Source: Gammaproteobacteria bacterium (GTDB taxonomy: Bacteria; Pseudomonadota; Gammaproteobacteria; SZUA-152). Taken from it: a DNA stretch of 64,000 nucleotides. The notes under the pieces are model-generated. The model made no database searches, was not told the DNA's origin, and was given only the letters and a program-made list of their open reading frames with translations. The DNA lies in NCBI GenBank assembly GCA_021647705.1, contig JAKIUF010000002.1:1-64000 (forward strand), written 5' to 3'. The stretch's first letter is position 1. Every line of letters starts with the position of its first letter. This document shows positions 1-64,000 of this stretch, piece after piece. A program made the position numbers and the translations under genes.

Positions 1-253
1 AGTAGCGCCCGGTTTTATCGGTATCACCGCCGTCTTCTGTTTCCAGATAAAAGCGGGCATAGGTGGCGGCAATACGTCTGGCTCGGGCGGCATAAAGGCC
101 GATAAATTTATGCTCGTTATCCCCTGTTTTGTCGGAAAGGCGCAGGTAGGCAAACTGCTGTGCTTGTGACCACAGCAAGCCACAGCCCACGGTGATTTCG
201 TGTGTTTTATCGGGGATGTCGTTGCTGGTGTTGACGGGTTCTTCGGTTGCCAT
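1..253 (-). CDS. Unknown protein, N-terminal part only
   Basis: The reading frame opens with an ATG at 253 and stays open to the left edge, giving 84 residues starting MATEEPVNTSNDIPDKTHEI. I do not recognise the family. The visible part is soluble, with no signal peptide or membrane segment, and contains an alpha-helical, Arg/Ala-rich stretch (AARARRIAATYARFYLE). It begins 43 bases after the stop of the histidine kinase gene on the same strand, so it is probably the third gene of the operon that starts with the binding protein at 2965. Its stop lies outside the window, so length and function cannot be judged. Confidence 0.6.
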   Translation of the reverse strand, partial: MATEEPVNTSNDIPDKTHEITVGCGLLWSQAQQFAYLRLSDKTGDNEHKFIGLYAARARRIAATYARFYLETEDGGDTDKTGRY

Positions 254-296
254 GAAAGCTTATTTTTTTATTTATTTCTTGGAAAAGCCAAAGATT

Positions 297-1976
297 TTAT
301 TCTTTTTCAGCATGCTCGATTTCATCTGCGGCATCAAGTGCCTCAGTCTTGTTTTCCAACGCTTTATCATCATTGTTGTCATCCGGCCCTTCGTCATCCT
401 CTTCGGAAGTGCTGGCATTGTTAGCCACCCTTGGCAAAAATATGGTAAAAATAGAACCTTCATCTTTTACACTTGTGACACGGATATAACCCCCCATCAT
501 TTCGCAAAAATGTTTACTAATGGCAAGGCCAAGGCCGGTTCCCCCATATTCCCGGGTTGTTGATGAATCAGCCTGAGTAAATTCTCTGAATATGTTATTG
601 ACCTGGATTTCTGTCATACCAATCCCCTGATCAGAAACCTGAAAACTGACACCTTCATGAGTGTTAACTTTGTGAGGGCGAACAATTAACGACACTTCTC
701 CGTTCTTGGTAAACTTGCAGGCATTGCTAATCAGATTCAACAAAGATTGGCGTATTTTTGTTTCATCAGAGCACATGGAGCCAATGTTCTCGGGACAGTC
801 AACCCGGAAAGTGTTGTTGTTTTTCTTCACTAGAGGCTCGATAACCACCAAGACATCGGAAATCATCGCTTTAACAGTAAACGCCTCTAAATATAAATCT
901 ATTTTTCCCGCTTCAATTTTTGATAAATCCAAAATATTATTAATCAGTGATAACAAATGCACGCCCGCACCATGGATTTTATGAAGATCGCTATAGCTCG
1001 ATTGATTATCCTTATCGATAGCATCCTCCATTAACAACTCGCTATAACCGATAATGGCATTTAAAGGTGTGCGTAATTCATGACTCATGTTTGCCAGAAA
1101 ACGGCTTTTGGTTTTACTCGCCTCAATAGCCCTGTCACGAGCCTCCGCCAATTCCACCGTTCTGTTTTTAACACGGTTTTCCAATGAAAGGTTCTGGTTT
1201 TTTAACTCCTTATCCCTTTCATTAATTGCCTTGATCATCTGGTTAAACGCATGAGCGATAACTTTTGCCTCTTGAGGGCCATCCTCATCAGCATACGCAT
1301 TTTCAACACTTGATTCAGCATTGTACATTGTGCTGGACAGCTTATTGAGCGGCTGGGTTATCCTTTTTGCCATAAAGCGCAACACCAGAAGAAGAACGGT
1401 GGCCAACGAAAAAAAGATAATGCTGTTAACAACAAAGATATTGGTTGTGGTATCCACCAAAGTATCTTTACTTAATACAACATCCGTGTAGCCCAGCAAC
1501 TCCGGTTTTGTATTCAGCACAACAAATTCATTATCCTGAGAAACTTGAGAGTAAACAGGAGCCCGAAATCGCCAATGTGTCTCCGTGTCAAGAATCAAAA
1601 CACTCGAATTCACAAGCGGAGAGAAATATATGATCTCTGGCTCAAGCGTTTTCCCCTCATGAAGAATCAAACGAAACGCAGTATCGTAAATGTAGACATC
1701 CAGAACATCAGGAAATGCCAATGCACCACGTGCAGCATCCTTTGCATTTTCACCTTCACCATATAAAAGAGCCAGCGTACTTTGTCGCGCCAGATTTTCT
1801 GTAATCTGATGCCCTTGTTTTATTAAATCACTTTCAGTTCTGTTGCTGGCAAGCCATGAAGTCACAACGGACGCCACTAAAATTAACGTCGTGATACCAA
1901 TGATAAATGACACCGTTAACTGATAAAGAAAACTGCCTTTAGGTGCCATCAGATTTTTTAGAATATTTTTCATCAA
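297..1976 (-). CDS. Membrane sensor histidine kinase (HAMP, HisKA, HATPase_c)
   Basis: A 559-residue two-component sensor. Two membrane segments (about residues 20-44 and 181-205) bracket a periplasmic sensing region of about 135 residues, followed by a HAMP linker. The dimerisation helix carries the phospho-acceptor His299 in MSHELRTPLN. The ATPase domain shows an N box (NLISNACKF) and a G box (GTGLGLAISKHF). There is no receiver domain; the tail after the ATPase domain is about 50 residues of acidic low-complexity sequence (EEDDEGPDDNNDD). It lies 11 bases after the binding-protein gene on the same strand, so the two are almost certainly co-transcribed, and the periplasmic protein may feed it its signal. 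No dedicated response regulator is next to it in the window. Confidence 0.92.
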   Translation of the reverse strand: MMKNILKNLMAPKGSFLYQLTVSFIIGITTLILVASVVTSWLASNRTESDLIKQGHQITENLARQSTLALLYGEGENAKDAARGALAFPDVLDVYIYDTAFRLILHEGKTLEPEIIYFSPLVNSSVLILDTETHWRFRAPVYSQVSQDNEFVVLNTKPELLGYTDVVLSKDTLVDTTTNIFVVNSIIFFSLATVLLLVLRFMAKRITQPLNKLSSTMYNAESSVENAYADEDGPQEAKVIAHAFNQMIKAINERDKELKNQNLSLENRVKNRTVELAEARDRAIEASKTKSRFLANMSHELRTPLNAIIGYSELLMEDAIDKDNQSSYSDLHKIHGAGVHLLSLINNILDLSKIEAGKIDLYLEAFTVKAMISDVLVVIEPLVKKNNNTFRVDCPENIGSMCSDETKIRQSLLNLISNACKFTKNGEVSLIVRPHKVNTHEGVSFQVSDQGIGMTEIQVNNIFREFTQADSSTTREYGGTGLGLAISKHFCEMMGGYIRVTSVKDEGSIFTIFLPRVANNASTSEEDDEGPDDNNDDKALENKTEALDAADEIEHAEKE

Positions 1977-1987
1977 CCAGCGCTCAT

Positions 1988-2965
1988 TTACTTCCGAGGA
2001 AAAACCAAACCAAACTTTCTTTGCTCTTCAAACGGAATATGCAAGCCCAAATGGCTGGCTGTACGGAGGTTGACAGCACTTAACGCATCGGGGAGCGGTA
2101 ATATAAAATCGCTAGATTTCTGAGAGCGATCCAGTCTGGAAAGCGCCAGACTGGCAAGCTTTTTCCCCAAAACTTTATTGTCAGCATAAAATGAAAACAA
2201 AACCCCACGCGGAACATCACTAGGATTACTGGAAAAAACAATAAGTTTTTTATTCCAAGACTCTTTTAGGATCATGGGCAAAATTGTATTTGAACCCATA
2301 ATGCTTGAATCCTGTAACAACCACACCGAATCTGTCCGTCTTTTTGCCTGTTTTAAGATATCCCGATGAATCCGCGCCGAATCCCTCAGCCCCTCCGCCG
2401 CTTTAGTGACCAACGTAATACCAAGCGCAGCAGCAGCAGGCTTGGCCAAATCAATCAACCACTGATAGCGTGCCGGATTATAAACAACAAAGATACGTTT
2501 TGTTCTTGGAGAAAGGCGTTTAAGCTGGCTAAAAAGTTGTTTCGGGCCCGGCGTCAAACTGATTCCAACGGAGCCATCAAGCGCGGTATCCGCAACATAT
2601 AAAACACCACCGAAAACCGACGGTATCGACAACTCCAGGTTTCGAGCCGCCTTGATGCCACGGCGACCCAGCACCACAATGGCATCAGGTTTTTGCTTCG
2701 ACAGCCACTCCTGTATCGCCGCAGTCTGTTTTTCATCAACCCCCTCCAACCCATATTGACTGATACCCGTTTTTGCCTCAGCAGCAATGCCATCAATAAT
2801 TTGTTCAAAAACGGTACTGTACGGTTTTTTGACAACAGGATAGATGACCGCAATGCGAGGCTCAGCCGCGTGACTTATAGTGAAAGGTGCCAGAAATAAA
2901 GCCAGACACAGCCAGGAGCAGGCAAGCACGAGCCCCGGCCTCTTAACATTAATTTTCAAATGCAT
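1988..2965 (-). CDS. Periplasmic ABC-type substrate-binding protein (ABC_sub_bind-like)
   Basis: The product resembles the ABC_sub_bind family (PF04392), periplasmic binding proteins with a type I fold. I place the start at the ATG at 2965 rather than an upstream in-frame ATG at 3064, because translation from 2965 gives a clean signal peptide (positively charged start, hydrophobic core LACSWLCLALFLAPF, cleavage after SHA) and a 325-residue protein of normal family length. No ABC permease or ATPase accompanies it. Its partners are a sensor kinase (11 bases downstream) and a divergent TonB-dependent receptor. That arrangement suggests sensing of a small ligand that enters through the receptor rather than classical ABC uptake; the ligand cannot be read from the sequence. 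Confidence 0.8.
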   Translation of the reverse strand: MHLKINVKRPGLVLACSWLCLALFLAPFTISHAAEPRIAVIYPVVKKPYSTVFEQIIDGIAAEAKTGISQYGLEGVDEKQTAAIQEWLSKQKPDAIVVLGRRGIKAARNLELSIPSVFGGVLYVADTALDGSVGISLTPGPKQLFSQLKRLSPRTKRIFVVYNPARYQWLIDLAKPAAAALGITLVTKAAEGLRDSARIHRDILKQAKRRTDSVWLLQDSSIMGSNTILPMILKESWNKKLIVFSSNPSDVPRGVLFSFYADNKVLGKKLASLALSRLDRSQKSSDFILPLPDALSAVNLRTASHLGLHIPFEEQRKFGLVFPRK

Positions 2966-3475
2966 CACTGCTGTTCCATTAGCTTCAATCCACCACACCA
3001 AGGTCGCAGCGAGCCCAGTAAACGATTGAAATAACTGGGTTCCGGGTAGCTCCCGGAGTAACAAGCTTGGGTATGATCAAGTCCATGTGTCAAATTTTTG
3101 TGCCGCTTTAAGTGCTTTGAAAGTGAGTACAATCAACATATGCGAATAATAAATAACCCATCTTAGTCAGACAGCATCATAAATGCATGTGAAAAATGCA
3201 CCTTTTACGAGAAGTCTACTGGTTTAATAAAGATTGACTATCAGTATTTACTGCATCAATCGACAGGGTAAATACTAAACTTTAGTGTATGGCATATAGA
3301 TTTACTAAAGAATTCTAATAGAATGTCGCCAATGAACAAATAAGATATACGAATATGCTTTTCGGGTTATTGACTCGGAGCGCTCATACTGTAAAGCTCA
3401 GCATCATCAAAATAATGCGCCTTGTACTCATAAAGGCAACCACAGATATCCTCTACCAAAAACAGATGATCTCCC
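2966..3475. other. Divergent intergenic region between binding protein and TonB receptor
   Basis: About 510 bases separate the two divergent transcription units, and both promoters must lie here. The stretch is AT-rich around 3130-3350. I see no tRNA, repeat or convincing operator. A minus-strand open frame at 3367-3478 is discussed under rejected items. Confidence 0.5.
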
Positions 3476-5638
3476 GTGAAAATAAAAAATAACACAACAT
3501 ATATCGCAAAGCCCCTGTCTTTGCTGCTCGTTTTTTGTGCAGGTGCAATTGCAGCCGCGCATGCGCAAGCCGTTCCTGAAGAAGACATCGCCCTAACGTT
3601 TGATGCACAGTTTGTCAGTATCGCCACCGGCGGACAAAAAGAATTGTCCCGCGCACCCGCCGTCGCCACCGTCATCACCGCAGAAAATATTGCGCAAATG
3701 GGCGCGCTGAATCTGGATCAAGTGCTTGAGTCTGTACCCGGGCTCCATGTCACCCTCTCATCCGTACGGTTAACACCAGTTTATTCCATACGCGGCATAC
3801 AGTCTGATATTGGCCCGCATGTGCTCATGCTGGTCAACGGCGTGCCCATCACCCAAATGTGGCAGGGTGACCGAGGCTTGTTATCCACCCTGCCTATTGC
3901 AGACATTGCGCGGGTAGAAATTATCCGAGGGCCAGGGTCCGCCGTCTATGGGGCAGACGCCTTCGCAGGCGTGATCAACGTCATCACCAAATCCGCCGCA
4001 GAAATGGACGGCACCAGCATCTCCGCCACCGCAGGTTCGTTCGGCACCGTGCAAACCGCAATATTGCATGGCAAAACATATGACGACCTCGACATCGCTT
4101 TTTCCATGCAATATTCAGGAACAGACGGTGATGATGGCCGGATTATTGACGCAGACGCCCAGACGTTTTGGGATAATGCTTTCACAACAGATGCCTCCCG
4201 GGCTCCTGGCTCGCTGGATACCCGCGCAAAGAGACTGGATACCAGAATAGAATTCAGCTGGGATGACTGGCAGCTGCGCGCCTGGAACTGGCGACAGAAA
4301 GATCTTGGTGTCGGCCCGGGGCTTGCTCAGGCGCTTGACCCGAATGGTTATGCTGAAACCGACAACTGGCTCATTGATGCGAGTTACAAGGATGAAGATA
4401 TTGCTCCCGATTTCAGCATTGAGTCAAAAATCAGTTTCATGGATGTTGAAAATGCCACAAAGCAAACATTATTCCCGCGAGGATCCCAGCTTCCAATTGG
4501 TACCGATGGCAACCTGAATCCGGGAGCACCGGGAACGACTATTTTTACCGACGGCATGATTGGCAATCCTGAAATCTATGAACAGCATTACCGTGCGGAT
4601 GCGGCAATATTCTGGACAGGGCTGGAAAATCATCGGTTACGATTTTCGGCAGGTGTTTTTTATACTGAGCTGCAAGGCAGGGAAACAAAAAATTATGGCC
4701 CGGGTGTTCTTGATAGTCCGACATTACCATCAGAGGTCGATGGGCGACTTACGGATGTCAGTGGCACAGATTATATCTATGCGCCTGATCAAGACAGGAC
4801 GGTTTATTATTTGTCCGTGCAGGATGAGTGGTATCTGGCCGCAGACTGGGATTTGACGGCGGGTATTCGCTATGACCGCTATTCGGATTTTGGTGATACC
4901 TTTAACCCGCGTGCCGCTCTGATCTGGCACCCCAGCTATAGCCTCAGCACCAAACTGCTGTATGGGCAAGCATTCCGTGCGCCCTCATTTCAGGAGCTTT
5001 ATGTCCAAAATAATCCGATTAAACTTGGCAATGAAGATCTCAAACCGGAAAACATCCAGACCCTGGAGCTGGCCATGGACTATCAGCACACGTTTGACCA
5101 GCGCTACGCTGCCAGTGTTTTTGCCTATGAAATTGATAACCAGATAGTCTATGTTAGACCCGCTGACGATAGTGTCCCTCAGGCGCAAAATGTTGGGCGG
5201 CAGGAAGGCAGCGGCTTTGAACTTGAAATGCAGTGGTCAGCCACCTATACACTGGACATTCTCGCTAATTATGCCTATCAAACATCCAGAGACAAAACCA
5301 ATAACAGCGACGCACCGGATGCACCGCAACAGCAGTTTTATATAAAGGCCGACTGGCGCTTTCTGCCAGGTTGGAACCTGAATGCCCAGGTTACTCGCGT
5401 AATGCAACGCGCCCGAGCTTATAATGACATCCGCGCCGAAATTGACGACTATACAATAGTTGATCTTGCCATCCGTAAAACGGACATTGCAGACCATTGG
5501 GATGTTACGGTGAGAATATCCAATCTATTCGATGCCAGTATTTATGAGCCCAGCCCCTCAGAAGTCGCACTCTTTGTGCCCGGTGATTACCCCATGCCGG
5601 GGCGATCATATTATGCGACAGCAAAATATCGTTTTTAG
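3476..5638 (+). CDS. TonB-dependent outer-membrane receptor
   Basis: A 720-residue outer-membrane receptor. It starts with GTG at 3476 (no ATG in a suitable place) and has a signal peptide ending AHA/QA. A plug domain follows at about residues 50-175, with the signature stretches ITAENIAQMGALNLDQVLESVPGL and RVEIIRGPGSAVYGADAFAG, both cut here to under 25 residues. A long beta-barrel then ends in the expected aromatic terminal residue (ATAKYRF). Such receptors move siderophores, vitamins or other scarce nutrients across the outer membrane with TonB energy. The N-terminal half up to the plug resembles receptors encoded next to binding-protein/histidine-kinase pairs, as here. The substrate is not evident. 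Confidence 0.93.
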   Translation: MKIKNNTTYIAKPLSLLLVFCAGAIAAAHAQAVPEEDIALTFDAQFVSIATGGQKELSRAPAVATVITAENIAQMGALNLDQVLESVPGLHVTLSSVRLTPVYSIRGIQSDIGPHVLMLVNGVPITQMWQGDRGLLSTLPIADIARVEIIRGPGSAVYGADAFAGVINVITKSAAEMDGTSISATAGSFGTVQTAILHGKTYDDLDIAFSMQYSGTDGDDGRIIDADAQTFWDNAFTTDASRAPGSLDTRAKRLDTRIEFSWDDWQLRAWNWRQKDLGVGPGLAQALDPNGYAETDNWLIDASYKDEDIAPDFSIESKISFMDVENATKQTLFPRGSQLPIGTDGNLNPGAPGTTIFTDGMIGNPEIYEQHYRADAAIFWTGLENHRLRFSAGVFYTELQGRETKNYGPGVLDSPTLPSEVDGRLTDVSGTDYIYAPDQDRTVYYLSVQDEWYLAADWDLTAGIRYDRYSDFGDTFNPRAALIWHPSYSLSTKLLYGQAFRAPSFQELYVQNNPIKLGNEDLKPENIQTLELAMDYQHTFDQRYAASVFAYEIDNQIVYVRPADDSVPQAQNVGRQEGSGFELEMQWSATYTLDILANYAYQTSRDKTNNSDAPDAPQQQFYIKADWRFLPGWNLNAQVTRVMQRARAYNDIRAEIDDYTIVDLAIRKTDIADHWDVTVRISNLFDASIYEPSPSEVALFVPGDYPMPGRSYYATAKYRF

Positions 5639-5711
5639 GACTTCTTCAGCTTTGAGAGCCTATGGCGAAAGAAGCCATGCTGGATATTAAAGTAACGGGG
5701 GAAAGCATATT

Positions 5712-5997
5712 ATGATGCTGTACGAATGGGATAAAGATAAAGACCTCATCAACAGGCGTGAACATAAAATGCCACTAGAGGCAGGCATTGCAGTCTTTGA
5801 CGATTTAAATGCACTTGATTTAAGACACAAGAGAGGATTACGGTGAAGACCGATATGTAACGATAGGACGAGACGGCTTAACAAAATTACTATTTGTTGT
5901 TTACACTATGCGGGGGCATTTTTCTACACGTTTAATATCCGTACGCAAAGCAACTAAACAGGAAAGACTATTATATGAAAATGGTCATATAGGGTGA
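5712..5997 (+). pseudogene. brnT: BrnT-like RNase toxin, frameshifted
   Basis: Read from the ATG at 5712, the first frame gives MMLYEWDKDKDLINRREHKM and an AVFDD motif, the typical N-terminal half of BrnT (RelE-fold ribonuclease toxin of type II systems), then stops after HKRGLR. From 5833 a second frame continues with EDYGEDRYVTIGRDG, LLFVVYTMRG and RLISVRKATKQERLLYE, the typical BrnT C-terminal half, ending at TGA 5997. The two halves are joined by a one-base insertion (or two-base loss) near 5829-5833. The catalytic-region residues are present but split, so no full-length toxin can be made without recoding. The antitoxin-like gene follows directly. Confidence 0.85.
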
Positions 5998-6002
5998 AAC
6001 TT

Positions 6003-6200
6003 ATGGGTGAAATAATTAAGCGTAAACATAAACACGATAACAGCCATATCGATTTTTCTGAAGCAGATGCAATGACTGAAGAAGATATTGAAGCAGCAGC
6101 AAAACGAGATCCTGATGCGCAACCTCTCACGGAAAAAGATATAAAAAACCTTAACATAAGAAGACCAAACCGTGAAAACAAGGACACTGATAATGAGTAA
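6003..6200 (+). CDS. Short BrnA-like antitoxin
   Basis: A 65-residue protein. I choose the ATG at 6003, which sits 5 bases after AGGGTGA; a GTG at 5994 is also possible. The stretch AMTEEDIEAAAKRDPDAQPL followed by TEKDIKN is the conserved central region of BrnA antitoxins, which neutralise BrnT and repress the operon. The C-terminal ribbon-helix-helix/DNA-binding part of full BrnA is missing, so this copy may bind the toxin but probably does not autoregulate. It overlaps the next gene by 8 bases. Confidence 0.65.
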   Translation: MGEIIKRKHKHDNSHIDFSEADAMTEEDIEAAAKRDPDAQPLTEKDIKNLNIRRPNRENKDTDNE

Positions 6201-6384
6201 ATTGAGCAGAAAGTTGCACATTAAAAATACCCCACTAATATCACTTTTTAATACAAGCGCCGTACGTGCCATGAGCGATGCTGAAACATTAAAAAGAGCA
6301 AAAAATGACCCTGACGGGCAACCTCTTACTGAACAAAACATTAAACAAATGAAACCGATCAAAAAAAATAGAATCAACCTGTAA
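6193..6384 (+). CDS. Second short BrnA-like antitoxin (paralogue)
   Basis: A 63-residue protein starting at ATG 6193, inside the end of the preceding gene (ATGAGTAA overlap, translational coupling). It shares with its neighbour the pattern AMS/T-x-[ED]..(A)K-[NR]-DPD-[AG]-QPLTE-[KQ]-x-IK, so the two are diverged duplicates. It too lacks a DNA-binding C-terminus. Retention of two short antitoxin-like frames next to a broken toxin suggests selection for neutralising activity or simple recent decay. Confidence 0.6.
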   Translation: MSKLSRKLHIKNTPLISLFNTSAVRAMSDAETLKRAKNDPDGQPLTEQNIKQMKPIKKNRINL

Positions 6385-6424
6385 TCTGGTTAACTTTCAA
6401 AAATATGGACAGGGAGCCTGGTAG

Positions 6425-6441
6425 GGTGCATTCCATGTACC
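6425..6441 (+). repeat. REP-like palindrome in front of copy 1
   Basis: GGTGCATTCCATGTACC, an imperfect inverted repeat (7-base arms, 3-base loop, one mismatch) preceded by GGTAG. The perfect version lies at 7668-7684. Confidence 0.7.
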
Positions 6442-6485
6442 ACAAAAACAAAAGGAACCGGAAAATGAAAAATTAGCGAACAAGC

Positions 6486-7063
6486 ATGGAACTCGAACTG
6501 ATTGAACAAAATGAATTGCTGGATGGGCTGATGACCCTGACAGGCCATAATATTGGGCTGTCGCACCAACTGCTAGATAAGGTCATTAAAAAAACAGAAT
6601 ACGAAGTCCAAACGACGCTGAAAGAAATCGCCAGCAATATTGACAGAGAAAAACGCAATGCGCGGCGCAGGGCAGTATATGCCTTGAACAGAAACATGCG
6701 CTTAAGCCCAAATCACCCCCCAAAACCCAAAAACACAGCAAGCCATCATATCGTTGCACTGGCTGACCCCAGAGCAAAACAAGCCTTGGAAATTCTGATG
6801 AAATGGGGCATTGGCTTTAATGATGAAGCCAATGGAATAAATCTACCACGATACAAAAAGCATGTGCCACATGGCAGCATGCCCGATGCTATTGCGCATA
6901 GCCAGACCAGATACATACAGAGGATTACCACGAAAACGTGATTTTTTTATTGACAGAAGTAGATTCGATAGCCACATCGAGAAATGATATTACTGAAGTG
7001 CTTCGAGAAATCGCTATGGATTTGCAAGCAGGTGCTTTTCCAATTAATGAGCGAATAGGATAG
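6486..7063 (+). pseudogene. AHH-family nuclease toxin module, copy 1 (broken near 3' end)
   Basis: The open frame from ATG 6486 gives a charged helical N-terminus of about 70 residues, then a core with SHHIVALADPRAKQALEIL, NGINLPRYKKHVPHGS and AHSQ. This matches the AHH nuclease family (PF14412; HNH/endonuclease VII superfamily) used as the tip of polymorphic toxins. At 6903-6912 the five bases CCAGA are present twice in tandem, throwing the frame out; the expected C-terminal helix (IHTEDYHENVIFLLTEVDS onward) continues in another frame to TAG 7061-7063. The frame as written ends early at 6941. The N-terminus has no delivery domain, so this looks like a free-standing (orphan) toxin tip. Its immunity gene follows 9 bases after the original stop. 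Confidence 0.82.
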
Positions 7064-7072
7064 GGTATAAAA

Positions 7073-7645
7073 ATGGTCGTATATTCTTTGCACCCGGACA
7101 AAATCAATAAAAAAGTTTTTGTAATGACTGATAATTATAAATTACAAAAAATCAGAGATTTTGACACAGGCGAGAAAAAGGCGGGTAACTGGAACCCGCC
7201 CGGTATTGAATGGTTTGACGGTGACGGTCGAAATTTGGAAAAATACAAAGATCCCGATATTAGCTATATTAGCCACCGGGGCAGCTTGATTATAAGCCCG
7301 CGCACACATGATTTGATAGATTCCATGATCAATGATGTAGCTGAGTTATTACCGTTGCCCTTTAATGATGAAACCTGGTATCTATTGAATGTGTTTAATC
7401 AGGTTGATGCATTGGATAAAGAAAATTCCCGTTACAAAATATATAGTACGGGTAAGGTGGGCTGGCTCATTAAGCCTGCGTTCTTTGCGGAAAAATTACC
7501 TCGTAACAAATTATTTAAGACACCATTATATCCAGCAATTTATTATTCCGAAGATCATTCCGATAACAACAAAAATAATTTCAAAAAAATAGTAGAAGAA
7601 AATAATCTTTTCGGCATTAAATTTGTAAAAGTCTGGGAAAGCTAA
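7073..7645 (+). CDS. Imm11 / DUF1629 family immunity protein, copy 1
   Basis: A 190-residue soluble protein. The core WYLLNVFNQVDALDKENSRY, followed by a lysine-rich stretch, LFK, a YxxExx segment and a terminal NNLFGIKFVKVWES, is characteristic of the DUF1629 (PF07791, Imm11) immunity family, which protects against polymorphic nuclease toxins in the cytoplasm. It is intact, whereas its cognate nuclease just upstream is frameshifted. The paralogue at 8314 shares most of its sequence. Confidence 0.85.
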   Translation: MVVYSLHPDKINKKVFVMTDNYKLQKIRDFDTGEKKAGNWNPPGIEWFDGDGRNLEKYKDPDISYISHRGSLIISPRTHDLIDSMINDVAELLPLPFNDETWYLLNVFNQVDALDKENSRYKIYSTGKVGWLIKPAFFAEKLPRNKLFKTPLYPAIYYSEDHSDNNKNNFKKIVEENNLFGIKFVKVWES

Positions 7646-7667
7646 AACATACAAATCAGCCTGGTAG

Positions 7668-7684
7668 GGTGCATTCCATGCACC
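7668..7684 (+). repeat. REP-like palindrome in front of copy 2
   Basis: GGTGCATTCCATGCACC is a perfect 7+7 inverted repeat with a TCC loop. Together with the leading GGTAG it resembles repetitive extragenic palindromes common in gammaproteobacteria. Confidence 0.75.
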
Positions 7685-7728
7685 ACAAAAACAGAAGAAA
7701 CCGGAAAATGAAAAACTAGCGAACAAGC

Positions 7729-8299
7729 ATGGAACTCGAACTGATTGAACAGAATGAATTGCTGGATGGGCTGATGACCCTGACAGGCCATAATATTGGG
7801 CTGTCGCACCAACTGTTGCAAAAGGTCATTAAAAAAACAGAATACGAAGTCCAAACGACGCTGAAAGAAATCGCCAGCAATATTGACAGAGAAAAGCGCA
7901 ATGCACGACGCAGGGCATTATATGCCTTAAACAGAAACATGCGCTTAAGCCCAAATCATCCCCCCAAAACCCAAAAACACCGCAAGCCATCATATCGTTG
8001 CACTGACTGACCCCAGAGCAAAACAAGCCTTGGAAATTCTGATGAAATGGGGCATTGGCTTTAATGATGAAGCCAATGGAGTAAACTTACCGAGATATAA
8101 AAAACATGTGCCGCATGGCTCTATGCCTGCTGCCATTGCACATAGCCAAATACATACAAAAACTTACCATGAAAATGTATTTATTGTTTTAATGAAAGTA
8201 GATTTAGTAGCCGCATCGAAAGAGGATGTAAGCAAAGTGCTTAGGGAAATTGCGATTGACTTGCAAGCGGGTGATTTTCCCATTAATGAGCTTTTATAG
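7729..8299 (+). pseudogene. AHH-family nuclease toxin module, copy 2 (broken in the middle)
   Basis: Copy 2 has the same N-terminus as copy 1 up to NMRLSPNHPP. It then carries one extra C in a run (CAT followed by six C at about 7960-7965; five are needed), so the frame ends after SYRCTD at 8010. The rest of the protein is intact in the next frame, including SHHIVALTD (out of frame), NGVNLPRYKKHVPHGS and the complete C-terminal helix ending AGDFPINELL at 8299. This lesion differs from that in copy 1: here the 3' part is whole and the middle is broken. An internal ATG at 8030 could start a fragment that lacks the HH catalytic pair and so should be inactive. Confidence 0.82.
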
Positions 8300-8313
8300 A
8301 TGAGATTTAAACC

Positions 8314-8889
8314 ATGATTGTATATGCTTTACATCCAGATAGAAAAATGGAAAAAACATTTGTAATGCCCGATGAGTATGAGCTACAAAGAATCAGAGAC
8401 TTCAATACAGGTGAAAAAAAATCAGGTAACTGGAACCCCCCGAGCATCGAATGGTTTAACGACGGCAGGCGCAATCTGGACAGGTACAAAGACCCGGATA
8501 TCAGTTATATTAGTGGCCCCAGCAATCTAATTGTAAACCCTCACACCTATGAATTAATAGCCTCTGCTGTCAGTGATGTGGCTGAATTATTGCCACTGTC
8601 ATTTGATGATAAAGTGTGGTACTTGTTAAATGTGTTTAATCAGGTTGATGCATTAGATAAAGAAAATTCCCGTTACAAGATATATAGCACAGGTGAAGTT
8701 GGCTGGCTTATAAAGCCTGCTTTTTTCCCCAAAAAAGTACCACACAACAAACTGTTTAAAATCCCCGAAGACCCGGCAAAAATATATTTTGCAGAACACC
8801 ATCCAGATGATAGCAAGAATAATTTTAAAAATATCGTCGAAAAAAACAACCTTTTTGGTATTGAGTTCTTCAGCATCTGGGAAAGCTAA
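8314..8889 (+). CDS. Imm11 / DUF1629 family immunity protein, copy 2
   Basis: A 191-residue paralogue of the protein at 7073, with the same signature (VWYLLNVFNQVDALDKENSR, LIKPAFF, NNLFGIEFFSIWES). It starts at ATG 8314, 14 bases after the stop of nuclease copy 2. Many amino-acid differences from copy 1 are conservative and the frame is fully open, which argues for selection on function after the duplication while both nuclease genes decayed. Confidence 0.85.
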   Translation: MIVYALHPDRKMEKTFVMPDEYELQRIRDFNTGEKKSGNWNPPSIEWFNDGRRNLDRYKDPDISYISGPSNLIVNPHTYELIASAVSDVAELLPLSFDDKVWYLLNVFNQVDALDKENSRYKIYSTGEVGWLIKPAFFPKKVPHNKLFKIPEDPAKIYFAEHHPDDSKNNFKNIVEKNNLFGIEFFSIWES

Positions 8890-8953
8890 AATATACAGAT
8901 CAGAGACAAAAAACCATGGCAATTTATCTTGATCGTAAAACGGGACACCCAAA

Positions 8954-8982
8954 GAGTAAAATAGGACCCCATCAATTAATTA
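8954..8982 (+). repeat. Dispersed short repeat, copy 1
   Basis: GAGTAAAATAGGACCCCATC continuing into AATTAATTA. A near-identical copy lies at 11385-11414 and an inverted, shorter copy at 22033-22057. A partial tandem version (GTAAAACGGGACACCC) lies just upstream at 8935-8950. Confidence 0.75.
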
Positions 8983-9285
8983 GCTGCTTATAGGCGGAGC
9001 TGCCCACCATGTTGGTTGTAAGGTAATAAAAATCGTAAATATTAAGAAAATTAACCAAAATATAACGGTTAATTTTTTATTATGGAATAACCAGTACGAT
9101 AAACCCCATAAAATTACACTTATAAAAGCAGCAGAATGATAGATAAGTACCCCATAAATGCCTATACCTTCACCAGCAAGAATAAATTTTTTAGAAACCA
9201 AAATTACATATATGCCTGTGCTTGTTGTTATAATTAACGATAAGACATATAAGGCGTATGAGATATATTTTTTATGAAAAAACAT
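8980..9285 (-). CDS. Small three-helix membrane protein, probable immunity partner of the lipase
   Basis: A 101-residue protein with three strongly hydrophobic segments (about residues 10-32, 44-65 and 73-91) and few charged residues, so an inner-membrane protein. I recognise no family. Its ATG overlaps the stop of the lipase gene (TAATG), implying translational coupling. Small multi-helix membrane proteins encoded directly behind lipase effectors usually serve as immunity proteins that act in the membrane or periplasm, and that is my inference here. Its stop codon lies inside the dispersed repeat at 8954-8982. Confidence 0.65.
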   Translation of the reverse strand: MFFHKKYISYALYVLSLIITTSTGIYVILVSKKFILAGEGIGIYGVLIYHSAAFISVILWGLSYWLFHNKKLTVIFWLIFLIFTIFITLQPTWWAAPPISS

Positions 9286-9955
9286 TACCTTAATCCTAAT
9301 GCATGTAATTTTTTGGCCAATTCTTTTCGGCGCTTGTTACCAGCGGCCCCTTCTCCCGCATAATAAAAATGGCCTTTTGATTCTTGCATTTGTTGAAATA
9401 ATTTTAACGAATTAGAAACTAATTCTGACATTTCCATCCCCGCATAAATAGGGTCGCCATGCTTATCTAAATTAATGATAATTATGTTTTTTATTCCTTT
9501 CATATTCCGTAGCGTGGTTAAGAAACCCTTACTTATTGGGCTGCCTATAAGAACCAAGTGATCAACGAGAGAGCCGTGGCGCGCATATTTGGCCGCTAAT
9601 TGTGCGGCTATAAGCGAGCCATATGAATAACCTATTAAATTAAATTGTTTATGTGAGCTTGGATGTATTCGAAGTAACATTGGAAAAAAAGGGTCATAGT
9701 CTCTTCCAAAAAATACACCGACAAGAGCATCAATATATTGTCCTTCCGACCATTTTTCACGATCAAGATATACAGCACTTTTTATGCCTGCTTTATGAAA
9801 GGCTTCAATTAATTTTGGTATATAGATACCATTCATGCCAGCCCCGCCAAGGAAAATGTTCCTTTAATATAGCTGCCTGGTTTAACGCAGCATTGACCTT
9901 TTAATGGTCCGTGCTTTCCCGCTTTATTGGTTGTTGAAATTTCTGCAATTTGCAT
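9285..9955 (-). pseudogene. Alpha/beta-hydrolase (lipase-like) effector, frameshifted
   Basis: The best start is ATG 9955, which has a perfect AAGGAGG five bases upstream. The first 32 residues (MQIAEISTTNKAGKHGPLKG onward) lead into SYIKG. At about 9858-9862 one base is missing (GGAACA where GGAAACA would restore the frame). The product then continues in another frame as IFLGGAGMNGIYIP and the full hydrolase domain, including the nucleophile elbow GYSYGS, an HGDPIY stretch with a possible catalytic acid, and GHFYY with a possible catalytic histidine, ending GNKRRKELAKKLHALGLR. Restored length is about 223 residues. The layout fits a phospholipase-type antibacterial effector with the downstream membrane protein as partner. 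An internal ATG at 9836 could start a 183-residue piece lacking the first strand and GGAG loop. Confidence 0.78.
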
Positions 9956-9994
9956 TGCGCCTCCTTGTCTTGTTCTTAGGCAAAGGCCAGAATG

Positions 9995-10204
9995 ATTAAG
10001 AGCCACCTCTCTAATCTGCTGACTTACTTTCAACACCCCATCAGTCACGCTGTTGCTGAGGGGCTGAACTCAAAAATACAAACAGTGAAATCGAATGCCA
10101 GGGGTTGTCGTTCATTCGACGGGTTCAAAAATAGCATATTATTTTACTGCGGCGGTCTACAGATGGCTCCATAGGTTTTCACGCAGATCTGCGAAAAACC
10201 CCTC
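9995..10204 (+). pseudogene. ISL3-family transposase C-terminal remnant with IS end
   Basis: The frame ending at TAG 10172-10174 gives NLLTYFQHPISHAVAEGLNS, then KIQTVKSNARGCRSFDGFK and CGGLQMAP. This is the signature C-terminus of ISL3-family DDE transposases. The upstream part of the transposase is absent. The sequence TTTTCACGCAGATCTGCGAA at about 10177-10196 looks like the terminal inverted repeat of such an element. The remnant lies directly upstream of the lipase start on the other strand, so insertion of the IS may have cut away whatever preceded the lipase. Confidence 0.75.
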
Positions 10205-10455
10205 GCTGGAATAATCGTCTTTGCTCGGCTGCACGCCCCCTTATTTTTTTGTTCTTTGATTTGACGTATGAAAATGACTTGTATCTCTGATATTAATTCA
10301 GTAGTGTTCTTGACTCGCATCAGTTTTTTTGATGCTGGCCTGCTAGCTAACATCATGATATGGAACTCAATGTGACACAAGCCTGCCTAAATATTCAATA
10401 TTTGATTCGCCCACAGACTCTTCAGAAGACCCATTTTCATATAAGGAAATATGTA

Positions 10456-10947
10456 ATGCCAAATATACATACTACAAAATCAAGTTATAAAGCGCCATCT
10501 TCCATTCAAGGGTGGAGTTGGCTACCATATTCATCCTCCTCTTATCTGCAAACTCTTGATTCAGCAATTTCATTAATTGATAATAATATCAAAACTAATA
10601 AATCTTGTAATCAAGCGTTTAAAAAACTACCTTCGGGAAGAAAGTTTAGTGACATTTGGAATGATTCATCAATTTGGATTAGCTTAGATCCTAGCAACAT
10701 GAAAGATAAATATGGTGCAACTTTATCAAACAAACATATTACGCTTACAGCATATACTTTAAAAATGGGAAAGTGGACTACAGCGGCAACACTAATCCAT
10801 GAATTGGCTCATGTGGGTGGAGCGTTAAATACAAACACTGATGCAGAAGATGTATTACTTAAATGTTTACTTCGTGGTCTTCATGATCCCAATATTATTG
10901 GGGGGCTGATCAATGGTAAAAAAAATAATTCCTCATATTTTTGTTAG
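10456..10947 (+). CDS. Zincin-type metallopeptidase, candidate toxin/effector
   Basis: A 163-residue protein from ATG 10456, which has AAGGAAAT upstream; an earlier in-frame ATG at 10360 has no ribosome-binding site. It carries a zinc-peptidase motif HELAH at residues 115-119, followed by VGG and a TDAED segment at 128-132 that could supply the third ligand. I see no signal peptide or membrane segment. The preceding domain (about 60-110) ends in a beta-strand (KHITLTAYTL), as expected for the edge strand of zincins. I do not recognise the exact family; it looks like the stand-alone metallopeptidase tips of polymorphic toxins. It is the only intact toxin-like enzyme in the island, and a TIMP-like secreted protein follows 11 bases downstream. 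Confidence 0.7.
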   Translation: MPNIHTTKSSYKAPSSIQGWSWLPYSSSSYLQTLDSAISLIDNNIKTNKSCNQAFKKLPSGRKFSDIWNDSSIWISLDPSNMKDKYGATLSNKHITLTAYTLKMGKWTTAATLIHELAHVGGALNTNTDAEDVLLKCLLRGLHDPNIIGGLINGKKNNSSYFC

Positions 10948-10958
10948 AGGGCTTAGTT

Positions 10959-11372
10959 ATGAAAAACAGGGTATTTATAGCAATATTTATATTTTTTCTA
11001 TCGTTCAATGTCTATGCGTGTCGATGTATTGAACCATCTCACTCAAAAGCATTTGAGTTATCTGATATCGTCGTCATTGGTGAAGCTCTGGAAATTTCAC
11101 CGCTAACTGGAAATAAAGGAAGTATCGCAATAATTAAAGTTAACAAAACATGGAAGAAAAAAATAAAAAGTAAAATAGGTATTTTGAGCATCACTAACTG
11201 TAGTTTTACAATGGATAAAGGAAAACATTATGTATTATTTTTGAGAAATGAAGAATACGGATTATATTCGACTGGTCGCTGTTCCGGTAACAAGTTAGTA
11301 TCCAATAGCAAAAAATTATTAAAATGGTTGGACACCAAAAAAAGTTATGCCATTGACAATAAATTAGAATAA
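10959..11372 (+). CDS. Secreted TIMP/NTR-like protein, candidate metallopeptidase inhibitor
   Basis: A 137-residue precursor from ATG 10959. The signal peptide ends FNVYA, so the mature protein begins Cys-Arg-Cys. Numbered on the mature chain, cysteines are at 1, 3, 61 and 88. In animal TIMPs the mature chain also starts Cys-x-Cys, Cys1 chelates the protease zinc, and Cys1 and Cys3 pair with cysteines near 70 and 99. Other family-like features are AFELSDIVVIGEALEI after the N-terminus, an IKVNKTWK strand, GKHYVLFL and GRCSGN. I read it as a bacterial TIMP/netrin-module protein. Position 11 bases behind the zincin gene suggests it is that enzyme's periplasmic inhibitor or immunity protein. The fold call is strong; the partner is inferred. 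Confidence 0.75.
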   Translation: MKNRVFIAIFIFFLSFNVYACRCIEPSHSKAFELSDIVVIGEALEISPLTGNKGSIAIIKVNKTWKKKIKSKIGILSITNCSFTMDKGKHYVLFLRNEEYGLYSTGRCSGNKLVSNSKKLLKWLDTKKSYAIDNKLE

Positions 11373-11384
11373 TCACGATCGATG

Positions 11385-11414
11385 GAGTAAAACAGGACAC
11401 CCATCAATTAATTA
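11385..11414 (+). repeat. Dispersed short repeat, copy 2
   Basis: GAGTAAAACAGGACACCCAT continuing into CAATTAATTA, in the same orientation as the copy at 8954-8982. The two bracket the lipase, ISL3 and metallopeptidase segment. Confidence 0.75.
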
Positions 11415-11534
11415 CGGTATATATCGAAAAATTCTCTGATGCATCAACACCAGCATTATTCAAAGTGTCTATCGCAGGCAGTGAAGGCAGAAATCCCCGT
11501 TGAGTACATGATCTGCACACTAGAAAACTGCCTG

Positions 11535-11630
11535 TTCAACGAATACTTTATCTTTCATTAGGGTGCTTTAGGCAATAAACGCCGCAGAAAACTAGCGAAG
11601 CAACTATATAAATTATACGGTTTTAGATTT
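11535..11630 (+). pseudogene. Decayed 3' end of a second lipase-like gene
   Basis: One frame reads FNEYFIFH, stop, then GALGNKRRRKLAKQLYKLYG and FR. This matches the last 30 residues of the lipase at 9285 (GHFYYAGEGAAGNKRRKELA and so on), in the opposite orientation. The internal stop and the lack of any upstream hydrolase sequence show that only a fragment remains. Confidence 0.65.
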
Positions 11631-11961
11631 CATCTTCAACGGCATTCGCCTCGACACTTGGTTGCCCCCCGAAGATGCGGACAGAAAAACCCGGAATCTG
11701 TAATGGTTTGTTTCCAGTTCGTTAGTGTGCTTGAGGATGCAAATCGGACTGTTGTTTTAATACCGGCCTAGGGAATACTACTGATATTCTTCCTGTTTTA
11801 CCGGGTAATACGGGTATTTTTCACCCCCGTATACCCTCCCCCATTTGTCAATTATTGCCAGAACCATGATAGGATTATCGGTATTTATTTGGTTTCAGAA
11901 TGCGTTCCTGTTTTCGCCTTTTTTTGCCAGGGATGCAGCAAACATTTACAAGGACACTGTT

Positions 11962-12798
11962 ATGACCCGATCATTGTTATCCACACGGTTGACACCACTT
12001 CTGATGATGTTTTTGGCGCTGTTTACTCTGGTTTTTCAGGGGTGTGGTGGGGGTGGAGGGGGCGGCGGTGGAGCGTCCAATACCGATCCAAGCGGATATT
12101 ACAGGGATACCGGGAGTGCCAATGTGGATGATGGTGCTAGCGGAATGATTACTGAGTTCAATGACCTTCAAGGACTGGTGAGCCCAGACGGGAAATTGAT
12201 GATGCTTAGTGTTAATACGGGTGTGGCTTATGTCGGTACATATACTGTGAGTGGAAGTGCTTTCACTGGCCTTGTGGATGTTTATGAAGCGGGTGTGATG
12301 ACACAAAAAGATGTTCCTATTATCAACGGTATGATTACGCAAGGTACAACGATGACCGGTGATCTGGATGGAACCGGCAGGGCCGCTAAGGGTTCTTTTA
12401 CGCTGGAGTATGCAGAGGCAATGGATAATGGGCCGGTGGAGTTGGATCAGGTATATCATGAACTAAGCTGGAAATCTGTGAATAATAGTGAGAATTTCAA
12501 TCTATCCATTGAAGAGGAGGTAGCATCGATTCCAAACTTTGGCAGTAATGGCACAGGTCTTGGAACCTTTGACAACTGTAAGTTTGGAGGTCGAATAGAA
12601 CCCATTTCAAATACACACCTATACACGTTATCGGGCACTATGAGGGACTGTCTGGACAGCAATAGTTTTTCGAATGGAATTTTAGTGCCTGATGCTTATA
12701 GTGGTTTAGTCAGTGTGCGAGGCATTGACCCTGACGATCGGCTTATTGTGGTTCTAACCAACGGTGCTTACGGTATTATTGGTGAGTACAGGCGATAA
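11962..12798 (+). CDS. Lipoprotein with poly-glycine linker
   Basis: A 278-residue protein from ATG 11962 (AAGGACACT upstream); an in-frame ATG at 11845 has no good ribosome-binding site and would bury the signal peptide. The signal sequence ends in the lipobox LVFQGC, followed by a run of nine glycines. The rest is beta-rich, with repeated G/T/S-containing strands (for example VAYVGTYTVSGSAFTG and GTMTGDLDGTGRAAKGSFTL, trimmed), like small beta-sandwich surface lipoproteins. No known family recognised. It precedes the giant adhesin gene by 73 bases on the same strand, so it may be co-transcribed and act as an anchor or accessory. Confidence 0.75.
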   Translation: MTRSLLSTRLTPLLMMFLALFTLVFQGCGGGGGGGGGASNTDPSGYYRDTGSANVDDGASGMITEFNDLQGLVSPDGKLMMLSVNTGVAYVGTYTVSGSAFTGLVDVYEAGVMTQKDVPIINGMITQGTTMTGDLDGTGRAAKGSFTLEYAEAMDNGPVELDQVYHELSWKSVNNSENFNLSIEEEVASIPNFGSNGTGLGTFDNCKFGGRIEPISNTHLYTLSGTMRDCLDSNSFSNGILVPDAYSGLVSVRGIDPDDRLIVVLTNGAYGIIGEYRR

Positions 12799-12871
12799 TA
12801 ATGATTGATTGCTCTGCATATACAGACCGGATTGAACCAATGGCTGGAAAAAAATACACAAGGATAGAGTG

Positions 12872-15800
12872 ATGCGATGCCAGACGTTGTTTTTTACCCT
12901 GTTATTGGTTAGTGCCACAAGTCCACCGGCAGTTATTGCCGGGCCAGAAGGTGGTCAGGTGGTGGGTGGTAGTGGCAGTATCAGTCAATCAGGGCTTAAT
13001 ACCACCATTAACCAGTCCACACAAAACATGTCTATTGACTGGCAGAGTTATAACGTCAATGCCAATGAGCGTGTGCAGTACATTCAGCCCAACTCTTCTT
13101 CTATTTCTTTAAACCGTATCCTGAGCCAAAACGGTTCGACGATTGCCGGACGCATTGATGCCAATGGTCAGGTTATTCTGGTTAACCCCAATGGTATTTT
13201 TTTCACTCCCACCTCAGTGATTAATGTCGGTGGCATCATTGCTTCGGGCCTGAACATTCAGCCCAATGATTTCATGAATGGCAATTATATCTTTGATGAA
13301 GTGCTGGGGACGGATGGCACGGTAATCAACAGCGGCATCATCAATGCCTCGCTGGGCGGTAATGTGGCACTGATTGGCAAGCAGGTTGAAAACGATGGCC
13401 TGATTGTGGCCAATCTTGGTTCAGTGAGTCTTGCTGCTGGTAAACAAGCTGTTTTAACGTTTGATGACGGTGGTTTATTAGGTGTACGGGTCAGTAAGGA
13501 AATTCTACAAGAAGAGCTTGGTGTTGACCCGGCAGTATTAAACAGTGGTGAGATTAATACCGAAGGTGGTCGCGTGTTGTTAACGGCCAGCACCAGCCAG
13601 GATGTTTTCTCGCAAGCCGTGAATACGGGGGATCTCAACCAAAATCTTAGTGTCGTGATGCACGAAGATGGCAGCTTTACCTTGGGTGATGGTGCAGATG
13701 TGCTTAACACTGGCAATATTGATACTTCAACAACGGAAAACGATCAAAATGCCGGGCGTATTGTTTTACTGGGTGAAAATGTTACCAGTGGCGGCGAACT
13801 TAATGCCAATGCACAAAACGGTAACGGCGGTGACATCGAGCTGCATGCACAAAACACTGCACTGTTGATAGAAAACAGTGTTACCTCGGTCCGTTCAGAA
13901 AGCAATGGCCAGGGTGGTTCGGTAAAAATACTGGGCGACAATGTCGGATTGTTTGATCGGTCCATCGTTGAAGCGTCAGGTGGCAATGGCGGAGGACAGG
14001 TTTTTATCGGGGGAGACCAGGAAGGTAACAATGCCCTGATCCCTAACAGCGAATTTATCTATTTGTCCGAAGATAGCCAGATATTTGCTGATGCACTGGA
14101 TAACGGCGATGGTGGTCGCGTTATTACTTTTGCTTCCGATAGCGCACGAATCTATGGCGACCTATTTGCGCGAGGAGGCGCTAATGGTGGTGATGGTGGT
14201 TTTATCGAAACCTCGGGATTGCGTGGCTTTGAAATAAGCAGTGTGCCGGATACATCTGCGGTTTCAGGGCGCGGGGGTATCTGGCTCATTGATCCTTATT
14301 CGATTACGATTAATGATAATACCACCCAAAATGTGCCTGATTCCGGTGGGGTATTCACGTCAACGGGGACTCCGGCAGAAGTCAATGTTGATGTTATTGG
14401 AGATGCATTAAACAACGGTAGCGTTGTGATTGTCAGAACCGGCAGCGGTGGATCCGAGGGAGGAAATATTATTTTTGATGCAAGGCTTGATTATGACAGG
14501 CGGGAAAATGCAACGCTGACCTTGGATGCTCAGGGTGATATTCGTTTTATGGATGGTAGCCGGGTTTTTGATGGTGAACCTGAAAACAATAGTTTCCAAG
14601 ATGCCCTCACTCTCAACCTCCATGCCCGAGGTGAAGTGATCATTGAAGAAAATGTCTCCATCAGCACACAAGGCGGTAACTTCGTTGTTGGTGACCCTGA
14701 TAATAACATCACCCCAACAGGCTTCGCCAACAACGGCACAATCATTACAGGTGGTGGTAATTTTTCAGCAGGTACTGCCAGCAACCGTGTTGTCGATTTC
14801 AACAATGCCGGTACGATCAGCACTACGGGTGCGGAAAATCAGGATGGCGGTGATATCTCCATTTATACATCCGGTGCATTGATCTCAACCGGGTTGAGTA
14901 CGAATGGCGGGACTACTGGAATATCAGATACTTCCAAAATCAACCGGCAGGGCCGAGAAGGGGGTGATGTCACCATAAGTGCCGCATCTGTTTCTATCTC
15001 TGGTGTTATTGATGCCAGTGGTAGTGCTGGTCGATACGAAACAGATGGCGGTGGTAATAATGGCCAGGATGGCGGGGATGGTGGAATAGTCAACATTACT
15101 GCACTCACTGATGATGTCAGTGTTAATGCGATTATTACCTCCGGTGGTGAAGCAGCGGGAGATTATGCGGGGAGTACGATAGATACTGGTAATGGTGGAG
15201 ATGCAGGTGCCATCACATTAACTGCCGGGACTTCATCAGCCATCAACCTGAATGGCAATTTAACGGCAACGGGTGCGAGGGGTTATGTTGCGGGAAGTAA
15301 CGGTAGCCATGGTGACGGGAACACGATTGACTTAAACGGTGACGTTGTACTGGTTTCGGCGGTGGAAATTAATGCCGCTGGAGCAATGGATACAACGGAG
15401 GCTGTTTCTGGAACCTTTGGTGATATAACTTTTGGTGGTATCACAGGCTCGACAGACAGAGCTGAAGATTTAACGGTCACTGGCAACACGATTACTTTTT
15501 CAGGTTTGGTGGGTAATGTCACCCGACTGGGAAATCTGAACGTTAGTGCCAACGGAGCGGTGGATGCTGGTACAAACGCCATTGTGGCCAGCTCACTGAC
15601 GGTGACCCAGTCCACGAGTTTTACCTCCGGCACTCTCGATACTGCCAACACCGGAGGTGCAGGCGGTGCCATGAGTATCACCGCTGATGAAATCACCTTG
15701 AATGATGACCTCAATGCCAGCGGTACCACTGCTGGAACAATAAACCTGACATTAAGTAGTGCTGGAAGCGTGACGCTTGCGCGTACCGCGAATTTTACTT

Positions 15801-18800
15801 CGTCAGCCATTCTGACGGGTAGCAGCGGTATGGATACCCTCAATGCGGCCAACCGGGAAAACAGTTGGTCGTTAACTTCTGCTGATTCCACCCTTAATAA
15901 CCTCACCTTCTCTGGCATTGAAACACTCGTTGGCAATGCGCAAGGCGATACCTTCACCCTGCCGGACAATGACACCTTTACTGGAACACTTTCTGGTGGA
16001 GGTGGTAGCGACACCCTACAGGCGGGCAATCGCAGCAACGATTGGGCAGTAACCGGAAACGGAGTTGGTAGCGTTACTGGACTGACTGGAGAGTTTACTG
16101 ACATTGAAACCCTCACGGGTGGCAACAAGATCGATGCCTTTAACATCACCGCTGCCTACAACGGAGACATCAACGGCGGAGATAATAACGATATTTTTAA
16201 CATTGCTGCCGATGTCAGTGGCACGATTGATGGCAATGCCGGTGATGACACTTTTAACATCCAGGAAGATGGACTAACGGCCATTTTGGTTGGGGGAGTA
16301 CCAGGAACTGATATCGACACAGTGATCGCTAACGATTCATCAAACACCAATACCTGGAATATCAATACAGCGGGTGGTGGAACGTTGGGCAACACGGGCG
16401 GGGTCGTCGGTTTCAGCAATATCGAGAACCTTACTGGTGGTACTGGTTTCGACAGGTTTGTGATGGGTGCATCCGGCTCCATTGTACAAATTGATGGTGA
16501 TGCCGGTACCAACGCCCTGGTCGCCCGTCAGGGTGTTGGCAATATCTGGGGCTTTGTTACGGACGAAAGCGGTACCCTCACCCAAGCGGGAGAAAGCATC
16601 CCCTACGTGAATACTTTCATGAACATACAAACCAGCGTCAGAGGAGGTACCAGCAATGAATGGGCAGATCTTTCAAATGCAGGCACCAACAATTCCAATA
16701 TTGAAAATTATTTCGATTTTACCGGCATCATCGGCAACGGCACCACCAGCATACTGAACGGCCAGGATGGACAGACTAACGACTGGACAGTGCAAACTGT
16801 CACAAACCCGGCTGGTGGAAGTACAGATGGCATCAACGATGGCACTTTTAGCAACAGCAAGGGTACCCTTACTTTCATTAATTTTGGCAACCTGACGGGC
16901 GGCAACAGCGCTGATAACTTTGTGATCGGAGAGAATGGCTCCGTTACTGGCACAATCAACGGCGGTGACACCTCCTCCATCAATACCCTCACCGGGCGGG
17001 ACGCTAATAGCAGTTGGAGCATAACGAACATCAATACAGGCTGGCTTGCCGAAACTGCTTCTTTGCCAATACGCTACGTTGAAAACTTTACCGACATTCA
17101 ACAAATTATCGGCGGCAGTGGCAATGATGTTTTCACTCTTGAAACAGCAGGCAGGGTTTCAAATGTTACTGGTGGCGCTGGTAATGATCGGTTGGTGATT
17201 AATGCCAGCGGTAATCAAGCTATTGAACTGGGTAATCGCATCAATGATATCAACCTGAATGTCTTTCAGGTTGAAGACATTACTGCCAATGCCGACACCG
17301 ATAATACTCTGGTGGCTGACAACGATGTGCCTAGCAATATCTGGACGGTGAATGCCAATAACGCGGGTACTGTCAGTAATACGGGCAGTAACATAAGCTT
17401 TACCAATTTCACCAATCTTGTGGGCAGCAATACGGCAGATAATTTCACAGTAAATGCCAACGCCAGCATCGGCAGCATTAACACCGGAAACGGAACCAAT
17501 CGCGTAACGGTAAACAGTGATGGTCGTGTTACGGGCGCGATTACCGGCGGCAACGATAACGATACGATCACGGTGGCAGGCATTGCCAGTGGTGTTATTG
17601 ATGGTGGCGACAACACGGCCAGTGGTAATGATACACTGATGATTAATGCCAGCAGTGATCGCATCGTCCAGCTCGGCGGTGTCGCCAGTGACGGCGCAGA
17701 TTACACCGTCAGCAATATTGAAGTTATTAATACTGATGACAGTATTACGACCGTGAGCAATACCCTGCGTGCAGGGGCAGGTACTAATATCTGGAACATC
17801 GATACCGACAACGGTGGCAACATCACCAATAATGGAAACAATATTGCCTTCAGTAATTTCGCTAATTTGGATGGTAATATTGGTACTGATGAGTTTACTG
17901 TGGATGCGGTGATTAACAATATCAATGCTGGAAACGGTGGCAATATCATCACTGTTAATAATGATGGCAATGTTACCGGCACCATCACTGGTGGTGACGG
18001 CATCGATAGGATCATGGTTGCCGGTAGTGCTGTTGCCATCAGCACAGGGGGTGATAACGATGTGATTACTTTCTCTGGCACAGTGAATGGTTTGATTGAT
18101 GGTGGCATGGGCATGGATCAATTGACCATTGTAGCGACAGGTAACCGGGTGATCGAACTGGGTAACCGCAACAATGAGAATCAAAATGTCTATCGGATCG
18201 AAACCCTGACCGCTAACAGGGACGCTGAAAATACCCTGATCGGTGACAGTAACGCTGCCATCAACGATTGGGCCATTACTGATGCCCGCAATGGCACTGT
18301 ATCTGATCAAAGCACAATCACTACTTTCAGTAACATCGATCATGTTACAGGAGGAGACCTGACAGATAATATCACTCTGGAGAGCAATGATTTTGCCGGG
18401 TTGATCAATGGTGGAATTGGTGTCGATACCGTACTCATCGATGTGAATGATGATCAGGTTGTGGAAATCGGTAATCGGGCCAATGAAAACCTGAATATCT
18501 ATCAAGTTGAAAACATCACGGCCAATGGAGATGCCACCAGAAATGAATTGATTGGAGACATTGATCAAATCGCTGCTACGACAAATTGGGATATCAATGG
18601 CATGAACACTGGCCGACTTACGGATGGTGTAAACACGGTCGAGTTCACGAATTTTACAGATATCAGTGGTGCAAATGGCAACGCCATTGATAGGTTTACG
18701 GTGTCCGGTAATACGAATTCCGGCCTGTCCGGTCTTATCAATGGCATGGGAGGTAATGACAGCTTAATTATCACTGCTGATGGTAACCGGGTTGTCGAGT

Positions 18801-21541
18801 TGGGAAGTCGAAGTAATGAAAACCTTAATGTATTTCAAGTTGAAACCATTACAGCGAATTCATTGACCGTGAATGAACTGGTCAGTGACAGTAATGCCAC
18901 CAGAAATAGCTGGATTGTTAACACAGATAATGGCGGCACATTGTCTGATAATGAGGTTAACAACACGATATTCAGCAATTTTTCAACGTTGTCAGGTGGC
19001 GCGACTATCGACGAATTTGTTCTTAATTCTGGTGTGAGCATCGATAAACTGAATGGTGGTGATGGTAATAACATATTTACCCTTGCCGGTAGAGTTACAG
19101 ACTCAATCAATGGTGGAAATGATACCGATATTGTTACGTTGAACGTGGGTAGTGACGTTGAGAGGGTGAATCTAGGCGCGGGAGATGACCGGTTTATCAT
19201 TAGTGGAGGAATCGTCAGAAGCGGCGTTTATGGTGAAGATGGTGATGACACTTTCGTTTCCGATGGGGGTGATGTGAATTTGTTCGATGGTGGTGATGGT
19301 GCTAATGATCGTGTTAGCTACACGGGAGCAGTGACGATCACTCTGGGTGATGTTGTGAATTTGGGCGGTGTTGCCATTCAAAATATTGAAGGTATTGATG
19401 CGGTCGATGGGACCCTTAATGCGAGACAAGGCGTAGAAACCGTCACAACATGGACGATTGATGGCGTCAATGCAGGACAGGTTTATGATGCGACTGACCG
19501 GGATCAAATACTTTCTTTCAGAGGGTTTTCTGTCATCAATGGTGGAGCGGGTACCGATAATTTTTCTGTTACAGGTGATGGGTCAATATCGGGAACAGTG
19601 AACGGTAATGGCGGTAACGATACAGTGAGCATTGATCTGGATGCTGCAAGAAGACTTTCCGGGCAGATTGGTTTTTCTGGTGGTGACGGTAATGATGCGA
19701 TCACTATTACCGGAGTGTCGGACGCCTATGCCGAAACCTGGAGTCCGAATGCCAATGGTTATGATCAACTGAGTTACGTCAATAATGAGAGAAGTATCGT
19801 CTTCGAGGTTGACTACCAGGAAACGGAAACAGTCAATAATGATATCCAAACAACAAGCCTTATTATTAACAGCGTGGGTAATAATGTTGAATTGGGCAAC
19901 AATAGTTTTAGAATCACCCGTGATGATGTAGTGGTGGTTAACTACCAAGCGGGCAGCAAGCCGGACATTATCGTGTTTGCCCAGGACAATAGCGTCAACA
20001 TCGCCAGCAATGTATCAATTGCTAATAACCTGACGATTATCGCTGATATGATCACCCAAAATACTGCAACCACTCTCGTCGCTGGACACTTGACGTTGGA
20101 CAATGTTAATCAAGCAGGCACCGCCGGAGACAGATTGCGTACCAATGTGGGTGAACTTTCCATTATCAACCACAGCGGTTCACTTTTTATCAATGAACAA
20201 AATGGTGTCAACATTACCGGAATATCCAATACCTCCGGCAGCATTGATATTACGGCAGCTGACTTTATTTCCAGCATGGCTAATCTGGCCACCGACGGAG
20301 CGCTTGATCTTGTTGCCACAAACCGTATTGATTTATCCGGTGATAATCAATTGGCGGGCGCACTGACTCTGTCGGCGACCAGCATTAATCTTGATAATGC
20401 CACTACAACCACTCTGACGGGTATTGCGGCCCAAGACCTGACGATAGATTCAACCGGTGATATTTTGAGTACAGGTGAAATTGTGCTTCAGGATAATGCT
20501 CTGCCAGGGCTCGCAAAATTTACGTCAACCATGGGCAGTATCACACTGGACAATGAAAATAATAATTTTGATGTCGTAGAATTCAATACGGATAACGGCG
20601 CAGTGATTCTCAATGAGTCTGATGGTATTACCATTACCAACACGCAGATTGCCGGTGCATTAACCGTTACCGCCAATACCGGTTTGGCCGCCAATGACAA
20701 CATGGGGCTTGGTAGTATCCGCGCGACGAATATTGAGTTGAATGCTGGCAAAGGTGCAATCATCAGTCAGTCCAGTAATTTGATGGCAGACAATATTAGC
20801 TTAGCTGCCGCATCGGGCATCGGTGTTGGTTTTGGTGCTGGCAGTACTGGTGCCATTAACACTGAAACGTCTACCTTAAGTGTCATTAACGCCTCTTTCG
20901 ATGGTGCAGATACGACATCGGAAATACCCAGTGTCAATACAGGAGAAACATCGGGTGTTATCAATATCAATAATAGAGGCAATGTCACCATCAATGATCT
21001 TCGTAACTATGGAAATATTTCACTGACCAACTCGGGCAACATTATTCTGAATGTTACCAGCAGCAGTGGTGCCATTGATGCCAACTATGGTGGCAATACT
21101 ATTAATGCCAATTATGCAGGTGATGTCATTATTTCAGGTAGTGGAACAAGCCGTTTTTCGACCCTGGGTGTTGGTACTGATTCAGGGAACGCAGACATCA
21201 TTGCGCAAAACCTTCAGGTAAGTAATGTTTCCAGGTTTGGTACTCAACCCAGCCCTATCGGATTAAGAGTTAATGATCATTTTACACTTCTGGCTGATCA
21301 AGGCGTCGTGTATTACCTTGGGAGCAAACCAAGTGTTACGACCACGGCAGATTTACTGGAGTTGGCTATCCAGGGATTTGTTGGAATATCGAGCCAGCAA
21401 CTCATTGATATCGAGTCCTTGGGTGAAATTGATCCCGCTATTTTTACGGAAGTTAGAAACTACAACTACGATGATATCGCCATACGACTACCCGCTGATC
21501 AGGGTTATGACGATGATGATGACGAAGAAACAGAAGAGTAA
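12872..21541 (+). CDS. Giant two-partner-secretion adhesin (filamentous haemagglutinin family)
   Basis: 2,889 residues from ATG 12872 (AAGGA at 12860-12864; a GTG one codon earlier is in the same frame). A signal peptide ends VIA/GPEGG. A TPS secretion domain at about residues 30-280 has the hallmark stretches INQSTQNMSIDWQSYNV, LNRILSQNGSTIAGRI and NPNGIFF, so export would need a TpsB-type outer-membrane pore, which is not encoded in the window. Beta-helix sequence follows, then about twelve imperfect modules, then more beta-helix. The tail is acidic (DDDDDEETEE). There is no VENN motif and no toxin-like tip, so this is an adhesin/biofilm protein rather than a contact-dependent inhibition toxin. 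The minus-strand open frames under it are composition artefacts. Confidence 0.92.
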   Translation: MRCQTLFFTLLLVSATSPPAVIAGPEGGQVVGGSGSISQSGLNTTINQSTQNMSIDWQSYNVNANERVQYIQPNSSSISLNRILSQNGSTIAGRIDANGQVILVNPNGIFFTPTSVINVGGIIASGLNIQPNDFMNGNYIFDEVLGTDGTVINSGIINASLGGNVALIGKQVENDGLIVANLGSVSLAAGKQAVLTFDDGGLLGVRVSKEILQEELGVDPAVLNSGEINTEGGRVLLTASTSQDVFSQAVNTGDLNQNLSVVMHEDGSFTLGDGADVLNTGNIDTSTTENDQNAGRIVLLGENVTSGGELNANAQNGNGGDIELHAQNTALLIENSVTSVRSESNGQGGSVKILGDNVGLFDRSIVEASGGNGGGQVFIGGDQEGNNALIPNSEFIYLSEDSQIFADALDNGDGGRVITFASDSARIYGDLFARGGANGGDGGFIETSGLRGFEISSVPDTSAVSGRGGIWLIDPYSITINDNTTQNVPDSGGVFTSTGTPAEVNVDVIGDALNNGSVVIVRTGSGGSEGGNIIFDARLDYDRRENATLTLDAQGDIRFMDGSRVFDGEPENNSFQDALTLNLHARGEVIIEENVSISTQGGNFVVGDPDNNITPTGFANNGTIITGGGNFSAGTASNRVVDFNNAGTISTTGAENQDGGDISIYTSGALISTGLSTNGGTTGISDTSKINRQGREGGDVTISAASVSISGVIDASGSAGRYETDGGGNNGQDGGDGGIVNITALTDDVSVNAIITSGGEAAGDYAGSTIDTGNGGDAGAITLTAGTSSAINLNGNLTATGARGYVAGSNGSHGDGNTIDLNGDVVLVSAVEINAAGAMDTTEAVSGTFGDITFGGITGSTDRAEDLTVTGNTITFSGLVGNVTRLGNLNVSANGAVDAGTNAIVASSLTVTQSTSFTSGTLDTANTGGAGGAMSITADEITLNDDLNASGTTAGTINLTLSSAGSVTLARTANFTSSAILTGSSGMDTLNAANRENSWSLTSADSTLNNLTFSGIETLVGNAQGDTFTLPDNDTFTGTLSGGGGSDTLQAGNRSNDWAVTGNGVGSVTGLTGEFTDIETLTGGNKIDAFNITAAYNGDINGGDNNDIFNIAADVSGTIDGNAGDDTFNIQEDGLTAILVGGVPGTDIDTVIANDSSNTNTWNINTAGGGTLGNTGGVVGFSNIENLTGGTGFDRFVMGASGSIVQIDGDAGTNALVARQGVGNIWGFVTDESGTLTQAGESIPYVNTFMNIQTSVRGGTSNEWADLSNAGTNNSNIENYFDFTGIIGNGTTSILNGQDGQTNDWTVQTVTNPAGGSTDGINDGTFSNSKGTLTFINFGNLTGGNSADNFVIGENGSVTGTINGGDTSSINTLTGRDANSSWSITNINTGWLAETASLPIRYVENFTDIQQIIGGSGNDVFTLETAGRVSNVTGGAGNDRLVINASGNQAIELGNRINDINLNVFQVEDITANADTDNTLVADNDVPSNIWTVNANNAGTVSNTGSNISFTNFTNLVGSNTADNFTVNANASIGSINTGNGTNRVTVNSDGRVTGAITGGNDNDTITVAGIASGVIDGGDNTASGNDTLMINASSDRIVQLGGVASDGADYTVSNIEVINTDDSITTVSNTLRAGAGTNIWNIDTDNGGNITNNGNNIAFSNFANLDGNIGTDEFTVDAVINNINAGNGGNIITVNNDGNVTGTITGGDGIDRIMVAGSAVAISTGGDNDVITFSGTVNGLIDGGMGMDQLTIVATGNRVIELGNRNNENQNVYRIETLTANRDAENTLIGDSNAAINDWAITDARNGTVSDQSTITTFSNIDHVTGGDLTDNITLESNDFAGLINGGIGVDTVLIDVNDDQVVEIGNRANENLNIYQVENITANGDATRNELIGDIDQIAATTNWDINGMNTGRLTDGVNTVEFTNFTDISGANGNAIDRFTVSGNTNSGLSGLINGMGGNDSLIITADGNRVVELGSRSNENLNVFQVETITANSLTVNELVSDSNATRNSWIVNTDNGGTLSDNEVNNTIFSNFSTLSGGATIDEFVLNSGVSIDKLNGGDGNNIFTLAGRVTDSINGGNDTDIVTLNVGSDVERVNLGAGDDRFIISGGIVRSGVYGEDGDDTFVSDGGDVNLFDGGDGANDRVSYTGAVTITLGDVVNLGGVAIQNIEGIDAVDGTLNARQGVETVTTWTIDGVNAGQVYDATDRDQILSFRGFSVINGGAGTDNFSVTGDGSISGTVNGNGGNDTVSIDLDAARRLSGQIGFSGGDGNDAITITGVSDAYAETWSPNANGYDQLSYVNNERSIVFEVDYQETETVNNDIQTTSLIINSVGNNVELGNNSFRITRDDVVVVNYQAGSKPDIIVFAQDNSVNIASNVSIANNLTIIADMITQNTATTLVAGHLTLDNVNQAGTAGDRLRTNVGELSIINHSGSLFINEQNGVNITGISNTSGSIDITAADFISSMANLATDGALDLVATNRIDLSGDNQLAGALTLSATSINLDNATTTTLTGIAAQDLTIDSTGDILSTGEIVLQDNALPGLAKFTSTMGSITLDNENNNFDVVEFNTDNGAVILNESDGITITNTQIAGALTVTANTGLAANDNMGLGSIRATNIELNAGKGAIISQSSNLMADNISLAAASGIGVGFGAGSTGAINTETSTLSVINASFDGADTTSEIPSVNTGETSGVININNRGNVTINDLRNYGNISLTNSGNIILNVTSSSGAIDANYGGNTINANYAGDVIISGSGTSRFSTLGVGTDSGNADIIAQNLQVSNVSRFGTQPSPIGLRVNDHFTLLADQGVVYYLGSKPSVTTTADLLELAIQGFVGISSQQLIDIESLGEIDPAIFTEVRNYNYDDIAIRLPADQGYDDDDDEETEE
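15810..19570 (+). repeat. About twelve imperfect repeat modules inside the adhesin
   Basis: At the protein level each module follows L-x(6-12)-[ND]-x-W-x-[IV]-x(3)-N-x-G-x-[VIL]-x(5-12)-[FY]-x-[ND]-[FI]-x-x-[LI]-x-G-x(3)-D-x-F-x-[VLM]. Examples are SNIWTVNANNAGTVSNTG, TNIWNIDTDNGGNITNNG and NSWIVNTDNGGTLSDNE. Several are separated by GGDGNDxI-type turns reminiscent of calcium-binding RTX loops. Confidence 0.8.
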
Positions 21542-21764
21542 TAAGAATTACTAAGAAAATATATAAAATACCCATGAAATGAAAAAGCTGCTTAAACCCA
21601 TTCCTCGGAAATACGAGGTGAGAAGCTTATAGTTTTGCCAGACAAGGAAAAAAATCGAATATTTTCCAGTAAACAACCCATTTTTCTGGACCACAGACAA
21701 CAGAAGACCTTCGGCTGCTATTCAGGCGACTTGAAAATAAAAACCTGAAGAAAGTGATTGAGGG

Positions 21765-22057
21765 TTATGTGAGCAGTGTCTGTTTATAAACGCACTTACC
21801 CATAGACTGTCTCTTCACCCAACACTGTCCCAGCCGATAGGCAAACTGTTTCAGCTTGTCCATCGCGCCTACCGCCCGGAAAAATCGTTGCTCGTAATGA
21901 TTGATCATATCCAGCCAGCCTTGTTGCTTAATTCCCAGTCTGGCCAATATGGGCGGTAGGTTGTCGGCAATCACTCCGGTTTTATCATCACGTATGGCCC
22001 GACCACTCCAGTCCACGAGTTCCAGGTAATCCGAATAATTGATGGGTGTCTTGTCTT
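21765..22057 (-). pseudogene. C-terminal fragment of a Y1-type (IS200/REP-associated) transposase
   Basis: The minus strand reads INYSDYLELVDWSGRAIRDD, then DNLPPILARLGIKQQGWLDM and a conserved terminal helix region (FFRAVGAMDKLKQFAYRLGQ). This is the well-known C-terminus of the large Y1/DUF1568-type transposases linked to REP sequences. The catalytic N-terminal HUH domain is absent. The dispersed repeat sequence lies at its truncated 5' edge (22033-22057). Confidence 0.7.
22033..22057 (-). repeat. Dispersed short repeat, copy 3 (inverted)
   Basis: On the minus strand ACAAGACACCCATCAATTAT, matching the core of the copies at 8954 and 11385 (ACAGGACACCCATCAATTAA). Here it is the start of the transposase fragment, suggesting where the other two copies came from. 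Confidence 0.6.
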
Positions 22058-22129
22058 ATTGTCTTAGGTAGTTGTTAAAATACAGAGGAATGAAAATAAA
22101 TGACTGTAACTCATTGAAAAGCCAATAAA

Positions 22130-22206
22130 TGGCGCGCCTGACAGGAGTCGAACCTGTGACCTTCGCCTTCGGAGGGCGACACTCTATCCAGCTGAGCTAC
22201 AGGCGC
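22130..22206 (-). tRNA. tRNA-Arg (anticodon CCG)
   Basis: The minus strand folds into a full cloverleaf. The acceptor GCGCCTG pairs with CAGGCGC, the anticodon stem is TCGCC/GGCGA with loop CTCCGAA (anticodon CCG), and the T arm is ACAGG-TTCGAAT-CCTGT. The 3' CCA is encoded at 22130-22132. The 3' end faces the accessory region to the left. Confidence 0.95.
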
Positions 22207-22407
22207 ATGGCGGTGATTCTAACAGATTTTAACGTGTTAGCCTCAGGATCAATTTTTGTTATGATTACGGGCTCCCACAGGTGGGGGTTGTGGATTTAAA
22301 CCTTGTCGGGTGCGCCATTTTCCGGAAAGCTCGGAAGGCGTGCGTCGAATTGCCGTTCCGAATTTAACCCTTGAATCAGAATTGAAGCACTGAACGAAGG
22401 ACTACGG

Positions 22408-22947
22408 TTGATATTTCGAGTGCTCAAAATATTCTTTGCTGGGTTTGCATTGTTGGGTTCGCCACCGCTGGCTCATGCCGCGTTTGTTGTGGATTTGCCT
22501 GATACGCGGATACAGAGTGTTTTGCAAAACTATTTCCCCATTAATGAGTATGCGGCATTTGCCCGGGTCTCTATGGGGGTGCCGCAGGTGCGTCTGTCCA
22601 AAGCGAATAAGGATATTGTGCTTGTCATTCCCCTCACGGCAAAAATGATGGGAGAAGGTGTACACAAGGGTCGTGTGACCATGCTGATGGGGTTGAGCTA
22701 CAAGGCAGCATCGGGCGGTTTATTTTTTGGTCTGCCACGTATTGAGCAATTTGAGATACCGGGTGTGAGTGAGAAAATTGCGGCAGATTTGCGGGATATT
22801 GTGGATGTTATGGGTAAAAATGCATTGCCACTGGTGCGCATTTACGCCGTAAAAGAGCGGGATCTGAACCATTCCCTGGCAAAAAGTGAGCTGAAATCAT
22901 TTGTGGTTGAAGAGGGTCGTTTGCATCTGGAATTTGGGTTTGACTGA
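22408..22947 (+). CDS. DUF1439-like exported protein
   Basis: 179 residues, apparently starting at TTG 22408 behind GAAGGA. A signal peptide ends AHA/AFVVDLP. The mature part (FVVDLPDTRIQSVLQNYFPI, then LVIPLTAKMMG and a C-terminal VRIYAVKERDLNHSLAKSEL) resembles the YceB/DUF1439 group of small periplasmic or lipid-binding SRPBCC-unrelated proteins, but there is no lipobox. Function is unknown for the family. It stands alone, downstream of the tRNA on the opposite strand. Confidence 0.65.
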   Translation: MIFRVLKIFFAGFALLGSPPLAHAAFVVDLPDTRIQSVLQNYFPINEYAAFARVSMGVPQVRLSKANKDIVLVIPLTAKMMGEGVHKGRVTMLMGLSYKAASGGLFFGLPRIEQFEIPGVSEKIAADLRDIVDVMGKNALPLVRIYAVKERDLNHSLAKSELKSFVVEEGRLHLEFGFD

Positions 22948-22984
22948 GCCGGTCAGGGTGTCCGGATCGGTGTTGGCCCAATAG

Positions 22985-23195
22985 GGTCTGAGGACGACAC
23001 TTTTACAAGTGTGACTCTGTTTCTCTGGGCCACATCCGCTTGAGCATTGTGAATATCGCTGGGAGTGATCAGCCTATGTTAAGTGATGATGGGCGTTTTG
23101 CTCTAATCTTTAATGGTGAAATCTACAACTATCAGCGAACCGCAGCTCAAACAATATTGGGATTTGGTCTCACGCTGAACGATTTTTCAAGAGTT
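22985..23195 (+). pseudogene. asnB: Fragment of asparagine synthetase B (glutaminase domain)
   Basis: Shortly after the DUF1439 gene the sequence reads EDDTFTSVTL, then in a shifted frame LGHIRLSIVNIAGSDQPMLS and DDGRFALIFNGEIYNYQ. These are the conserved glutamine-amidotransferase stretches of AsnB (LGHRRLSI and FNGEIYNY). There is no start, at least one frameshift, and the match dies out after about 23150. Only this piece of the gene is present. Confidence 0.75.
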
Positions 23196-23271
23196 TAAGC
23201 TTCTGGGTTCTGGCTAACAACATGCCAGTTAGTGCGCGATAAATATGATACTACAGAACCGGGATTTTCTT

Positions 23272-24282
23272 TTATCCGCTGGCAGTTTGCTTTTGTACAT
23301 CTGGCGCGCCAGCACCTGCTGAATCAACAAACGGATCAGCAAAAATATCCTGCATCGAGGCACCTGCCAAAAAGCTCTTCTTCTGCAATGTTTTAACCAT
23401 GTCTTCGCGGCCACACAAAAATACCCGCCAACCTGATAACTGGGCAAAATCTTCCAATGCCACATTCGCTGCACGCCCGGATTGCACGCCTTGTGGCGGC
23501 GTACCTTGCGACACACAAGGGTGATAATGGAAAACTGTATTGGCCTCGTCCATTGCTAGCAGCTCAGGCACCAGATACAAGCCTTCTGCGGTACTGCTGC
23601 CGTGATACAAATGAATCGGCCCACTGTGCCCTTGTTGCAGAGCGTCACGCACAATCCCCACTAACGGTGCCAGACCTGTGCCCGTGCCAACCAATAACAA
23701 CGACTGTGCTTCCCGACCGGGCAGATAACTGCATTGCCCTGCCGCCTGACTGATAGTGATCGTGTCACCTGTCTGTAATTTTTCTGCCACCCAACCACTT
23801 ACCAGGCCACCCGGCACATGGCGAATATGCAGTTCAAGAAAATCATCCAGCATTGGCACACTGGTCAGGGAATAGCTGCGGGTTACCCCTGTATCATTGG
23901 TAAGGTTAAGAAACTGGCCGGGAAGATAATCATAATTTTCCGGCCGTGCCAGCCGTAGCCGCACTACGTCAGCGCTGAGTTTATCCAGCGACAACACCAC
24001 CGTATCGAAACTACTGCCCGCTCGATCAGGTGTCGCCACCTGCATATCAGTTTCAGGCACGCAGGAACAGATCAGGAAATGATTCTGGACCTTGAGCGTT
24101 TCTTTGATGCCAACCTGGGAGGCGAATGTTGGTTCACCCTCCTCGGCTACCATCATGCAAGACTGGCAAACACCCGCCTTGCAGGAATAATTAACGGAAA
24201 CACCTTGCCGTATCAGGCAATCAAGCACCGATTCTCCCGGTTCACTTTGATATTCCTGACCTTCAAACAATATCTTCGACAT
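23272..24282 (-). CDS. Ferredoxin-fused flavin reductase (NAD(P)H oxidoreductase) of the NO-detoxification operon
   Basis: 336 residues. An N-terminal plant-type [2Fe-2S] domain (residues 1-85) has cluster cysteines 34, 39, 42 and 72. It is followed by an FAD-binding domain with RSYSLTS and a NAD(P)-binding domain with VGTGTGLAPLVGI. This is the layout of oxygenase reductases and CDP-6-deoxyglucoseen reductase-like proteins. It lies 39 bases behind the truncated haemoglobin on the same strand, so it most likely supplies electrons to reduce the ferric haemoglobin after NO dioxygenation. The last residues (about 300-336) are low in similarity to the family. Confidence 0.85.
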   Translation of the reverse strand: MSKILFEGQEYQSEPGESVLDCLIRQGVSVNYSCKAGVCQSCMMVAEEGEPTFASQVGIKETLKVQNHFLICSCVPETDMQVATPDRAGSSFDTVVLSLDKLSADVVRLRLARPENYDYLPGQFLNLTNDTGVTRSYSLTSVPMLDDFLELHIRHVPGGLVSGWVAEKLQTGDTITISQAAGQCSYLPGREAQSLLLVGTGTGLAPLVGIVRDALQQGHSGPIHLYHGSSTAEGLYLVPELLAMDEANTVFHYHPCVSQGTPPQGVQSGRAANVALEDFAQLSGWRVFLCGREDMVKTLQKKSFLAGASMQDIFADPFVDSAGAGAPDVQKQTASG

Positions 24283-24321
24283 GATGTTCCCGTTGGGTAG
24301 TGCTATGTAAATGACAAATGC

Positions 24322-24690
24322 TTATTTGCCCAATACATCATTGCGTGTGGTTTCGGCAACCGCGGCGACTTCACCGATCAGATCGTCCGCCACACCCAAT
24401 TCCTTCAGTGTTGCGCCCAAATTTTCCACCACGGCGTCAAAATGACTGTCATTCAGGCCGCGTTCCACTAAGTGGGCATGACCTTTGCGCATATCTTCAC
24501 CGCTGTAATTATTGGGGCCGCCGAAAGCCATGGTCAAAAAGGCCTTTTGCTTGCTAGCCTGTTTGTCCATGTCCACGCCTTCGAAAAAGCTGCTAATGCG
24601 GTCATCGGCCAGCACTTTACGATAAAAAATATCCACGGCGGCGTTGACTGCGGCTTCACCACCAAGACGGTCAAATAATGCATCACTCAT
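24322..24690 (-). CDS. Group I truncated haemoglobin (trHbN), probable NO dioxygenase
   Basis: 122 residues from ATG 24690 (GGAG upstream); an in-frame ATG at 24960 would overlap the regulator and its operator and is unlikely. The sequence has the trHbN pattern: FDRLGGEAAVNAAVDIFY with the distal Tyr at B10, GGPNNYSG, and MRKGHAHL with proximal His71. Group I truncated haemoglobins convert NO and O2 to nitrate. It heads the two-gene operon with the reductase, and is divergent from an NsrR-type regulator with a candidate operator in between. Confidence 0.93.
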   Translation of the reverse strand: MSDALFDRLGGEAAVNAAVDIFYRKVLADDRISSFFEGVDMDKQASKQKAFLTMAFGGPNNYSGEDMRKGHAHLVERGLNDSHFDAVVENLGATLKELGVADDLIGEVAAVAETTRNDVLGK

Positions 24691-24863
24691 TGTTTTTCTC
24701 CTGTTTGACGTGTTTTCAATTTTAATTAATGTCTGTATCAGACTATTACCAACCAATAACGAGACTAAAACATAGCGGCCAAAAAAAATAAAACCGCACT
24801 TACTACATTTTTCATCCTCAGCAAAGTGCCATGATAGCGTCAAAAACGATCTTCGCAAGACAG

Positions 24864-24886
24864 ATGATGTATTGTCAATGCATGTT
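24864..24886. promoter_or_regulatory. Candidate NsrR operator
   Basis: ATGTATT-GTC-AATGCAT (24867-24883) is a near-perfect inverted repeat matching the NsrR half-site pattern (ATGCATTT-type). It lies between nsrR and the haemoglobin operon, where it could control both. Confidence 0.6.
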
Positions 24887-24958
24887 AATAGTCCTGCGGC
24901 CATTGTCAACCCCTTTCCTCTTGTTCTATTATCATCATAAGCCTCGGGAGAAAGGAGC

Positions 24959-25429
24959 ATGCAATTAACGTTACATACGGACTACGCTTTGCGCGTACTG
25001 ATTTATCTGGCACAAAAAGACGGTGAACTGGCAACCATCAGTGAAATTACTGATTTTTACCGCATTTCACGCAACCATCTGGTCAAAGTAGTACATCACC
25101 TGGCACAAGAAGATTTTATCCATACCACGCGCGGTAAACACGGTGGCATGCGCTTGGCGCGTGCAGCAAATTTGATTCCTATTGGCGAGGTAGTACGTCG
25201 TATGGAGCCTGGTTTTGATCTCGTTGAATGTTTCAGTGATGACAATCGGCCTTGCACAGTTATTCCGATCTGCGCGCTCAAAGGTGTGCTGCAACGGGCC
25301 GTCAGTGAGTTTCTGAGTCTGCTGGATCAATTTACGGTAGCGGATGCTGTGGCGCAAAATCAGACGACAGAACAGATTTTTGCTACCGTGCAACTGTCCA
25401 GTACGGACAGCACCAAAAATAAAGCCTGA
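24959..25429 (+). CDS. nsrR: NsrR-type Rrf2-family nitric-oxide-sensing repressor
   Basis: 156 residues. An Rrf2 winged helix (MQLTLHTDYALRVLIYLAQK) is followed by the Fe-S ligands Cys91, Cys99 and Cys105 in the spacing of NsrR. NO destroys the cluster and releases the repressor. The start is the family-standard MxLTxHTDYALR even though AAAGGAG sits very close to the ATG. Its divergent neighbours are a truncated haemoglobin and a reductase, the classic targets. Confidence 0.9.
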   Translation: MQLTLHTDYALRVLIYLAQKDGELATISEITDFYRISRNHLVKVVHHLAQEDFIHTTRGKHGGMRLARAANLIPIGEVVRRMEPGFDLVECFSDDNRPCTVIPICALKGVLQRAVSEFLSLLDQFTVADAVAQNQTTEQIFATVQLSSTDSTKNKA

Positions 25430-25669
25430 CGATTTCACAATATAGGCATTTTCTCCAAACCTTCCCTGCAAGAGCACAAACCGCTAAGATGCACGGTTCG
25501 ATTTTGCGGCAATCTGATGCTGCCTTGCAACGTCACCGAGATATCCATTACCCGGCGTCACTCAATCGCTACGGGTAGTTGTGTCGCACGGGTTCGCGGA
25601 AACATCCGTCATCCAGTGCGCGCGGTTTTTTACTAAAAAGTTTCGAAATGAAAGTTTGAGGAGAACAAC

Positions 25670-26557
25670 ATGTCCCAAAAGCACCCCGTTATTGCCGTTA
25701 CCGGCTCTTCTGGCGCAGGTACCACTACGGTCAAAAACGCCTTTGAACACATTTTCCGTCGCGAAAATATCAATCCGCTGGTGGTAGAAGGCGACAGCTT
25801 TCACCGTTATGATCGTGCCTCAATGAAGCAGGCCATCGAAGAGTTTGCTGCCAAAAACAAACAACTCAGCCACTTTGGCCCGGAATCCAACCACTTTGAT
25901 CTGGTTGCTGACACCTTCAAGGCCTATGGTGAGAGCGGCAAATGCCGTCGTCGTTATTACCTGCACAGCGATGAAGAAGCCGCTGAGCACAATGCGCGCC
26001 TGGGTACTGAACTTACCCCTGGCCAGTTCACTCCCTGGGAAGATATCGCCGAAGAAACGGACGTATTGTTTTACGAAGGTCTGCACGGTGGCGCAGTGGA
26101 TGGTGACGTAGACGTTGCCTCACACACTGACCTGCTGGTGGGTGTGGTGCCTATCGTTAATCTGGAGTGGATTCAAAAAATTCATCGCGACAATGCGCAG
26201 CGTGGCTACAGTGCCGATGCCATCGTCGATACTATTCTGCGTCGTATGGATGACTATGTACATTACATCACACCGCAGTTTTCGCGCACGGATATCAACT
26301 TTCAGCGCGTGCCTACGGTGGATACTTCCAACCCCTTTATCGCTCGCGATATTCCCACACCAGATGAGAGCTTTATTGTCATCCGCTTCCGCGACCCCGA
26401 TGGTACTGACTTTCCGTACCTGCTGAACATGATTGGCGACTCGTTCATGTCACGTCCCAACACTATCGTGGTGCCGGGCGGTAAAATGGGTTTTGCCATG
26501 GAGCTGATTCTCGCACCCCGTATTCATCAGTTGGTTGAGGACAAAAAAGGCAGCTAA
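25670..26557 (+). CDS. prkB: Phosphoribulokinase (class I)
   Basis: 295 residues, the length of class I (proteobacterial, octameric) phosphoribulokinase. The P-loop GSSGAGTTT is at residues 12-20, with EGDSFHRYDR and FYEGLHGG further on. The enzyme makes ribulose-1,5-bisphosphate from ribulose-5-phosphate and ATP for the Calvin cycle. No RuBisCO or other cbb gene is near, which is common for scattered cbb genes in gammaproteobacteria and for the E. coli-type PrkB. AGGAG lies just upstream of the ATG. It converges on hyuA with a 16-base gap. Confidence 0.93.
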   Translation: MSQKHPVIAVTGSSGAGTTTVKNAFEHIFRRENINPLVVEGDSFHRYDRASMKQAIEEFAAKNKQLSHFGPESNHFDLVADTFKAYGESGKCRRRYYLHSDEEAAEHNARLGTELTPGQFTPWEDIAEETDVLFYEGLHGGAVDGDVDVASHTDLLVGVVPIVNLEWIQKIHRDNAQRGYSADAIVDTILRRMDDYVHYITPQFSRTDINFQRVPTVDTSNPFIARDIPTPDESFIVIRFRDPDGTDFPYLLNMIGDSFMSRPNTIVVPGGKMGFAMELILAPRIHQLVEDKKGS

Positions 26558-26573
26558 TCTGTCTGTAAAGTAC

Positions 26574-28631
26574 TTACGTCTTTGACAGCAACAAACAACC
26601 GCTGGCATCGGGTTGGCAAAGCCAGCCCGGTGCAAGGTAGGTGGTGGAGATAGTTTCGGTGATCAGCGCTGGTCCACTGATCCCGGAGGACAGACTCTCC
26701 CGGGTATAAACCGGCACTTTTGTGCCAATGCCCGCCAGCGTGACATGAGCCAAAACGGGTGTTTTGCGGACAGATTTTGTTTCGTTGGCAGACGGTAATG
26801 TCAGTGCCTGAGGTGGTGGGCTGTGTACTTTTACACGCAGCGTTACCAGCTCCACGGGCTGTTGCAGGCTATGGCCGTACAGAGCGGCGTGTCGTTCATG
26901 AAATTGTTTGATGACACTCGCCATCGCTTGTCCAGTGGTTTGGCTGTTGGTGGAGGTTTTGCTGTCTGCCGATAATACAACCGGCAAATTGATGACAAAT
27001 GACTGACCCCGGTAACGTAAATCCACGCTGGGTGAAACCCTGATGCTGTCTGCATCAACGCCTTCCTTGATCAAATCCTCACGACCGCGCTTTGTCAGCA
27101 TGACCACCGCCTGTTGCATATCATGCAAAAGTACATCATCAGGTGCTGCGGAAAGTTGTTGCAACAACGTATGAGACAAATAACGTGCTCGTGGTGCTAC
27201 CAACATGCCCAGCGCCGACAGTACACCCGCATGGGCAGGCACCAGCGCTTGTGACATTTCCAATGCTTCGGCCAGCGCACAGACATGCAATCCTCCGGCA
27301 CCACCAAAGGAGGTCAGCGTCAGTTGTGCCGCATCGACACCGCGTTGCACCGACATCACCCGCAACGCGCGGGCCATATGTTCGTTGGCTACGTCAATAA
27401 TGCCTTGTGCTGTGTGCTCCGGGGAAAGATTGAGCGTTTTGGCTAGCGGTGCAATAGCCGTCCGTGCGGCATTTTCATCCAGGGTCATGTGACCGCCGAG
27501 AAAGGCGTCGCTACGCAGACGACCCAACAGCAGGTTGGCATCGGTGACAGTAGCCTGCATATTGATTCCGGTAATGCTCCGCCCGTAACAGGCGGGCCCA
27601 GGGTCGGCACCCGCAGACTCCGGTCCTACCTGCAACAGCCCGCCGCTGTCGATGCGCGCAATGGACCCACCACCTGCCCCGATAGTATGCATGTCCACCA
27701 TCGGTACACCGACAGGGTAGGAGCCAATATGGCCTTCAGTGGTCAACGGCAGGTCGCCACTCTGTGTATTGTCCAGTAATGCCACATCGGTAGACGTGCC
27801 GCCCATGTCGAAACTCAACAGGCGATGGCAACCCGCAAGACCGCCTACATATTGCGCACCAGCCAGCCCCCCTGCGGGCCCGGATAACAACATGTGTACA
27901 GCTTCTTCTCCCGCCTGTGTGGCATCAATAGTGCCGCCTGCACTTTGCATCACGGCAACCTGCGCCTGCGGAACACCTGCACACAGTCGTTGCAGGTAGC
28001 CTTGCACCAACGGACCGACGCTGGCGTTGAGCCAGGTGGTGATGCCGCGCTCGTATTCACGGGGTTCAGGCAGAATGTGTGACGAGCGTGAGATAAACAT
28101 ACCGTCTGGCACGATCTCAGCAATGCGTTTTTCAAAGCGCTCATCGATCCAGGAAAACAACAGGTTGATGGCCACAGCTTGTGGTTTCAATTTTTTCAGT
28201 GTGCTGCGTAAGGTGTGCAAATCGGACTCGCTGAGAGTCTCCAGCACACTGCCATCAGCACTCAGTCGCCCTCCCGTTTCCAGGCACAGTTCGCGCGGCA
28301 CAGGCGGAGTCACGGGAGCCGGATTGAGATTGTAGAGTTCGGCGCGTGCCTGACGGCCAATGGTCAGTAAGTCACGCAGGCCGGTGTTGGTGATAAAGAC
28401 AGTGCGCACACCTTTGCCTTCAAGCACAGCATTGGTAGCGACGGTGGAGCCATGCACCACCAGTAGACTGTCACAATCCCCCAGTCCCAGCTCATGAATA
28501 CCCTGTAGAATGGCTTGTTCCGGTGCTTGCGGGGTGGATAATACTTTGTGTACACGCAAGTTCGGCGACTCATCAGAGAGCAGCACAAAATCGGTGAAAG
28601 TACCGCCAGTGTCGATGCCTAAAAGTGGCAT
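26574..28631 (-). CDS. hyuA: Hydantoinase/oxoprolinase subunit A-like protein
   Basis: 685 residues from ATG 28631. It begins LLGIDTGGTFTDFVLLSDES, with the ASKHA-type phosphate loop, and has the family stretches GSTVATNAVLEG, LLSGPAGGLAGA, SFDMGGTSTDVAL and GGGSIARID. HyuA/OplahA enzymes open cyclic amides (hydantoins, oxoproline) with ATP, or carboxylate ketones. The partner subunit HyuB is absent from the window, so it may be encoded elsewhere or the protein acts alone. It follows the diguanylate cyclase gene by 15 bases on the same strand. Confidence 0.9.
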   Translation of the reverse strand: MPLLGIDTGGTFTDFVLLSDESPNLRVHKVLSTPQAPEQAILQGIHELGLGDCDSLLVVHGSTVATNAVLEGKGVRTVFITNTGLRDLLTIGRQARAELYNLNPAPVTPPVPRELCLETGGRLSADGSVLETLSESDLHTLRSTLKKLKPQAVAINLLFSWIDERFEKRIAEIVPDGMFISRSSHILPEPREYERGITTWLNASVGPLVQGYLQRLCAGVPQAQVAVMQSAGGTIDATQAGEEAVHMLLSGPAGGLAGAQYVGGLAGCHRLLSFDMGGTSTDVALLDNTQSGDLPLTTEGHIGSYPVGVPMVDMHTIGAGGGSIARIDSGGLLQVGPESAGADPGPACYGRSITGINMQATVTDANLLLGRLRSDAFLGGHMTLDENAARTAIAPLAKTLNLSPEHTAQGIIDVANEHMARALRVMSVQRGVDAAQLTLTSFGGAGGLHVCALAEALEMSQALVPAHAGVLSALGMLVAPRARYLSHTLLQQLSAAPDDVLLHDMQQAVVMLTKRGREDLIKEGVDADSIRVSPSVDLRYRGQSFVINLPVVLSADSKTSTNSQTTGQAMASVIKQFHERHAALYGHSLQQPVELVTLRVKVHSPPPQALTLPSANETKSVRKTPVLAHVTLAGIGTKVPVYTRESLSSGISGPALITETISTTYLAPGWLCQPDASGCLLLSKT

Positions 28632-28646
28632 GCGTGGATGAGAGGA

Positions 28647-29690
28647 TTATGCATCTGCGATAACAACGCAGTTACGGCCGGCGGCCTTGGCCGCGTAGAG
28701 CGCCTTGTCGGCACGGGCTAACACTGAGTCGGTTATTTCACCGGGGTGCGCGGCTGCAACACCGAGACTGATACTGGCCTGTATTTCCTGACCTTGCAGA
28801 TTAATGGGCTGGCTGGCGACATGCTCGCGAATACGTTCTGCGATATTTTTTGAGGTAGTCAGGTTTGCGCCATTGAGCACGAGCAAAAATTCTTCGCCCC
28901 CATAACGACCGACCTCATCAAAATCACGCAAGGCGGAGCGAATCCGATTCGCCACTTCCGCGAGTACCTTATCCCCCACCAGATGACCATGGGTATCGTT
29001 AACTTCTTTAAAATGGTCAATGTCCGCCATAATGGCCACCACCGGATGATGCTTTTGCGGTTGTTGCAGCAGTCTCTCCAATTCATTGATAATGGTTTTG
29101 CGGTTTGCCAGACCGGTCAGTGAGTCGGTAGCGGCATCCATACGCAGGGTTTTTTGTTGGCGTTGTGAGCGATCCAGTGACTCTTCCAAGGTTTGTACAT
29201 GGGTAAGGTGATACGTTTCAATGGCCAGCGACATATCCAAAGCGATAATTTTATGTGCAAAGGTGGTGAGCTTGCGGGCGTCGCTGTGTCGGTAATCGAT
29301 GTGCTGGAGGATCAGGTCGCCCAGATAGCGGTAGGCGCACTGATACAGGCTAAGGCTCAAGCCCACCCACACATGGGCCTGGCCCACACGCAGGCGTGAT
29401 TCGAAATAATCAGCCTGGTCAAAGGCTATGCCGAGATTCAACAAATAGCGCAATTGTGTTTGCCGGAGACGTGTCACCAGCTCATCATCCACCAGCAATG
29501 TCTGTGTTTCTTTAATAGTAGGCAACCATTCGTAAAAGGCAGCGACGATTATTTCAGCATGAGGTTGGATAATATCCTGCTGAAATTGTTGGGCAGTGGC
29601 ATGATCAGCGGCACTGAGTTCCAGCCATTGCAGGCGTTCAGCAATTCTGTCAGCATCAAAACCGAATTTTTCACAATAAGTCAAAGACAT
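28647..29690 (-). CDS. Globin-coupled diguanylate cyclase
   Basis: 347 residues. The N-terminal 165 residues match the protoglobin/globin-coupled-sensor fold (ADYFESRLRVGQAHVWVGLS), with likely proximal haem ligand His106. A short linker leads to a GGDEF domain with an intact active site GGEEF (264-268) and a product-inhibition I-site RDFD (255-258) at the correct spacing. It should make c-di-GMP in response to O2 or another gas. No membrane segment. The gene is followed at 15 bases by hyuA. Confidence 0.93.
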   Translation of the reverse strand: MSLTYCEKFGFDADRIAERLQWLELSAADHATAQQFQQDIIQPHAEIIVAAFYEWLPTIKETQTLLVDDELVTRLRQTQLRYLLNLGIAFDQADYFESRLRVGQAHVWVGLSLSLYQCAYRYLGDLILQHIDYRHSDARKLTTFAHKIIALDMSLAIETYHLTHVQTLEESLDRSQRQQKTLRMDAATDSLTGLANRKTIINELERLLQQPQKHHPVVAIMADIDHFKEVNDTHGHLVGDKVLAEVANRIRSALRDFDEVGRYGGEEFLLVLNGANLTTSKNIAERIREHVASQPINLQGQEIQASISLGVAAAHPGEITDSVLARADKALYAAKAAGRNCVVIADA

Positions 29691-29821
29691 GTGGATACTG
29701 TGTGCCGCCTTGTTGAATTGCTGGTATGTTGGACCGCTGTTTGAACTTTACGGCTACGAATATATCATAGGCACCAGATACGCATAGTCCACAGACATTT
29801 TGCCAAATCAAGAACCATGAC

Positions 29822-30802
29822 ATGACAAATGACATTCTCATCAAGGTTGAGGAACTCACGCGATACTACGGCGTGCAAACCGGTGCGCGACCAGCGGTGG
29901 ACAACATCAGCTTTGAAGTGCGACGTGGCGAAGTGCTGGGGTTTCTCGGCCCCAACGGAGCGGGCAAGTCCACCACCATGCGTATGATTACCGGCAATCT
30001 GTCTCCCAGCCATGGCCGGATTACCATCAACGGCATCGACATTCTTGATCAGCCCAAAAAAGCCAAGGCAGATATCGGTTTTCTACCCGAACTGCCACCG
30101 CTCTACCGCGAATTGACGGTGGATGAATATTTGCAGTTTTGCGCGCGCCTTAACCGTATCTCCCGTGACAAACAAACAAATGCTATCGGCACAGCCAAAG
30201 AACGTTGCGGTTTAAGTGATGTGGGTAAACGTCTCATCGCCAATCTATCTAAAGGCTATCAACAGCGGGTAGGCATTGCCCAGGCGATTATTCATTCACC
30301 CGCCGTAGTGGTGTTGGATGAACCCACGGTAGGACTTGATCCCATACAAATTCGCGAAATACGCCACCTGATTCGTGAGCTGAGTAATGAACACAGCGTG
30401 ATTTTAAGCACGCATATTTTGCCGGAAGTACAGGCTACCTGTGATCGGGTACAGATTATCAACCAAGGCAGGCTGGTGTTAAGCGACAGTATCGAAGGGC
30501 TGATACAGCGCATGCAGACTTCCAGCTTGCGATTGCGCACAAAAAACCAGATAAACAATAATATTCTGCTGGCGATTGAAGGTGTTGTCGCCGTGAGTGT
30601 CATTGATGAAGATTGTGTGCAAATCAAACATAAACCGGAAACTAATCCGGCAGCCTCGATAGCAAAAATAACAGTGGAGCAGGGTTGGGAACTGTTGGAA
30701 TTGACACCAGACCGGCGTTCACTGGAAGAGATCTTTGTGGACATCACCACGGCGGAACACACAGCAGATGAACAGATTGAAAAAACAGAGGCAGCCGCCT
30801 AA
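29822..30802 (+). CDS. ABC transporter ATP-binding protein (GldA-like)
   Basis: 326 residues. Walker A GPNGAGKS, Q-loop region (FLPELPPLYRELT), signature LSKGYQQR, Walker B VVVLDEPTVGLDP and the switch His in STHILPE are all present. A C-terminal extension of about 80 residues is typical of ABC-2 type ATPases. It overlaps the permease by one base (TAATG). With the permease, the GldG-like and the DUF4340 proteins further on, it matches the GldA-GldF-GldG type exporter operon found well beyond gliding bacteria; cargo unknown. Confidence 0.92.
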   Translation: MTNDILIKVEELTRYYGVQTGARPAVDNISFEVRRGEVLGFLGPNGAGKSTTMRMITGNLSPSHGRITINGIDILDQPKKAKADIGFLPELPPLYRELTVDEYLQFCARLNRISRDKQTNAIGTAKERCGLSDVGKRLIANLSKGYQQRVGIAQAIIHSPAVVVLDEPTVGLDPIQIREIRHLIRELSNEHSVILSTHILPEVQATCDRVQIINQGRLVLSDSIEGLIQRMQTSSLRLRTKNQINNNILLAIEGVVAVSVIDEDCVQIKHKPETNPAASIAKITVEQGWELLELTPDRRSLEEIFVDITTAEHTADEQIEKTEAAA

Positions 30803-31554
30803 TGATTTTCACCCTTGCCGCACGTGAACTACGCTCAATGTTTTTGTCACCCATGGCCTGGGTCATTCTGGCGGTAATCAGTGGTTTGTGCGCCTATTTT
30901 TTCCTCCTCTATATTGAACTCTATTTACAATTACAGCCACGGCTTGCCGCTACGCCCAATGCCCCCGGTGTCACCAGTGTGATTGTGGTCCCGTTGTTCA
31001 GCACAGCTGCCACGGTGTTACTGTTGGTGACACCGCTGCTCACCATGCGCCTGATCAGTGAAGAACGCCGCAATCAGACATTAAGCCTGCTGATGAGCGC
31101 ACCCATCTCCATGACGGAAATTGTCCTGGGCAAATTTCTCGGTGTATTCGCCTTTGTGATGTTGATACTGATGCTGGTTGCCGTTATGCCACTGAGCCTG
31201 TTGGCAGGAGGTGAAATTGATATGGGGCTGTGGGCGTCGGGTCTGTTGGGGCTTGTATTATTGCTGGCCAGCTTTTGCAGTATCGGTTTGTATGTTTCCA
31301 CATTGACTGCCCAGCCTACGGTGGCAGCAGTAGCGACCTTTGGGCTATTGTTATTATTGTGGGTGCTCAATCTGGCAGGCAGCACCGGCAGTGAAGGTGG
31401 TGGTGTGCTGAGTTATCTTTCTTTACTAAGCCATTACCAGCCGCTGCTAAAAGGAATTTTTAGCAGTACAGATATTATTTATTATTTGTTGGTGATTTCC
31501 AGTTGTCTGGTGCTCAGTGTGCGTCGGCTGGATGCCGATCGTTTGCAGCACTAA
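30802..31554 (+). CDS. ABC-2 type permease (GldF-like)
   Basis: 250 residues, six hydrophobic segments, with the family feature RLISEERRNQTLSLLMSAPI after the second segment. It starts inside the stop codon of the ATPase gene. Forms the membrane channel with the ATPase. Confidence 0.92.
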   Translation: MIFTLAARELRSMFLSPMAWVILAVISGLCAYFFLLYIELYLQLQPRLAATPNAPGVTSVIVVPLFSTAATVLLLVTPLLTMRLISEERRNQTLSLLMSAPISMTEIVLGKFLGVFAFVMLILMLVAVMPLSLLAGGEIDMGLWASGLLGLVLLLASFCSIGLYVSTLTAQPTVAAVATFGLLLLLWVLNLAGSTGSEGGGVLSYLSLLSHYQPLLKGIFSSTDIIYYLLVISSCLVLSVRRLDADRLQH

Positions 31555-31642
31555 TATAAATTAAGGGCCAAAGTGCTTTCGGATAATCGTTCCAGTACAT
31601 TGGGAACTTATGTTGTCGTGCTACTAACAAATGACATGTTAT

Positions 31643-31728
31643 AAACGTAGAGATCGCAAAGGCGCAGAGGACGCGGAGAAAAACACTAAAAACTCTGTGC
31701 CCTCTGCATCTTTGCGACCTCTGTGTTA
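31643..31728. repeat. Palindromic intergenic repeat
   Basis: Imperfect inverted repeat: AACGTAGAGATCGCAAAGGC... (31643-31678) against CTCTGTGCCC...GACCTCTGTGTT (31693-31728), with a short AAAAACACTAAAAA loop region. The core CGCAAAGGCGCAGAGGACGC belongs to a palindrome seen between genes in many bacterial genomes. It splits the ABC operon, and the 350-base gap to the next gene holds nothing else that I recognise. Confidence 0.75.
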
Positions 31729-31904
31729 AATGTCCGGTAATTTTTTAAAAGAGTGTTGTTGGTGTTTAATTTACATTTAACTTAGGCTTAATGACATTGG
31801 CAATTTAGCCCTTAATTCACATGCTGGTTAGTGCGTTATCAAAGCTATTGTGACGCTTTGTTTTTCGCAGATTATTTATCCCCCGAAAGGGAAGGAGAAA
31901 GCAC

Positions 31905-32276
31905 ATGGACAAACATCTTTATTATTATCGCGCGAAAGTGCAGTCTGTTTACGACGGTGATACCTGTACCTTGAATGTTGACTTGGGCATGGGTGCTTGG
32001 TTGCACCATGAAAAAATTCGTCTGGCGCGTATTAATACCCCGGAATTACGCGGTGATGAGCGCCCTGCTGGTTTGCTGGCGCGTGATTTTGCACGCAACC
32101 TGTTGATGCCAAACGATGAGCCCGGCAAAGAAATATGGATCAGTACAGAAAAAGATAAAAAGGGAAAATATGGTCGTTACATCGCCGATATCTGGATTAA
32201 GGATGGCAAAGGAGAACCCCACAATGTTAATGACGCCCTAGTGAATGCCGGGCATGCAAAATATGTGCAGTATTGA
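31905..32276 (+). CDS. Staphylococcal-nuclease-like (SNase) domain protein
   Basis: 123 residues. It has the SNase (thermonuclease) fold pattern: VYDGDTCTLNVDLG, an IRLARINTPELRG active-site segment with Arg and Asp/Glu ligands, KDKKGKYGRYIADI and a terminal NVNDALVNAGHAKY. No signal peptide, so it is probably cytoplasmic. A good ribosome-binding site (GGGAAGGAG) precedes the ATG. It sits inside an otherwise conserved gld-type ABC operon, just after a palindromic repeat, so it looks like an inserted gene. Confidence 0.88.
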   Translation: MDKHLYYYRAKVQSVYDGDTCTLNVDLGMGAWLHHEKIRLARINTPELRGDERPAGLLARDFARNLLMPNDEPGKEIWISTEKDKKGKYGRYIADIWIKDGKGEPHNVNDALVNAGHAKYVQY

Positions 32277-32300
32277 TTTAACTTTTTATATCAGCATTCA

Positions 32301-33671
32301 ATGTTAGTTACCTCAAAAACGCGGGTTTACACCCGCCTGCAAGGCATAGTGTTTACCGTTTTATTTCTTGCGGTGATAGGTATGTTGGCTTGGTTGAGTA
32401 CCCGTTACAGTTTTACTGCGGACTGGACAGCCAATAATCGTAATACCCTATCCGAAGCCAGCAGTGAATTGCTGCAACAATTGGATGGGCCGGTTAGTAT
32501 TACCAGTTATGCCACGGAAGATGAATCAGTACGCCGCGCAGTACGTGAGTTGGTTGACCGTTATCGGCGTCACAAGACAGATTTAACACTACAATTTGTC
32601 AACCCGGACCTGGAGCCCGAAACAGTGCGGGCACTGGGTATTCGTGTCAACGGTGAATTGCGTGTTGAATATCAAGCCCGTACAGAAAATTTACAAAGCC
32701 TTTCCGAGCAGGGCCTCACCAATATGCTGCAACGTCTGGCACGCAGTGGTGAACGTTGGCTGGTGTTTATTGAAGGTCATGGCGAACGCAAACCACAAGG
32801 GGTTGCCAATCATGACCTCGGGCAGTGGTCACAACAACTAACTGCCAAAGGTTTTAGCGTGCAAACGCATAATCTGGTGCAAAATCCACAGCTACCGGAA
32901 AACACCCAGGTGCTGATATTGGCCGGACCGCAAACGAACTTGTTGCCGGGCGAAGTGGCGATGATTAATCAGTATGTGACAGGTGGTGGTAATTTATTAT
33001 GGCTAACGGACCCCTCTGAAAATAAAAACCAATATGGACTGATGCCATTAGCTACACAGCTGGGTATTGATTTTGAACCGGGCATGATTGTTGATCCAAC
33101 AACACAAGTATTAGGCGTTAGCGACCCACGCTTTGCCTTGGTAGCCGATTATCCGGGACATGCGATTACCCAAGGCTTTGATGCGCTGACCCTGTTCCCG
33201 CAAAGCCATGGTCTGATCATCACCCCCCCGGGTGATTGGCAGGCACGGATTATTTTGCAGACTGAAAAGCGCAGCTGGTCAGAAACTAGTGACATGTCAG
33301 ATTCGATTCAGTTTGACGCAGCCAAGGATATACCTGGACCGTTAACACTGGGTGTCGCCCTGACCCGCGCGTTATCGGTTGATGATACCGGGCTGCCGCA
33401 AGAACAGCGTATTGTCATTACCGGCGACGGAGATTTTCTCTCTAACGCCTATCTCGGCAATGGTGCTAACTTGTTGTTAGGCATGAATATGGTTAATTGG
33501 TTAGCCAATGACGATCAGTTGATTAATATCCCTGTTAAAACAGCAACTGATCGGAATCTGCAATTATCATCACTGGCGCAAGGCATGATTGGTTTCGGCT
33601 TCCTATTTGTGTTGCCACTATTGCTTGCGGGTAGCGGTTTTTTGATCTGGTGGAAACGGCGCAAACGTTGA
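32301..33671 (+). CDS. GldG-like ABC-transporter auxiliary protein
   Basis: 456 residues with one membrane segment near the N-terminus (VFTVLFLAVIGMLAWL) and one at the C-terminus (GFGFLFVLPLLLAGSGFLIWW), and a long periplasmic domain between. The pattern YSFTADWTANNRNTLSEAS...LLQQLDGPVSI, a central FIEGHGERKP and a GDGDFLSNAY stretch match the ABC-type GldG/DUF4350 auxiliary family. Follows the SNase gene by 24 bases and completes the ABC system at 29822-31554. Confidence 0.88.
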   Translation: MLVTSKTRVYTRLQGIVFTVLFLAVIGMLAWLSTRYSFTADWTANNRNTLSEASSELLQQLDGPVSITSYATEDESVRRAVRELVDRYRRHKTDLTLQFVNPDLEPETVRALGIRVNGELRVEYQARTENLQSLSEQGLTNMLQRLARSGERWLVFIEGHGERKPQGVANHDLGQWSQQLTAKGFSVQTHNLVQNPQLPENTQVLILAGPQTNLLPGEVAMINQYVTGGGNLLWLTDPSENKNQYGLMPLATQLGIDFEPGMIVDPTTQVLGVSDPRFALVADYPGHAITQGFDALTLFPQSHGLIITPPGDWQARIILQTEKRSWSETSDMSDSIQFDAAKDIPGPLTLGVALTRALSVDDTGLPQEQRIVITGDGDFLSNAYLGNGANLLLGMNMVNWLANDDQLINIPVKTATDRNLQLSSLAQGMIGFGFLFVLPLLLAGSGFLIWWKRRKR

Positions 33672-33705
33672 TGACTCGTTTTTATTATAGATTGGGGCGT
33701 TTATT

Positions 33706-34572
33706 GTGAGCCCCAAAACCCTGCTCAATATTTTTTTAGCACTGATACTGGCTGGCCTGCTGGCGCTGGTAATTTATGAGCCGGGAAAAACAGAATCGCC
33801 GGAGACCAAAAAGTTCACTGCACTTAACCCCGACACCGTGCAAGAAATCAGCATTGAAAGCCCCGGTCGCCCACCACTGTTATTAACCAAAAAATTCGGC
33901 CATTGGCACATGCAAAAACCGTTGATGATGCCTGCCAATACCGGGCGCATTCAACAACTGTTAAAAATTACCCAGGCCAAAAGTATCGCGGACTATGCCA
34001 TGAGCCGTGTGGATGCGAATCAATTACAACTTGATAGCCCCAGTCTGTCATTGAAATTGGATAATGTGCTGTTGCGCTTTGGTACAACCGATGCCCTAGG
34101 TGGCAGTCGGTATGTACAAGTGGGAAATACGGTGCATCTCATTACTGACAGGTACAGCCACCTGATGAAGAGAGCAGCAACGGAATTTGTCAGCCCCACA
34201 CTGTTACCGCAAGGCAGCGTCATTGAGGAACTCATCTTGCCTGATTTACGGTTGACACAGCAGGATGGTCGCTGGTCAATCAATGGGCATAAAGATGATG
34301 CCGACGCCATTCAAATGCTGCTGGATGAATGGCGATATGCGCGCGCCCTACGTGTGAGTCTGATAGATAAAGATACTGCTGCGGTAACGAAAGAAAATAT
34401 TGTCGTCAGTATTGGCAACGATTCTGATAAACAGATATTTCGGTTTATCGTGTTGCGCAGCGAAACAGGAATCATCTTGCAACGTGCGGAGCCCGGTATT
34501 CAATATCACTTTCCTCTGGAGGCCGGTCAACGCCTGCTTTCCCTGCCGACCACTATTGAGCCAGTGCAATAA
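33706..34572 (+). CDS. DUF4340 domain protein
   Basis: 288 residues from GTG 33706. One N-terminal membrane anchor (LLNIFLALILAGLLALVIY) and a periplasmic part with FTALNPDTVQEISIESPG and WHMQKPLMMPANTGRIQQLL. Matches DUF4340, regularly the last gene after GldG-type proteins. Function unknown. Confidence 0.88.
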   Translation: MSPKTLLNIFLALILAGLLALVIYEPGKTESPETKKFTALNPDTVQEISIESPGRPPLLLTKKFGHWHMQKPLMMPANTGRIQQLLKITQAKSIADYAMSRVDANQLQLDSPSLSLKLDNVLLRFGTTDALGGSRYVQVGNTVHLITDRYSHLMKRAATEFVSPTLLPQGSVIEELILPDLRLTQQDGRWSINGHKDDADAIQMLLDEWRYARALRVSLIDKDTAAVTKENIVVSIGNDSDKQIFRFIVLRSETGIILQRAEPGIQYHFPLEAGQRLLSLPTTIEPVQ

Positions 34573-34580
34573 TTATTGTT

Positions 34581-35396
34581 ATGCCAGAATTACCTGAAGT
34601 TGAAACGACTCGCCGTGGCATCTCGCCACACATTATCGGCAAAACCGTGCAAGCCGTTGTATTACGTCATAAACAATTGCGTTGGCCTATTCCTGCACGA
34701 TTGAAAAGTATTTTGCCTGGGCAGGTGGTGTTGGATGTCAGTCGTCGAGGCAAATATCTGTTTTTACACACCGTCGTAGGCAGTGTGATTATTCACCTGG
34801 GCATGTCCGGTAGTTTGCGGCTGGCAAACAAAAAAGAAACCGTAGGCAAACACGATCACGTCGATATTGTATTTGCCAGTGATTGTATTTTACGCCTGCG
34901 CGATCCTCGTCGTTTTGGTGCCGTATTGTGGACCAGCCGCTCACCCGATAAACATAAGCTTATCGCCTCGTTGGGGCCGGAACCCCTAGACGATGTGTTT
35001 AATGTGGATTATCTGTTTCAACGGTCACGCAAACGCCAGCTGGCTATCAAACCCTTCATTATGGACAGCAAAACCGTGGTGGGCGTGGGCAATATTTACG
35101 CCAGCGAAGCGCTATTTCGTGCCGGCATCAGGCCGGGTACAGCAGCGGGCCGGGTTAGCCGGGAACGCTATCAACGACTGGTTTTAGCAATAAAGGCCGT
35201 GCTGACATCTGCCATTGAAGCGGGTGGCACTACCCTGCGTGACTTTGTTAGCAGTGAAGGCAAGCCTGGATATTTCCAACAAAAACTACAGGTCTACGGT
35301 CGCGCAGGTGAACCGTGTGATATGTGTGGAACAACCATCAAACAAATTCAGCAAGCACAGCGGGCGAGTTACTATTGTCCGCGTTGTCAGCGTTAA
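34581..35396 (+). CDS. mutM: Formamidopyrimidine-DNA glycosylase
   Basis: 271 residues. Mature N-terminus PELPEVETTRRG with catalytic Pro2 and Glu3, the conserved Lys in RRGKYLF, and the zinc finger CDMCGTTI...YYCPRCQR at the C-terminus. Removes oxidised purines (8-oxoguanine, Fapy) and nicks the site. Starts eight bases after DUF4340 on the same strand. Confidence 0.97.
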   Translation: MPELPEVETTRRGISPHIIGKTVQAVVLRHKQLRWPIPARLKSILPGQVVLDVSRRGKYLFLHTVVGSVIIHLGMSGSLRLANKKETVGKHDHVDIVFASDCILRLRDPRRFGAVLWTSRSPDKHKLIASLGPEPLDDVFNVDYLFQRSRKRQLAIKPFIMDSKTVVGVGNIYASEALFRAGIRPGTAAGRVSRERYQRLVLAIKAVLTSAIEAGGTTLRDFVSSEGKPGYFQQKLQVYGRAGEPCDMCGTTIKQIQQAQRASYYCPRCQR

Positions 35397-35543
35397 CCTT
35401 GCGGCGAACGCCTAAACTGCTTTTCAGAATATATTGCATCGCATGGGTGATACACTTCTATCTAAAATAACCTGAAAAACACTTTATTTTCGCATTTTAA
35501 TGACTCTGCGATGGGGTGCAGGGAAACCTATTGTCAGCATCAT

Positions 35544-36257
35544 TCATATTTCCTTCAGTATTTCATCCTCTTCTATAACCAGTTCCCGGAGCTGCTTCGG
35601 AGTCAGTTTCATTTTTTTCAGCCATACTTGAGAGGCATGAAACTGCATTACATTACCCCCTTGATACGTGTAATCAAGTGTTTCTGTAAATCGAAAATTG
35701 CTATCGTTTACATTCTGAACCCGTTTTTTTTGAATATTATTATAATCAGAAAAATGGAAAGAAGTGTCAACAATAGTAATTTTTGTCATCCCCTTTTTAT
35801 CCAGCATTCTCAATTCTGTTAATTCTTTACTGTCGGTGGGACCAAGTTTGCGCATCAACAGATTTTCATCTTCCAAATAGAGAATCATTTGTTTGACAGA
35901 AAACTCCTCCAGCACTTTTTTCAACTCTACAGAAGGATGAGGTTTTAGCAAAAACTTATCCGCCCCCGCTTCAAGGCAGGGAGCTTTATTTTCCATGTTT
36001 GCACTGTAAGCAATAACTGGGAGATAAGTATTGTTTTTCCGGATTGCCTGTATGGCTTCGATACCATTCATGATGGGCATATTTACATCCATCAGGCAAA
36101 GGTCATAATTAACCGCTCCTTTTTCCCCACTTTTATAGACACACTCAACAGCTCTTTTGCCATTAACAGCAAGATCAACATTGTGTCCCCAGTTGGTCAA
36201 CTGCTTTTGATGAAGCATACGGATGTCGGGATCATCTTCGGCGATGAGTATTTTCAT
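35544..36257 (-). CDS. Response regulator with an unassigned C-terminal domain
   Basis: 237 residues. An N-terminal receiver domain (MKILIAEDDPDIRMLHQKQL; phospho-acceptor Asp in CLMDVNMPIMNG; LLKPHP with the conserved Lys). The last 100 residues are not a standard DNA-binding domain; they contain KITIVDTSFHFSDYNNIQKK and WLKKMKLTPKQLRELVIEED. No kinase is adjacent. GGAGG lies ten bases upstream of the ATG. The output domain function is unknown to me. Confidence 0.85.
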   Translation of the reverse strand: MKILIAEDDPDIRMLHQKQLTNWGHNVDLAVNGKRAVECVYKSGEKGAVNYDLCLMDVNMPIMNGIEAIQAIRKNNTYLPVIAYSANMENKAPCLEAGADKFLLKPHPSVELKKVLEEFSVKQMILYLEDENLLMRKLGPTDSKELTELRMLDKKGMTKITIVDTSFHFSDYNNIQKKRVQNVNDSNFRFTETLDYTYQGGNVMQFHASQVWLKKMKLTPKQLRELVIEEDEILKEI

Positions 36258-36505
36258 TTTTCAACCTCCTTGCTGACAACAAATAAAGCTCACCTTACAA
36301 ATCAAGCCCATAAACATTTCAAAGCGTTTGTCAGTTTCTTAATTGATGATTTAGTTTGTTGATTGACCCAGCTGAAAATTTCGTCAACAGGGGTCTTTTT
36401 CGTTGATGTCACTTCACCATCTGTAGTTACTGAAGCTATGGTGTATTCAAGCATTCAGTCATCCTGCGAGCTGTCACTATAGTTGCAGCCCGAATGAAAT
36501 TTTTA

Positions 36506-36913
36506 CTAAAGATTGGATTCGTGATCTTTATAGTTTTCAATTAAATAGCGGATATTAAACGCGGCCGTGAGTCTATTCATGATATTCATGCAAACCATTC
36601 CGCCATCACGGAAATTTGATAAGTGGGTTCGGCTGACGTTTATTTTCATTGAGAGTTTGTTGATGGAGTCAAGGCCATCTTTGCGCTCACTGATGTTTGC
36701 TAATTCTTCCCGTAAACGTTCAACAAGGTTATCCATTCCGACAACATCATATTTGGGTAACCCTTGAATGAGTTGCGCTGCTTTAGTCAGCACATCTACG
36801 GTCTCCTGGAACGTGATTTTTTTACCGGATTCCAACTCGTGAGTGAGTTGTTCTACAGAATGCAGGCCATTTCCATGACTAAAAAGTTGCAAAACAGAAG
36901 CTGTTTTTTTCAT
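36506..36913 (-). CDS. Small helix-turn-helix-type protein
   Basis: 135 residues from ATG 36913 (AAGGAG with eight-base spacing; an in-frame start at 36985 lacks a site). The C-terminal part, LSMKINVSRTHLSNFRDGGM and a following VCMNIMNRLTAAFNI, looks like a Cro/XRE-type helix-turn-helix; the N-terminal half is charged and helical. Probably a transcription regulator of unknown target. Confidence 0.55.
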   Translation of the reverse strand: MKKTASVLQLFSHGNGLHSVEQLTHELESGKKITFQETVDVLTKAAQLIQGLPKYDVVGMDNLVERLREELANISERKDGLDSINKLSMKINVSRTHLSNFRDGGMVCMNIMNRLTAAFNIRYLIENYKDHESNL

Positions 36914-37029
36914 TAGCGGTATCTCCTTATTGTCCTGCCTGCAACAATAGTGGCAGCAGAGCCTCGTTGTCAATAGTAATAACACTTAAGTTGGGTCCCC
37001 CTTCCCAACCTAAGGGTTTATACTGAGTT

Positions 37030-37737
37030 TTAATACCTAAATAACAATAGCTTTCGGGTGTTGCTCCATTCTGGAAGGCCCACCTGCCCTTTCCATTCGT
37101 CCGGTACTCTTACTGTACCAAAAAGAGTATCCCAGAGCGTCACTGTTGCGTAGTTCCAACGGTGTAGTCCCCGCTCGTGATGGATCAAATGTTGTTCCGG
37201 TAATTGCATGAAATAACCAATCCATCGTAAACGTTTCGGTGTATGAATATTGGAATGATGAAAGATTTCCAACATGGACTCAATAATTAAAACGCAGAAA
37301 ATAATTTCCATGCTAGCGCCCAGAAATTTCCCAACAGCCAATATCACCAGTGAATCAATAACCATTTCAATGGGATGACGCCAGAATGTCACTCGGGTAT
37401 CCATATGTGCTGGCGCATGATGCATATAATGCACAAAGCGCCACAGGAAGCGGTTGCTATGCCGAATCCTATGATACCAATAGGCAACAAATGAATAAAT
37501 CAGATAGGCTGTCAACACTTGGCTCCAAAATGGCCAGCTATGCAAAGGTTGCCATATTGGAGGAATATGGGGCCAAATCGCCAATAGCCCACTCAACCAA
37601 GTAATTGCAAAAATCATCAATCCACACCAATGCTTAAACCACGTTTTTGGAATGGGGAACTGGCGGGCAGGCGCTACACGCTCAAATAAAAACAGTCCCA
37701 AAAACAATATTATTTCTAGCACACTTAGCTCATACAT
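37030..37737 (-). CDS. Fatty-acid hydroxylase / sterol desaturase family membrane protein
   Basis: 235 residues with about five hydrophobic segments and the three His clusters that bind the di-iron centre: HRIRH (89-93), HYMHH (103-107) and HHSNIH/HLIHH (160-165, 183-187). The family hydroxylates or desaturates membrane lipids. A ribosome-binding site (AAGGAGG) precedes the ATG. The substrate is not evident. Confidence 0.9.
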   Translation of the reverse strand: MYELSVLEIILFLGLFLFERVAPARQFPIPKTWFKHWCGLMIFAITWLSGLLAIWPHIPPIWQPLHSWPFWSQVLTAYLIYSFVAYWYHRIRHSNRFLWRFVHYMHHAPAHMDTRVTFWRHPIEMVIDSLVILAVGKFLGASMEIIFCVLIIESMLEIFHHSNIHTPKRLRWIGYFMQLPEQHLIHHERGLHRWNYATVTLWDTLFGTVRVPDEWKGQVGLPEWSNTRKLLLFRY

Positions 37738-38460
37738 CTTTTCCTCCTTAAATTATTTCCTGAGTAAGAGATTCGGAAAAAGGGATGCCATCTTTCACAA
37801 CAAAGATATCTTTGTATGCTTAATCTGCCGACGCCTTTAATCAGAATCTGGAAAATCGGAATACCCCTTCAATAACAGATATAGTGAGTATTTTGATAGG
37901 GTAATCCGCTTTGGAGCTTGTCGGGTTTGAGGCTCCTCACAAGAGAAAGCCATTTTAAGTCCATTTTTTTGATTATTTAAGGCAAATATCGAGCCTATTT
38001 AACAAAAATGGGCCAAAATGGTTTTTCGCCATAGATTCACTCTTAGTTCGACGGGCTCCAGTAACTATGATGCTCTGTTTTGAGGGTGAAGTGCATAAAA
38101 TTTACAACGAGTTATCATATTCAGAACATCGATGCCGAGGATTGTTAAGAGAAACAGCAATGAACCAAGAAATATTCAGGGAATGCGCCCACAGTTTTTT
38201 TTCTTGATTAATGCAGTTCATCAGTATTATTACTAACTGCTAGTAGTAGCGAAAATATTTTTGAAGGGGCGAGGTGGGCTATCAACACTTACTAACAGGT
38301 CGAACACCTTCAGCGAAAATGTTCGGTTAAAATATCCATTTTAAGAGCCTTAAGTGGGTCATTGAGAATGATAAGAGTATCCTTTTCAAGCGTCACCTCG
38401 TTAGAGAATGTACCTATTCAGATTTCCTCGGCTTACTGGGAGAGGCTATATTTTGTAAAA
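37738..38460. other. Gene-poor region
   Basis: About 720 bases without a gene-like frame and with many short AT-rich tracts. I find no RNA gene or terminal repeat that I can name. It lies between the hydroxylase and decayed sequence related to the downstream aminopropyltransferase. Confidence 0.5.
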
Positions 38461-38466
38461 AACCCA

Positions 38467-38611
38467 GCATGTAATTAACAGAGAAAATGGAAAAACAGAA
38501 CTAAAAATGAGTCAGCCTAACAAAATTGTTAATACGTCAACATGATTTTGTGTTATTTGTCATCATGGGTAGGTTGTGGGTTTATTTATGAATACGTGCT
38601 GTCACATTATA
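38467..38611 (+). pseudogene. Decayed copy of the 5' end of the gene at 39688
   Basis: From CATGTAATTAACAGAG to TGCTGTCACATTAT this stretch parallels 39648-39800, including the leader, the start region and the first 38 codons (CAACATGATTTTGTGTTATTTG, trimmed, against CAGCATGACTTTGTATTATTTG). It lacks an eight-base piece (TTTTAGCA) after CATCATGGGTA and contains several stops. Confidence 0.75.
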
Positions 38612-38638
38612 TAAAATAAGTCATCAAATTTTTACTTA

Positions 38639-38800
38639 TATACCCGTAACGTTTGGGATTTAGGCCTGACTGCACGCCCTATTGATTCCATGGCGGCGTT
38701 AAAATGTCTTGCAATAGAACGACTATTCCGCGTCATTTTGCCTAGCCATGAAATAAATATGATGCACATTCAGACCTAAATCCCAAACGTTACGGGTATA
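38639..38800. mobile_element. MITE-like element with 31-bp terminal inverted repeats
   Basis: Left end 38639-38669 and right end 38770-38800 are inverted repeats with a single mismatch. They begin TATACCCGTAACGTTTGGGA and continue TTTAGG(C/T)CTGA. The 100-base interior has no gene. The size (162 bases) and clean inverted ends fit a non-autonomous transposable element. Confidence 0.8.
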
Positions 38801-38942
38801 GTCATTAATTTCGCTGAATTGTCCTCATAAGTCATGAGAATAATTAAATACTGTAAGTAAAGCTCCTGTTTTCATTTAATTTCGGTCCTTGGGAACTATT
38901 CAACGTTGGGAGCAGAGAGATTTGGTTTTGGGTTATAGCATA

Positions 38943-39452
38943 ATGAAGAAAAAACTCATCTTTGTAGGGTTGTTTGTATTTTTTGTGGGGTTAACCTATG
39001 CCATTTTTAAAGAAAGTGGCTGGCAAATAAATACGCAAGAACGAGTAAAAATTTACGAAAAAGATTATCCCAGTCTCTATTCAATCGAAAGGGCTTTAGA
39101 TATTTTGGAAGAGGTTGAGTATGCTGCTATTGTATACACAACGAAGGCAATTCGTCACAATGATAGTTGGTTTTTCAGGTATATAATAACGCCTTTACAT
39201 TGGCAAGCTTCTGCCAGTGCTGATGTGCTTTATACTGTGATGGGAGAGGAGTACGAGACTATCGAATATGGGGCAACATCAAAAAATATATCGAATTATG
39301 CTGTTTTTGTAGCGTTATGCGTATCGGATGATATGGCATTATATGCTCCAGACAATGGATATATATTTCCAGCAACAGAAGAGCTTATTATTTATTTTAA
39401 AAATAGAAAAATAAATTCCTCTGCAACAAAAAATAATGGCACATGTCAATAG
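38943..39452 (+). CDS. Unknown membrane-anchored or secreted protein
   Basis: 169 residues from ATG 38943; an upstream in-frame ATG at 38889 would bury the signal. MKKKLIFVGLFVFFVGLTYA is a signal peptide or N-terminal anchor. The rest is soluble, with YAAIVYTTKAIRHNDSWFFR and an IEYGATSKNISNYAVFVALC stretch. No family recognised. It stands alone, downstream of the MITE-like element and upstream of the PspA-associated operon. Confidence 0.6.
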   Translation: MKKKLIFVGLFVFFVGLTYAIFKESGWQINTQERVKIYEKDYPSLYSIERALDILEEVEYAAIVYTTKAIRHNDSWFFRYIITPLHWQASASADVLYTVMGEEYETIEYGATSKNISNYAVFVALCVSDDMALYAPDNGYIFPATEELIIYFKNRKINSSATKNNGTCQ

Positions 39453-39687
39453 AAAGCTGCATAAATAAGAGGAGCTGTAAAATATTTCGACAGATTGTTT
39501 AGTGTGTTTTAAAAAATAAAAGATTAAATGTTTATGTAATTAATTTTTCCAAACCATCCTCACAGATTATAAAAATAATGATATGTCAATTATTCGGACC
39601 CCTGTAGTTTGTTGCAGGGGGTTGTGTTTTGTGAGGACTGAAAACTCGACATGTAATTAATAGAACAAACGGAACAAAAAGCTAAAA

Positions 39688-41400
39688 ATGAACCAGTTTC
39701 CATCAAAATTATCAGTACGTCAGCATGACTTTGTATTATTTGCCATCATGGGTATTTTAGCAGGTTGTGGGCTTATTTATGAATATTTGCTGTCACATTA
39801 TGCGGGGCGTATTTTAGGCGCGGTTGAACACGTCATTTTCGCCATGATTGGCGTAATGATAGTTGCAATGGGGCTGGGTGCTTTTGCAGCGCGTATTTTT
39901 AAATCGTATTTTAATGCTTTTGTCTGGTTGGAAGTCAGTATTGCCTTAATCGGTGTTAGCTCAGTGTTGGTGTTAGCCATGACTACTGCGCTGGCAAATA
40001 TTTTGCCGCAAATTCTGATGGAAACGTTTTTATTGCCCCCGGATTTAATTCCCCGTGGTGGCATGATTCTTTGGGCACATAAAATAGCCGCTATCATGCC
40101 GTATGTGGTCGGCTTTATTTTAGGGTTTCTTATAGGCATGGAAATTCCTTTAATTGCCAGTATTCGAGAAACCATTTATGGCGAGCATGTTGCACATAAT
40201 GCTGGCTCGGTTTATGGCGCAGACTATATTGGAGCGGGTATAGGTGCGGCCATTTGGGTTATGTTTATGCTGAGCCTACCTCCTACTACTGCGGCGGTAA
40301 TCACTGCCAGTGTTAATTTGTTGATTGGCTTGCTGTTTTATGGCGTGTATCGAAAACGCATTCGATTTGGTGTGTGGGTGGTCAGTGCGCACCTTTTGGT
40401 GGCCGGTGTTGTTATCGCGATTGCATTCAACGGTATCGATTGGGATAACGCCATGGAAGATTTGCTGTACAAAGATAAGGTCATTTTCAGTTATAACACC
40501 GAATATCAGCACGTTACCATTACTGAGCGTATTATGGACCCGGCCAAACCAAAAATCGTTTCGATGTTCATCAATGGACGCTCACAATTCGCCAGTAACG
40601 ATGAGGTGATTTACCATGCCATGTTGGTCGCGCCGGTCATGCATGCCTCTGCCCGCCATGACAATATTTTAATCATTGGAGGAGGGGATGGTCTCGCGCT
40701 ACGTGATGTATTGCGCTGGCAGCCTCAGTCGGTTGAGCTGATCGATATTGATGCCGCTATTGTGCAATTTTTTACCACTCCCCGTATCGAGAAGGGAAGA
40801 GTTGTTAATCAGGCTTTGCTGGATTTAAACCAGCATGCTTTCAGTGACCCACGGGTTCAGACGCATTTTGGCGATGCTTTCCTGAAGGTGGATGAACTGA
40901 TTCAGCAGCAGCGTTTGTATGATGTCATCATTGTGGATTTGCCCGATCCTAGCCACCCGGATCTGAACAAATTATATTCTGCACGCTTTTATGCCAAACT
41001 GAAAACACTGTTGACTGGTGATGGTGCTATGGTGGTGCAATCCACTTCGCCTTATCATGCCAAAAATACCTTTTTATCCATTGGTAAAACAGTGCAATAT
41101 GCAGGCTTTATGCATGTGGAGCAGTATCATCATAATGTGCCCAGTTTTGGCGAGTGGGGCTGGACCATTGCGACTAAAAACGGTGTGTCTGCAAAAGCCC
41201 GGCTGGAACAAAAAGACCGTCTGGAGGTCAATGATGGCTGGTCTACTCGAGGTGTTTTGTTGGCGGCATTTGAATTTAATCGACACTTTTTTGATCGGCT
41301 GGAAAATATAAAAGTCAATAGAATCAATAACCAAGCAGCCTATCAGTATCACAAGGCTGACTGGGAAAAACAGCAGGGAATATATATTATCGACAAATGA
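39688..41400 (+). CDS. Membrane-bound spermidine-synthase-like aminopropyltransferase
   Basis: 570 residues. The first 230 form about seven membrane helices (for example FAIMGILAGCGLIYEYLLSH); the rest is a spermidine-synthase (SpeE) fold with the SAM-type loop ILIIGGGDGLALRDVLRW, ELIDIDAAIV, and VIIVDLPDPSHPDLNKLYSA. Transfers aminopropyl groups from decarboxylated SAM to a polyamine, probably at the membrane. It leads the operon with DUF2170 and PspA, a partnership seen repeatedly around PspA genes. Confidence 0.88.
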   Translation: MNQFPSKLSVRQHDFVLFAIMGILAGCGLIYEYLLSHYAGRILGAVEHVIFAMIGVMIVAMGLGAFAARIFKSYFNAFVWLEVSIALIGVSSVLVLAMTTALANILPQILMETFLLPPDLIPRGGMILWAHKIAAIMPYVVGFILGFLIGMEIPLIASIRETIYGEHVAHNAGSVYGADYIGAGIGAAIWVMFMLSLPPTTAAVITASVNLLIGLLFYGVYRKRIRFGVWVVSAHLLVAGVVIAIAFNGIDWDNAMEDLLYKDKVIFSYNTEYQHVTITERIMDPAKPKIVSMFINGRSQFASNDEVIYHAMLVAPVMHASARHDNILIIGGGDGLALRDVLRWQPQSVELIDIDAAIVQFFTTPRIEKGRVVNQALLDLNQHAFSDPRVQTHFGDAFLKVDELIQQQRLYDVIIVDLPDPSHPDLNKLYSARFYAKLKTLLTGDGAMVVQSTSPYHAKNTFLSIGKTVQYAGFMHVEQYHHNVPSFGEWGWTIATKNGVSAKARLEQKDRLEVNDGWSTRGVLLAAFEFNRHFFDRLENIKVNRINNQAAYQYHKADWEKQQGIYIIDK

Positions 41401-41457
41401 TTGACATAATATGTCTCGGAAACATATTATGTCCCACTCTTGGATACCGGAGGAAAT

Positions 41458-41883
41458 ATGAGCACTGAAAAACTAGAGCAATTGATGAAGGGTTTAACGG
41501 ATAATCAAACATCCCATGGCGTCAGCCTGTCGGTTGAAATGTTTGATGCCGACAATAAGGTGGCCTGCATCAAACTGGAAGACCGGGAAGAATTCCCCAT
41601 CTATATGACCGCCGATGAAGGGCAAATACTGTGCATCAGTTATTTATTTGGAGACGCACAGGTAGACCCGGACAAGCGTACCGCCATGGTGGAAGCCATG
41701 CTGATGATGAATGTGTCCATTCCACTGTCAGCGTTTTCGAAAATCGGTGATCAGTACATTATGTTTGGTGCGCTGTCACCCAAAGCGAATATTGATGAAT
41801 TATTACATGAAATAGAACTGCTCAGTGACAATGTGTTGGAAGCCATTGAAGCAGTATCGGATTATTTAAAGGAGGCTGCGTAA
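41458..41883 (+). CDS. DUF2170 (YjfI-like) protein
   Basis: 141 residues from ATG 41458 with GGAGG four bases upstream. Contains HGVSLSVEMFDADNKVACIK and EFPIYMTADEGQILCISYLF, typical of DUF2170/YjfI. Always close to pspA-like genes; function unknown. The next gene starts after three bases. Confidence 0.87.
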   Translation: MSTEKLEQLMKGLTDNQTSHGVSLSVEMFDADNKVACIKLEDREEFPIYMTADEGQILCISYLFGDAQVDPDKRTAMVEAMLMMNVSIPLSAFSKIGDQYIMFGALSPKANIDELLHEIELLSDNVLEAIEAVSDYLKEAA

Positions 41884-41886
41884 GCC

Positions 41887-42582
41887 ATGGGTATATTTAA
41901 CAAGTTATTGACCGCCGTGCGTGGTGGTGCCACTGAAGTGGGTGAGGCGATTGTTGATTCACAGGCAATTCGTATTCTGGAACAGGAAATACGAGACTCC
42001 AAAAAAGCCCTGAACGATGCCAAGACCGGCCTGACATCGATTATGGCTGAAAAAATGGGTGTTGATCGAAAAGTAAAAGATCTTGGTGAAAAAATCAAAG
42101 AGCATGAAGGCTATGCTATTCAGGCAATGGACAAGGGTGATGAAAATTTAGCATTGGAAATAGCGACCAAAATTGCTGAATTTGAACATGAACTGTCCAT
42201 TCAGCAAGGTATACGTGATGGTTACGACACCAAGGTCGTCAGCCTGAAAAAAATGATCCGTCAAAGCGAGCGCAATATTCAAGCCATGGATCGCGAAGTG
42301 TCGGTGGTTAAAACAACGGCAAAAGTACAAAAAGCCAATGATCTGGCTTCGGCTAAATTTTCAGGCTCAAATTCATCGTTGAACAGTGCAACGGACTCAC
42401 TTGAGCGCATCAAGGCACGTCAGCAAAAACGTGAAGACCAGGCAGCAGCAGCAATGGAACTGCATTCCGATGAAAGCGGTGATGACCTGCAAGCCAAACT
42501 GAAAAATGCCGGTATTGTTGACTCGGGCAGCTCAGGCTCGTCGATTCTGGATCGGTTGAAAAAACAGAAAGGGCAGAGTTAG
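41887..42582 (+). CDS. PspA/IM30 family membrane-stress protein
   Basis: 231 residues. MGIFNKLLTAVRGGATEVGE is the amphipathic N-terminal helix region, followed by a long coiled coil (AIRILEQEIRDSKKALNDAK onward). ESCRT-III-like proteins that bind and mend the inner membrane. Corresponds to YjfJ in the E. coli yjf operon. Confidence 0.92.
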   Translation: MGIFNKLLTAVRGGATEVGEAIVDSQAIRILEQEIRDSKKALNDAKTGLTSIMAEKMGVDRKVKDLGEKIKEHEGYAIQAMDKGDENLALEIATKIAEFEHELSIQQGIRDGYDTKVVSLKKMIRQSERNIQAMDREVSVVKTTAKVQKANDLASAKFSGSNSSLNSATDSLERIKARQQKREDQAAAAMELHSDESGDDLQAKLKNAGIVDSGSSGSSILDRLKKQKGQS

Positions 42583-42584
42583 CT

Positions 42585-43226
42585 ATGGGGCTGTTTAGAT
42601 CGATATTGGGTGGTGGCGATAAGTCACCACCCGCTCGCACCGTTGAATCCCCAAAAGATTTACAGCCAGGGGATATGTTAAAAATGGAATTTGCTGAACA
42701 AACACTGATATCCGGGCAAACATTAAAAGTGTCTGAACAGGTGTTTTATGACATCAGTGCCGTCGAAAACTGCAAAACGGTTTCCATTCTGGAAGGAGCT
42801 GATCAACGTGTATTGCTATCCGTCAGCACAGTGAATCCGGAGCGACCTCTGGAACTGGCCATATCCGTTCTGCCCGAGAAGGTCTTTGATCTTTTTGGTC
42901 ATGATCAGTTTGTAGCCATTTTTGATGAGCCAGACAATACCGATCATCGTATTCAGCGCCGCACCAAGGTGGAATTGAATGAATTGCAAGGGTTTGTCGG
43001 TGATTCTTATTTTCAGGAACGCACCAACGAAGCCTATCGCAGCAAGAAAGACTGCCGCAGTGAAACACTCACCGATGCCGACTGGGATGGATTTGATTAT
43101 AAATTGCTGGTCACGAATGATCGATGCCATGCCGTTCGCATTGAAGTGTTTGATGGGGGCCGCACTGATGTTTATCTGATTGCTTATCTGGCATTAAATA
43201 AAGTAGAAGAATATTGGCTTGCGTAA
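42585..43226 (+). CDS. YjfK/DUF2491-like protein
   Basis: 213 residues. MGLFRSILGGGDKSP, then LQPGDMLKMEFAEQTLISGQ, WxxY-less sandwich strands, ending VYLIAYLALNKVEEYWLA. The order with the neighbours (yjfI-yjfJ-yjfK) supports YjfK; the LQPGDMLKM stretch also resembles DUF4178. Function unknown. Confidence 0.78.
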   Translation: MGLFRSILGGGDKSPPARTVESPKDLQPGDMLKMEFAEQTLISGQTLKVSEQVFYDISAVENCKTVSILEGADQRVLLSVSTVNPERPLELAISVLPEKVFDLFGHDQFVAIFDEPDNTDHRIQRRTKVELNELQGFVGDSYFQERTNEAYRSKKDCRSETLTDADWDGFDYKLLVTNDRCHAVRIEVFDGGRTDVYLIAYLALNKVEEYWLA

Positions 43227-43227
43227 T

Positions 43228-43548
43228 ATGACCGCAAAAAAAAATATCCCCAGCGCCTGGACGAAATCAGATAAAAATATTCGTGCCGTTCAGGTGATAT
43301 TTGAGTTGGAGCAGGAACAATTCAAAGCGGTACGCATTAAAGCCATTGAGCAGAATTTAAGCCCGTCAGATTACATTCGTGATATTGTCGGTTTACCACG
43401 AAAAAAACCCATACGTCCCCGATTGAGCATCAGCCTGTCAGCCGAAGATTATGAAATATTAGCCAAGCGTTACCAGTTGGCAGCAGATATGAAAGAAAAA
43501 ATCCGTGAAAAAATCAAAGAGGAACTGGTTAGCGCGACAAAAAAATGA
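43228..43548 (+). CDS. Small charged protein of the PspA operon
   Basis: 106 residues from ATG 43228, one base after the previous stop. NIRAVQVIFELEQEQFKAVR, then IKAIEQNLSPSDYIRDIVGLP and a repeat-like SISLSAEDYEILAKRYQL. The pattern of a short strand followed by two helices, present twice, hints at ribbon-helix-helix-like units. No firm family; probably a regulator or adaptor for the operon. Confidence 0.7.
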   Translation: MTAKKNIPSAWTKSDKNIRAVQVIFELEQEQFKAVRIKAIEQNLSPSDYIRDIVGLPRKKPIRPRLSISLSAEDYEILAKRYQLAADMKEKIREKIKEELVSATKK

Positions 43549-43570
43549 GTCACCGGCTTAACCCACCTTT

Positions 43571-44671
43571 ATGCATTTAATTCTACGTTATTTTATAAAA
43601 AAACGTGACAGACTAAGGCTCGGTGCGCAGCATGATTTATTGCGTTCCATCAGGAATTCGTGTTTTTTATTAGTGGTTATTTTCATTTTGCACAGTGCTT
43701 TTATGGTGCATTATGAGGGGCTGAGCATAGGAGATGCGGTCTGGTTGACATTCACCACGGCCACTACCGTGGGCTATGGCGACATATCAGCCAGTACCAC
43801 GCAGGGGCGTATTGCCACCGTTTTTCTGATTTATCTCGGCGGTATTTTTATATTAGCCAAAGTGGTTGGCGATTATTTTGATTACCGTTTTGCCGTGCGT
43901 GAACAAAAAACCAAAGGTCATTGGAGTTGGGATATGAACCAGCATATCGTTATTTTAAATACCCCTTCGCATTCTGGTGAGCGTTACCTGCAACGACTGA
44001 TACAACAGTTCAGGGCAACCGCTCACTATAAAGACACCACCATTTATCTGCTGACCCGGCAGTTTCCGCAAGGTTTACCGGACTTCATAACCCAGCTCGA
44101 CGATGTAGTGCATTACAATGGCAGCTCCAGCAACCCGCAAGACCTGGTTGCCGTTTGTGTTGCGCAGGCCCGCGATATTATTGTGCTGGCAAAAGATGAA
44201 AACGATGAAAACTCCGATGGGCGCACATTTGATATTTTGCATCGTTTAAAAGATTTAAACGTCAAAGCCAACATCCTGGCGGAATGTGTTGAAGATAGCA
44301 ATCGTAAGCGGCTTGAAGATGCTGGGGCGAATATTGTACTACGACCCATTCGTGCATACCCTGAAATGATTGTGCGTGCCTTTGATGCGCCGGGCTCGGA
44401 GCGCATTATCGAAAACATGTTTAACAGCGAAGGGGACGAATACCGGCGATACGATGTGGAAATAAGCAACATGGACTGGTGTGATATAGTCGCACGCCTG
44501 ATTACCCATGACGCCGGCATTGCCGTAGCCTACATTGATCGTCACAGCCAGGAGCTGGTGTACAATCCGCCCGCCCGCGCAAAACCGGATATGCAGGCAT
44601 TGATTACTATCAGCAAGGATACCAATATGCACAGCAATGATGATGTGAGAGCATTGATTTCACAGGAGTAA
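43571..44671 (+). CDS. Potassium channel with TrkA-N-like domain (Kch-like)
   Basis: 366 residues. Two membrane helices flank the selectivity filter TTVGYGD (65-71); a C-terminal part of about 250 residues has a Rossmann-type RCK/TrkA-N domain (IVILNTPSHSGERYLQRLIQ, IIVLAKDENDENSDGRTFDI). Ion channel genes recur in PspA/DUF350 operons. Start at ATG 43571 has only a weak ribosome-binding site. Confidence 0.9.
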   Translation: MHLILRYFIKKRDRLRLGAQHDLLRSIRNSCFLLVVIFILHSAFMVHYEGLSIGDAVWLTFTTATTVGYGDISASTTQGRIATVFLIYLGGIFILAKVVGDYFDYRFAVREQKTKGHWSWDMNQHIVILNTPSHSGERYLQRLIQQFRATAHYKDTTIYLLTRQFPQGLPDFITQLDDVVHYNGSSSNPQDLVAVCVAQARDIIVLAKDENDENSDGRTFDILHRLKDLNVKANILAECVEDSNRKRLEDAGANIVLRPIRAYPEMIVRAFDAPGSERIIENMFNSEGDEYRRYDVEISNMDWCDIVARLITHDAGIAVAYIDRHSQELVYNPPARAKPDMQALITISKDTNMHSNDDVRALISQE

Positions 44672-44674
44672 ACA

Positions 44675-45616
44675 ATGCAAACAAATAAATTGAGGATATT
44701 GACTTATTCAGTGGGCCTCTTGCTGATAGTAGCTTTGTTATCAGCCTGCGGAAACCGCTTTGAAGAACGGTTACGTGGCGTCCACAAAGATGTGCAATCC
44801 AGCCTGACATATTTAAAAAATCAGCTGGATGCGCGTGAGTTAAGTAATGCCTTATTGCTTGATAAGTATGCCAACGCATTAATTCAGCAAAAACCGGATT
44901 ATGCGGATATTGCTACATTATTAAAAAAAGAAGCGACCTCGCAAGGTAAAGCCTATATCACACTGAGCGAGCGATTGGCCGCAGTCAGTCTAACGCCAAC
45001 CAGTACAGAAGCAGCCGCTAGCGGTTTACAAGAATTACAATTAATCAATTCAGCTGCTGATGTTTATGAGTTCAATAACAGCTTAGCAGATGTTGTCAAT
45101 ACGCTTGCCGCATTATCTGATGGCCAACTGGCGGTCATCAATGTGCCTGCATCACAGCAAGCCAGTGCACAGAAGGCCAACGCGCTGGTCGGTAATCCGG
45201 CCTACGGCGGTTGGACTCAAAACAGTAGCGGGCAATCTTTTTGGGCCTGGTATGGCATGTACGCCATGTTTAGTAATGTAATGGGCATGAATCGTTATAA
45301 CTACAATTCATGGTCATCACGTCCCCATTACAGTTATTACGGAAATTATGGTCGTAACCGCTGGGGCTCAAATACGGATGTTGCCCGGAATCAGAATTTA
45401 AGCAAACGCTATCCCAGTAGATATAACAAGCCCAGTGCAGCAACCAACGCCCGTTATGCAAGAACAGCCAAACGCTCATCCAGTTTTGGCGGGGCTTCAT
45501 CAAAATCGACATCAAAGTCCTCATCAAAATCATCCTCATCTCGCTACAGCTCATATGGCTCCAGTAGTCGAAGTTCGTCATATTCAGGCTCACGCAGCTC
45601 TCGCTCAGGCAAATAA
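44675..45616 (+). CDS. Lipoprotein with Ser/Arg-rich tail
   Basis: 313 residues. Lipobox LLSACG at the end of the signal, then a helical domain (FEERLRGVHKDVQSSLTYLK), a central aromatic stretch (SFWAWYGMYAMFSNVMGMNR, RPHYSYYGNYGRNRWGSN), and a C-terminal 70-residue tail dominated by serine and arginine (SSKSTSKSSSKSSSSRYSSY). Anchored in the outer or inner membrane. Starts three bases after the channel gene. Confidence 0.8.
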   Translation: MQTNKLRILTYSVGLLLIVALLSACGNRFEERLRGVHKDVQSSLTYLKNQLDARELSNALLLDKYANALIQQKPDYADIATLLKKEATSQGKAYITLSERLAAVSLTPTSTEAAASGLQELQLINSAADVYEFNNSLADVVNTLAALSDGQLAVINVPASQQASAQKANALVGNPAYGGWTQNSSGQSFWAWYGMYAMFSNVMGMNRYNYNSWSSRPHYSYYGNYGRNRWGSNTDVARNQNLSKRYPSRYNKPSAATNARYARTAKRSSSFGGASSKSTSKSSSKSSSSRYSSYGSSSRSSSYSGSRSSRSGK

Positions 45617-45627
45617 GGAAACAAACA

Positions 45628-46545
45628 ATGTTCATGGACTTTGCTAATGTAGGTATAGGTGTAGACATAGGCTTGGCATCCTATTATCTGGTGGATTTTC
45701 TGATTGCCGTGGCATTATTAAGTGCGATGCGTTTTTTTGCCGGTCTGGTTGGTAACGTCTCCGCCACAAAAGAAATTTCACATAATGACAACAAAGCGTT
45801 TGGCGTCTCGTTGGCAGGCGCGATGGTAGCAGTTAGCATTATGCTGATGGGTGTTGTGTCCGGTGAGGCCGGTTATAACCTGGTCAATGAAGCATTGACG
45901 GTGGTTTTGTTTGGCGTTATTGGCATAACGCTTATGTGGATAACACGTATTGCGTTTGATCGTATCTCATTTCCTGGATTATCAATTCACGATCAAATCA
46001 TGAAGGGCAACATGTCTGCTAGCATCATTGATGCCTGCAATATGATTGCAACGGCCATTATTATCAAAGGGGCCATGGTCTGGGTCGATGGCGATATGAC
46101 AATGGCCATTTTTGCCGTCGTCATCAGTTTTATTGCCTCACAGATCATCATGGCGCTGGCAACATTGTACCGTGTCAAAGTATATGAAAAACGCCATAGT
46201 CATAAGGGAAAACAGCTGCACCATGCCATTGAAGAAGATAATGTCGCTTTGGCACTTCGTTTCAGTGCTTACCGAATCGGTATTGCCATCGCTGTAAGCG
46301 CAGCCTTCACTGCGGTGGAATATGAAGCCGATGCCTTCCTGTTTGTTTTTGTGCTGTGGTTTGCTGTTGCATTGGTTTTGTTTGTTTTATTAACCTTGAT
46401 CGCCATTGTGATTCGTCATGGTGTATTGCCTCGCATTAATATCGGAGAAGAAGTCGGCGAACAGGGTAATATTGCGGTTGGTGTCATCGAGGGCAGCATT
46501 TATATCGTCGTCGGTTTATTACTGGCCGGACTCATTGGAGCCTGA
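45628..46545 (+). CDS. Double DUF350 membrane protein (YjfL-like)
   Basis: 305 residues, about eight hydrophobic segments in two similar halves, each a DUF350 unit (FLIAVALLSAMRFFAGLVGN, NDNKAFGVSLAGAMVAVSIM). Corresponds to YjfL in the E. coli yjf operon. Function unknown. Confidence 0.85.
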   Translation: MFMDFANVGIGVDIGLASYYLVDFLIAVALLSAMRFFAGLVGNVSATKEISHNDNKAFGVSLAGAMVAVSIMLMGVVSGEAGYNLVNEALTVVLFGVIGITLMWITRIAFDRISFPGLSIHDQIMKGNMSASIIDACNMIATAIIIKGAMVWVDGDMTMAIFAVVISFIASQIIMALATLYRVKVYEKRHSHKGKQLHHAIEEDNVALALRFSAYRIGIAIAVSAAFTAVEYEADAFLFVFVLWFAVALVLFVLLTLIAIVIRHGVLPRINIGEEVGEQGNIAVGVIEGSIYIVVGLLLAGLIGA

Positions 46546-46562
46546 TTTTTGTCAAAAACCTA

Positions 46563-47225
46563 ATGCCGCTCACATCTCGACAGCAATTCATCCTTTTTAT
46601 TATTGCCGCCTTTATTGTTGATTATTTACCCTTCATCAACTTACCTTTTTTGTGGAGTGAGACTTTTTTTCATGAAATAAGCCATGGGCTTGCGGCACTC
46701 TTAACGGGTGGCATGATTCATAATATCACTTTGTCCTTTGACGGTTCCGGTGTGTGCACCACCGGGGGTGGCTCGCGTTTTTTAATCAGCTTTTCAGGTT
46801 ATGCCGGCAGTGCGTTATGGGGACTGCTTATTTACAGTGTTGCGGACGCCCTCTCCCCCAAAAATGCAAAAATCATGGTTGGTGTAATGGTATTGATGTT
46901 GGGCGTAACATTACTATTGTGGGCGCGCGATATACCGACCATTATTATTTTGCTGGTTTTGTTGTTGATGTATGCCCTGCCGCTCGTTAAATCATTACGC
47001 TTCAGTATTAAATTTTTTATTCAATTAGTGGGTGTTTTTGTCATGCTGGACGCCATCCGCAGTCCGTTATATTTGCTGGATGGTCGCGATCTTGGTGACG
47101 GTGCCAGCTTGGCTCAACTAACGGGTCTGCCAGAGTTTTTTTGGGTGGCATTATGGTTTGTTATTGCGGTTGGCTGTTTGTATCGCTTGTGGGCAAGGCC
47201 AGTGACGACAGCAAAAGCTTCGTAA
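46563..47225 (+). CDS. M50B-like membrane metalloprotease
   Basis: 220 residues, about six membrane helices. HEISHG (37-42) is the zinc HExxH in a membrane helix, followed by GLAALLTGG and a long later helix; resembles the M50B peptidase-like family (PF13398). Overlap-close to DUF350 (17-base gap), so probably the last gene of the operon. Intramembrane proteolysis would fit a stress-signalling role, but the substrate is not known. Confidence 0.8.
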   Translation: MPLTSRQQFILFIIAAFIVDYLPFINLPFLWSETFFHEISHGLAALLTGGMIHNITLSFDGSGVCTTGGGSRFLISFSGYAGSALWGLLIYSVADALSPKNAKIMVGVMVLMLGVTLLLWARDIPTIIILLVLLLMYALPLVKSLRFSIKFFIQLVGVFVMLDAIRSPLYLLDGRDLGDGASLAQLTGLPEFFWVALWFVIAVGCLYRLWARPVTTAKAS

Positions 47226-47308
47226 TGCACGGTATTTTGTGACTAATCGGGTAGTGGCCTATAATGCCCGGCAGCGACCGTCTTACACACTAAATCAGGT
47301 TGAAAATC

Positions 47309-48526
47309 ATGTCGAAAATAAACGTTAAAAAAGTCGTTCTAGCCTATTCCGGTGGGCTGGATACCTCCATCATTCTTAAATGGTTGCAGGATGAATACGA
47401 TTGCGAGGTGGTGACTTTTACTGCTGATATTGGCCAGGGTGAAGAAGTTGAGCCCGCGCGGGCCAAGGCTAAGGCGGCAGGTGTCAAAGAGATTTACATT
47501 GATGATCTGCGTGAAGAATATGCACGCGACTTTGTCTTTCCCATGTTTCGCGCCAATGCGATTTACGAAGGCGAATATTTATTGGGCACCTCGATTGCGC
47601 GGCCGCTGATCTCCAAACGCCAGATTGAAATTGCCAATGAGACCAGTGCTGATGCGGTTTCACATGGTGCTACCGGTAAGGGTAACGATCAGGTGCGTTT
47701 TGAACTGGGTTATTACGGCCTCAAACCGGATGTACAGGTCATCGCCCCTTGGCGCGAATGGGATCTCAACTCTCGCGAAAAACTCATGGCCTATGCCAAA
47801 ACACACGATATTCCCGTGGAGCAGAAGCGCGGCAAAAAATCCCCTTATTCCATGGATGCCAACCTGTTACATATTTCCTATGAAGGTGGTGTGCTGGAAG
47901 ACCCCTGGGAGGGGCCGGAGGATGAGATGTGGCGCTGGACGGTGTCACCGGAAAATGCACCGGACATGGCGACGGTTATTGAGCTGAATTTTGAAAAAGG
48001 TGACATTGTTGCCATCGATGGACAGGCCATGAGTCCTGCACAGGTGATGGCACACCTTAATAAAGTGGCGGGAGCCAATGGCATCGGTCGTGATGACATT
48101 GTGGAAAACCGTTACGTGGGAATGAAGTCGCGTGGTTGTTATGAAACGCCAGCGGGTACGGTGATGCTCAAAGCCCATCGTGCCATCGAGTCTATTACGC
48201 TGGACCGTGAGGTGGCGCACCTGAAGGATGAGCTGATGCCACGTTATGCCACACTGATTTACAATGGTTACTGGTGGGCACCGGAGCGTAAAATGTTGCA
48301 GGAAATGATTGATGCCTCCCAGGTGACCGTTAACGGCCGAGTGCGGCTCAGGTTGTACAAAGGCAATGTTATTGTTGAAGGCCGGGAGTCCGCTACGGAC
48401 AGTTTGTTTGATGTCAACATTGCTACTTTCGAAGATGACGAGGGTGCCTATAATCAGCAGGATGCTGAAGGTTTCATCAAACTTAATGCGTTACGCATGC
48501 GCATTGCCGCCAGAAAAAACACCTGA
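47309..48526 (+). CDS. argG: Argininosuccinate synthase
   Basis: 405 residues from ATG 47309 (a TTG at 47300 is in frame but less likely). AYSGGLDTS (12-20) is the pyrophosphate loop; STGxKGNDQ-type [20 protein letters not shown] and [20 protein letters not shown] (trimmed) are conserved. Joins citrulline and aspartate in arginine synthesis. Confidence 0.97.
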
Positions 48527-48770
48527 TTTTCTTGTAAGTTTATCTATTGACTTGAATTAAGGGCTAAACGCCCTGTTGGCCCTTGATTCATATTTCACCG
48601 CTGGCGTGCCGCTGTATTGAGGCATCTGACAAGTAACAATGTACATCTGCGCACGTCATCCTAACCGGTTATAGATTGAAAAGATCTGCGTATAAAAATA
48701 CGGCATTTAAAATATTTTCTATGATTGTTTTTTGCTTACAAGCTGACCACAGTCTGCCCCGCTTATTCTC

Positions 48771-48788
48771 AGGGGTTTTAAAACCCCT
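48771..48788. repeat. Perfect 18-base palindrome
   Basis: AGGGGTTTTAAAACCCCT with no loop. Could be a protein-binding site or part of an element; too tight to be a normal terminator hairpin. Confidence 0.6.
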
Positions 48789-48880
48789 CTCCTTTTCTTT
48801 TGAAAGGAGACAGCTGGCCGTACGGCCGATCAATCCGGTTTTTCGCTGTAAGCAGTTTATAACCAGTAGAATAACGGGGT

Positions 48881-48945
48881 TTTATCGAACTTAAAACCTT
48901 GCACATGCGCAGTGCCACCAGAAAAAATACCTGATTTCCCCATAA
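48881..48945 (+). pseudogene. Decayed copy of the argG 3' end
   Basis: TTATCGAACTTAAAACC and GCACATGCGCAGTGCCACCA, then GAAAAAATACCTGATTT parallel the last codons of argG and following bases (TCATCAAACTTAATGCG, GCATGCGCATTGCCGCC, AGAAAAAACACCTGATTTT) at 48472-48536. Same orientation, about 410 bases apart. Confidence 0.7.
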
Positions 48946-49176
48946 GCCATTGGCAATACTACTATTTTATGATTAGATGCCAATGCGGTCAGTAAACCCA
49001 TGGTTTTCCACCTAGTGCTGCGAGTATTCGTACTTGCAAATACCCAGGTGTCACACTTCCCAAATTGTATGGTGGTAATCTCCGCCGGGACTGACCGGGT
49101 TTTTTACAGAATAATAAAATTATTGCCTCGGTTTTATATCGAAGCCACCTTGGGAAGGGGAGGTTGTTTACAGACG

Positions 49177-51594
49177 ATGCTAAATCTCGTCAAAGGTATT
49201 ACTCAAAAAGAGTTGCCTGGTATCACTGTTGAGCCAGGTGAAGGAGTCGTAGCTCTCGACCAACAGGGCTGTGTGTTAAGTGTCAGCTCGGGGGCCGAAC
49301 GCATGCTGGGTTGGAAGACTGCTGATATTGTTGGTGAAAACTTCTTTTCTCTCAGTAAATTTTCTCTCGGCAATATTTCTGCCTTGGGCTCCGGTTCGCC
49401 ATGCACGGCATTAAAAACCATTAACTGCCCTCACCTTAACATCAATGCGAATATTCATCGCAAAGATGGCATGCTGATTAATATTGATTTTATGCTCACC
49501 ACCCTGTTTGATCGTGGCTTGGTATCGGGCAAGCTGTTTGTTTTCCGGGAACACCATAAAAAAATAAATGAAACAGACGTGCAGCATGCGCAGGAATTAG
49601 TCGCAACCGCAGCAAGCATTATGCTTAAGTTGAATGCGGCGGGTGAAGTAATTTTTGCCAACCAGCATGGTCAATGGCTGTTTGGTGAAATGAATGATGC
49701 CGATTTATTGCCAGACTTTATTCGTACCCTACTGCTGGAAAACCCGAATCATTTAGATCAACAAACCTTGTTAGACCGTCGCTGGGTAGACGGCCAGGAA
49801 AAAGAAGTTTGTGTGGCTTGGTCAGTGTCTGTGTTACGTGATGCCCAAGGTAACGTAGAAGGTGCTGTTTGTGTAGGCAATGATTTTACCGACCATCATC
49901 ATTCATTGAAAAGCCGGTTGCATGAAAACGTCATTATGGAAAAAGTGTTTGAGCATATTCGCGATGGAGTGATTACTGTGGATATCGAAGGTTGCGTGGA
50001 GTATCTCAATCCCATTGCCGAGCAGTTAAGCGGCTGGAGCAACGATGAAGCACGGGGACAATTATTGAAAGACGTTTATCATGTGATGGACGAACACAGT
50101 CTGGAAAGTGCGGACGATTTGGTGGTGCGTTGTTTACGTAACCGCAGTAGTGCGAATTGCCAGGGTAGTCGGGTATTGCTGCGTCGGGATGGCTGGGAAT
50201 TTACTGTACAGGACACGGCAACACCCGTGCATGATATCAACGGTGAAATCACCGGTGCAGTGCTGGTATTTAATGATGTCTCTGAATTACGTGGCATGGA
50301 ACGCTGGATGGAATATGAATCCAGACACGACCCTCTCACCGGGCTGATCAATCGGCAGCAATTTGAAGAGCGACTGCAAGCTGCATTACTCAGTGCGCAA
50401 ACCAGTGATGAACACCATGTGTTGTGTTATCTGGATCTCGATCAATTTAAGTTGATTAATGATACTTATGGTCATTCTGCGGGCGACCAGTTGCTCAAGG
50501 AAATTTCCGGACTACTAAAAAAATGTCTGGGTGACGATGATAGTCTGGCACGATTAGGGGGTGATGAATTTGGCATTATTCTCAAGCATCAGTCTCTGGA
50601 AACCGCGCGACGCGATGCTAAGGCGCTGTGCCGGGCAGTACGTGACTTTCATTATACGGAGAAAAACAAACCCTATGAGGTGGGTGTGAGCATCGGCCTC
50701 GTACCCATTACCTCACAATGGCATGATTTGGCAGAAATTATGCGCGTAGCGGATTCTGCCTGCGATGTAGCGAAAGAAATGGGTCGGAATCGTGTGCATG
50801 CCTACAAACCACAAGACTTGGCTTTACGCCAGCGCGAAGTGGAAATGCACTGGATACAACACATCCGACAAGCACTGAATGAAAAGCGTTTTCAGTTGTA
50901 TTACCAAAATATTGTGCCTCTGGGGAGCAATCCAGAACACGATACGCATTATGAAATTCTGCTGCGCATGGAGGACGATGATGGCAGAATGATTCGTCCC
51001 ACCGAATTTATCGCTGCGGCAGAACGTTATCATTTGATGCCAGCGATTGATCGCTGGGTGGTTACCCATGCACTGGAGCTGTTAAGCAAGCGCTTATTAC
51101 GCAGTGACCTTAACAGCATGTTCGCGATCAATATTTCCGGGCAATCACTGGATGACGAAGACTTTCTGGATTTTGTCCTGAACAAACTTCATCACAGTAC
51201 GGTGTCACCGGAAATGATTTGTTTTGAAATTACCGAGACCGTAGCAGCTACCAATTTACTGGTAGTACAGCGGTTTATATCGGTATTACGCAGCATCGGT
51301 TGTCGTTTTGCGTTGGATGATTTCGGCCGTGGCATTTCCTCATTTGCCTATCTCAAAAATCTTAAGGTCGATTATCTAAAAATTGATGGCATGTTTGTAA
51401 AAGATATTGTCACTGATAAAATTGGTTTTGCCATGGTGGAATCTATCAATCACATCGGCCATATCATGGGCATACAAACGATTGCTGAATTTGTTGAATC
51501 ACAGGATGTACTGGAAAAGCTCATCGAGCTGGGAGTAGACCATGTACAAGGTTATCAGTTAGGGCATCCTCGCCCCATGTTACCTATGTATTGA
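49177..51594 (+). CDS. PAS-GGDEF-EAL c-di-GMP protein
   Basis: 805 residues from ATG 49177 (GGGGAGG upstream); an open frame continues back to 49000 but without a site. Two or three PAS domains (about residues 20-130, 140-260, 265-375), a GGDEF domain with intact GGDEF (461-465) and no I-site, and an EAL domain with EIL at 593-595 in place of EAL, plus NISGQSL, EITE, and DDFGRGISS. Catalytic acidic residues of the phosphodiesterase appear conserved. No membrane segments; likely a cytoplasmic sensor. Confidence 0.92.
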   Translation: MLNLVKGITQKELPGITVEPGEGVVALDQQGCVLSVSSGAERMLGWKTADIVGENFFSLSKFSLGNISALGSGSPCTALKTINCPHLNINANIHRKDGMLINIDFMLTTLFDRGLVSGKLFVFREHHKKINETDVQHAQELVATAASIMLKLNAAGEVIFANQHGQWLFGEMNDADLLPDFIRTLLLENPNHLDQQTLLDRRWVDGQEKEVCVAWSVSVLRDAQGNVEGAVCVGNDFTDHHHSLKSRLHENVIMEKVFEHIRDGVITVDIEGCVEYLNPIAEQLSGWSNDEARGQLLKDVYHVMDEHSLESADDLVVRCLRNRSSANCQGSRVLLRRDGWEFTVQDTATPVHDINGEITGAVLVFNDVSELRGMERWMEYESRHDPLTGLINRQQFEERLQAALLSAQTSDEHHVLCYLDLDQFKLINDTYGHSAGDQLLKEISGLLKKCLGDDDSLARLGGDEFGIILKHQSLETARRDAKALCRAVRDFHYTEKNKPYEVGVSIGLVPITSQWHDLAEIMRVADSACDVAKEMGRNRVHAYKPQDLALRQREVEMHWIQHIRQALNEKRFQLYYQNIVPLGSNPEHDTHYEILLRMEDDDGRMIRPTEFIAAAERYHLMPAIDRWVVTHALELLSKRLLRSDLNSMFAINISGQSLDDEDFLDFVLNKLHHSTVSPEMICFEITETVAATNLLVVQRFISVLRSIGCRFALDDFGRGISSFAYLKNLKVDYLKIDGMFVKDIVTDKIGFAMVESINHIGHIMGIQTIAEFVESQDVLEKLIELGVDHVQGYQLGHPRPMLPMY

Positions 51595-51702
51595 TTTTAT
51601 TGGCCTTGATCTGGAAGGGCGTTGTTACGCGGATCGGGCAGGCTGGTGATTGACTACCTGCTGCGCAAAAAATTGGGCCACCAAACCTGAGCACAAGACA
51701 CG

Positions 51703-52137
51703 CTATTTTTTGTTAGCCCGTTGTTGCACGCACTGAAGGTATTGTGACTCGTCCGGTGCGTGATTATTGCGCTGCGCCTCCCACAATGATTCCCCCAGAC
51801 ATTCCATGATTTGATGCTCTACTTCATGCACATCCTGCGAACGCAGCAATAGTTTTTTGTGTGCCAGTGCAATACCGCTTGGCCGGTCGGTGGCCAATTG
51901 CTCACGAATTGCGATATGCATGCCCATGTGCATAAAGGGGTTGGTTTCACCCACTTCAGGCAGGAAATCCTTGTCCAGCGCATCTTCACCCTGCTCCAGC
52001 AAAGTATGGTATTCCGGGTGCAGCACAATCACCTCGGCGATCATCGCCTCCAGTGGCTGCATCAGTTCGCCGCCCTGTTGCTTGCGCCAAGCATCGAAAT
52101 ACATCTGTCGAAGTTGATTGCGATCCTGTCCAAACAT
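51703..52137 (-). CDS. DUF1841 family protein
   Basis: 144 residues. MFGQDRNQLRQMYFDAWRKQ, LHPEYHTLLEQGEDALDKDF and NPFMHMGMHIAIREQL identify DUF1841, a small proteobacterial family of unknown function usually next to nth. Its start overlaps the nth stop by one base. Confidence 0.93.
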   Translation of the reverse strand: MFGQDRNQLRQMYFDAWRKQQGGELMQPLEAMIAEVIVLHPEYHTLLEQGEDALDKDFLPEVGETNPFMHMGMHIAIREQLATDRPSGIALAHKKLLLRSQDVHEVEHQIMECLGESLWEAQRNNHAPDESQYLQCVQQRANKK

Positions 52138-52772
52138 TATTCATAAACCTTTTTTTTGTATTCACATAAATCTTCAATCACGCAGGAACCACAACGCGGT
52201 TTGCGGGCAATGCAAGTGTAACGTCCGTGCAGAATTAGCCAGTGATGCGCATCCAGCTTGAACTCATCCGGCACAAACTTCAGCAGTTTTTTTTCCACTT
52301 CCAGCACGGTTTTACCCGGTGCAATACGAGTGCGATTGGAAACCCGGAAAATATGTGTGTCTACCGCAATGGTAGGATGGCCAAAGGCCGTATTTAAAAT
52401 CACGTTGGCCGTTTTTCGCCCTACTCCGGGTAGCGCTTCCAGCGCAGCCCGGTCTTCCGGTACCACGCTGTTGTGCTGTTCTACCAGTATCTGGCAGGCT
52501 TTAATGATATTTCTGGCCTTGCTGTTAAACAAACCAATGGTTTTGATGTATTTTTTCAGGCCATCTTCACCCAGAGCCAAAATAGTCTTTGGAGTATTGG
52601 CCACCGGGAAAAGTTTGGCGGTAGCCTTGTTGACGCCCTTGTCCGTAGCCTGCGCAGACAGAGTGACTGCCACCAATAGCTCAAACGGCGTGTGATAGTG
52701 CAACTCGGTGGTCGGCTCAGGGATGTGCTGTTGTAGTCGTCGGAAAATTTCCTGTCGTTTTTGTGCATTCAT
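52137..52772 (-). CDS. nth: Endonuclease III
   Basis: 211 residues. Helix-hairpin-helix LPGVGRKTA with catalytic Lys120, catalytic Asp138 in AVDTHIF, and the [4Fe-4S] loop C-x6-C-x2-C-x5-C (CIARKPRCGSCVIEDLC). Removes oxidised pyrimidines and nicks the abasic site. Overlaps DUF1841. Confidence 0.97.
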   Translation of the reverse strand: MNAQKRQEIFRRLQQHIPEPTTELHYHTPFELLVAVTLSAQATDKGVNKATAKLFPVANTPKTILALGEDGLKKYIKTIGLFNSKARNIIKACQILVEQHNSVVPEDRAALEALPGVGRKTANVILNTAFGHPTIAVDTHIFRVSNRTRIAPGKTVLEVEKKLLKFVPDEFKLDAHHWLILHGRYTCIARKPRCGSCVIEDLCEYKKKVYE

Positions 52773-53310
52773 GGCGCGGGCATTCTAAACTGTTTTTGGC
52801 TGCAATGTTGTTATATGGGCTGCGCCATTGGGTAGGCCAGAACACCGCCCTTTTTTGGTGCGCAATAATGTGATGTGAATGTAAAAAATACCTCGTGCCG
52901 CCGCAAGCCTTGCGCTGCTTGGCGAAAAAAAATGTCAAGACTTTTTGGGTTTATGCACAGTATTTTTTTCGGACGGAAATAATCGTAAGGAACGTCAATA
53001 ATGTTGACGGCAAGTCATTGATAGCCTGTAACTTATTGAATAATATGAAAAATACAATATGATCAAAAAGTGATCATTTTAAATATGACACTGGTATTAC
53101 AGCATGAAATGATTTTTTACCGCAGTTGTCCACAAAGTTATCCACAGGTTTTGTGGATAACCGGGAAAGCGATTGTACGACAATCAGTTAGCACCGGATG
53201 CTGATAATATCAGTGAATCTCAGTGGCTAACGTTGCACGTAGTGCGGAAGCAGAAAAAAGGAAGGCTGCGGTACGATCAGGTTCAGCCCAGGTCTGGTAA
53301 AGTGGCTCGG
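52773..53310. other. Intergenic region between nth and priA
   Basis: About 540 bases. Divergent promoters must lie here. It has an AT-rich core (about 52980-53120) and a DnaA-box cluster at 53126-53160. No gene is called; an open frame continuous with priA from 53173 lacks features of coding sequence. Confidence 0.6.
53059..53160. promoter_or_regulatory. Three DnaA boxes and a GATC-containing palindrome before priA
   Basis: TTGTCCACA (53126-53134), TTATCCACA (53138-53146) and inverted TGTGGATAA (53152-53160) are one near-consensus and two perfect DnaA boxes within 35 bases. Upstream lies ATGATCA-AAAAG-TGATCAT (53059-53077), a perfect inverted repeat with GATC in each arm, in AT-rich sequence. 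Confidence 0.75.
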
Positions 53311-55563
53311 ATGTCCGCAGCCAATATTTTTTTACGTGTCGCCATACCCTCCCCTTTGCGCCGGTGTTTTGATTATCTTCCACCAACGGCTTGCGATTTG
53401 CACACACTACAGCCGGGCATACGTCTGCAGGTGCCGTTTGGGCGCACCACCGTGATCGCTGTATTGTTGGCAATCAGCGATAAAACAACCGTACCCAAAT
53501 CACGCCTCAAGCGAGTGAGCGAAGTGCTGGATGCAGCGCCGGTGTTATCACATTCACTGCTGAAACTGTTGATGTGGGCGAGCAGCTATTATCAACACCC
53601 TATCGGCGAAGTAATGGGCAATGCCCTGCCCGCTCTGTTACGCCAGGGACATGCACCCGAAGTGAAAGGTGAGCCGGTCTGGCAGTTAACGGATGATGGG
53701 CGCGCACTGGATTCGTCAGTGCGGGAACAAACCCGTCGTCGCGCACCTCGGCAGGCCGCACTGCTGCAATTATTAAGTACCGCGCCGGATACCGCCCTGC
53801 CTGCACCGCACATTGATGCCACGCAGAATAATTGGCGGCCGGTGATGCGCAAACTGGTGGACAAGGGCTGGGTCGAGGTGACAAACCGCTCCGGTTTATT
53901 ACCATTATCTGTCAATAAATCGACAACGGCCCCCCAATTACACCGTGCTCAGGCTGATGCGGTTGCTGCAATTACCGCCGAACTGGGTAACTTTGGCGTG
54001 CATCTTGTGGACGGTGTTACCGGCAGCGGCAAAACCGAGGTGTATCTGGCGCTCATTGAGTCCGTGCTGGCACGAGACCAACAGGTATTGGTGCTGGTGC
54101 CGGAAATAGGCCTCACTCCGCAGCTGGTATCACGTTTTCAGCAACGTTTCGCGGTGCCCATCGCCGTATTGCATTCCGGGCTGTCGGATCGTGAACGTCT
54201 TGGCACCTGGCTGATGGCTCGCAGCGGGGACGCCGCCATTGTTATTGGTACCCGCTCAGCAGTGTTTACACCGTTCGCCAAGCTGGGGCTCCTGATTCTC
54301 GACGAAGAACACGATGCCTCATTCAAACAGCAGGAGGGTTTTCGTTATTCTGCGCGCGATGTTGCTATAAAACGTGCCCATTTTGAAGGTCTGCCTGTGG
54401 TACTGGGGTCAGCCACACCGTCGTTGGAAACGCTGCACAACGCCCATCAGGGCCGTTACTCCCGGTTAGTGTTGGCAGAACGGGCTGGTGTCGCACGACC
54501 GCCGCATATCGCCGTACTCGACGTACGCAAACAACCCATGTTCGACGGTTTGTCCACTGCACTGATTAACGCTTTACGTCGGCACCTCGACAAAGGCGGG
54601 CAGACATTGGTATTCCTCAATCGGCGAGGCTATGCGCCTGCCATGCTATGTCATGACTGTGGCTGGGTGGCCAAGTGTCGGCGTTGTGATGCGAATATGA
54701 CATTGTTCAATGGTAATACGCGCCTGCGCTGCCACCACTGTGGCAGTGAGCGACGTGCTGATTCATGCTGTCCGGATTGCCAATGCAAAGAATTGCGGCC
54801 GGTGGGTGCAGGCACCGAGCGATTGGAGGCTGCACTCAAACAGCAATTTCCTGATACCGGCATCGTGCGCATCGACCGCGATACCACCCGCCGCAAAGGC
54901 GCGATGCAGAACCTGTTAGACAGTGTGCATGACGGTAGTAAACGCATTCTTGTGGGCACACAAATGCTCGCCAAAGGGCACCATTTTCCGGATGTGACGT
55001 TGGTCGGCATCGTGGACATTGACCAAGGACTGTTCAGTGCCGACTTTCGTGCCACTGAGCGCATGGCGCAGTTATTAGTGCAAGTCGCCGGTCGTGCAGG
55101 ACGGGCGGAAAAACCCGGGCAAGTGCTGATTCAGACTCATCATCCTGACCATCCATTGCTGCAAATATTATTACACGAAGGGTACACAGCCTTCGCAAAG
55201 GCCGCGCTGGAAGAGCGCCGACAAACACAGCTTGCACCATACAGTTACATGGCCTTGTTACGCGCCGAAGCGGTGGACGGTCAGTTGCCGTTGCAATTTC
55301 TGAAACATGCCCGCCAGCTTGCCGAACAGCTTGGAGCAGCCTTTGGTGCAAATTTTGGTGAAAGCAGTGTGCAATTGCTTGGCCCCATACCTGCGCCCAT
55401 GGAGCGCCGTGCCGGGCGTATTCGTGCGCAACTCTTGTTACAGGCATCAGAGCGAGCTGCATTGCATCATTTGCTGGAACCCTGGCTGCAACAACTGGAG
55501 TCCGACAAACTGGGTCGCAAAGTACGTTGGTCTATTGATGTGGATCCACAGGAAATGTTTTAG
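53311..55563 (+). CDS. priA: Primosomal replication-restart helicase PriA
   Basis: 750 residues from ATG 53311, the family-like start (SAANIFLRVAIPSPLRRCFD); an upstream open stretch from 53173 is not PriA-like. 3' DNA-binding domain, Walker A GVTGSGKTEVYLAL, DEEHD box, GSATPSLE, zinc-binding cysteines CHDCGWVAKCRRCD...LRCHHCG...CCPDC, and GTQMLAKGHHFPDV in the helicase C-domain. Restarts stalled forks. Confidence 0.96.
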   Translation: MSAANIFLRVAIPSPLRRCFDYLPPTACDLHTLQPGIRLQVPFGRTTVIAVLLAISDKTTVPKSRLKRVSEVLDAAPVLSHSLLKLLMWASSYYQHPIGEVMGNALPALLRQGHAPEVKGEPVWQLTDDGRALDSSVREQTRRRAPRQAALLQLLSTAPDTALPAPHIDATQNNWRPVMRKLVDKGWVEVTNRSGLLPLSVNKSTTAPQLHRAQADAVAAITAELGNFGVHLVDGVTGSGKTEVYLALIESVLARDQQVLVLVPEIGLTPQLVSRFQQRFAVPIAVLHSGLSDRERLGTWLMARSGDAAIVIGTRSAVFTPFAKLGLLILDEEHDASFKQQEGFRYSARDVAIKRAHFEGLPVVLGSATPSLETLHNAHQGRYSRLVLAERAGVARPPHIAVLDVRKQPMFDGLSTALINALRRHLDKGGQTLVFLNRRGYAPAMLCHDCGWVAKCRRCDANMTLFNGNTRLRCHHCGSERRADSCCPDCQCKELRPVGAGTERLEAALKQQFPDTGIVRIDRDTTRRKGAMQNLLDSVHDGSKRILVGTQMLAKGHHFPDVTLVGIVDIDQGLFSADFRATERMAQLLVQVAGRAGRAEKPGQVLIQTHHPDHPLLQILLHEGYTAFAKAALEERRQTQLAPYSYMALLRAEAVDGQLPLQFLKHARQLAEQLGAAFGANFGESSVQLLGPIPAPMERRAGRIRAQLLLQASERAALHHLLEPWLQQLESDKLGRKVRWSIDVDPQEMF

Positions 55564-55653
55564 ATCAGGTTTATCACTGCCAGGACGTTTTTTTCATCTG
55601 ACATAAGGCAGAAGGAGCGTTGTTCGGTTATTCCAAATATTCAGGTTGCCACA

Positions 55654-55686
55654 CAAAAACGCCACTCATATCGAGTGGCGTTTTTG
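55654..55686. terminator. Bidirectional rho-independent terminator
   Basis: CAAAAACGCCACTC-ATATC-GAGTGGCGTTTTTG: a 14-bp perfect stem with A and U runs on either side, between the convergent priA and PEP-CTERM genes. Confidence 0.93.
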
Positions 55687-55718
55687 TGGCAATCAACCCC
55701 GAGCGAGGTCGATGGTTT

Positions 55719-56411
55719 CTAGGCGTTATTTTTGCGGCGCAGAAGACTAAAGCCAAGCAGCCCTAGTGCTAACAATGCGACAGATGAAGGTTCTGGTACG
55801 CTGGTTGCGCAACGATCCTGATTGATTGAGAAATTGCCCACTCCCCAATACTCTGGGTCAATCGTAACGGAGGTAATGGTGGAACAACTACCATTGCTAT
55901 TATCGGCATAAATACCAAAGCCGGGTGTATTGTCACGGTTAACATTGAACCAATATTGGTTGTCGATTCCCAGCCCGTTGGACTCTGTTGACGTCAGCCA
56001 TGCATTGTTGCTCGTGCTTCCCAGGTTAGCGCCAATACTAAAAGAAAAAGCACGCGTATTTTCTGGAAGTAAGATCGTTATCAGATAATTGCTTGTTGTG
56101 TAGATGTCATAGTCGTTGGTTTCACCGTTGTTCCACCAGTTTACATCATCAGCCAAACGACGACTCATGGCCAAAGGACTGTTGTTTTGATCAAGAAAAC
56201 TCAGGGAGCCACTGATGGGTGACATAACATTTGTTGTGCTGCCGCCCATGCCATTGGTAATGGCAAAATCGGTCATTGCGTAACCACCAATTGTGGTGGG
56301 TGTTGCTGAGCCTGACGCATATGTATCAAGAATCAGCGTGGCAGAAGCCTGTGAAGACAGACCAAGTGATGTTGCTGCAAAAAGTGTGATGGCGGTTAAA
56401 TGTTTAAACAT
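55719..56411 (-). CDS. PEP-CTERM exported protein
   Basis: 230 residues. Signal peptide ending ASA/TLILD; C-terminal sorting signal VPEPSSVALLALGLLGFSLL followed by RRKNNA, the classic PEP-CTERM. Middle is beta-rich with many Asn/Thr/Ser, like surface or EPS-associated proteins handled by an exosortase (not in the window). One Cys pair (CSTITS and RCATS). Confidence 0.92.
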   Translation of the reverse strand: MFKHLTAITLFAATSLGLSSQASATLILDTYASGSATPTTIGGYAMTDFAITNGMGGSTTNVMSPISGSLSFLDQNNSPLAMSRRLADDVNWWNNGETNDYDIYTTSNYLITILLPENTRAFSFSIGANLGSTSNNAWLTSTESNGLGIDNQYWFNVNRDNTPGFGIYADNSNGSCSTITSVTIDPEYWGVGNFSINQDRCATSVPEPSSVALLALGLLGFSLLRRKNNA

Positions 56412-56660
56412 GATACTGCTTACCTCGACAATGAAACTATAAGTTTGCTTATTGTTTGATCAATAAGCATGCATCATGCCAGATAAATTATTTGTATAAC
56501 TTACAATGAGGTAGCTGTTTATGACATTGTCAAAACCGATAGGTGTAAAGAATTTCGACGCATGAAAGTTGGCGAGTTTTAGCGTCGCTCTGATACTCCC
56601 AGTTTAATGGTGGTCAGAGACCGATGATGTGTGTACGAACGTCTATTAGCGCAGGTATAC

Positions 56661-57434
56661 CTAATCCAGAGGCTCTCCATCCACAAATACCAGCAGTTTT
56701 CCCGGTGGAATACGTGTCCAGGTTTCATTGTTGGTGAGAGGCAGGGTGGCGATCACCGCTACGCGGTCATCAGGACGGGTGACATCGTTAAAATCGATAC
56801 TGATGTCTTCATCTACCAGATGAGCTTTTGCGAAAGGAGCCTTGCGTACGATGTAGTGCAGATCAGTGGCGCAGCGGGCAAACAACAATTCCCCATTGCT
56901 GAGTAAAAAATTGAAAGCCCCATGGGTAGCAATCTCTGTACTGACCTCACTTAGTGCCGCTTGAAGCTCCCGTGCTGCCGGCATTTGTGTGCCGGGAAAA
57001 CGTGTCTTTAAGTATTCCAGTATTTGGCAAAAAGCACGTTCACTATCAGTTTCTCCTACGGGGCGATAGCTGCCAGCACTTAGTGTTGGTGTGAAATCTT
57101 GCAATTCACCATTGTGGGCAAAAATCCAGTAACGCCCCCATAGTTCGCGCTGAAACGGGTGCGTGTTTTCCAACGCCACGCCACCGTGACTGGCCTTGCG
57201 AATATGGGCGATGACATGAGTGGAATGAATAGGATAGTGGCGCACCAAATCAGCAATGGTGGATTCTGACGAGGCCTGGTCATCGAGAAACATCCGACAC
57301 CCGGAGCCTTCGAAAAAAGCAATACCCCAGCCGTCTACATGTTCGTCAGTTTTGCCGCCACGGGCGCGAAAGCCTTCAAAGGAAAAACAAATATCTGTGG
57401 GAACATTACAATTCATGCCAAGCAGTTGGCACAT
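56661..57434 (-). CDS. Class II glutamine amidotransferase (YafJ-like)
   Basis: 257 residues. Nucleophile Cys2 in MCQLLGMNC, DGWGIAFF, HIRKASHGGVALENTHPF and FAHNGELQDF are the glutaminase-fold elements; no acceptor domain. Matches YafJ-type hydrolases of unknown physiological acceptor. Confidence 0.92.
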   Translation of the reverse strand: MCQLLGMNCNVPTDICFSFEGFRARGGKTDEHVDGWGIAFFEGSGCRMFLDDQASSESTIADLVRHYPIHSTHVIAHIRKASHGGVALENTHPFQRELWGRYWIFAHNGELQDFTPTLSAGSYRPVGETDSERAFCQILEYLKTRFPGTQMPAARELQAALSEVSTEIATHGAFNFLLSNGELLFARCATDLHYIVRKAPFAKAHLVDEDISIDFNDVTRPDDRVAVIATLPLTNNETWTRIPPGKLLVFVDGEPLD

Positions 57435-57575
57435 AGACAGAACTCCTGATGGTGGCAGTGAATCTGTTTTTAGTATACCTGCATGAAGATAGATAACAGA
57501 AAAATGAATGTCAGCTTGTACTTGATCGCATGCTCAAGCGATAATGCCGCGCTTTCCCTGTCATGACATGCCAAC

Positions 57576-59348
57576 ATGAAACAACAGCTCACCTCTTTGA
57601 TTCAAACCGCTATCGATACGCTGAAATCTCAAAACGTGTTGCCTGCGGATCTGTCACCGAACATCCAAATTGATCGTACCCGTGATGCCAGTCACGGCGA
57701 CTATGCTTGCAATATTGCGCTGATGCTGGCTAAGCCGGTGCGTTGCAAACCCCGCGACCTGGCAGAGAAAATTGTTGACGCATTGCCCGTTTCTGACCAG
57801 GTCGCAAAAGTCGACATTGCCGGGCCAGGCTTTATTAATTTTACCCTCACGGATGCGACAGTTTACGCCGTGGTAGAGGCCGTGCTGGAAGCAGGCGAGG
57901 CCTATGGGCGCTCCACTATTGGTGATGATAAATCCGTGCAGGTAGAATTCGTTTCTGCTAATCCCACCGGCCCGCTGCATGTGGGTCACGGTCGTGGCGC
58001 GGCTTATGGCGCGGCAGTGGCGGACCTGTTGGCGGCAGTGGGCTTCAAAGTGCATCGTGAATATTATGTCAACGATGCAGGACGACAGATGGATATTCTC
58101 GCCGCCAGCGTGTGGTTGCGTTATCTCGATCTGTGTGGTGAAAATGCCAATGATAAACTGCCGTTTCCCGTTAACGGCTACAAAGGTGATTATGTGTGGG
58201 ATATCGCCGCCACGCTACGGCGTGAGCATGGCGACACTTTTCGGCATGACGCACAAATTGTACTGACGAATCTGCCCGCCGACGAAAGCGAAGGTGGCGA
58301 CAAAGAGCAGTATATCGATGCCGTGATCAATCGTGCTAAAGAGTTGTTGGGTGATACAGGCTTCCGCACGGTGTTTGATGCTGGACTCAAGAGCATTCTT
58401 GATGATATTCGCCGTGATCTTGAAGGTTTCGGCGTGGTTTACGAAGAATGGTTTTCCGAGCGCTCGCTCACCGAGTCAGGTGCCGTAGGACGTGCCGTTG
58501 AACGTCTCAAAGAAGCCGGTCACCTGTACGAAAAAGATGGCGCATGGTGGTTTCGGTCTACTGGTTTTGGGGATGAAAAAGATCGCGTAGTAGTGCGTGA
58601 CAACGGTCAAACCACCTATTTTGCGTCAGATATTGCGTATCATATGCAAAAACTGGAGCGTGGCTTTGACCGCGTCATTGACGTGTGGGGTGCTGATCAC
58701 CACGGCTATGTGCCGCGTGTCAAAGCCGCACTGACTGCGCTGGGTGACGATGCCGCTAAGCTGGACGTGCTATTGGTACAGTTTGCGATTTTGTACCGTG
58801 GTGGCGAAAAGGCGCAGATGTCCACCCGCTCCGGTGAGTTTGTTACTCTGCGTGAGCTACGCGAAGAAGTGGGCAACGATGCAGCCCGATTTTTCTATGT
58901 AATGCGCAAGTGCGAACAGCACATGGACTTTGATCTCGATCTCGCCAAATCTCAGAGCAGTGATAATCCGGTGTATTACATTCAGTACGCCCATGCGCGA
59001 GTATGTAGCGTGCTGCGTCAGTTGGCTGAAAAAAACCTGACCCACAATAGCGACAATGGCCTTTCCAATTTAGCGGTATTAAGTGAATCACACGAGCAGG
59101 CTCTGCTTACTCGACTTTCCCGCTACCCAGAAGTGGTGGAAACCGCTGCACTGAATCACGAACCGCATCAATTGGCGCATTTTCTGCGCGAGCTGGCCAA
59201 TGATTTCCACACTTATTACAACGCCCATCAGTTTTTGGTGGATGATGCCGCCGTACGTGATGCACGCCTGTGTTTGATTAAGGCAACAAGGCAGATACTT
59301 GCTAACGGCTTGGGTTTGCTGGCTGTGTCAGCACCGGAAGCGATGTAA
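57576..59348 (+). CDS. argS: Arginyl-tRNA synthetase
   Basis: 590 residues. [17 protein letters not shown] is the HIGH region; [19 protein letters not shown] replaces KMSKS as usual in ArgRS; C-terminal anticodon-binding helices. Class I. Confidence 0.97.
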
Positions 59349-59363
59349 AAACACTGTCCGGTT

Positions 59364-59939
59364 ATGGCCAAAGATTACAAAAACACTTCCAGGCCCAAAG
59401 CCAAAACGCCCAAACCAACACCCGGTTGGGTGTGGATGCTCGGCGGTTTGTTGATTGGCTTGCTGGTCGCGCTATTGGTGTATCTCAGAGATGACCTGCA
59501 AACAGGTCGTGAGCGCACGACACCGGCACCGGTGGTGGAAAAGAGTCAAGCTGCCCCCAAACAAACAACAATTAATGACGAACCAAGGGAACAAACAGAC
59601 GAAAAACCGCGTTTTGATTTTTATAACTTGTTGCCGGAGATGGAGGTATTTATCCCGTCGCAAGAACTGGCGACGGAACGCGAGCGTAAAGCTGTGGACT
59701 CCATAACCTATTATTTGCAGGTGGGTTCTTTCCGTCGTATGGAAGATGCTGACCGCATGCGTGCCCAACTGGCATTAAATAATATTGAGTCTCATATCCA
59801 GCGCGTCACCATTAATGACAGTCAGACTTGGTATCGGGTGCGAGTTGGCCCTTTCCAGAGCGCGCGCAAAATGGATACAGTGCGTAACCGCTTGCGGGCA
59901 CAGTCCATGGACCCGATTGTCCTCAGGCTAAATAAGTGA
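59364..59939 (+). CDS. SPOR-domain protein (FtsN-like)
   Basis: 191 residues. Short cytoplasmic basic N-terminus, one membrane anchor (VWMLGGLLIGLLVALLVYL), a linker, and a C-terminal SPOR domain (YYLQVGSFRRMEDADRMRAQ; TWYRVRVGPFQSARKMDTVR) that binds denuded peptidoglycan at division sites. Sixteen bases after argS, the usual position. Confidence 0.93.
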   Translation: MAKDYKNTSRPKAKTPKPTPGWVWMLGGLLIGLLVALLVYLRDDLQTGRERTTPAPVVEKSQAAPKQTTINDEPREQTDEKPRFDFYNLLPEMEVFIPSQELATERERKAVDSITYYLQVGSFRRMEDADRMRAQLALNNIESHIQRVTINDSQTWYRVRVGPFQSARKMDTVRNRLRAQSMDPIVLRLNK

Positions 59940-60141
59940 TTTTTATATGCTGTCACAGTTGACCCTCAGGGGCAGCTTCTGACACTCTGTGACACTCGTC
60001 ACGGTACGGTGAGTCGGCCAGCTTTACATGGCAAATCCAAGATTTTTGCTGTAAACCTTTCGTCTTCTCTGCCGTTATACTTTGCAGGGAGAGTCGCTGA
60101 CTTTGCTGCCTTTTAGCCTGCCAGAACCGATGATTAAATAA

Positions 60142-63100
60142 ATGAGTGCTGCCAAACAACTGCCGGATCACAAGTTGCTGAGATCGTTGTCGCCGCTGTG
60201 TGACTTGTCTCCCGATATGTTGGCCGAACTCAGCGGGAAATCACGAGTGACCCAAGTGGTCACTGGTGCGACAATCTTCAAACAGGGTGAGCGGGATCAT
60301 CGTACCCTGTACCTTGTGACTGGCAAGTTGGAGCTTACCGATGCCTCAGGAAAAACCACAAAGTTAGTTGCCAACAGCAAGCAGGCGCGCCAGCCACTGG
60401 ACCCTGCATCGCCCCACACCGTTACCGCAGTTGCAAAGACCCCGGTTTCTCTGCTGAATATCGATACTGACCTGCTTGAAATGCTACTCAACTGGGGTGG
60501 CAAACAACAGTCTTACGAAGTATCCAGCCTGGCTGTGGAAGAAGATGACACTGATTGGATGAGTCGCTTCCTGCAATCCAAGGTCTTCCTCAAACTGCGC
60601 GCGGAAAACATTCAAACCATGATAATGCGCATGGAAGAAATCAAGGTGCGCGCAGATGAAATCGTGATCAATCAGGATGACGACGACGACAACTATTACA
60701 TTATTGCCAAAGGAAAAGCGAAAGTTGCCCGCCGGGTAGCTCCGGGTGCCCCGTTGATGAAACTGGCTATTTTGACACCCGGCACCGGTTTTGGTGAAGA
60801 AGCGCTGATCAGCAATGGCAAGCGCAATGCCTCAGTAACCATGATGGAAGACGGTACGCTGATGCGGCTGTCAAAAGAAGATTTTATCAGCCTGCTGGTT
60901 ACTCCTATTCTGCAATATGTGTCTTTTGATGAAGCCAAGGCCATGACGGGCCCGGATGTGCAATGGCTGGATGTACGCAAACTGGCTGAATATTCCCGAG
61001 GCAGTTTGCCCGGTGCACGCAATATCCAGTTGGCTGAAATGCGTTTACAGCTACGCAAGCTGAATAAATTACACAAATACATTGTTTTCAGTGATGGCGG
61101 CAGTCGTGCGGCGGCGGCGGTGTTTTTGCTGAACCAATATGGCCTGGATGCTTTTGTATTGCGTGATGGTCTGAATGCTGTTTCGGCGTCTGCGCTGGAA
61201 AAAAATGCAAGCAAACCACCTGCTGCTGCAACACAAACATCTGCACAAACAAGCACACAGGCAAAATCGCAAGACGTACCGACGCTGAAACCAGAGGATA
61301 ACGTTGTCAGTCTACATGGCGAAGCTGCAACGGGTAAGGAAAGTGATGGTCGTGTGGAAGCGCTGATGAGCAAGGCCAAGCAGCGCGTGCAACAGGAAAT
61401 GCAGCGCACCCAGGCGGCAGACAATGCACGTAAACAAGCATTGTCCGAAGTCGCGCGGCTCAAAGAAGAAGCGGCCGTTGCACGAAAAAAAGCCGAAGAC
61501 GAAGCACGGCGTGCAGCAGATCACGCGCGCAGTGAGGCAGAACGGGCAGCAGCACAAAAACGCGCCGATGATCTGGCCGCCGAACAGGCAGAGCGTGAAG
61601 CTGCCGTACAGCAGGCAGAAGCAGAAACTGCGCGGGCCGAACAGGCTATGCAGGCACAAAAAAAAGCCGAAGAGGAGATTGAGCATCTCAAACTGGATGC
61701 CGCCAAAGCACGCCGTGATATGGAAGCTCAGGCACGTCAATCAGCGGATACCGCGAAAAAAGAGACAGAAGGCGAAATTATTCGTCTCAAAGCCGAAGCT
61801 GAAATGGCGCGTCAGCGCGTTGAAGAACAAGCCAGGCTGGCCGCTGATGCCGCTCGTTCTGAAACAGAACGCAAGATGGCTCAGCAGCGCGCTGAAGAAG
61901 TCAGTCGCCATCAACAAGAGGCTGAAAGCGCTTTGCAAAAAGCCGAAATTGAGGCCATGCGCGCTCAACAGGCCGAAGCCGCACGGCAACAGGCCGAAGA
62001 CGAAGCCGAGCGCATGCGCACCCGTGCTGAAGAAACCCAGCGTGAAATGGAAGAACAAGCCCGTTTAGCCGCAGACCAGGCACGTTCCGAAGCCGAGCGT
62101 GATGCTGCCCAGCAACGCGCAGAAGATCTGGCCGAACAACAGGAAGAACTGGAAGATGCAGTCAGCAAGGCTGAATCAGAAGCCGCACGTGCGCAGGCAG
62201 CAGAGAGTGAAGTTGAACGCCTGACAAAACTGGCAAACGAGGCACGACTTCAGGCTGAGGCACAAGCGCGCATGGCAGCGGATCAAGCGCGTAGTGAGGC
62301 GGAACGCGAAATGGCTGCACAACGTGCGCAGGAAATGGGGCGTTTGCAGGCCGAGCGGGAAGAAATGGCAAGAAGGGCGGAAGATGAAGCATGTCGAACC
62401 CGGGCTGCTGAAGAAGCTCGTTTACAAGCTGAAGCCGAAATTCAGCGACTGAAGGTAGATGCCGAAGTGGCGCGCATGCAACTGGAAGAACAGGCGCAGC
62501 GTGTTGCTGATGCTGCACGCTCTGATGCAGAACGCGAAGCCATGCGTGCACAGGCCGCCGAAGAAGCCCGTCTACAGGCGGTGTATGAACTGGAGCGCCT
62601 GGAAACTGAAACAGAGCAAACACGTCTGGCCGCTGAGGCACAGGCACGCCTGGCCGTTGATGCTGCACGTAGCGAAGCAGAACGTGCGGCGGCGAGTCTG
62701 CGTGCCGAAGAACTGGCGCAACAACAGGCTCAGTTGGAAGAAATTACCCGTCGTGCCGAGGAAGAAGCGACCCGCGCAGAAGAAGCTGATGCCGCACGGC
62801 AACGGGCCGAAAATGAAATTATTCGTCGTCAGGCCGAGGCAGAAGAAGCCGAACGACGTGCAGCCGAAGAATCGAATCGAGCCCATGAGGCCGAAGCAGC
62901 CCGCCAGCAAATGGAAAATGAAATGGCGCAGTTGCGCGCCGAAGCAGCGGCGGCGCGTGAACAAGTGGAAAAACAGGCGCGACTGTTTGCCGCTGCACAA
63001 AAGGTGGAGGCAGAAGAGGCACAGAAAAACAGTTTGGCAGCCATGGATGCCGAGCGTAAAAAGCGGGAAGCTGCCGAAGCCGTTGCACAACAACAGGCAC

Positions 63101-64000
63101 AGCAACAAAAAGAAGTTGAGGTATTGGCCGAGCAGGAGCGTTTGGCTGATGCGGAAGTCACACGACGTAAACAGGAAATGGAAGACGTTGCACGTATCGC
63201 CAAAGAAGAGGCTGTGCGAGCACAACAGGTCGCCGAAAAAATGCGCCAGGAGGCGGAGGAAGAAATCAAACACCTTAAAGCGGAGGCTGAAGCTTCACGC
63301 TTACAAGCTGAGTTGGAGCACAAACGCTCTATTATCGCCGCACGGCGTGAGGTGGATAAAAACAAAATCAAACTGGCGGCACAAGCCAAGGCAAAAAAGG
63401 CTGCCGCCATTCAACAGCGTAAAAAAGCAGATTCTGACAAGGCACGCCGGGCTCGTGAAGCGCGCGAGGCGGCCCTGAAAGCCATTGGAAAAAATGAAGA
63501 AAGTCTGGACGACTTTATGGAGTTGGAAGCGGCGGCGGAAGAAATTGCCGAAGTGGAAAATGCGATCATCGTAGATGAAAAAGAAATTGCTGCACGTGCC
63601 AAAGACCGATCAAACCTGATTGATCCCCGGGAAGTGATGAAGGTCGAAAAACAGGAACAAAAACGCCAGTGGGTATCGGATGATTTTATCTGGGAAGCAA
63701 CACTGGGCTATCGTGATGACCCTCATGTCGATGCCGTTGGTTCACCAGCAGATTCCGTGGGCGTTGAAAACGAGCGCAATCAAAAAGCAGAAAAAATTGC
63801 CGAGGAAAAAGTGCGGCAGGAAACGGTGACACAAAACCCATCAATAGAATTTGAGAATAAACCGGCAGCGCAAAAGCCATTGTTTGAGACGCAGGACATC
63901 AATCGGTCGATTCGGCCGCAGCAGGATGTGACAACACGGAAATCGAAACGTGGCCCAAGTGCGGGATGGATAACAGGCGCTGCGCTGTTTTTGGTGATTA
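60142..64000 (+). CDS. Very long cNMP-binding / rhodanese / coiled-coil protein (3' end outside window)
   Basis: Open from ATG 60142 to the right edge, 1,286 residues so far. A stop directly precedes the ATG; the ribosome-binding site is weak. Two cyclic-nucleotide-binding-like domains (about 24-120 and 140-258; the second has FGEEALISNGKRNASV). A rhodanese-like domain (about 270-345; VQWLDVRKLAEY, SRGSLPGARNI) has Ser317 (SDGGSRA) where the catalytic Cys would be, so is not a sulfurtransferase. Then about 700 residues (410-1113) of heptad-rich Glu/Ala/Arg coiled coil. The last visible residues (GWITGAALFLVI) start a membrane segment. Function not recognised; perhaps a scaffold. Confidence 0.8.
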   Translation, partial: MSAAKQLPDHKLLRSLSPLCDLSPDMLAELSGKSRVTQVVTGATIFKQGERDHRTLYLVTGKLELTDASGKTTKLVANSKQARQPLDPASPHTVTAVAKTPVSLLNIDTDLLEMLLNWGGKQQSYEVSSLAVEEDDTDWMSRFLQSKVFLKLRAENIQTMIMRMEEIKVRADEIVINQDDDDDNYYIIAKGKAKVARRVAPGAPLMKLAILTPGTGFGEEALISNGKRNASVTMMEDGTLMRLSKEDFISLLVTPILQYVSFDEAKAMTGPDVQWLDVRKLAEYSRGSLPGARNIQLAEMRLQLRKLNKLHKYIVFSDGGSRAAAAVFLLNQYGLDAFVLRDGLNAVSASALEKNASKPPAAATQTSAQTSTQAKSQDVPTLKPEDNVVSLHGEAATGKESDGRVEALMSKAKQRVQQEMQRTQAADNARKQALSEVARLKEEAAVARKKAEDEARRAADHARSEAERAAAQKRADDLAAEQAEREAAVQQAEAETARAEQAMQAQKKAEEEIEHLKLDAAKARRDMEAQARQSADTAKKETEGEIIRLKAEAEMARQRVEEQARLAADAARSETERKMAQQRAEEVSRHQQEAESALQKAEIEAMRAQQAEAARQQAEDEAERMRTRAEETQREMEEQARLAADQARSEAERDAAQQRAEDLAEQQEELEDAVSKAESEAARAQAAESEVERLTKLANEARLQAEAQARMAADQARSEAEREMAAQRAQEMGRLQAEREEMARRAEDEACRTRAAEEARLQAEAEIQRLKVDAEVARMQLEEQAQRVADAARSDAEREAMRAQAAEEARLQAVYELERLETETEQTRLAAEAQARLAVDAARSEAERAAASLRAEELAQQQAQLEEITRRAEEEATRAEEADAARQRAENEIIRRQAEAEEAERRAAEESNRAHEAEAARQQMENEMAQLRAEAAAAREQVEKQARLFAAAQKVEAEEAQKNSLAAMDAERKKREAAEAVAQQQAQQQKEVEVLAEQERLADAEVTRRKQEMEDVARIAKEEAVRAQQVAEKMRQEAEEEIKHLKAEAEASRLQAELEHKRSIIAARREVDKNKIKLAAQAKAKKAAAIQQRKKADSDKARRAREAREAALKAIGKNEESLDDFMELEAAAEEIAEVENAIIVDEKEIAARAKDRSNLIDPREVMKVEKQEQKRQWVSDDFIWEATLGYRDDPHVDAVGSPADSVGVENERNQKAEKIAEEKVRQETVTQNPSIEFENKPAAQKPLFETQDINRSIRPQQDVTTRKSKRGPSAGWITGAALFLVI

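What the first reader, a model, noticed from the sequence alone, without database searches (positions are those of the whole stretch)
39688..47225. PspA-centred membrane-stress operon with polyamine, K+ channel, DUF350 and M50B components
Nine co-directional genes with tiny gaps combine a membrane aminopropyltransferase, DUF2170, PspA, YjfK-like, a strand-helix-helix protein, a Kch-like channel, a Ser-rich lipoprotein, a double DUF350 protein and an intramembrane-protease-like protein. Parts are known from the E. coli yjf operon and from PspA neighbourhood surveys, but the joint system has no assigned job. A testable idea is that polyamine and K+ flux stabilise membrane potential while PspA patches the membrane and the M50B-like protein signals damage.
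Basis: partly seen in the sequence, partly recalled or inferred. Interest (0 to 1): 0.6.

Follow-up and report, generated by a model that had tools for sequence, protein, structure and literature searches.

The report
PspA operon controlled by new repressor
The nine-gene membrane-stress cluster is real and largely of a published type, but it encodes a small DNA-binding protein whose very specific control site lies in the cluster's own promoter, and in related bacteria the same site sits in front of many other membrane-protection genes, which points to an undescribed bacterial membrane-stress control system.

Summary
Nine co-directional genes lie at 39688-47225, and the module recurs across many Proteobacteria in different gene orders. 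Most of it is the published 'group 2' CesT/Tir-PspA operon (PMC11237479). The K+ channel and the M50B-like protein are further recurrent members.

The new result is regulatory. A double palindrome, GACATAATATGT-CTCGGAA-ACATATTATGTC (41403-41433), overlaps a near-consensus sigma70 promoter just before DUF2170. In 80 comparable DUF2170-pspA loci, a site like it occurs in 37 of 39 that carry the ribbon-helix-helix-like gene (43228) and in 0 of 41 without it. The two misses are a wrong start call and a contig edge. By family this is 17/18 against 0/24. A search for the double site in 369 genomes gave five hits, all in front of DUF2170-pspA.

In twelve gene-positive relatives, 42 of 42 extra exact sites are intergenic. 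Twenty-nine precede pspA, SPFH/NfeD, flotillin, HtpX or NhaA genes.

I conclude that the 43228 product is an autorepressor and, in relatives, the likely master regulator of an undescribed envelope-stress regulon. DNA binding, the sign of regulation and the inducing signal are inferred.

The parts
39599..39620 (+). terminator-like hairpin upstream of gene 1
   Evidence: consensus match only; not above chance as a class
39688..41400 (+). membrane-anchored polyamine aminopropyltransferase
   Evidence: PF01564 1.6e-31; NF002956 2.5e-173, above cut-off; speD sits near or beside it in five relatives
41401..41430 (+). sigma70-type promoter TTGACA-18-TATTAT, 11 of 12 consensus bases
   Evidence: same TTGACA-18-TATTAT arrangement in L003, L013, L032-L034
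41403..41415 (+). operator copy 1, GACATAATATGTC (13-bp palindrome)
   Evidence: only exact match in the whole 4.4-Mb genome
41421..41433 (+). operator copy 2, AACATATTATGTC (one mismatch)
   Evidence: both copies exact in close relatives
41458..41883 (+). DUF2170 (CesT/Tir-type chaperone fold, YjfI/BacA family)
   Evidence: PF09938 1.6e-30; NF050185 BacA 1.2e-18, below cut-off
41887..42582 (+). PspA/IM30 (YjfJ type)
   Evidence: PF04012 6.4e-43
42585..43226 (+). DUF4178-like beta-rich protein
   Evidence: no direct Pfam hit; 4 of 16 homologues hit DUF4178, best 3.2e-5
43228..43548 (+). tandem ribbon-helix-helix-like protein, proposed autorepressor and regulator
   Evidence: PF21983 NikA-like 0.0012, RHH_1 0.0069 in one homologue; its presence tracks the operator
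43571..44671 (+). two-TM K+ channel with RCK domain (MthK-like)
   Evidence: PF07885 3.3e-12, PF22614 5.6e-9; MthK 7.3e-9
44675..45616 (+). Ser-rich lipoprotein
   Evidence: lipobox LLSAC-G in the sequence; conserved member in 27 loci
45628..46545 (+). double DUF350 membrane protein (YjfL family)
   Evidence: PF03994 1.1e-39, two stretches
46563..47225 (+). M50B-like membrane metallopeptidase
   Evidence: PF13398 4e-41; HEISHG in 14 of 14 homologues; operon member in three GTDB families

Best explanation
This is a PspA-based envelope-stress module (DUF2170, PspA, DUF4178-like, K+ channel, lipoprotein, double DUF350, M50B, with an upstream membrane aminopropyltransferase) under its own dedicated regulator. 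The 106-residue protein at 43228 is a tandem ribbon-helix-helix-like DNA-binding protein. It binds the 13-bp palindrome GACATAWTATGTC, normally two copies, which covers the -35 and -10 boxes of the promoter before DUF2170, and so represses its own eight-gene unit. When the envelope is damaged repression is lifted and the membrane-repair proteins are made. In this genome the site is found only at the operon. In several related families the same protein commands a wider set: pspA-pspC, SPFH/NfeD, flotillin/YqiJ, HtpX and NhaA. Shown by sequence: the site, its overlap with the promoter, its co-occurrence with the gene, its genome-wide specificity and its target genes. Inferred: physical binding, repression rather than activation, and the signal. 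My preferred guess for the signal is partner switching through DUF2170 and/or PspA.
For: (1) Operator within 350 bp upstream to 150 bp downstream of the DUF2170 ORF start in 37 of 39 loci with the RHH gene and 0 of 41 without it; by GTDB family 17/18 against 0/24. The two misses are a mis-called start (L068, exact site at +395) and a contig edge (L083). (2) Loci without a local RHH gene but with the site (L013, L018, L022) have it elsewhere in the genome. (3) Three genomes with two DUF2170 loci carry the site only at the RHH copy (L030/L029, L019/L020, L079/L080). (4) Loci with the APT or DUF4178 gene but no RHH gene (L005, L064, L065) have no site; loci with RHH but neither of these (L019, L030, L049, L079, L088, L095) have it. 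(5) The double site in 369 genomes: five hits, all directly before DUF2170; 0 for the reversed control. (6) Exact sites: 1-10 per genome in 24 of 25 RHH+ genomes (the other, G380, has near matches), 0 in 24 of 25 others; reversed control 0 in all 50. (7) 42 of 42 extra sites intergenic against 19% background, P = 5e-31; 29 precede psp, SPFH/NfeD, flotillin/YqiJ, HtpX or NhaA genes, HtpX and SPFH in five GTDB families each. (8) Where the lipoprotein-DUF350-APT genes form a separate unit, seven loci have a second site before the lipoprotein gene. (9) Variant operators (CCCATA, GACATT) fall in separate RHH clades. (10) A TTGACA box overlaps the site in 28 of 31 loci examined.
Against: RHH assignment is sub-threshold in Pfam and the AlphaFold monomer is weak (pLDDT 71) with no fold match. 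One genome (G780) has the RHH gene but no recognisable GACATA site. Residues of the two strands do not give a simple code for the variant operators. 13 of 42 extra sites precede genes not obviously linked to the envelope. No binding or expression data. The motif was derived from some of the same loci used in the 2x2 test; searches are the less circular tests.
Confidence: 0.83

Rival explanations
1. The palindrome is the site of some other transcription factor that happens to be present in the same genomes; the small 43228 protein has another role (for example plasmid-like partition or assembly).
For: No binding data; RHH assignment is sub-threshold; one genome (G780) has the protein without the site.
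Against: Presence tracks the RHH gene rather than the other operon genes, also between paralogous loci within one genome; operator variants follow RHH clades.
Confidence: 0.1
2. One reading: the operon acts mainly by polyamine and K+ flux that hold the membrane potential while PspA patches the membrane and M50B signals damage. (It concerns the effector side and does not exclude the regulator model.)
For: Intact TVGYGD filter and aminopropyltransferase motifs; speD near or beside APT in five relatives; NhaA and PspA among the co-regulated genes.
Against: APT lies upstream of the operator in this genus and is absent from many RHH+ operons, so polyamine synthesis is not obligatory; the RCK nucleotide motif is lost in this clade (HIVILNTPSHSG against HILIIGWNGxRT); no flux data.
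Confidence: 0.25
3. The protein is an activator rather than a repressor at these sites.
For: The sites are palindromic and lie near promoters; a few regulators act both ways (general knowledge).
Against: The site covers the -35 TTGACA itself in most loci and, in the window, the -10 box as well; the promoter is near consensus and would not need activation.
Confidence: 0.12
4. Ordinary PSP control by PspF and sigma54, as proposed for the P. aeruginosa bac operon.
For: PMC10948618 proposes a sigma54 site before bacA.
Against: No TGGCAC-N5-TTGC type match in 39401-41470; no PspF above the family cut-off in this genome; a near-consensus sigma70 promoter is present.
Confidence: 0.04

Closest known systems
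CesT/Tir-PspA operon, 'second group' of Ravi et al. 2024 (PMC11237479; e.g. AAN56744-AAN56747)
   Same: 7TM-fused spermidine synthase-like protein, DUF2170, PspA, DUF4178, lipoprotein, YjfL-type DUF350 and sometimes an RHH protein
   Different: Here a K+ channel and an M50B protein are also members; the paper's main text gives the RHH protein no operator, targets or regulon
E. coli yjfIJKL operon (PMC12492005)
   Same: DUF2170 (YjfI), PspA homologue (YjfJ), DUF350 (YjfL); raised expression after heat adaptation, attributed to a promoter deletion
   Different: No RHH gene, aminopropyltransferase or M50B reported; YjfK is DUF2491, not DUF4178
P. aeruginosa bacABCDEF operon (PMC10948618)
   Same: DUF2170-PspA pair; bacA disruption raises the other Bac proteins 6- to 13.5-fold, so DUF2170 may take part in negative control
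   Different: sigma54 promoter proposed; no spermidine synthase; no RHH protein reported
Classical Psp response (PspF-pspABC)
   Same: PspA-centred envelope-stress response; pspA-pspC is itself a target of the new site in one family
   Different: PspF/sigma54 activator against a sigma70 promoter with a repressor-like operator
Small RHH repressors (MetJ, CopG, NikR, TraY; from general knowledge)
   Same: Small strand-helix-helix DNA-binding proteins on repeated palindromic operators
   Different: Two strand-helix-helix units in one chain (as recalled for TraY), different operator, envelope-stress targets

Membership tests
Group 2 CesT/Tir-PspA operon (PMC11237479) | DUF2170-PspA dyad | tested here: met
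   PF09938 and PF04012 adjacent
Group 2 CesT/Tir-PspA operon (PMC11237479) | spermidine synthase-like domain with N-terminal TM region | tested here: met
   PF01564 at 306-498; NF002956 over 6-562; hydrophobic N-terminal half read directly
Group 2 CesT/Tir-PspA operon (PMC11237479) | DUF4178 protein | tested here: inconclusive
   window protein has no hit; 4 of 16 aligned homologues do
Group 2 CesT/Tir-PspA operon (PMC11237479) | 8TM DUF350 protein | tested here: met
   two DUF350 stretches
Group 2 CesT/Tir-PspA operon (PMC11237479) | Ctha_1186-type lipoprotein | not tested
   lipobox present; no Ctha_1186 model was available
Ribbon-helix-helix DNA-binding proteins | significant profile match | tested here: inconclusive
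   NikA-like 0.0012 (19.4 against 27 bits); RHH_1 0.0069 in one homologue
Ribbon-helix-helix DNA-binding proteins | strand-helix-helix fold with strands paired in a dimer | tested here: inconclusive
   monomer AF2 model shows helices 29-41, 46-54, 72-82, 89-105 but no strands; no significant match
Ribbon-helix-helix DNA-binding proteins | binds a repeated palindromic operator | not testable with these tools
   inferred from co-occurrence and specificity
Classical PspF-dependent Psp system | PspF regulator and sigma54 promoter | tested here: not met
   no PspF above cut-off in the genome; no sigma54 consensus upstream
M50B site-2-type metallopeptidase | HExxH motif | tested here: met
   HEISHG in 14 of 14 homologues
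M50B site-2-type metallopeptidase | proteolytic activity | not testable with these tools
   conserved L[LI]DGRxxGDG motif in 13 of 14 (altered in L068) is compatible with a further metal ligand
MthK-type RCK K+ channel | two TM segments, TVGYGD filter, RCK domain | tested here: met
Polyamine aminopropyltransferase | family model above cut-off and AdoMet-binding GGGDG | tested here: met
   NF002956 577 bits against 472; IGGGDG conserved

The most novel reading that the evidence does not exclude
A tandem ribbon-helix-helix protein encoded inside the DUF2170-PspA operon is the master regulator of a previously undescribed, PspF/sigma54-independent envelope-stress regulon of Proteobacteria. Through GACATAWTATGTC operators it couples the polyamine/PspA/DUF350 module to pspA-pspC, SPFH-NfeD and flotillin scaffolds, the HtpX protease and the NhaA antiporter, with signal input by partner switching through DUF2170 or PspA.
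Probability: 0.7. Interest if true: 0.82.

Novelty: new variant of a known kind. Interest (0 to 1): 0.74.

Why it matters
Several widespread membrane-protection families (YjfI/YjfJ-type PspA, SPFH/NfeD, flotillin/YqiJ, HtpX, NhaA) have been studied apart. A single regulator and control site that joins them gives a defined regulon, a reporter and a genetic handle for asking what these proteins do together and what signal they answer. It also gives the long-noticed polyamine-PspA gene link a testable regulatory frame.

Tried and rejected
AlphaFold2 of the DUF4178-like protein failed (pLDDT 32). The AF2 monomer of the RHH-like protein had no significant structure match with Foldseek and only Z <= 2.4 with VIA-align; the alignment was shallow because only window and the search for related loci sequences may be submitted. 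PDB sequence search with the RHH alignment found nothing usable. Defence-system models gave only weak, irrelevant hits. No paper in the held library links an RHH protein to envelope stress with this operator. A simple residue-to-base code for operator variants was looked for and not found. A sigma54 promoter was looked for and not found. The single-mismatch site at G000:C29 lies inside a coding region and is not counted. Absence of PspF from RHH+ genomes was considered and rejected as a general rule: most have a PspF elsewhere. The M50B gene was first suspected to be a chance neighbour; its recurrence in three GTDB families, two of them distant, speaks against that.
Full report
**What is there.** The window lies in a 4.4-Mb genome of 82 contigs. 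Its closest named relatives are metagenome-assembled Gammaproteobacteria. Nine co-directional genes fill 39688-47225. The fourth gene is DUF4178-like (4 of 16 homologues), not a YjfK (DUF2491) relative. The channel is a two-TM MthK-type RCK channel, not a voltage-gated Kch.

**Conserved module.** I fetched about 90 further DUF2170 loci from class, phylum and order searches and mapped the nine families in them. Counting loci: PspA 88, DUF350 57, DUF4178-like 42, RHH 40, channel 39, APT 31, lipoprotein 27, M50B 14. Gene orders differ (ADPKRCLTM in this genus; LTADPKR, LTADPKRC, MLTADPKR and others elsewhere, where A = APT, D = DUF2170, P = PspA, K = DUF4178-like, R = RHH, C = channel, L = lipoprotein, T = DUF350, M = M50B). 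Shuffled order with retained content speaks for a functional set. M50B recurs in three GTDB families, in one of them on the other side of the lipoprotein gene, so it is a real member. In five relatives speD is encoded near or directly beside APT; in this genome speD is elsewhere.

**What is already known.** PMC11237479 describes the CesT/Tir-PspA operon group with spermidine synthase, DUF350, lipoprotein, DUF4178 and 'in some cases' an RHH protein, and notes a K+ channel in a sister group. PMC10948618 shows that disrupting a DUF2170 gene (bacA) raises the rest of its operon 6- to 13.5-fold. PMC12492005 reports yjfIJKL raised in heat-adapted E. coli. So the cluster as such is not new.

**The operator.** Between APT and DUF2170 lies GACATAATATGT-CTCGGAA-ACATATTATGTC (41403-41433). 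It overlaps TTGACA-18-TATTAT, the best promoter match in the region, with 11 of 12 bases. Two 13-bp palindromes 18 bp apart cover the -35 and -10 boxes. Relatives carry the same palindrome, usually twice, at spacings of 15, 18 or 33-39 bp (one at 46), and a TTGACA box overlaps it in 28 of 31 loci examined.

**It follows the RHH gene.** In one search, 37 of 39 RHH+ loci have the site within 350 bp upstream to 150 bp downstream of the DUF2170 ORF start, against 0 of 41 loci without the gene (Fisher 9e-21; by family 17/18 against 0/24, 7e-11). Loci are not independent, which is why the family count is given. The two misses have technical causes: in L068 the start was mis-called and an exact site lies at +395, and L083 is cut by the contig end. 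Apparent exceptions L013, L018 and L022 have the RHH gene elsewhere in the genome. L024 and L069 have the site but end behind gene 4 in incomplete genomes; they were left out of the test, as was L014, which has neither site nor RHH gene. Loci with APT or DUF4178 but no RHH (L005, L064, L065) lack the site, and loci with RHH but without these two genes have it. Three genomes with two DUF2170 loci carry the site only at the RHH one.

**Tests that do not start from the gene.** The double site searched in 369 genomes of the class gave five hits, all directly in front of DUF2170-pspA, and none for the reversed pattern (compared). The single site is present in 24 of 25 RHH+ genomes (1-10 copies), absent from 24 of 25 others, and the reversed control is zero in all 50. 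In the window's own genome the only exact site is the operon's.

**A wider regulon.** Twelve RHH+ genomes from six GTDB families carry further exact sites; I fetched 42 of them. All 42 are intergenic where about 19% would be expected (P = 5e-31). Twenty-nine precede pspA (with pspC), SPFH/NfeD, flotillin/YqiJ, HtpX or NhaA genes. HtpX and SPFH each recur in five families, flotillin and NfeD in three, NhaA and YqiJ in two, and the pspA-pspC operon in one family. The remaining 13 include RND-type membrane-fusion, SulP and M17 genes and unknowns. In seven loci where lipoprotein-DUF350-APT form a separate unit, a second operator precedes the lipoprotein gene.

**Operator variants.** Four loci with CCCATA half-sites carry RHH proteins of one clade (support 0.78) and three with GACATT half-sites those of another. 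This is what co-evolution of protein and site would give, though each may be a single event.

**Nature of the regulator.** The 106-residue protein shows two strand-helix-helix repeats by sequence (..KAxQVAFD..GLSPSDQIRxIL.. and ..RPRLTVSLS..DY..L..). Profile support is weak, and the AlphaFold monomer gave the helices but not the strands and no structural match. I therefore call it RHH-like. That it binds DNA is inferred from the genomics.

**How it most likely works.** At rest the RHH protein sits on the double palindrome and blocks RNA polymerase. Membrane damage lifts this, and PspA, DUF350, channel, lipoprotein, M50B and, in relatives, HtpX, NhaA and SPFH/NfeD are made. How damage is sensed is open. 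Partner switching by DUF2170 (a T3SS-chaperone-like fold, negative effect in P. aeruginosa) or PspA is the best guess and has no direct support here. In this genus APT lies upstream of the operator, so polyamine synthesis is probably not under this control here, whereas in genomes where a second operator precedes the lipoprotein-DUF350-APT unit it is.

**Verdict.** The regulator, the operator and the regulon are, as far as the held literature shows, undescribed. What remains unproven is the biochemistry.

Noticed in passing
L006, L011, L015, L017, L027, L031, L077 upstream of DUF2170: RHH-lacking DUF2170-pspA loci carry a different palindrome, TTACATGTAA, in five of them twice about 21-26 bp apart; probably the operator of another regulator.
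   Followed up: partly
L003 4962-5378, L013 2258-2752, L062 14243-14650, L067 10381-10743, L069 9780-10157: A short S-adenosylmethionine decarboxylase gene lies near or directly beside the aminopropyltransferase in five relatives.
   Followed up: partly
window 43571-44671: The RCK nucleotide-binding motif is changed in this clade (HIVILNTPSHSG against HILIIGWNGxRT), so the channel's ligand may differ from that of its relatives.
   Followed up: no
window 39688-41400: The aminopropyltransferase has DLPDP where solved spermidine synthases have DSTDP-like motifs, and YHA in place of YHE; its substrate may differ from plain putrescine.
   Followed up: no
L086 and L146 (genome G780): Split operon with an RHH gene but no recognisable GACATA operator; its site is unknown.
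   Followed up: partly
G000:C51:41622-42101 (L002): A second, weaker PspA/IM30 homologue in the window's genome.
   Followed up: no
L128 9475-9510, L137 3003-3039: Double exact operators in front of a DUF5666 protein and of an unidentified short ORF, outside the usual target classes.
   Followed up: no
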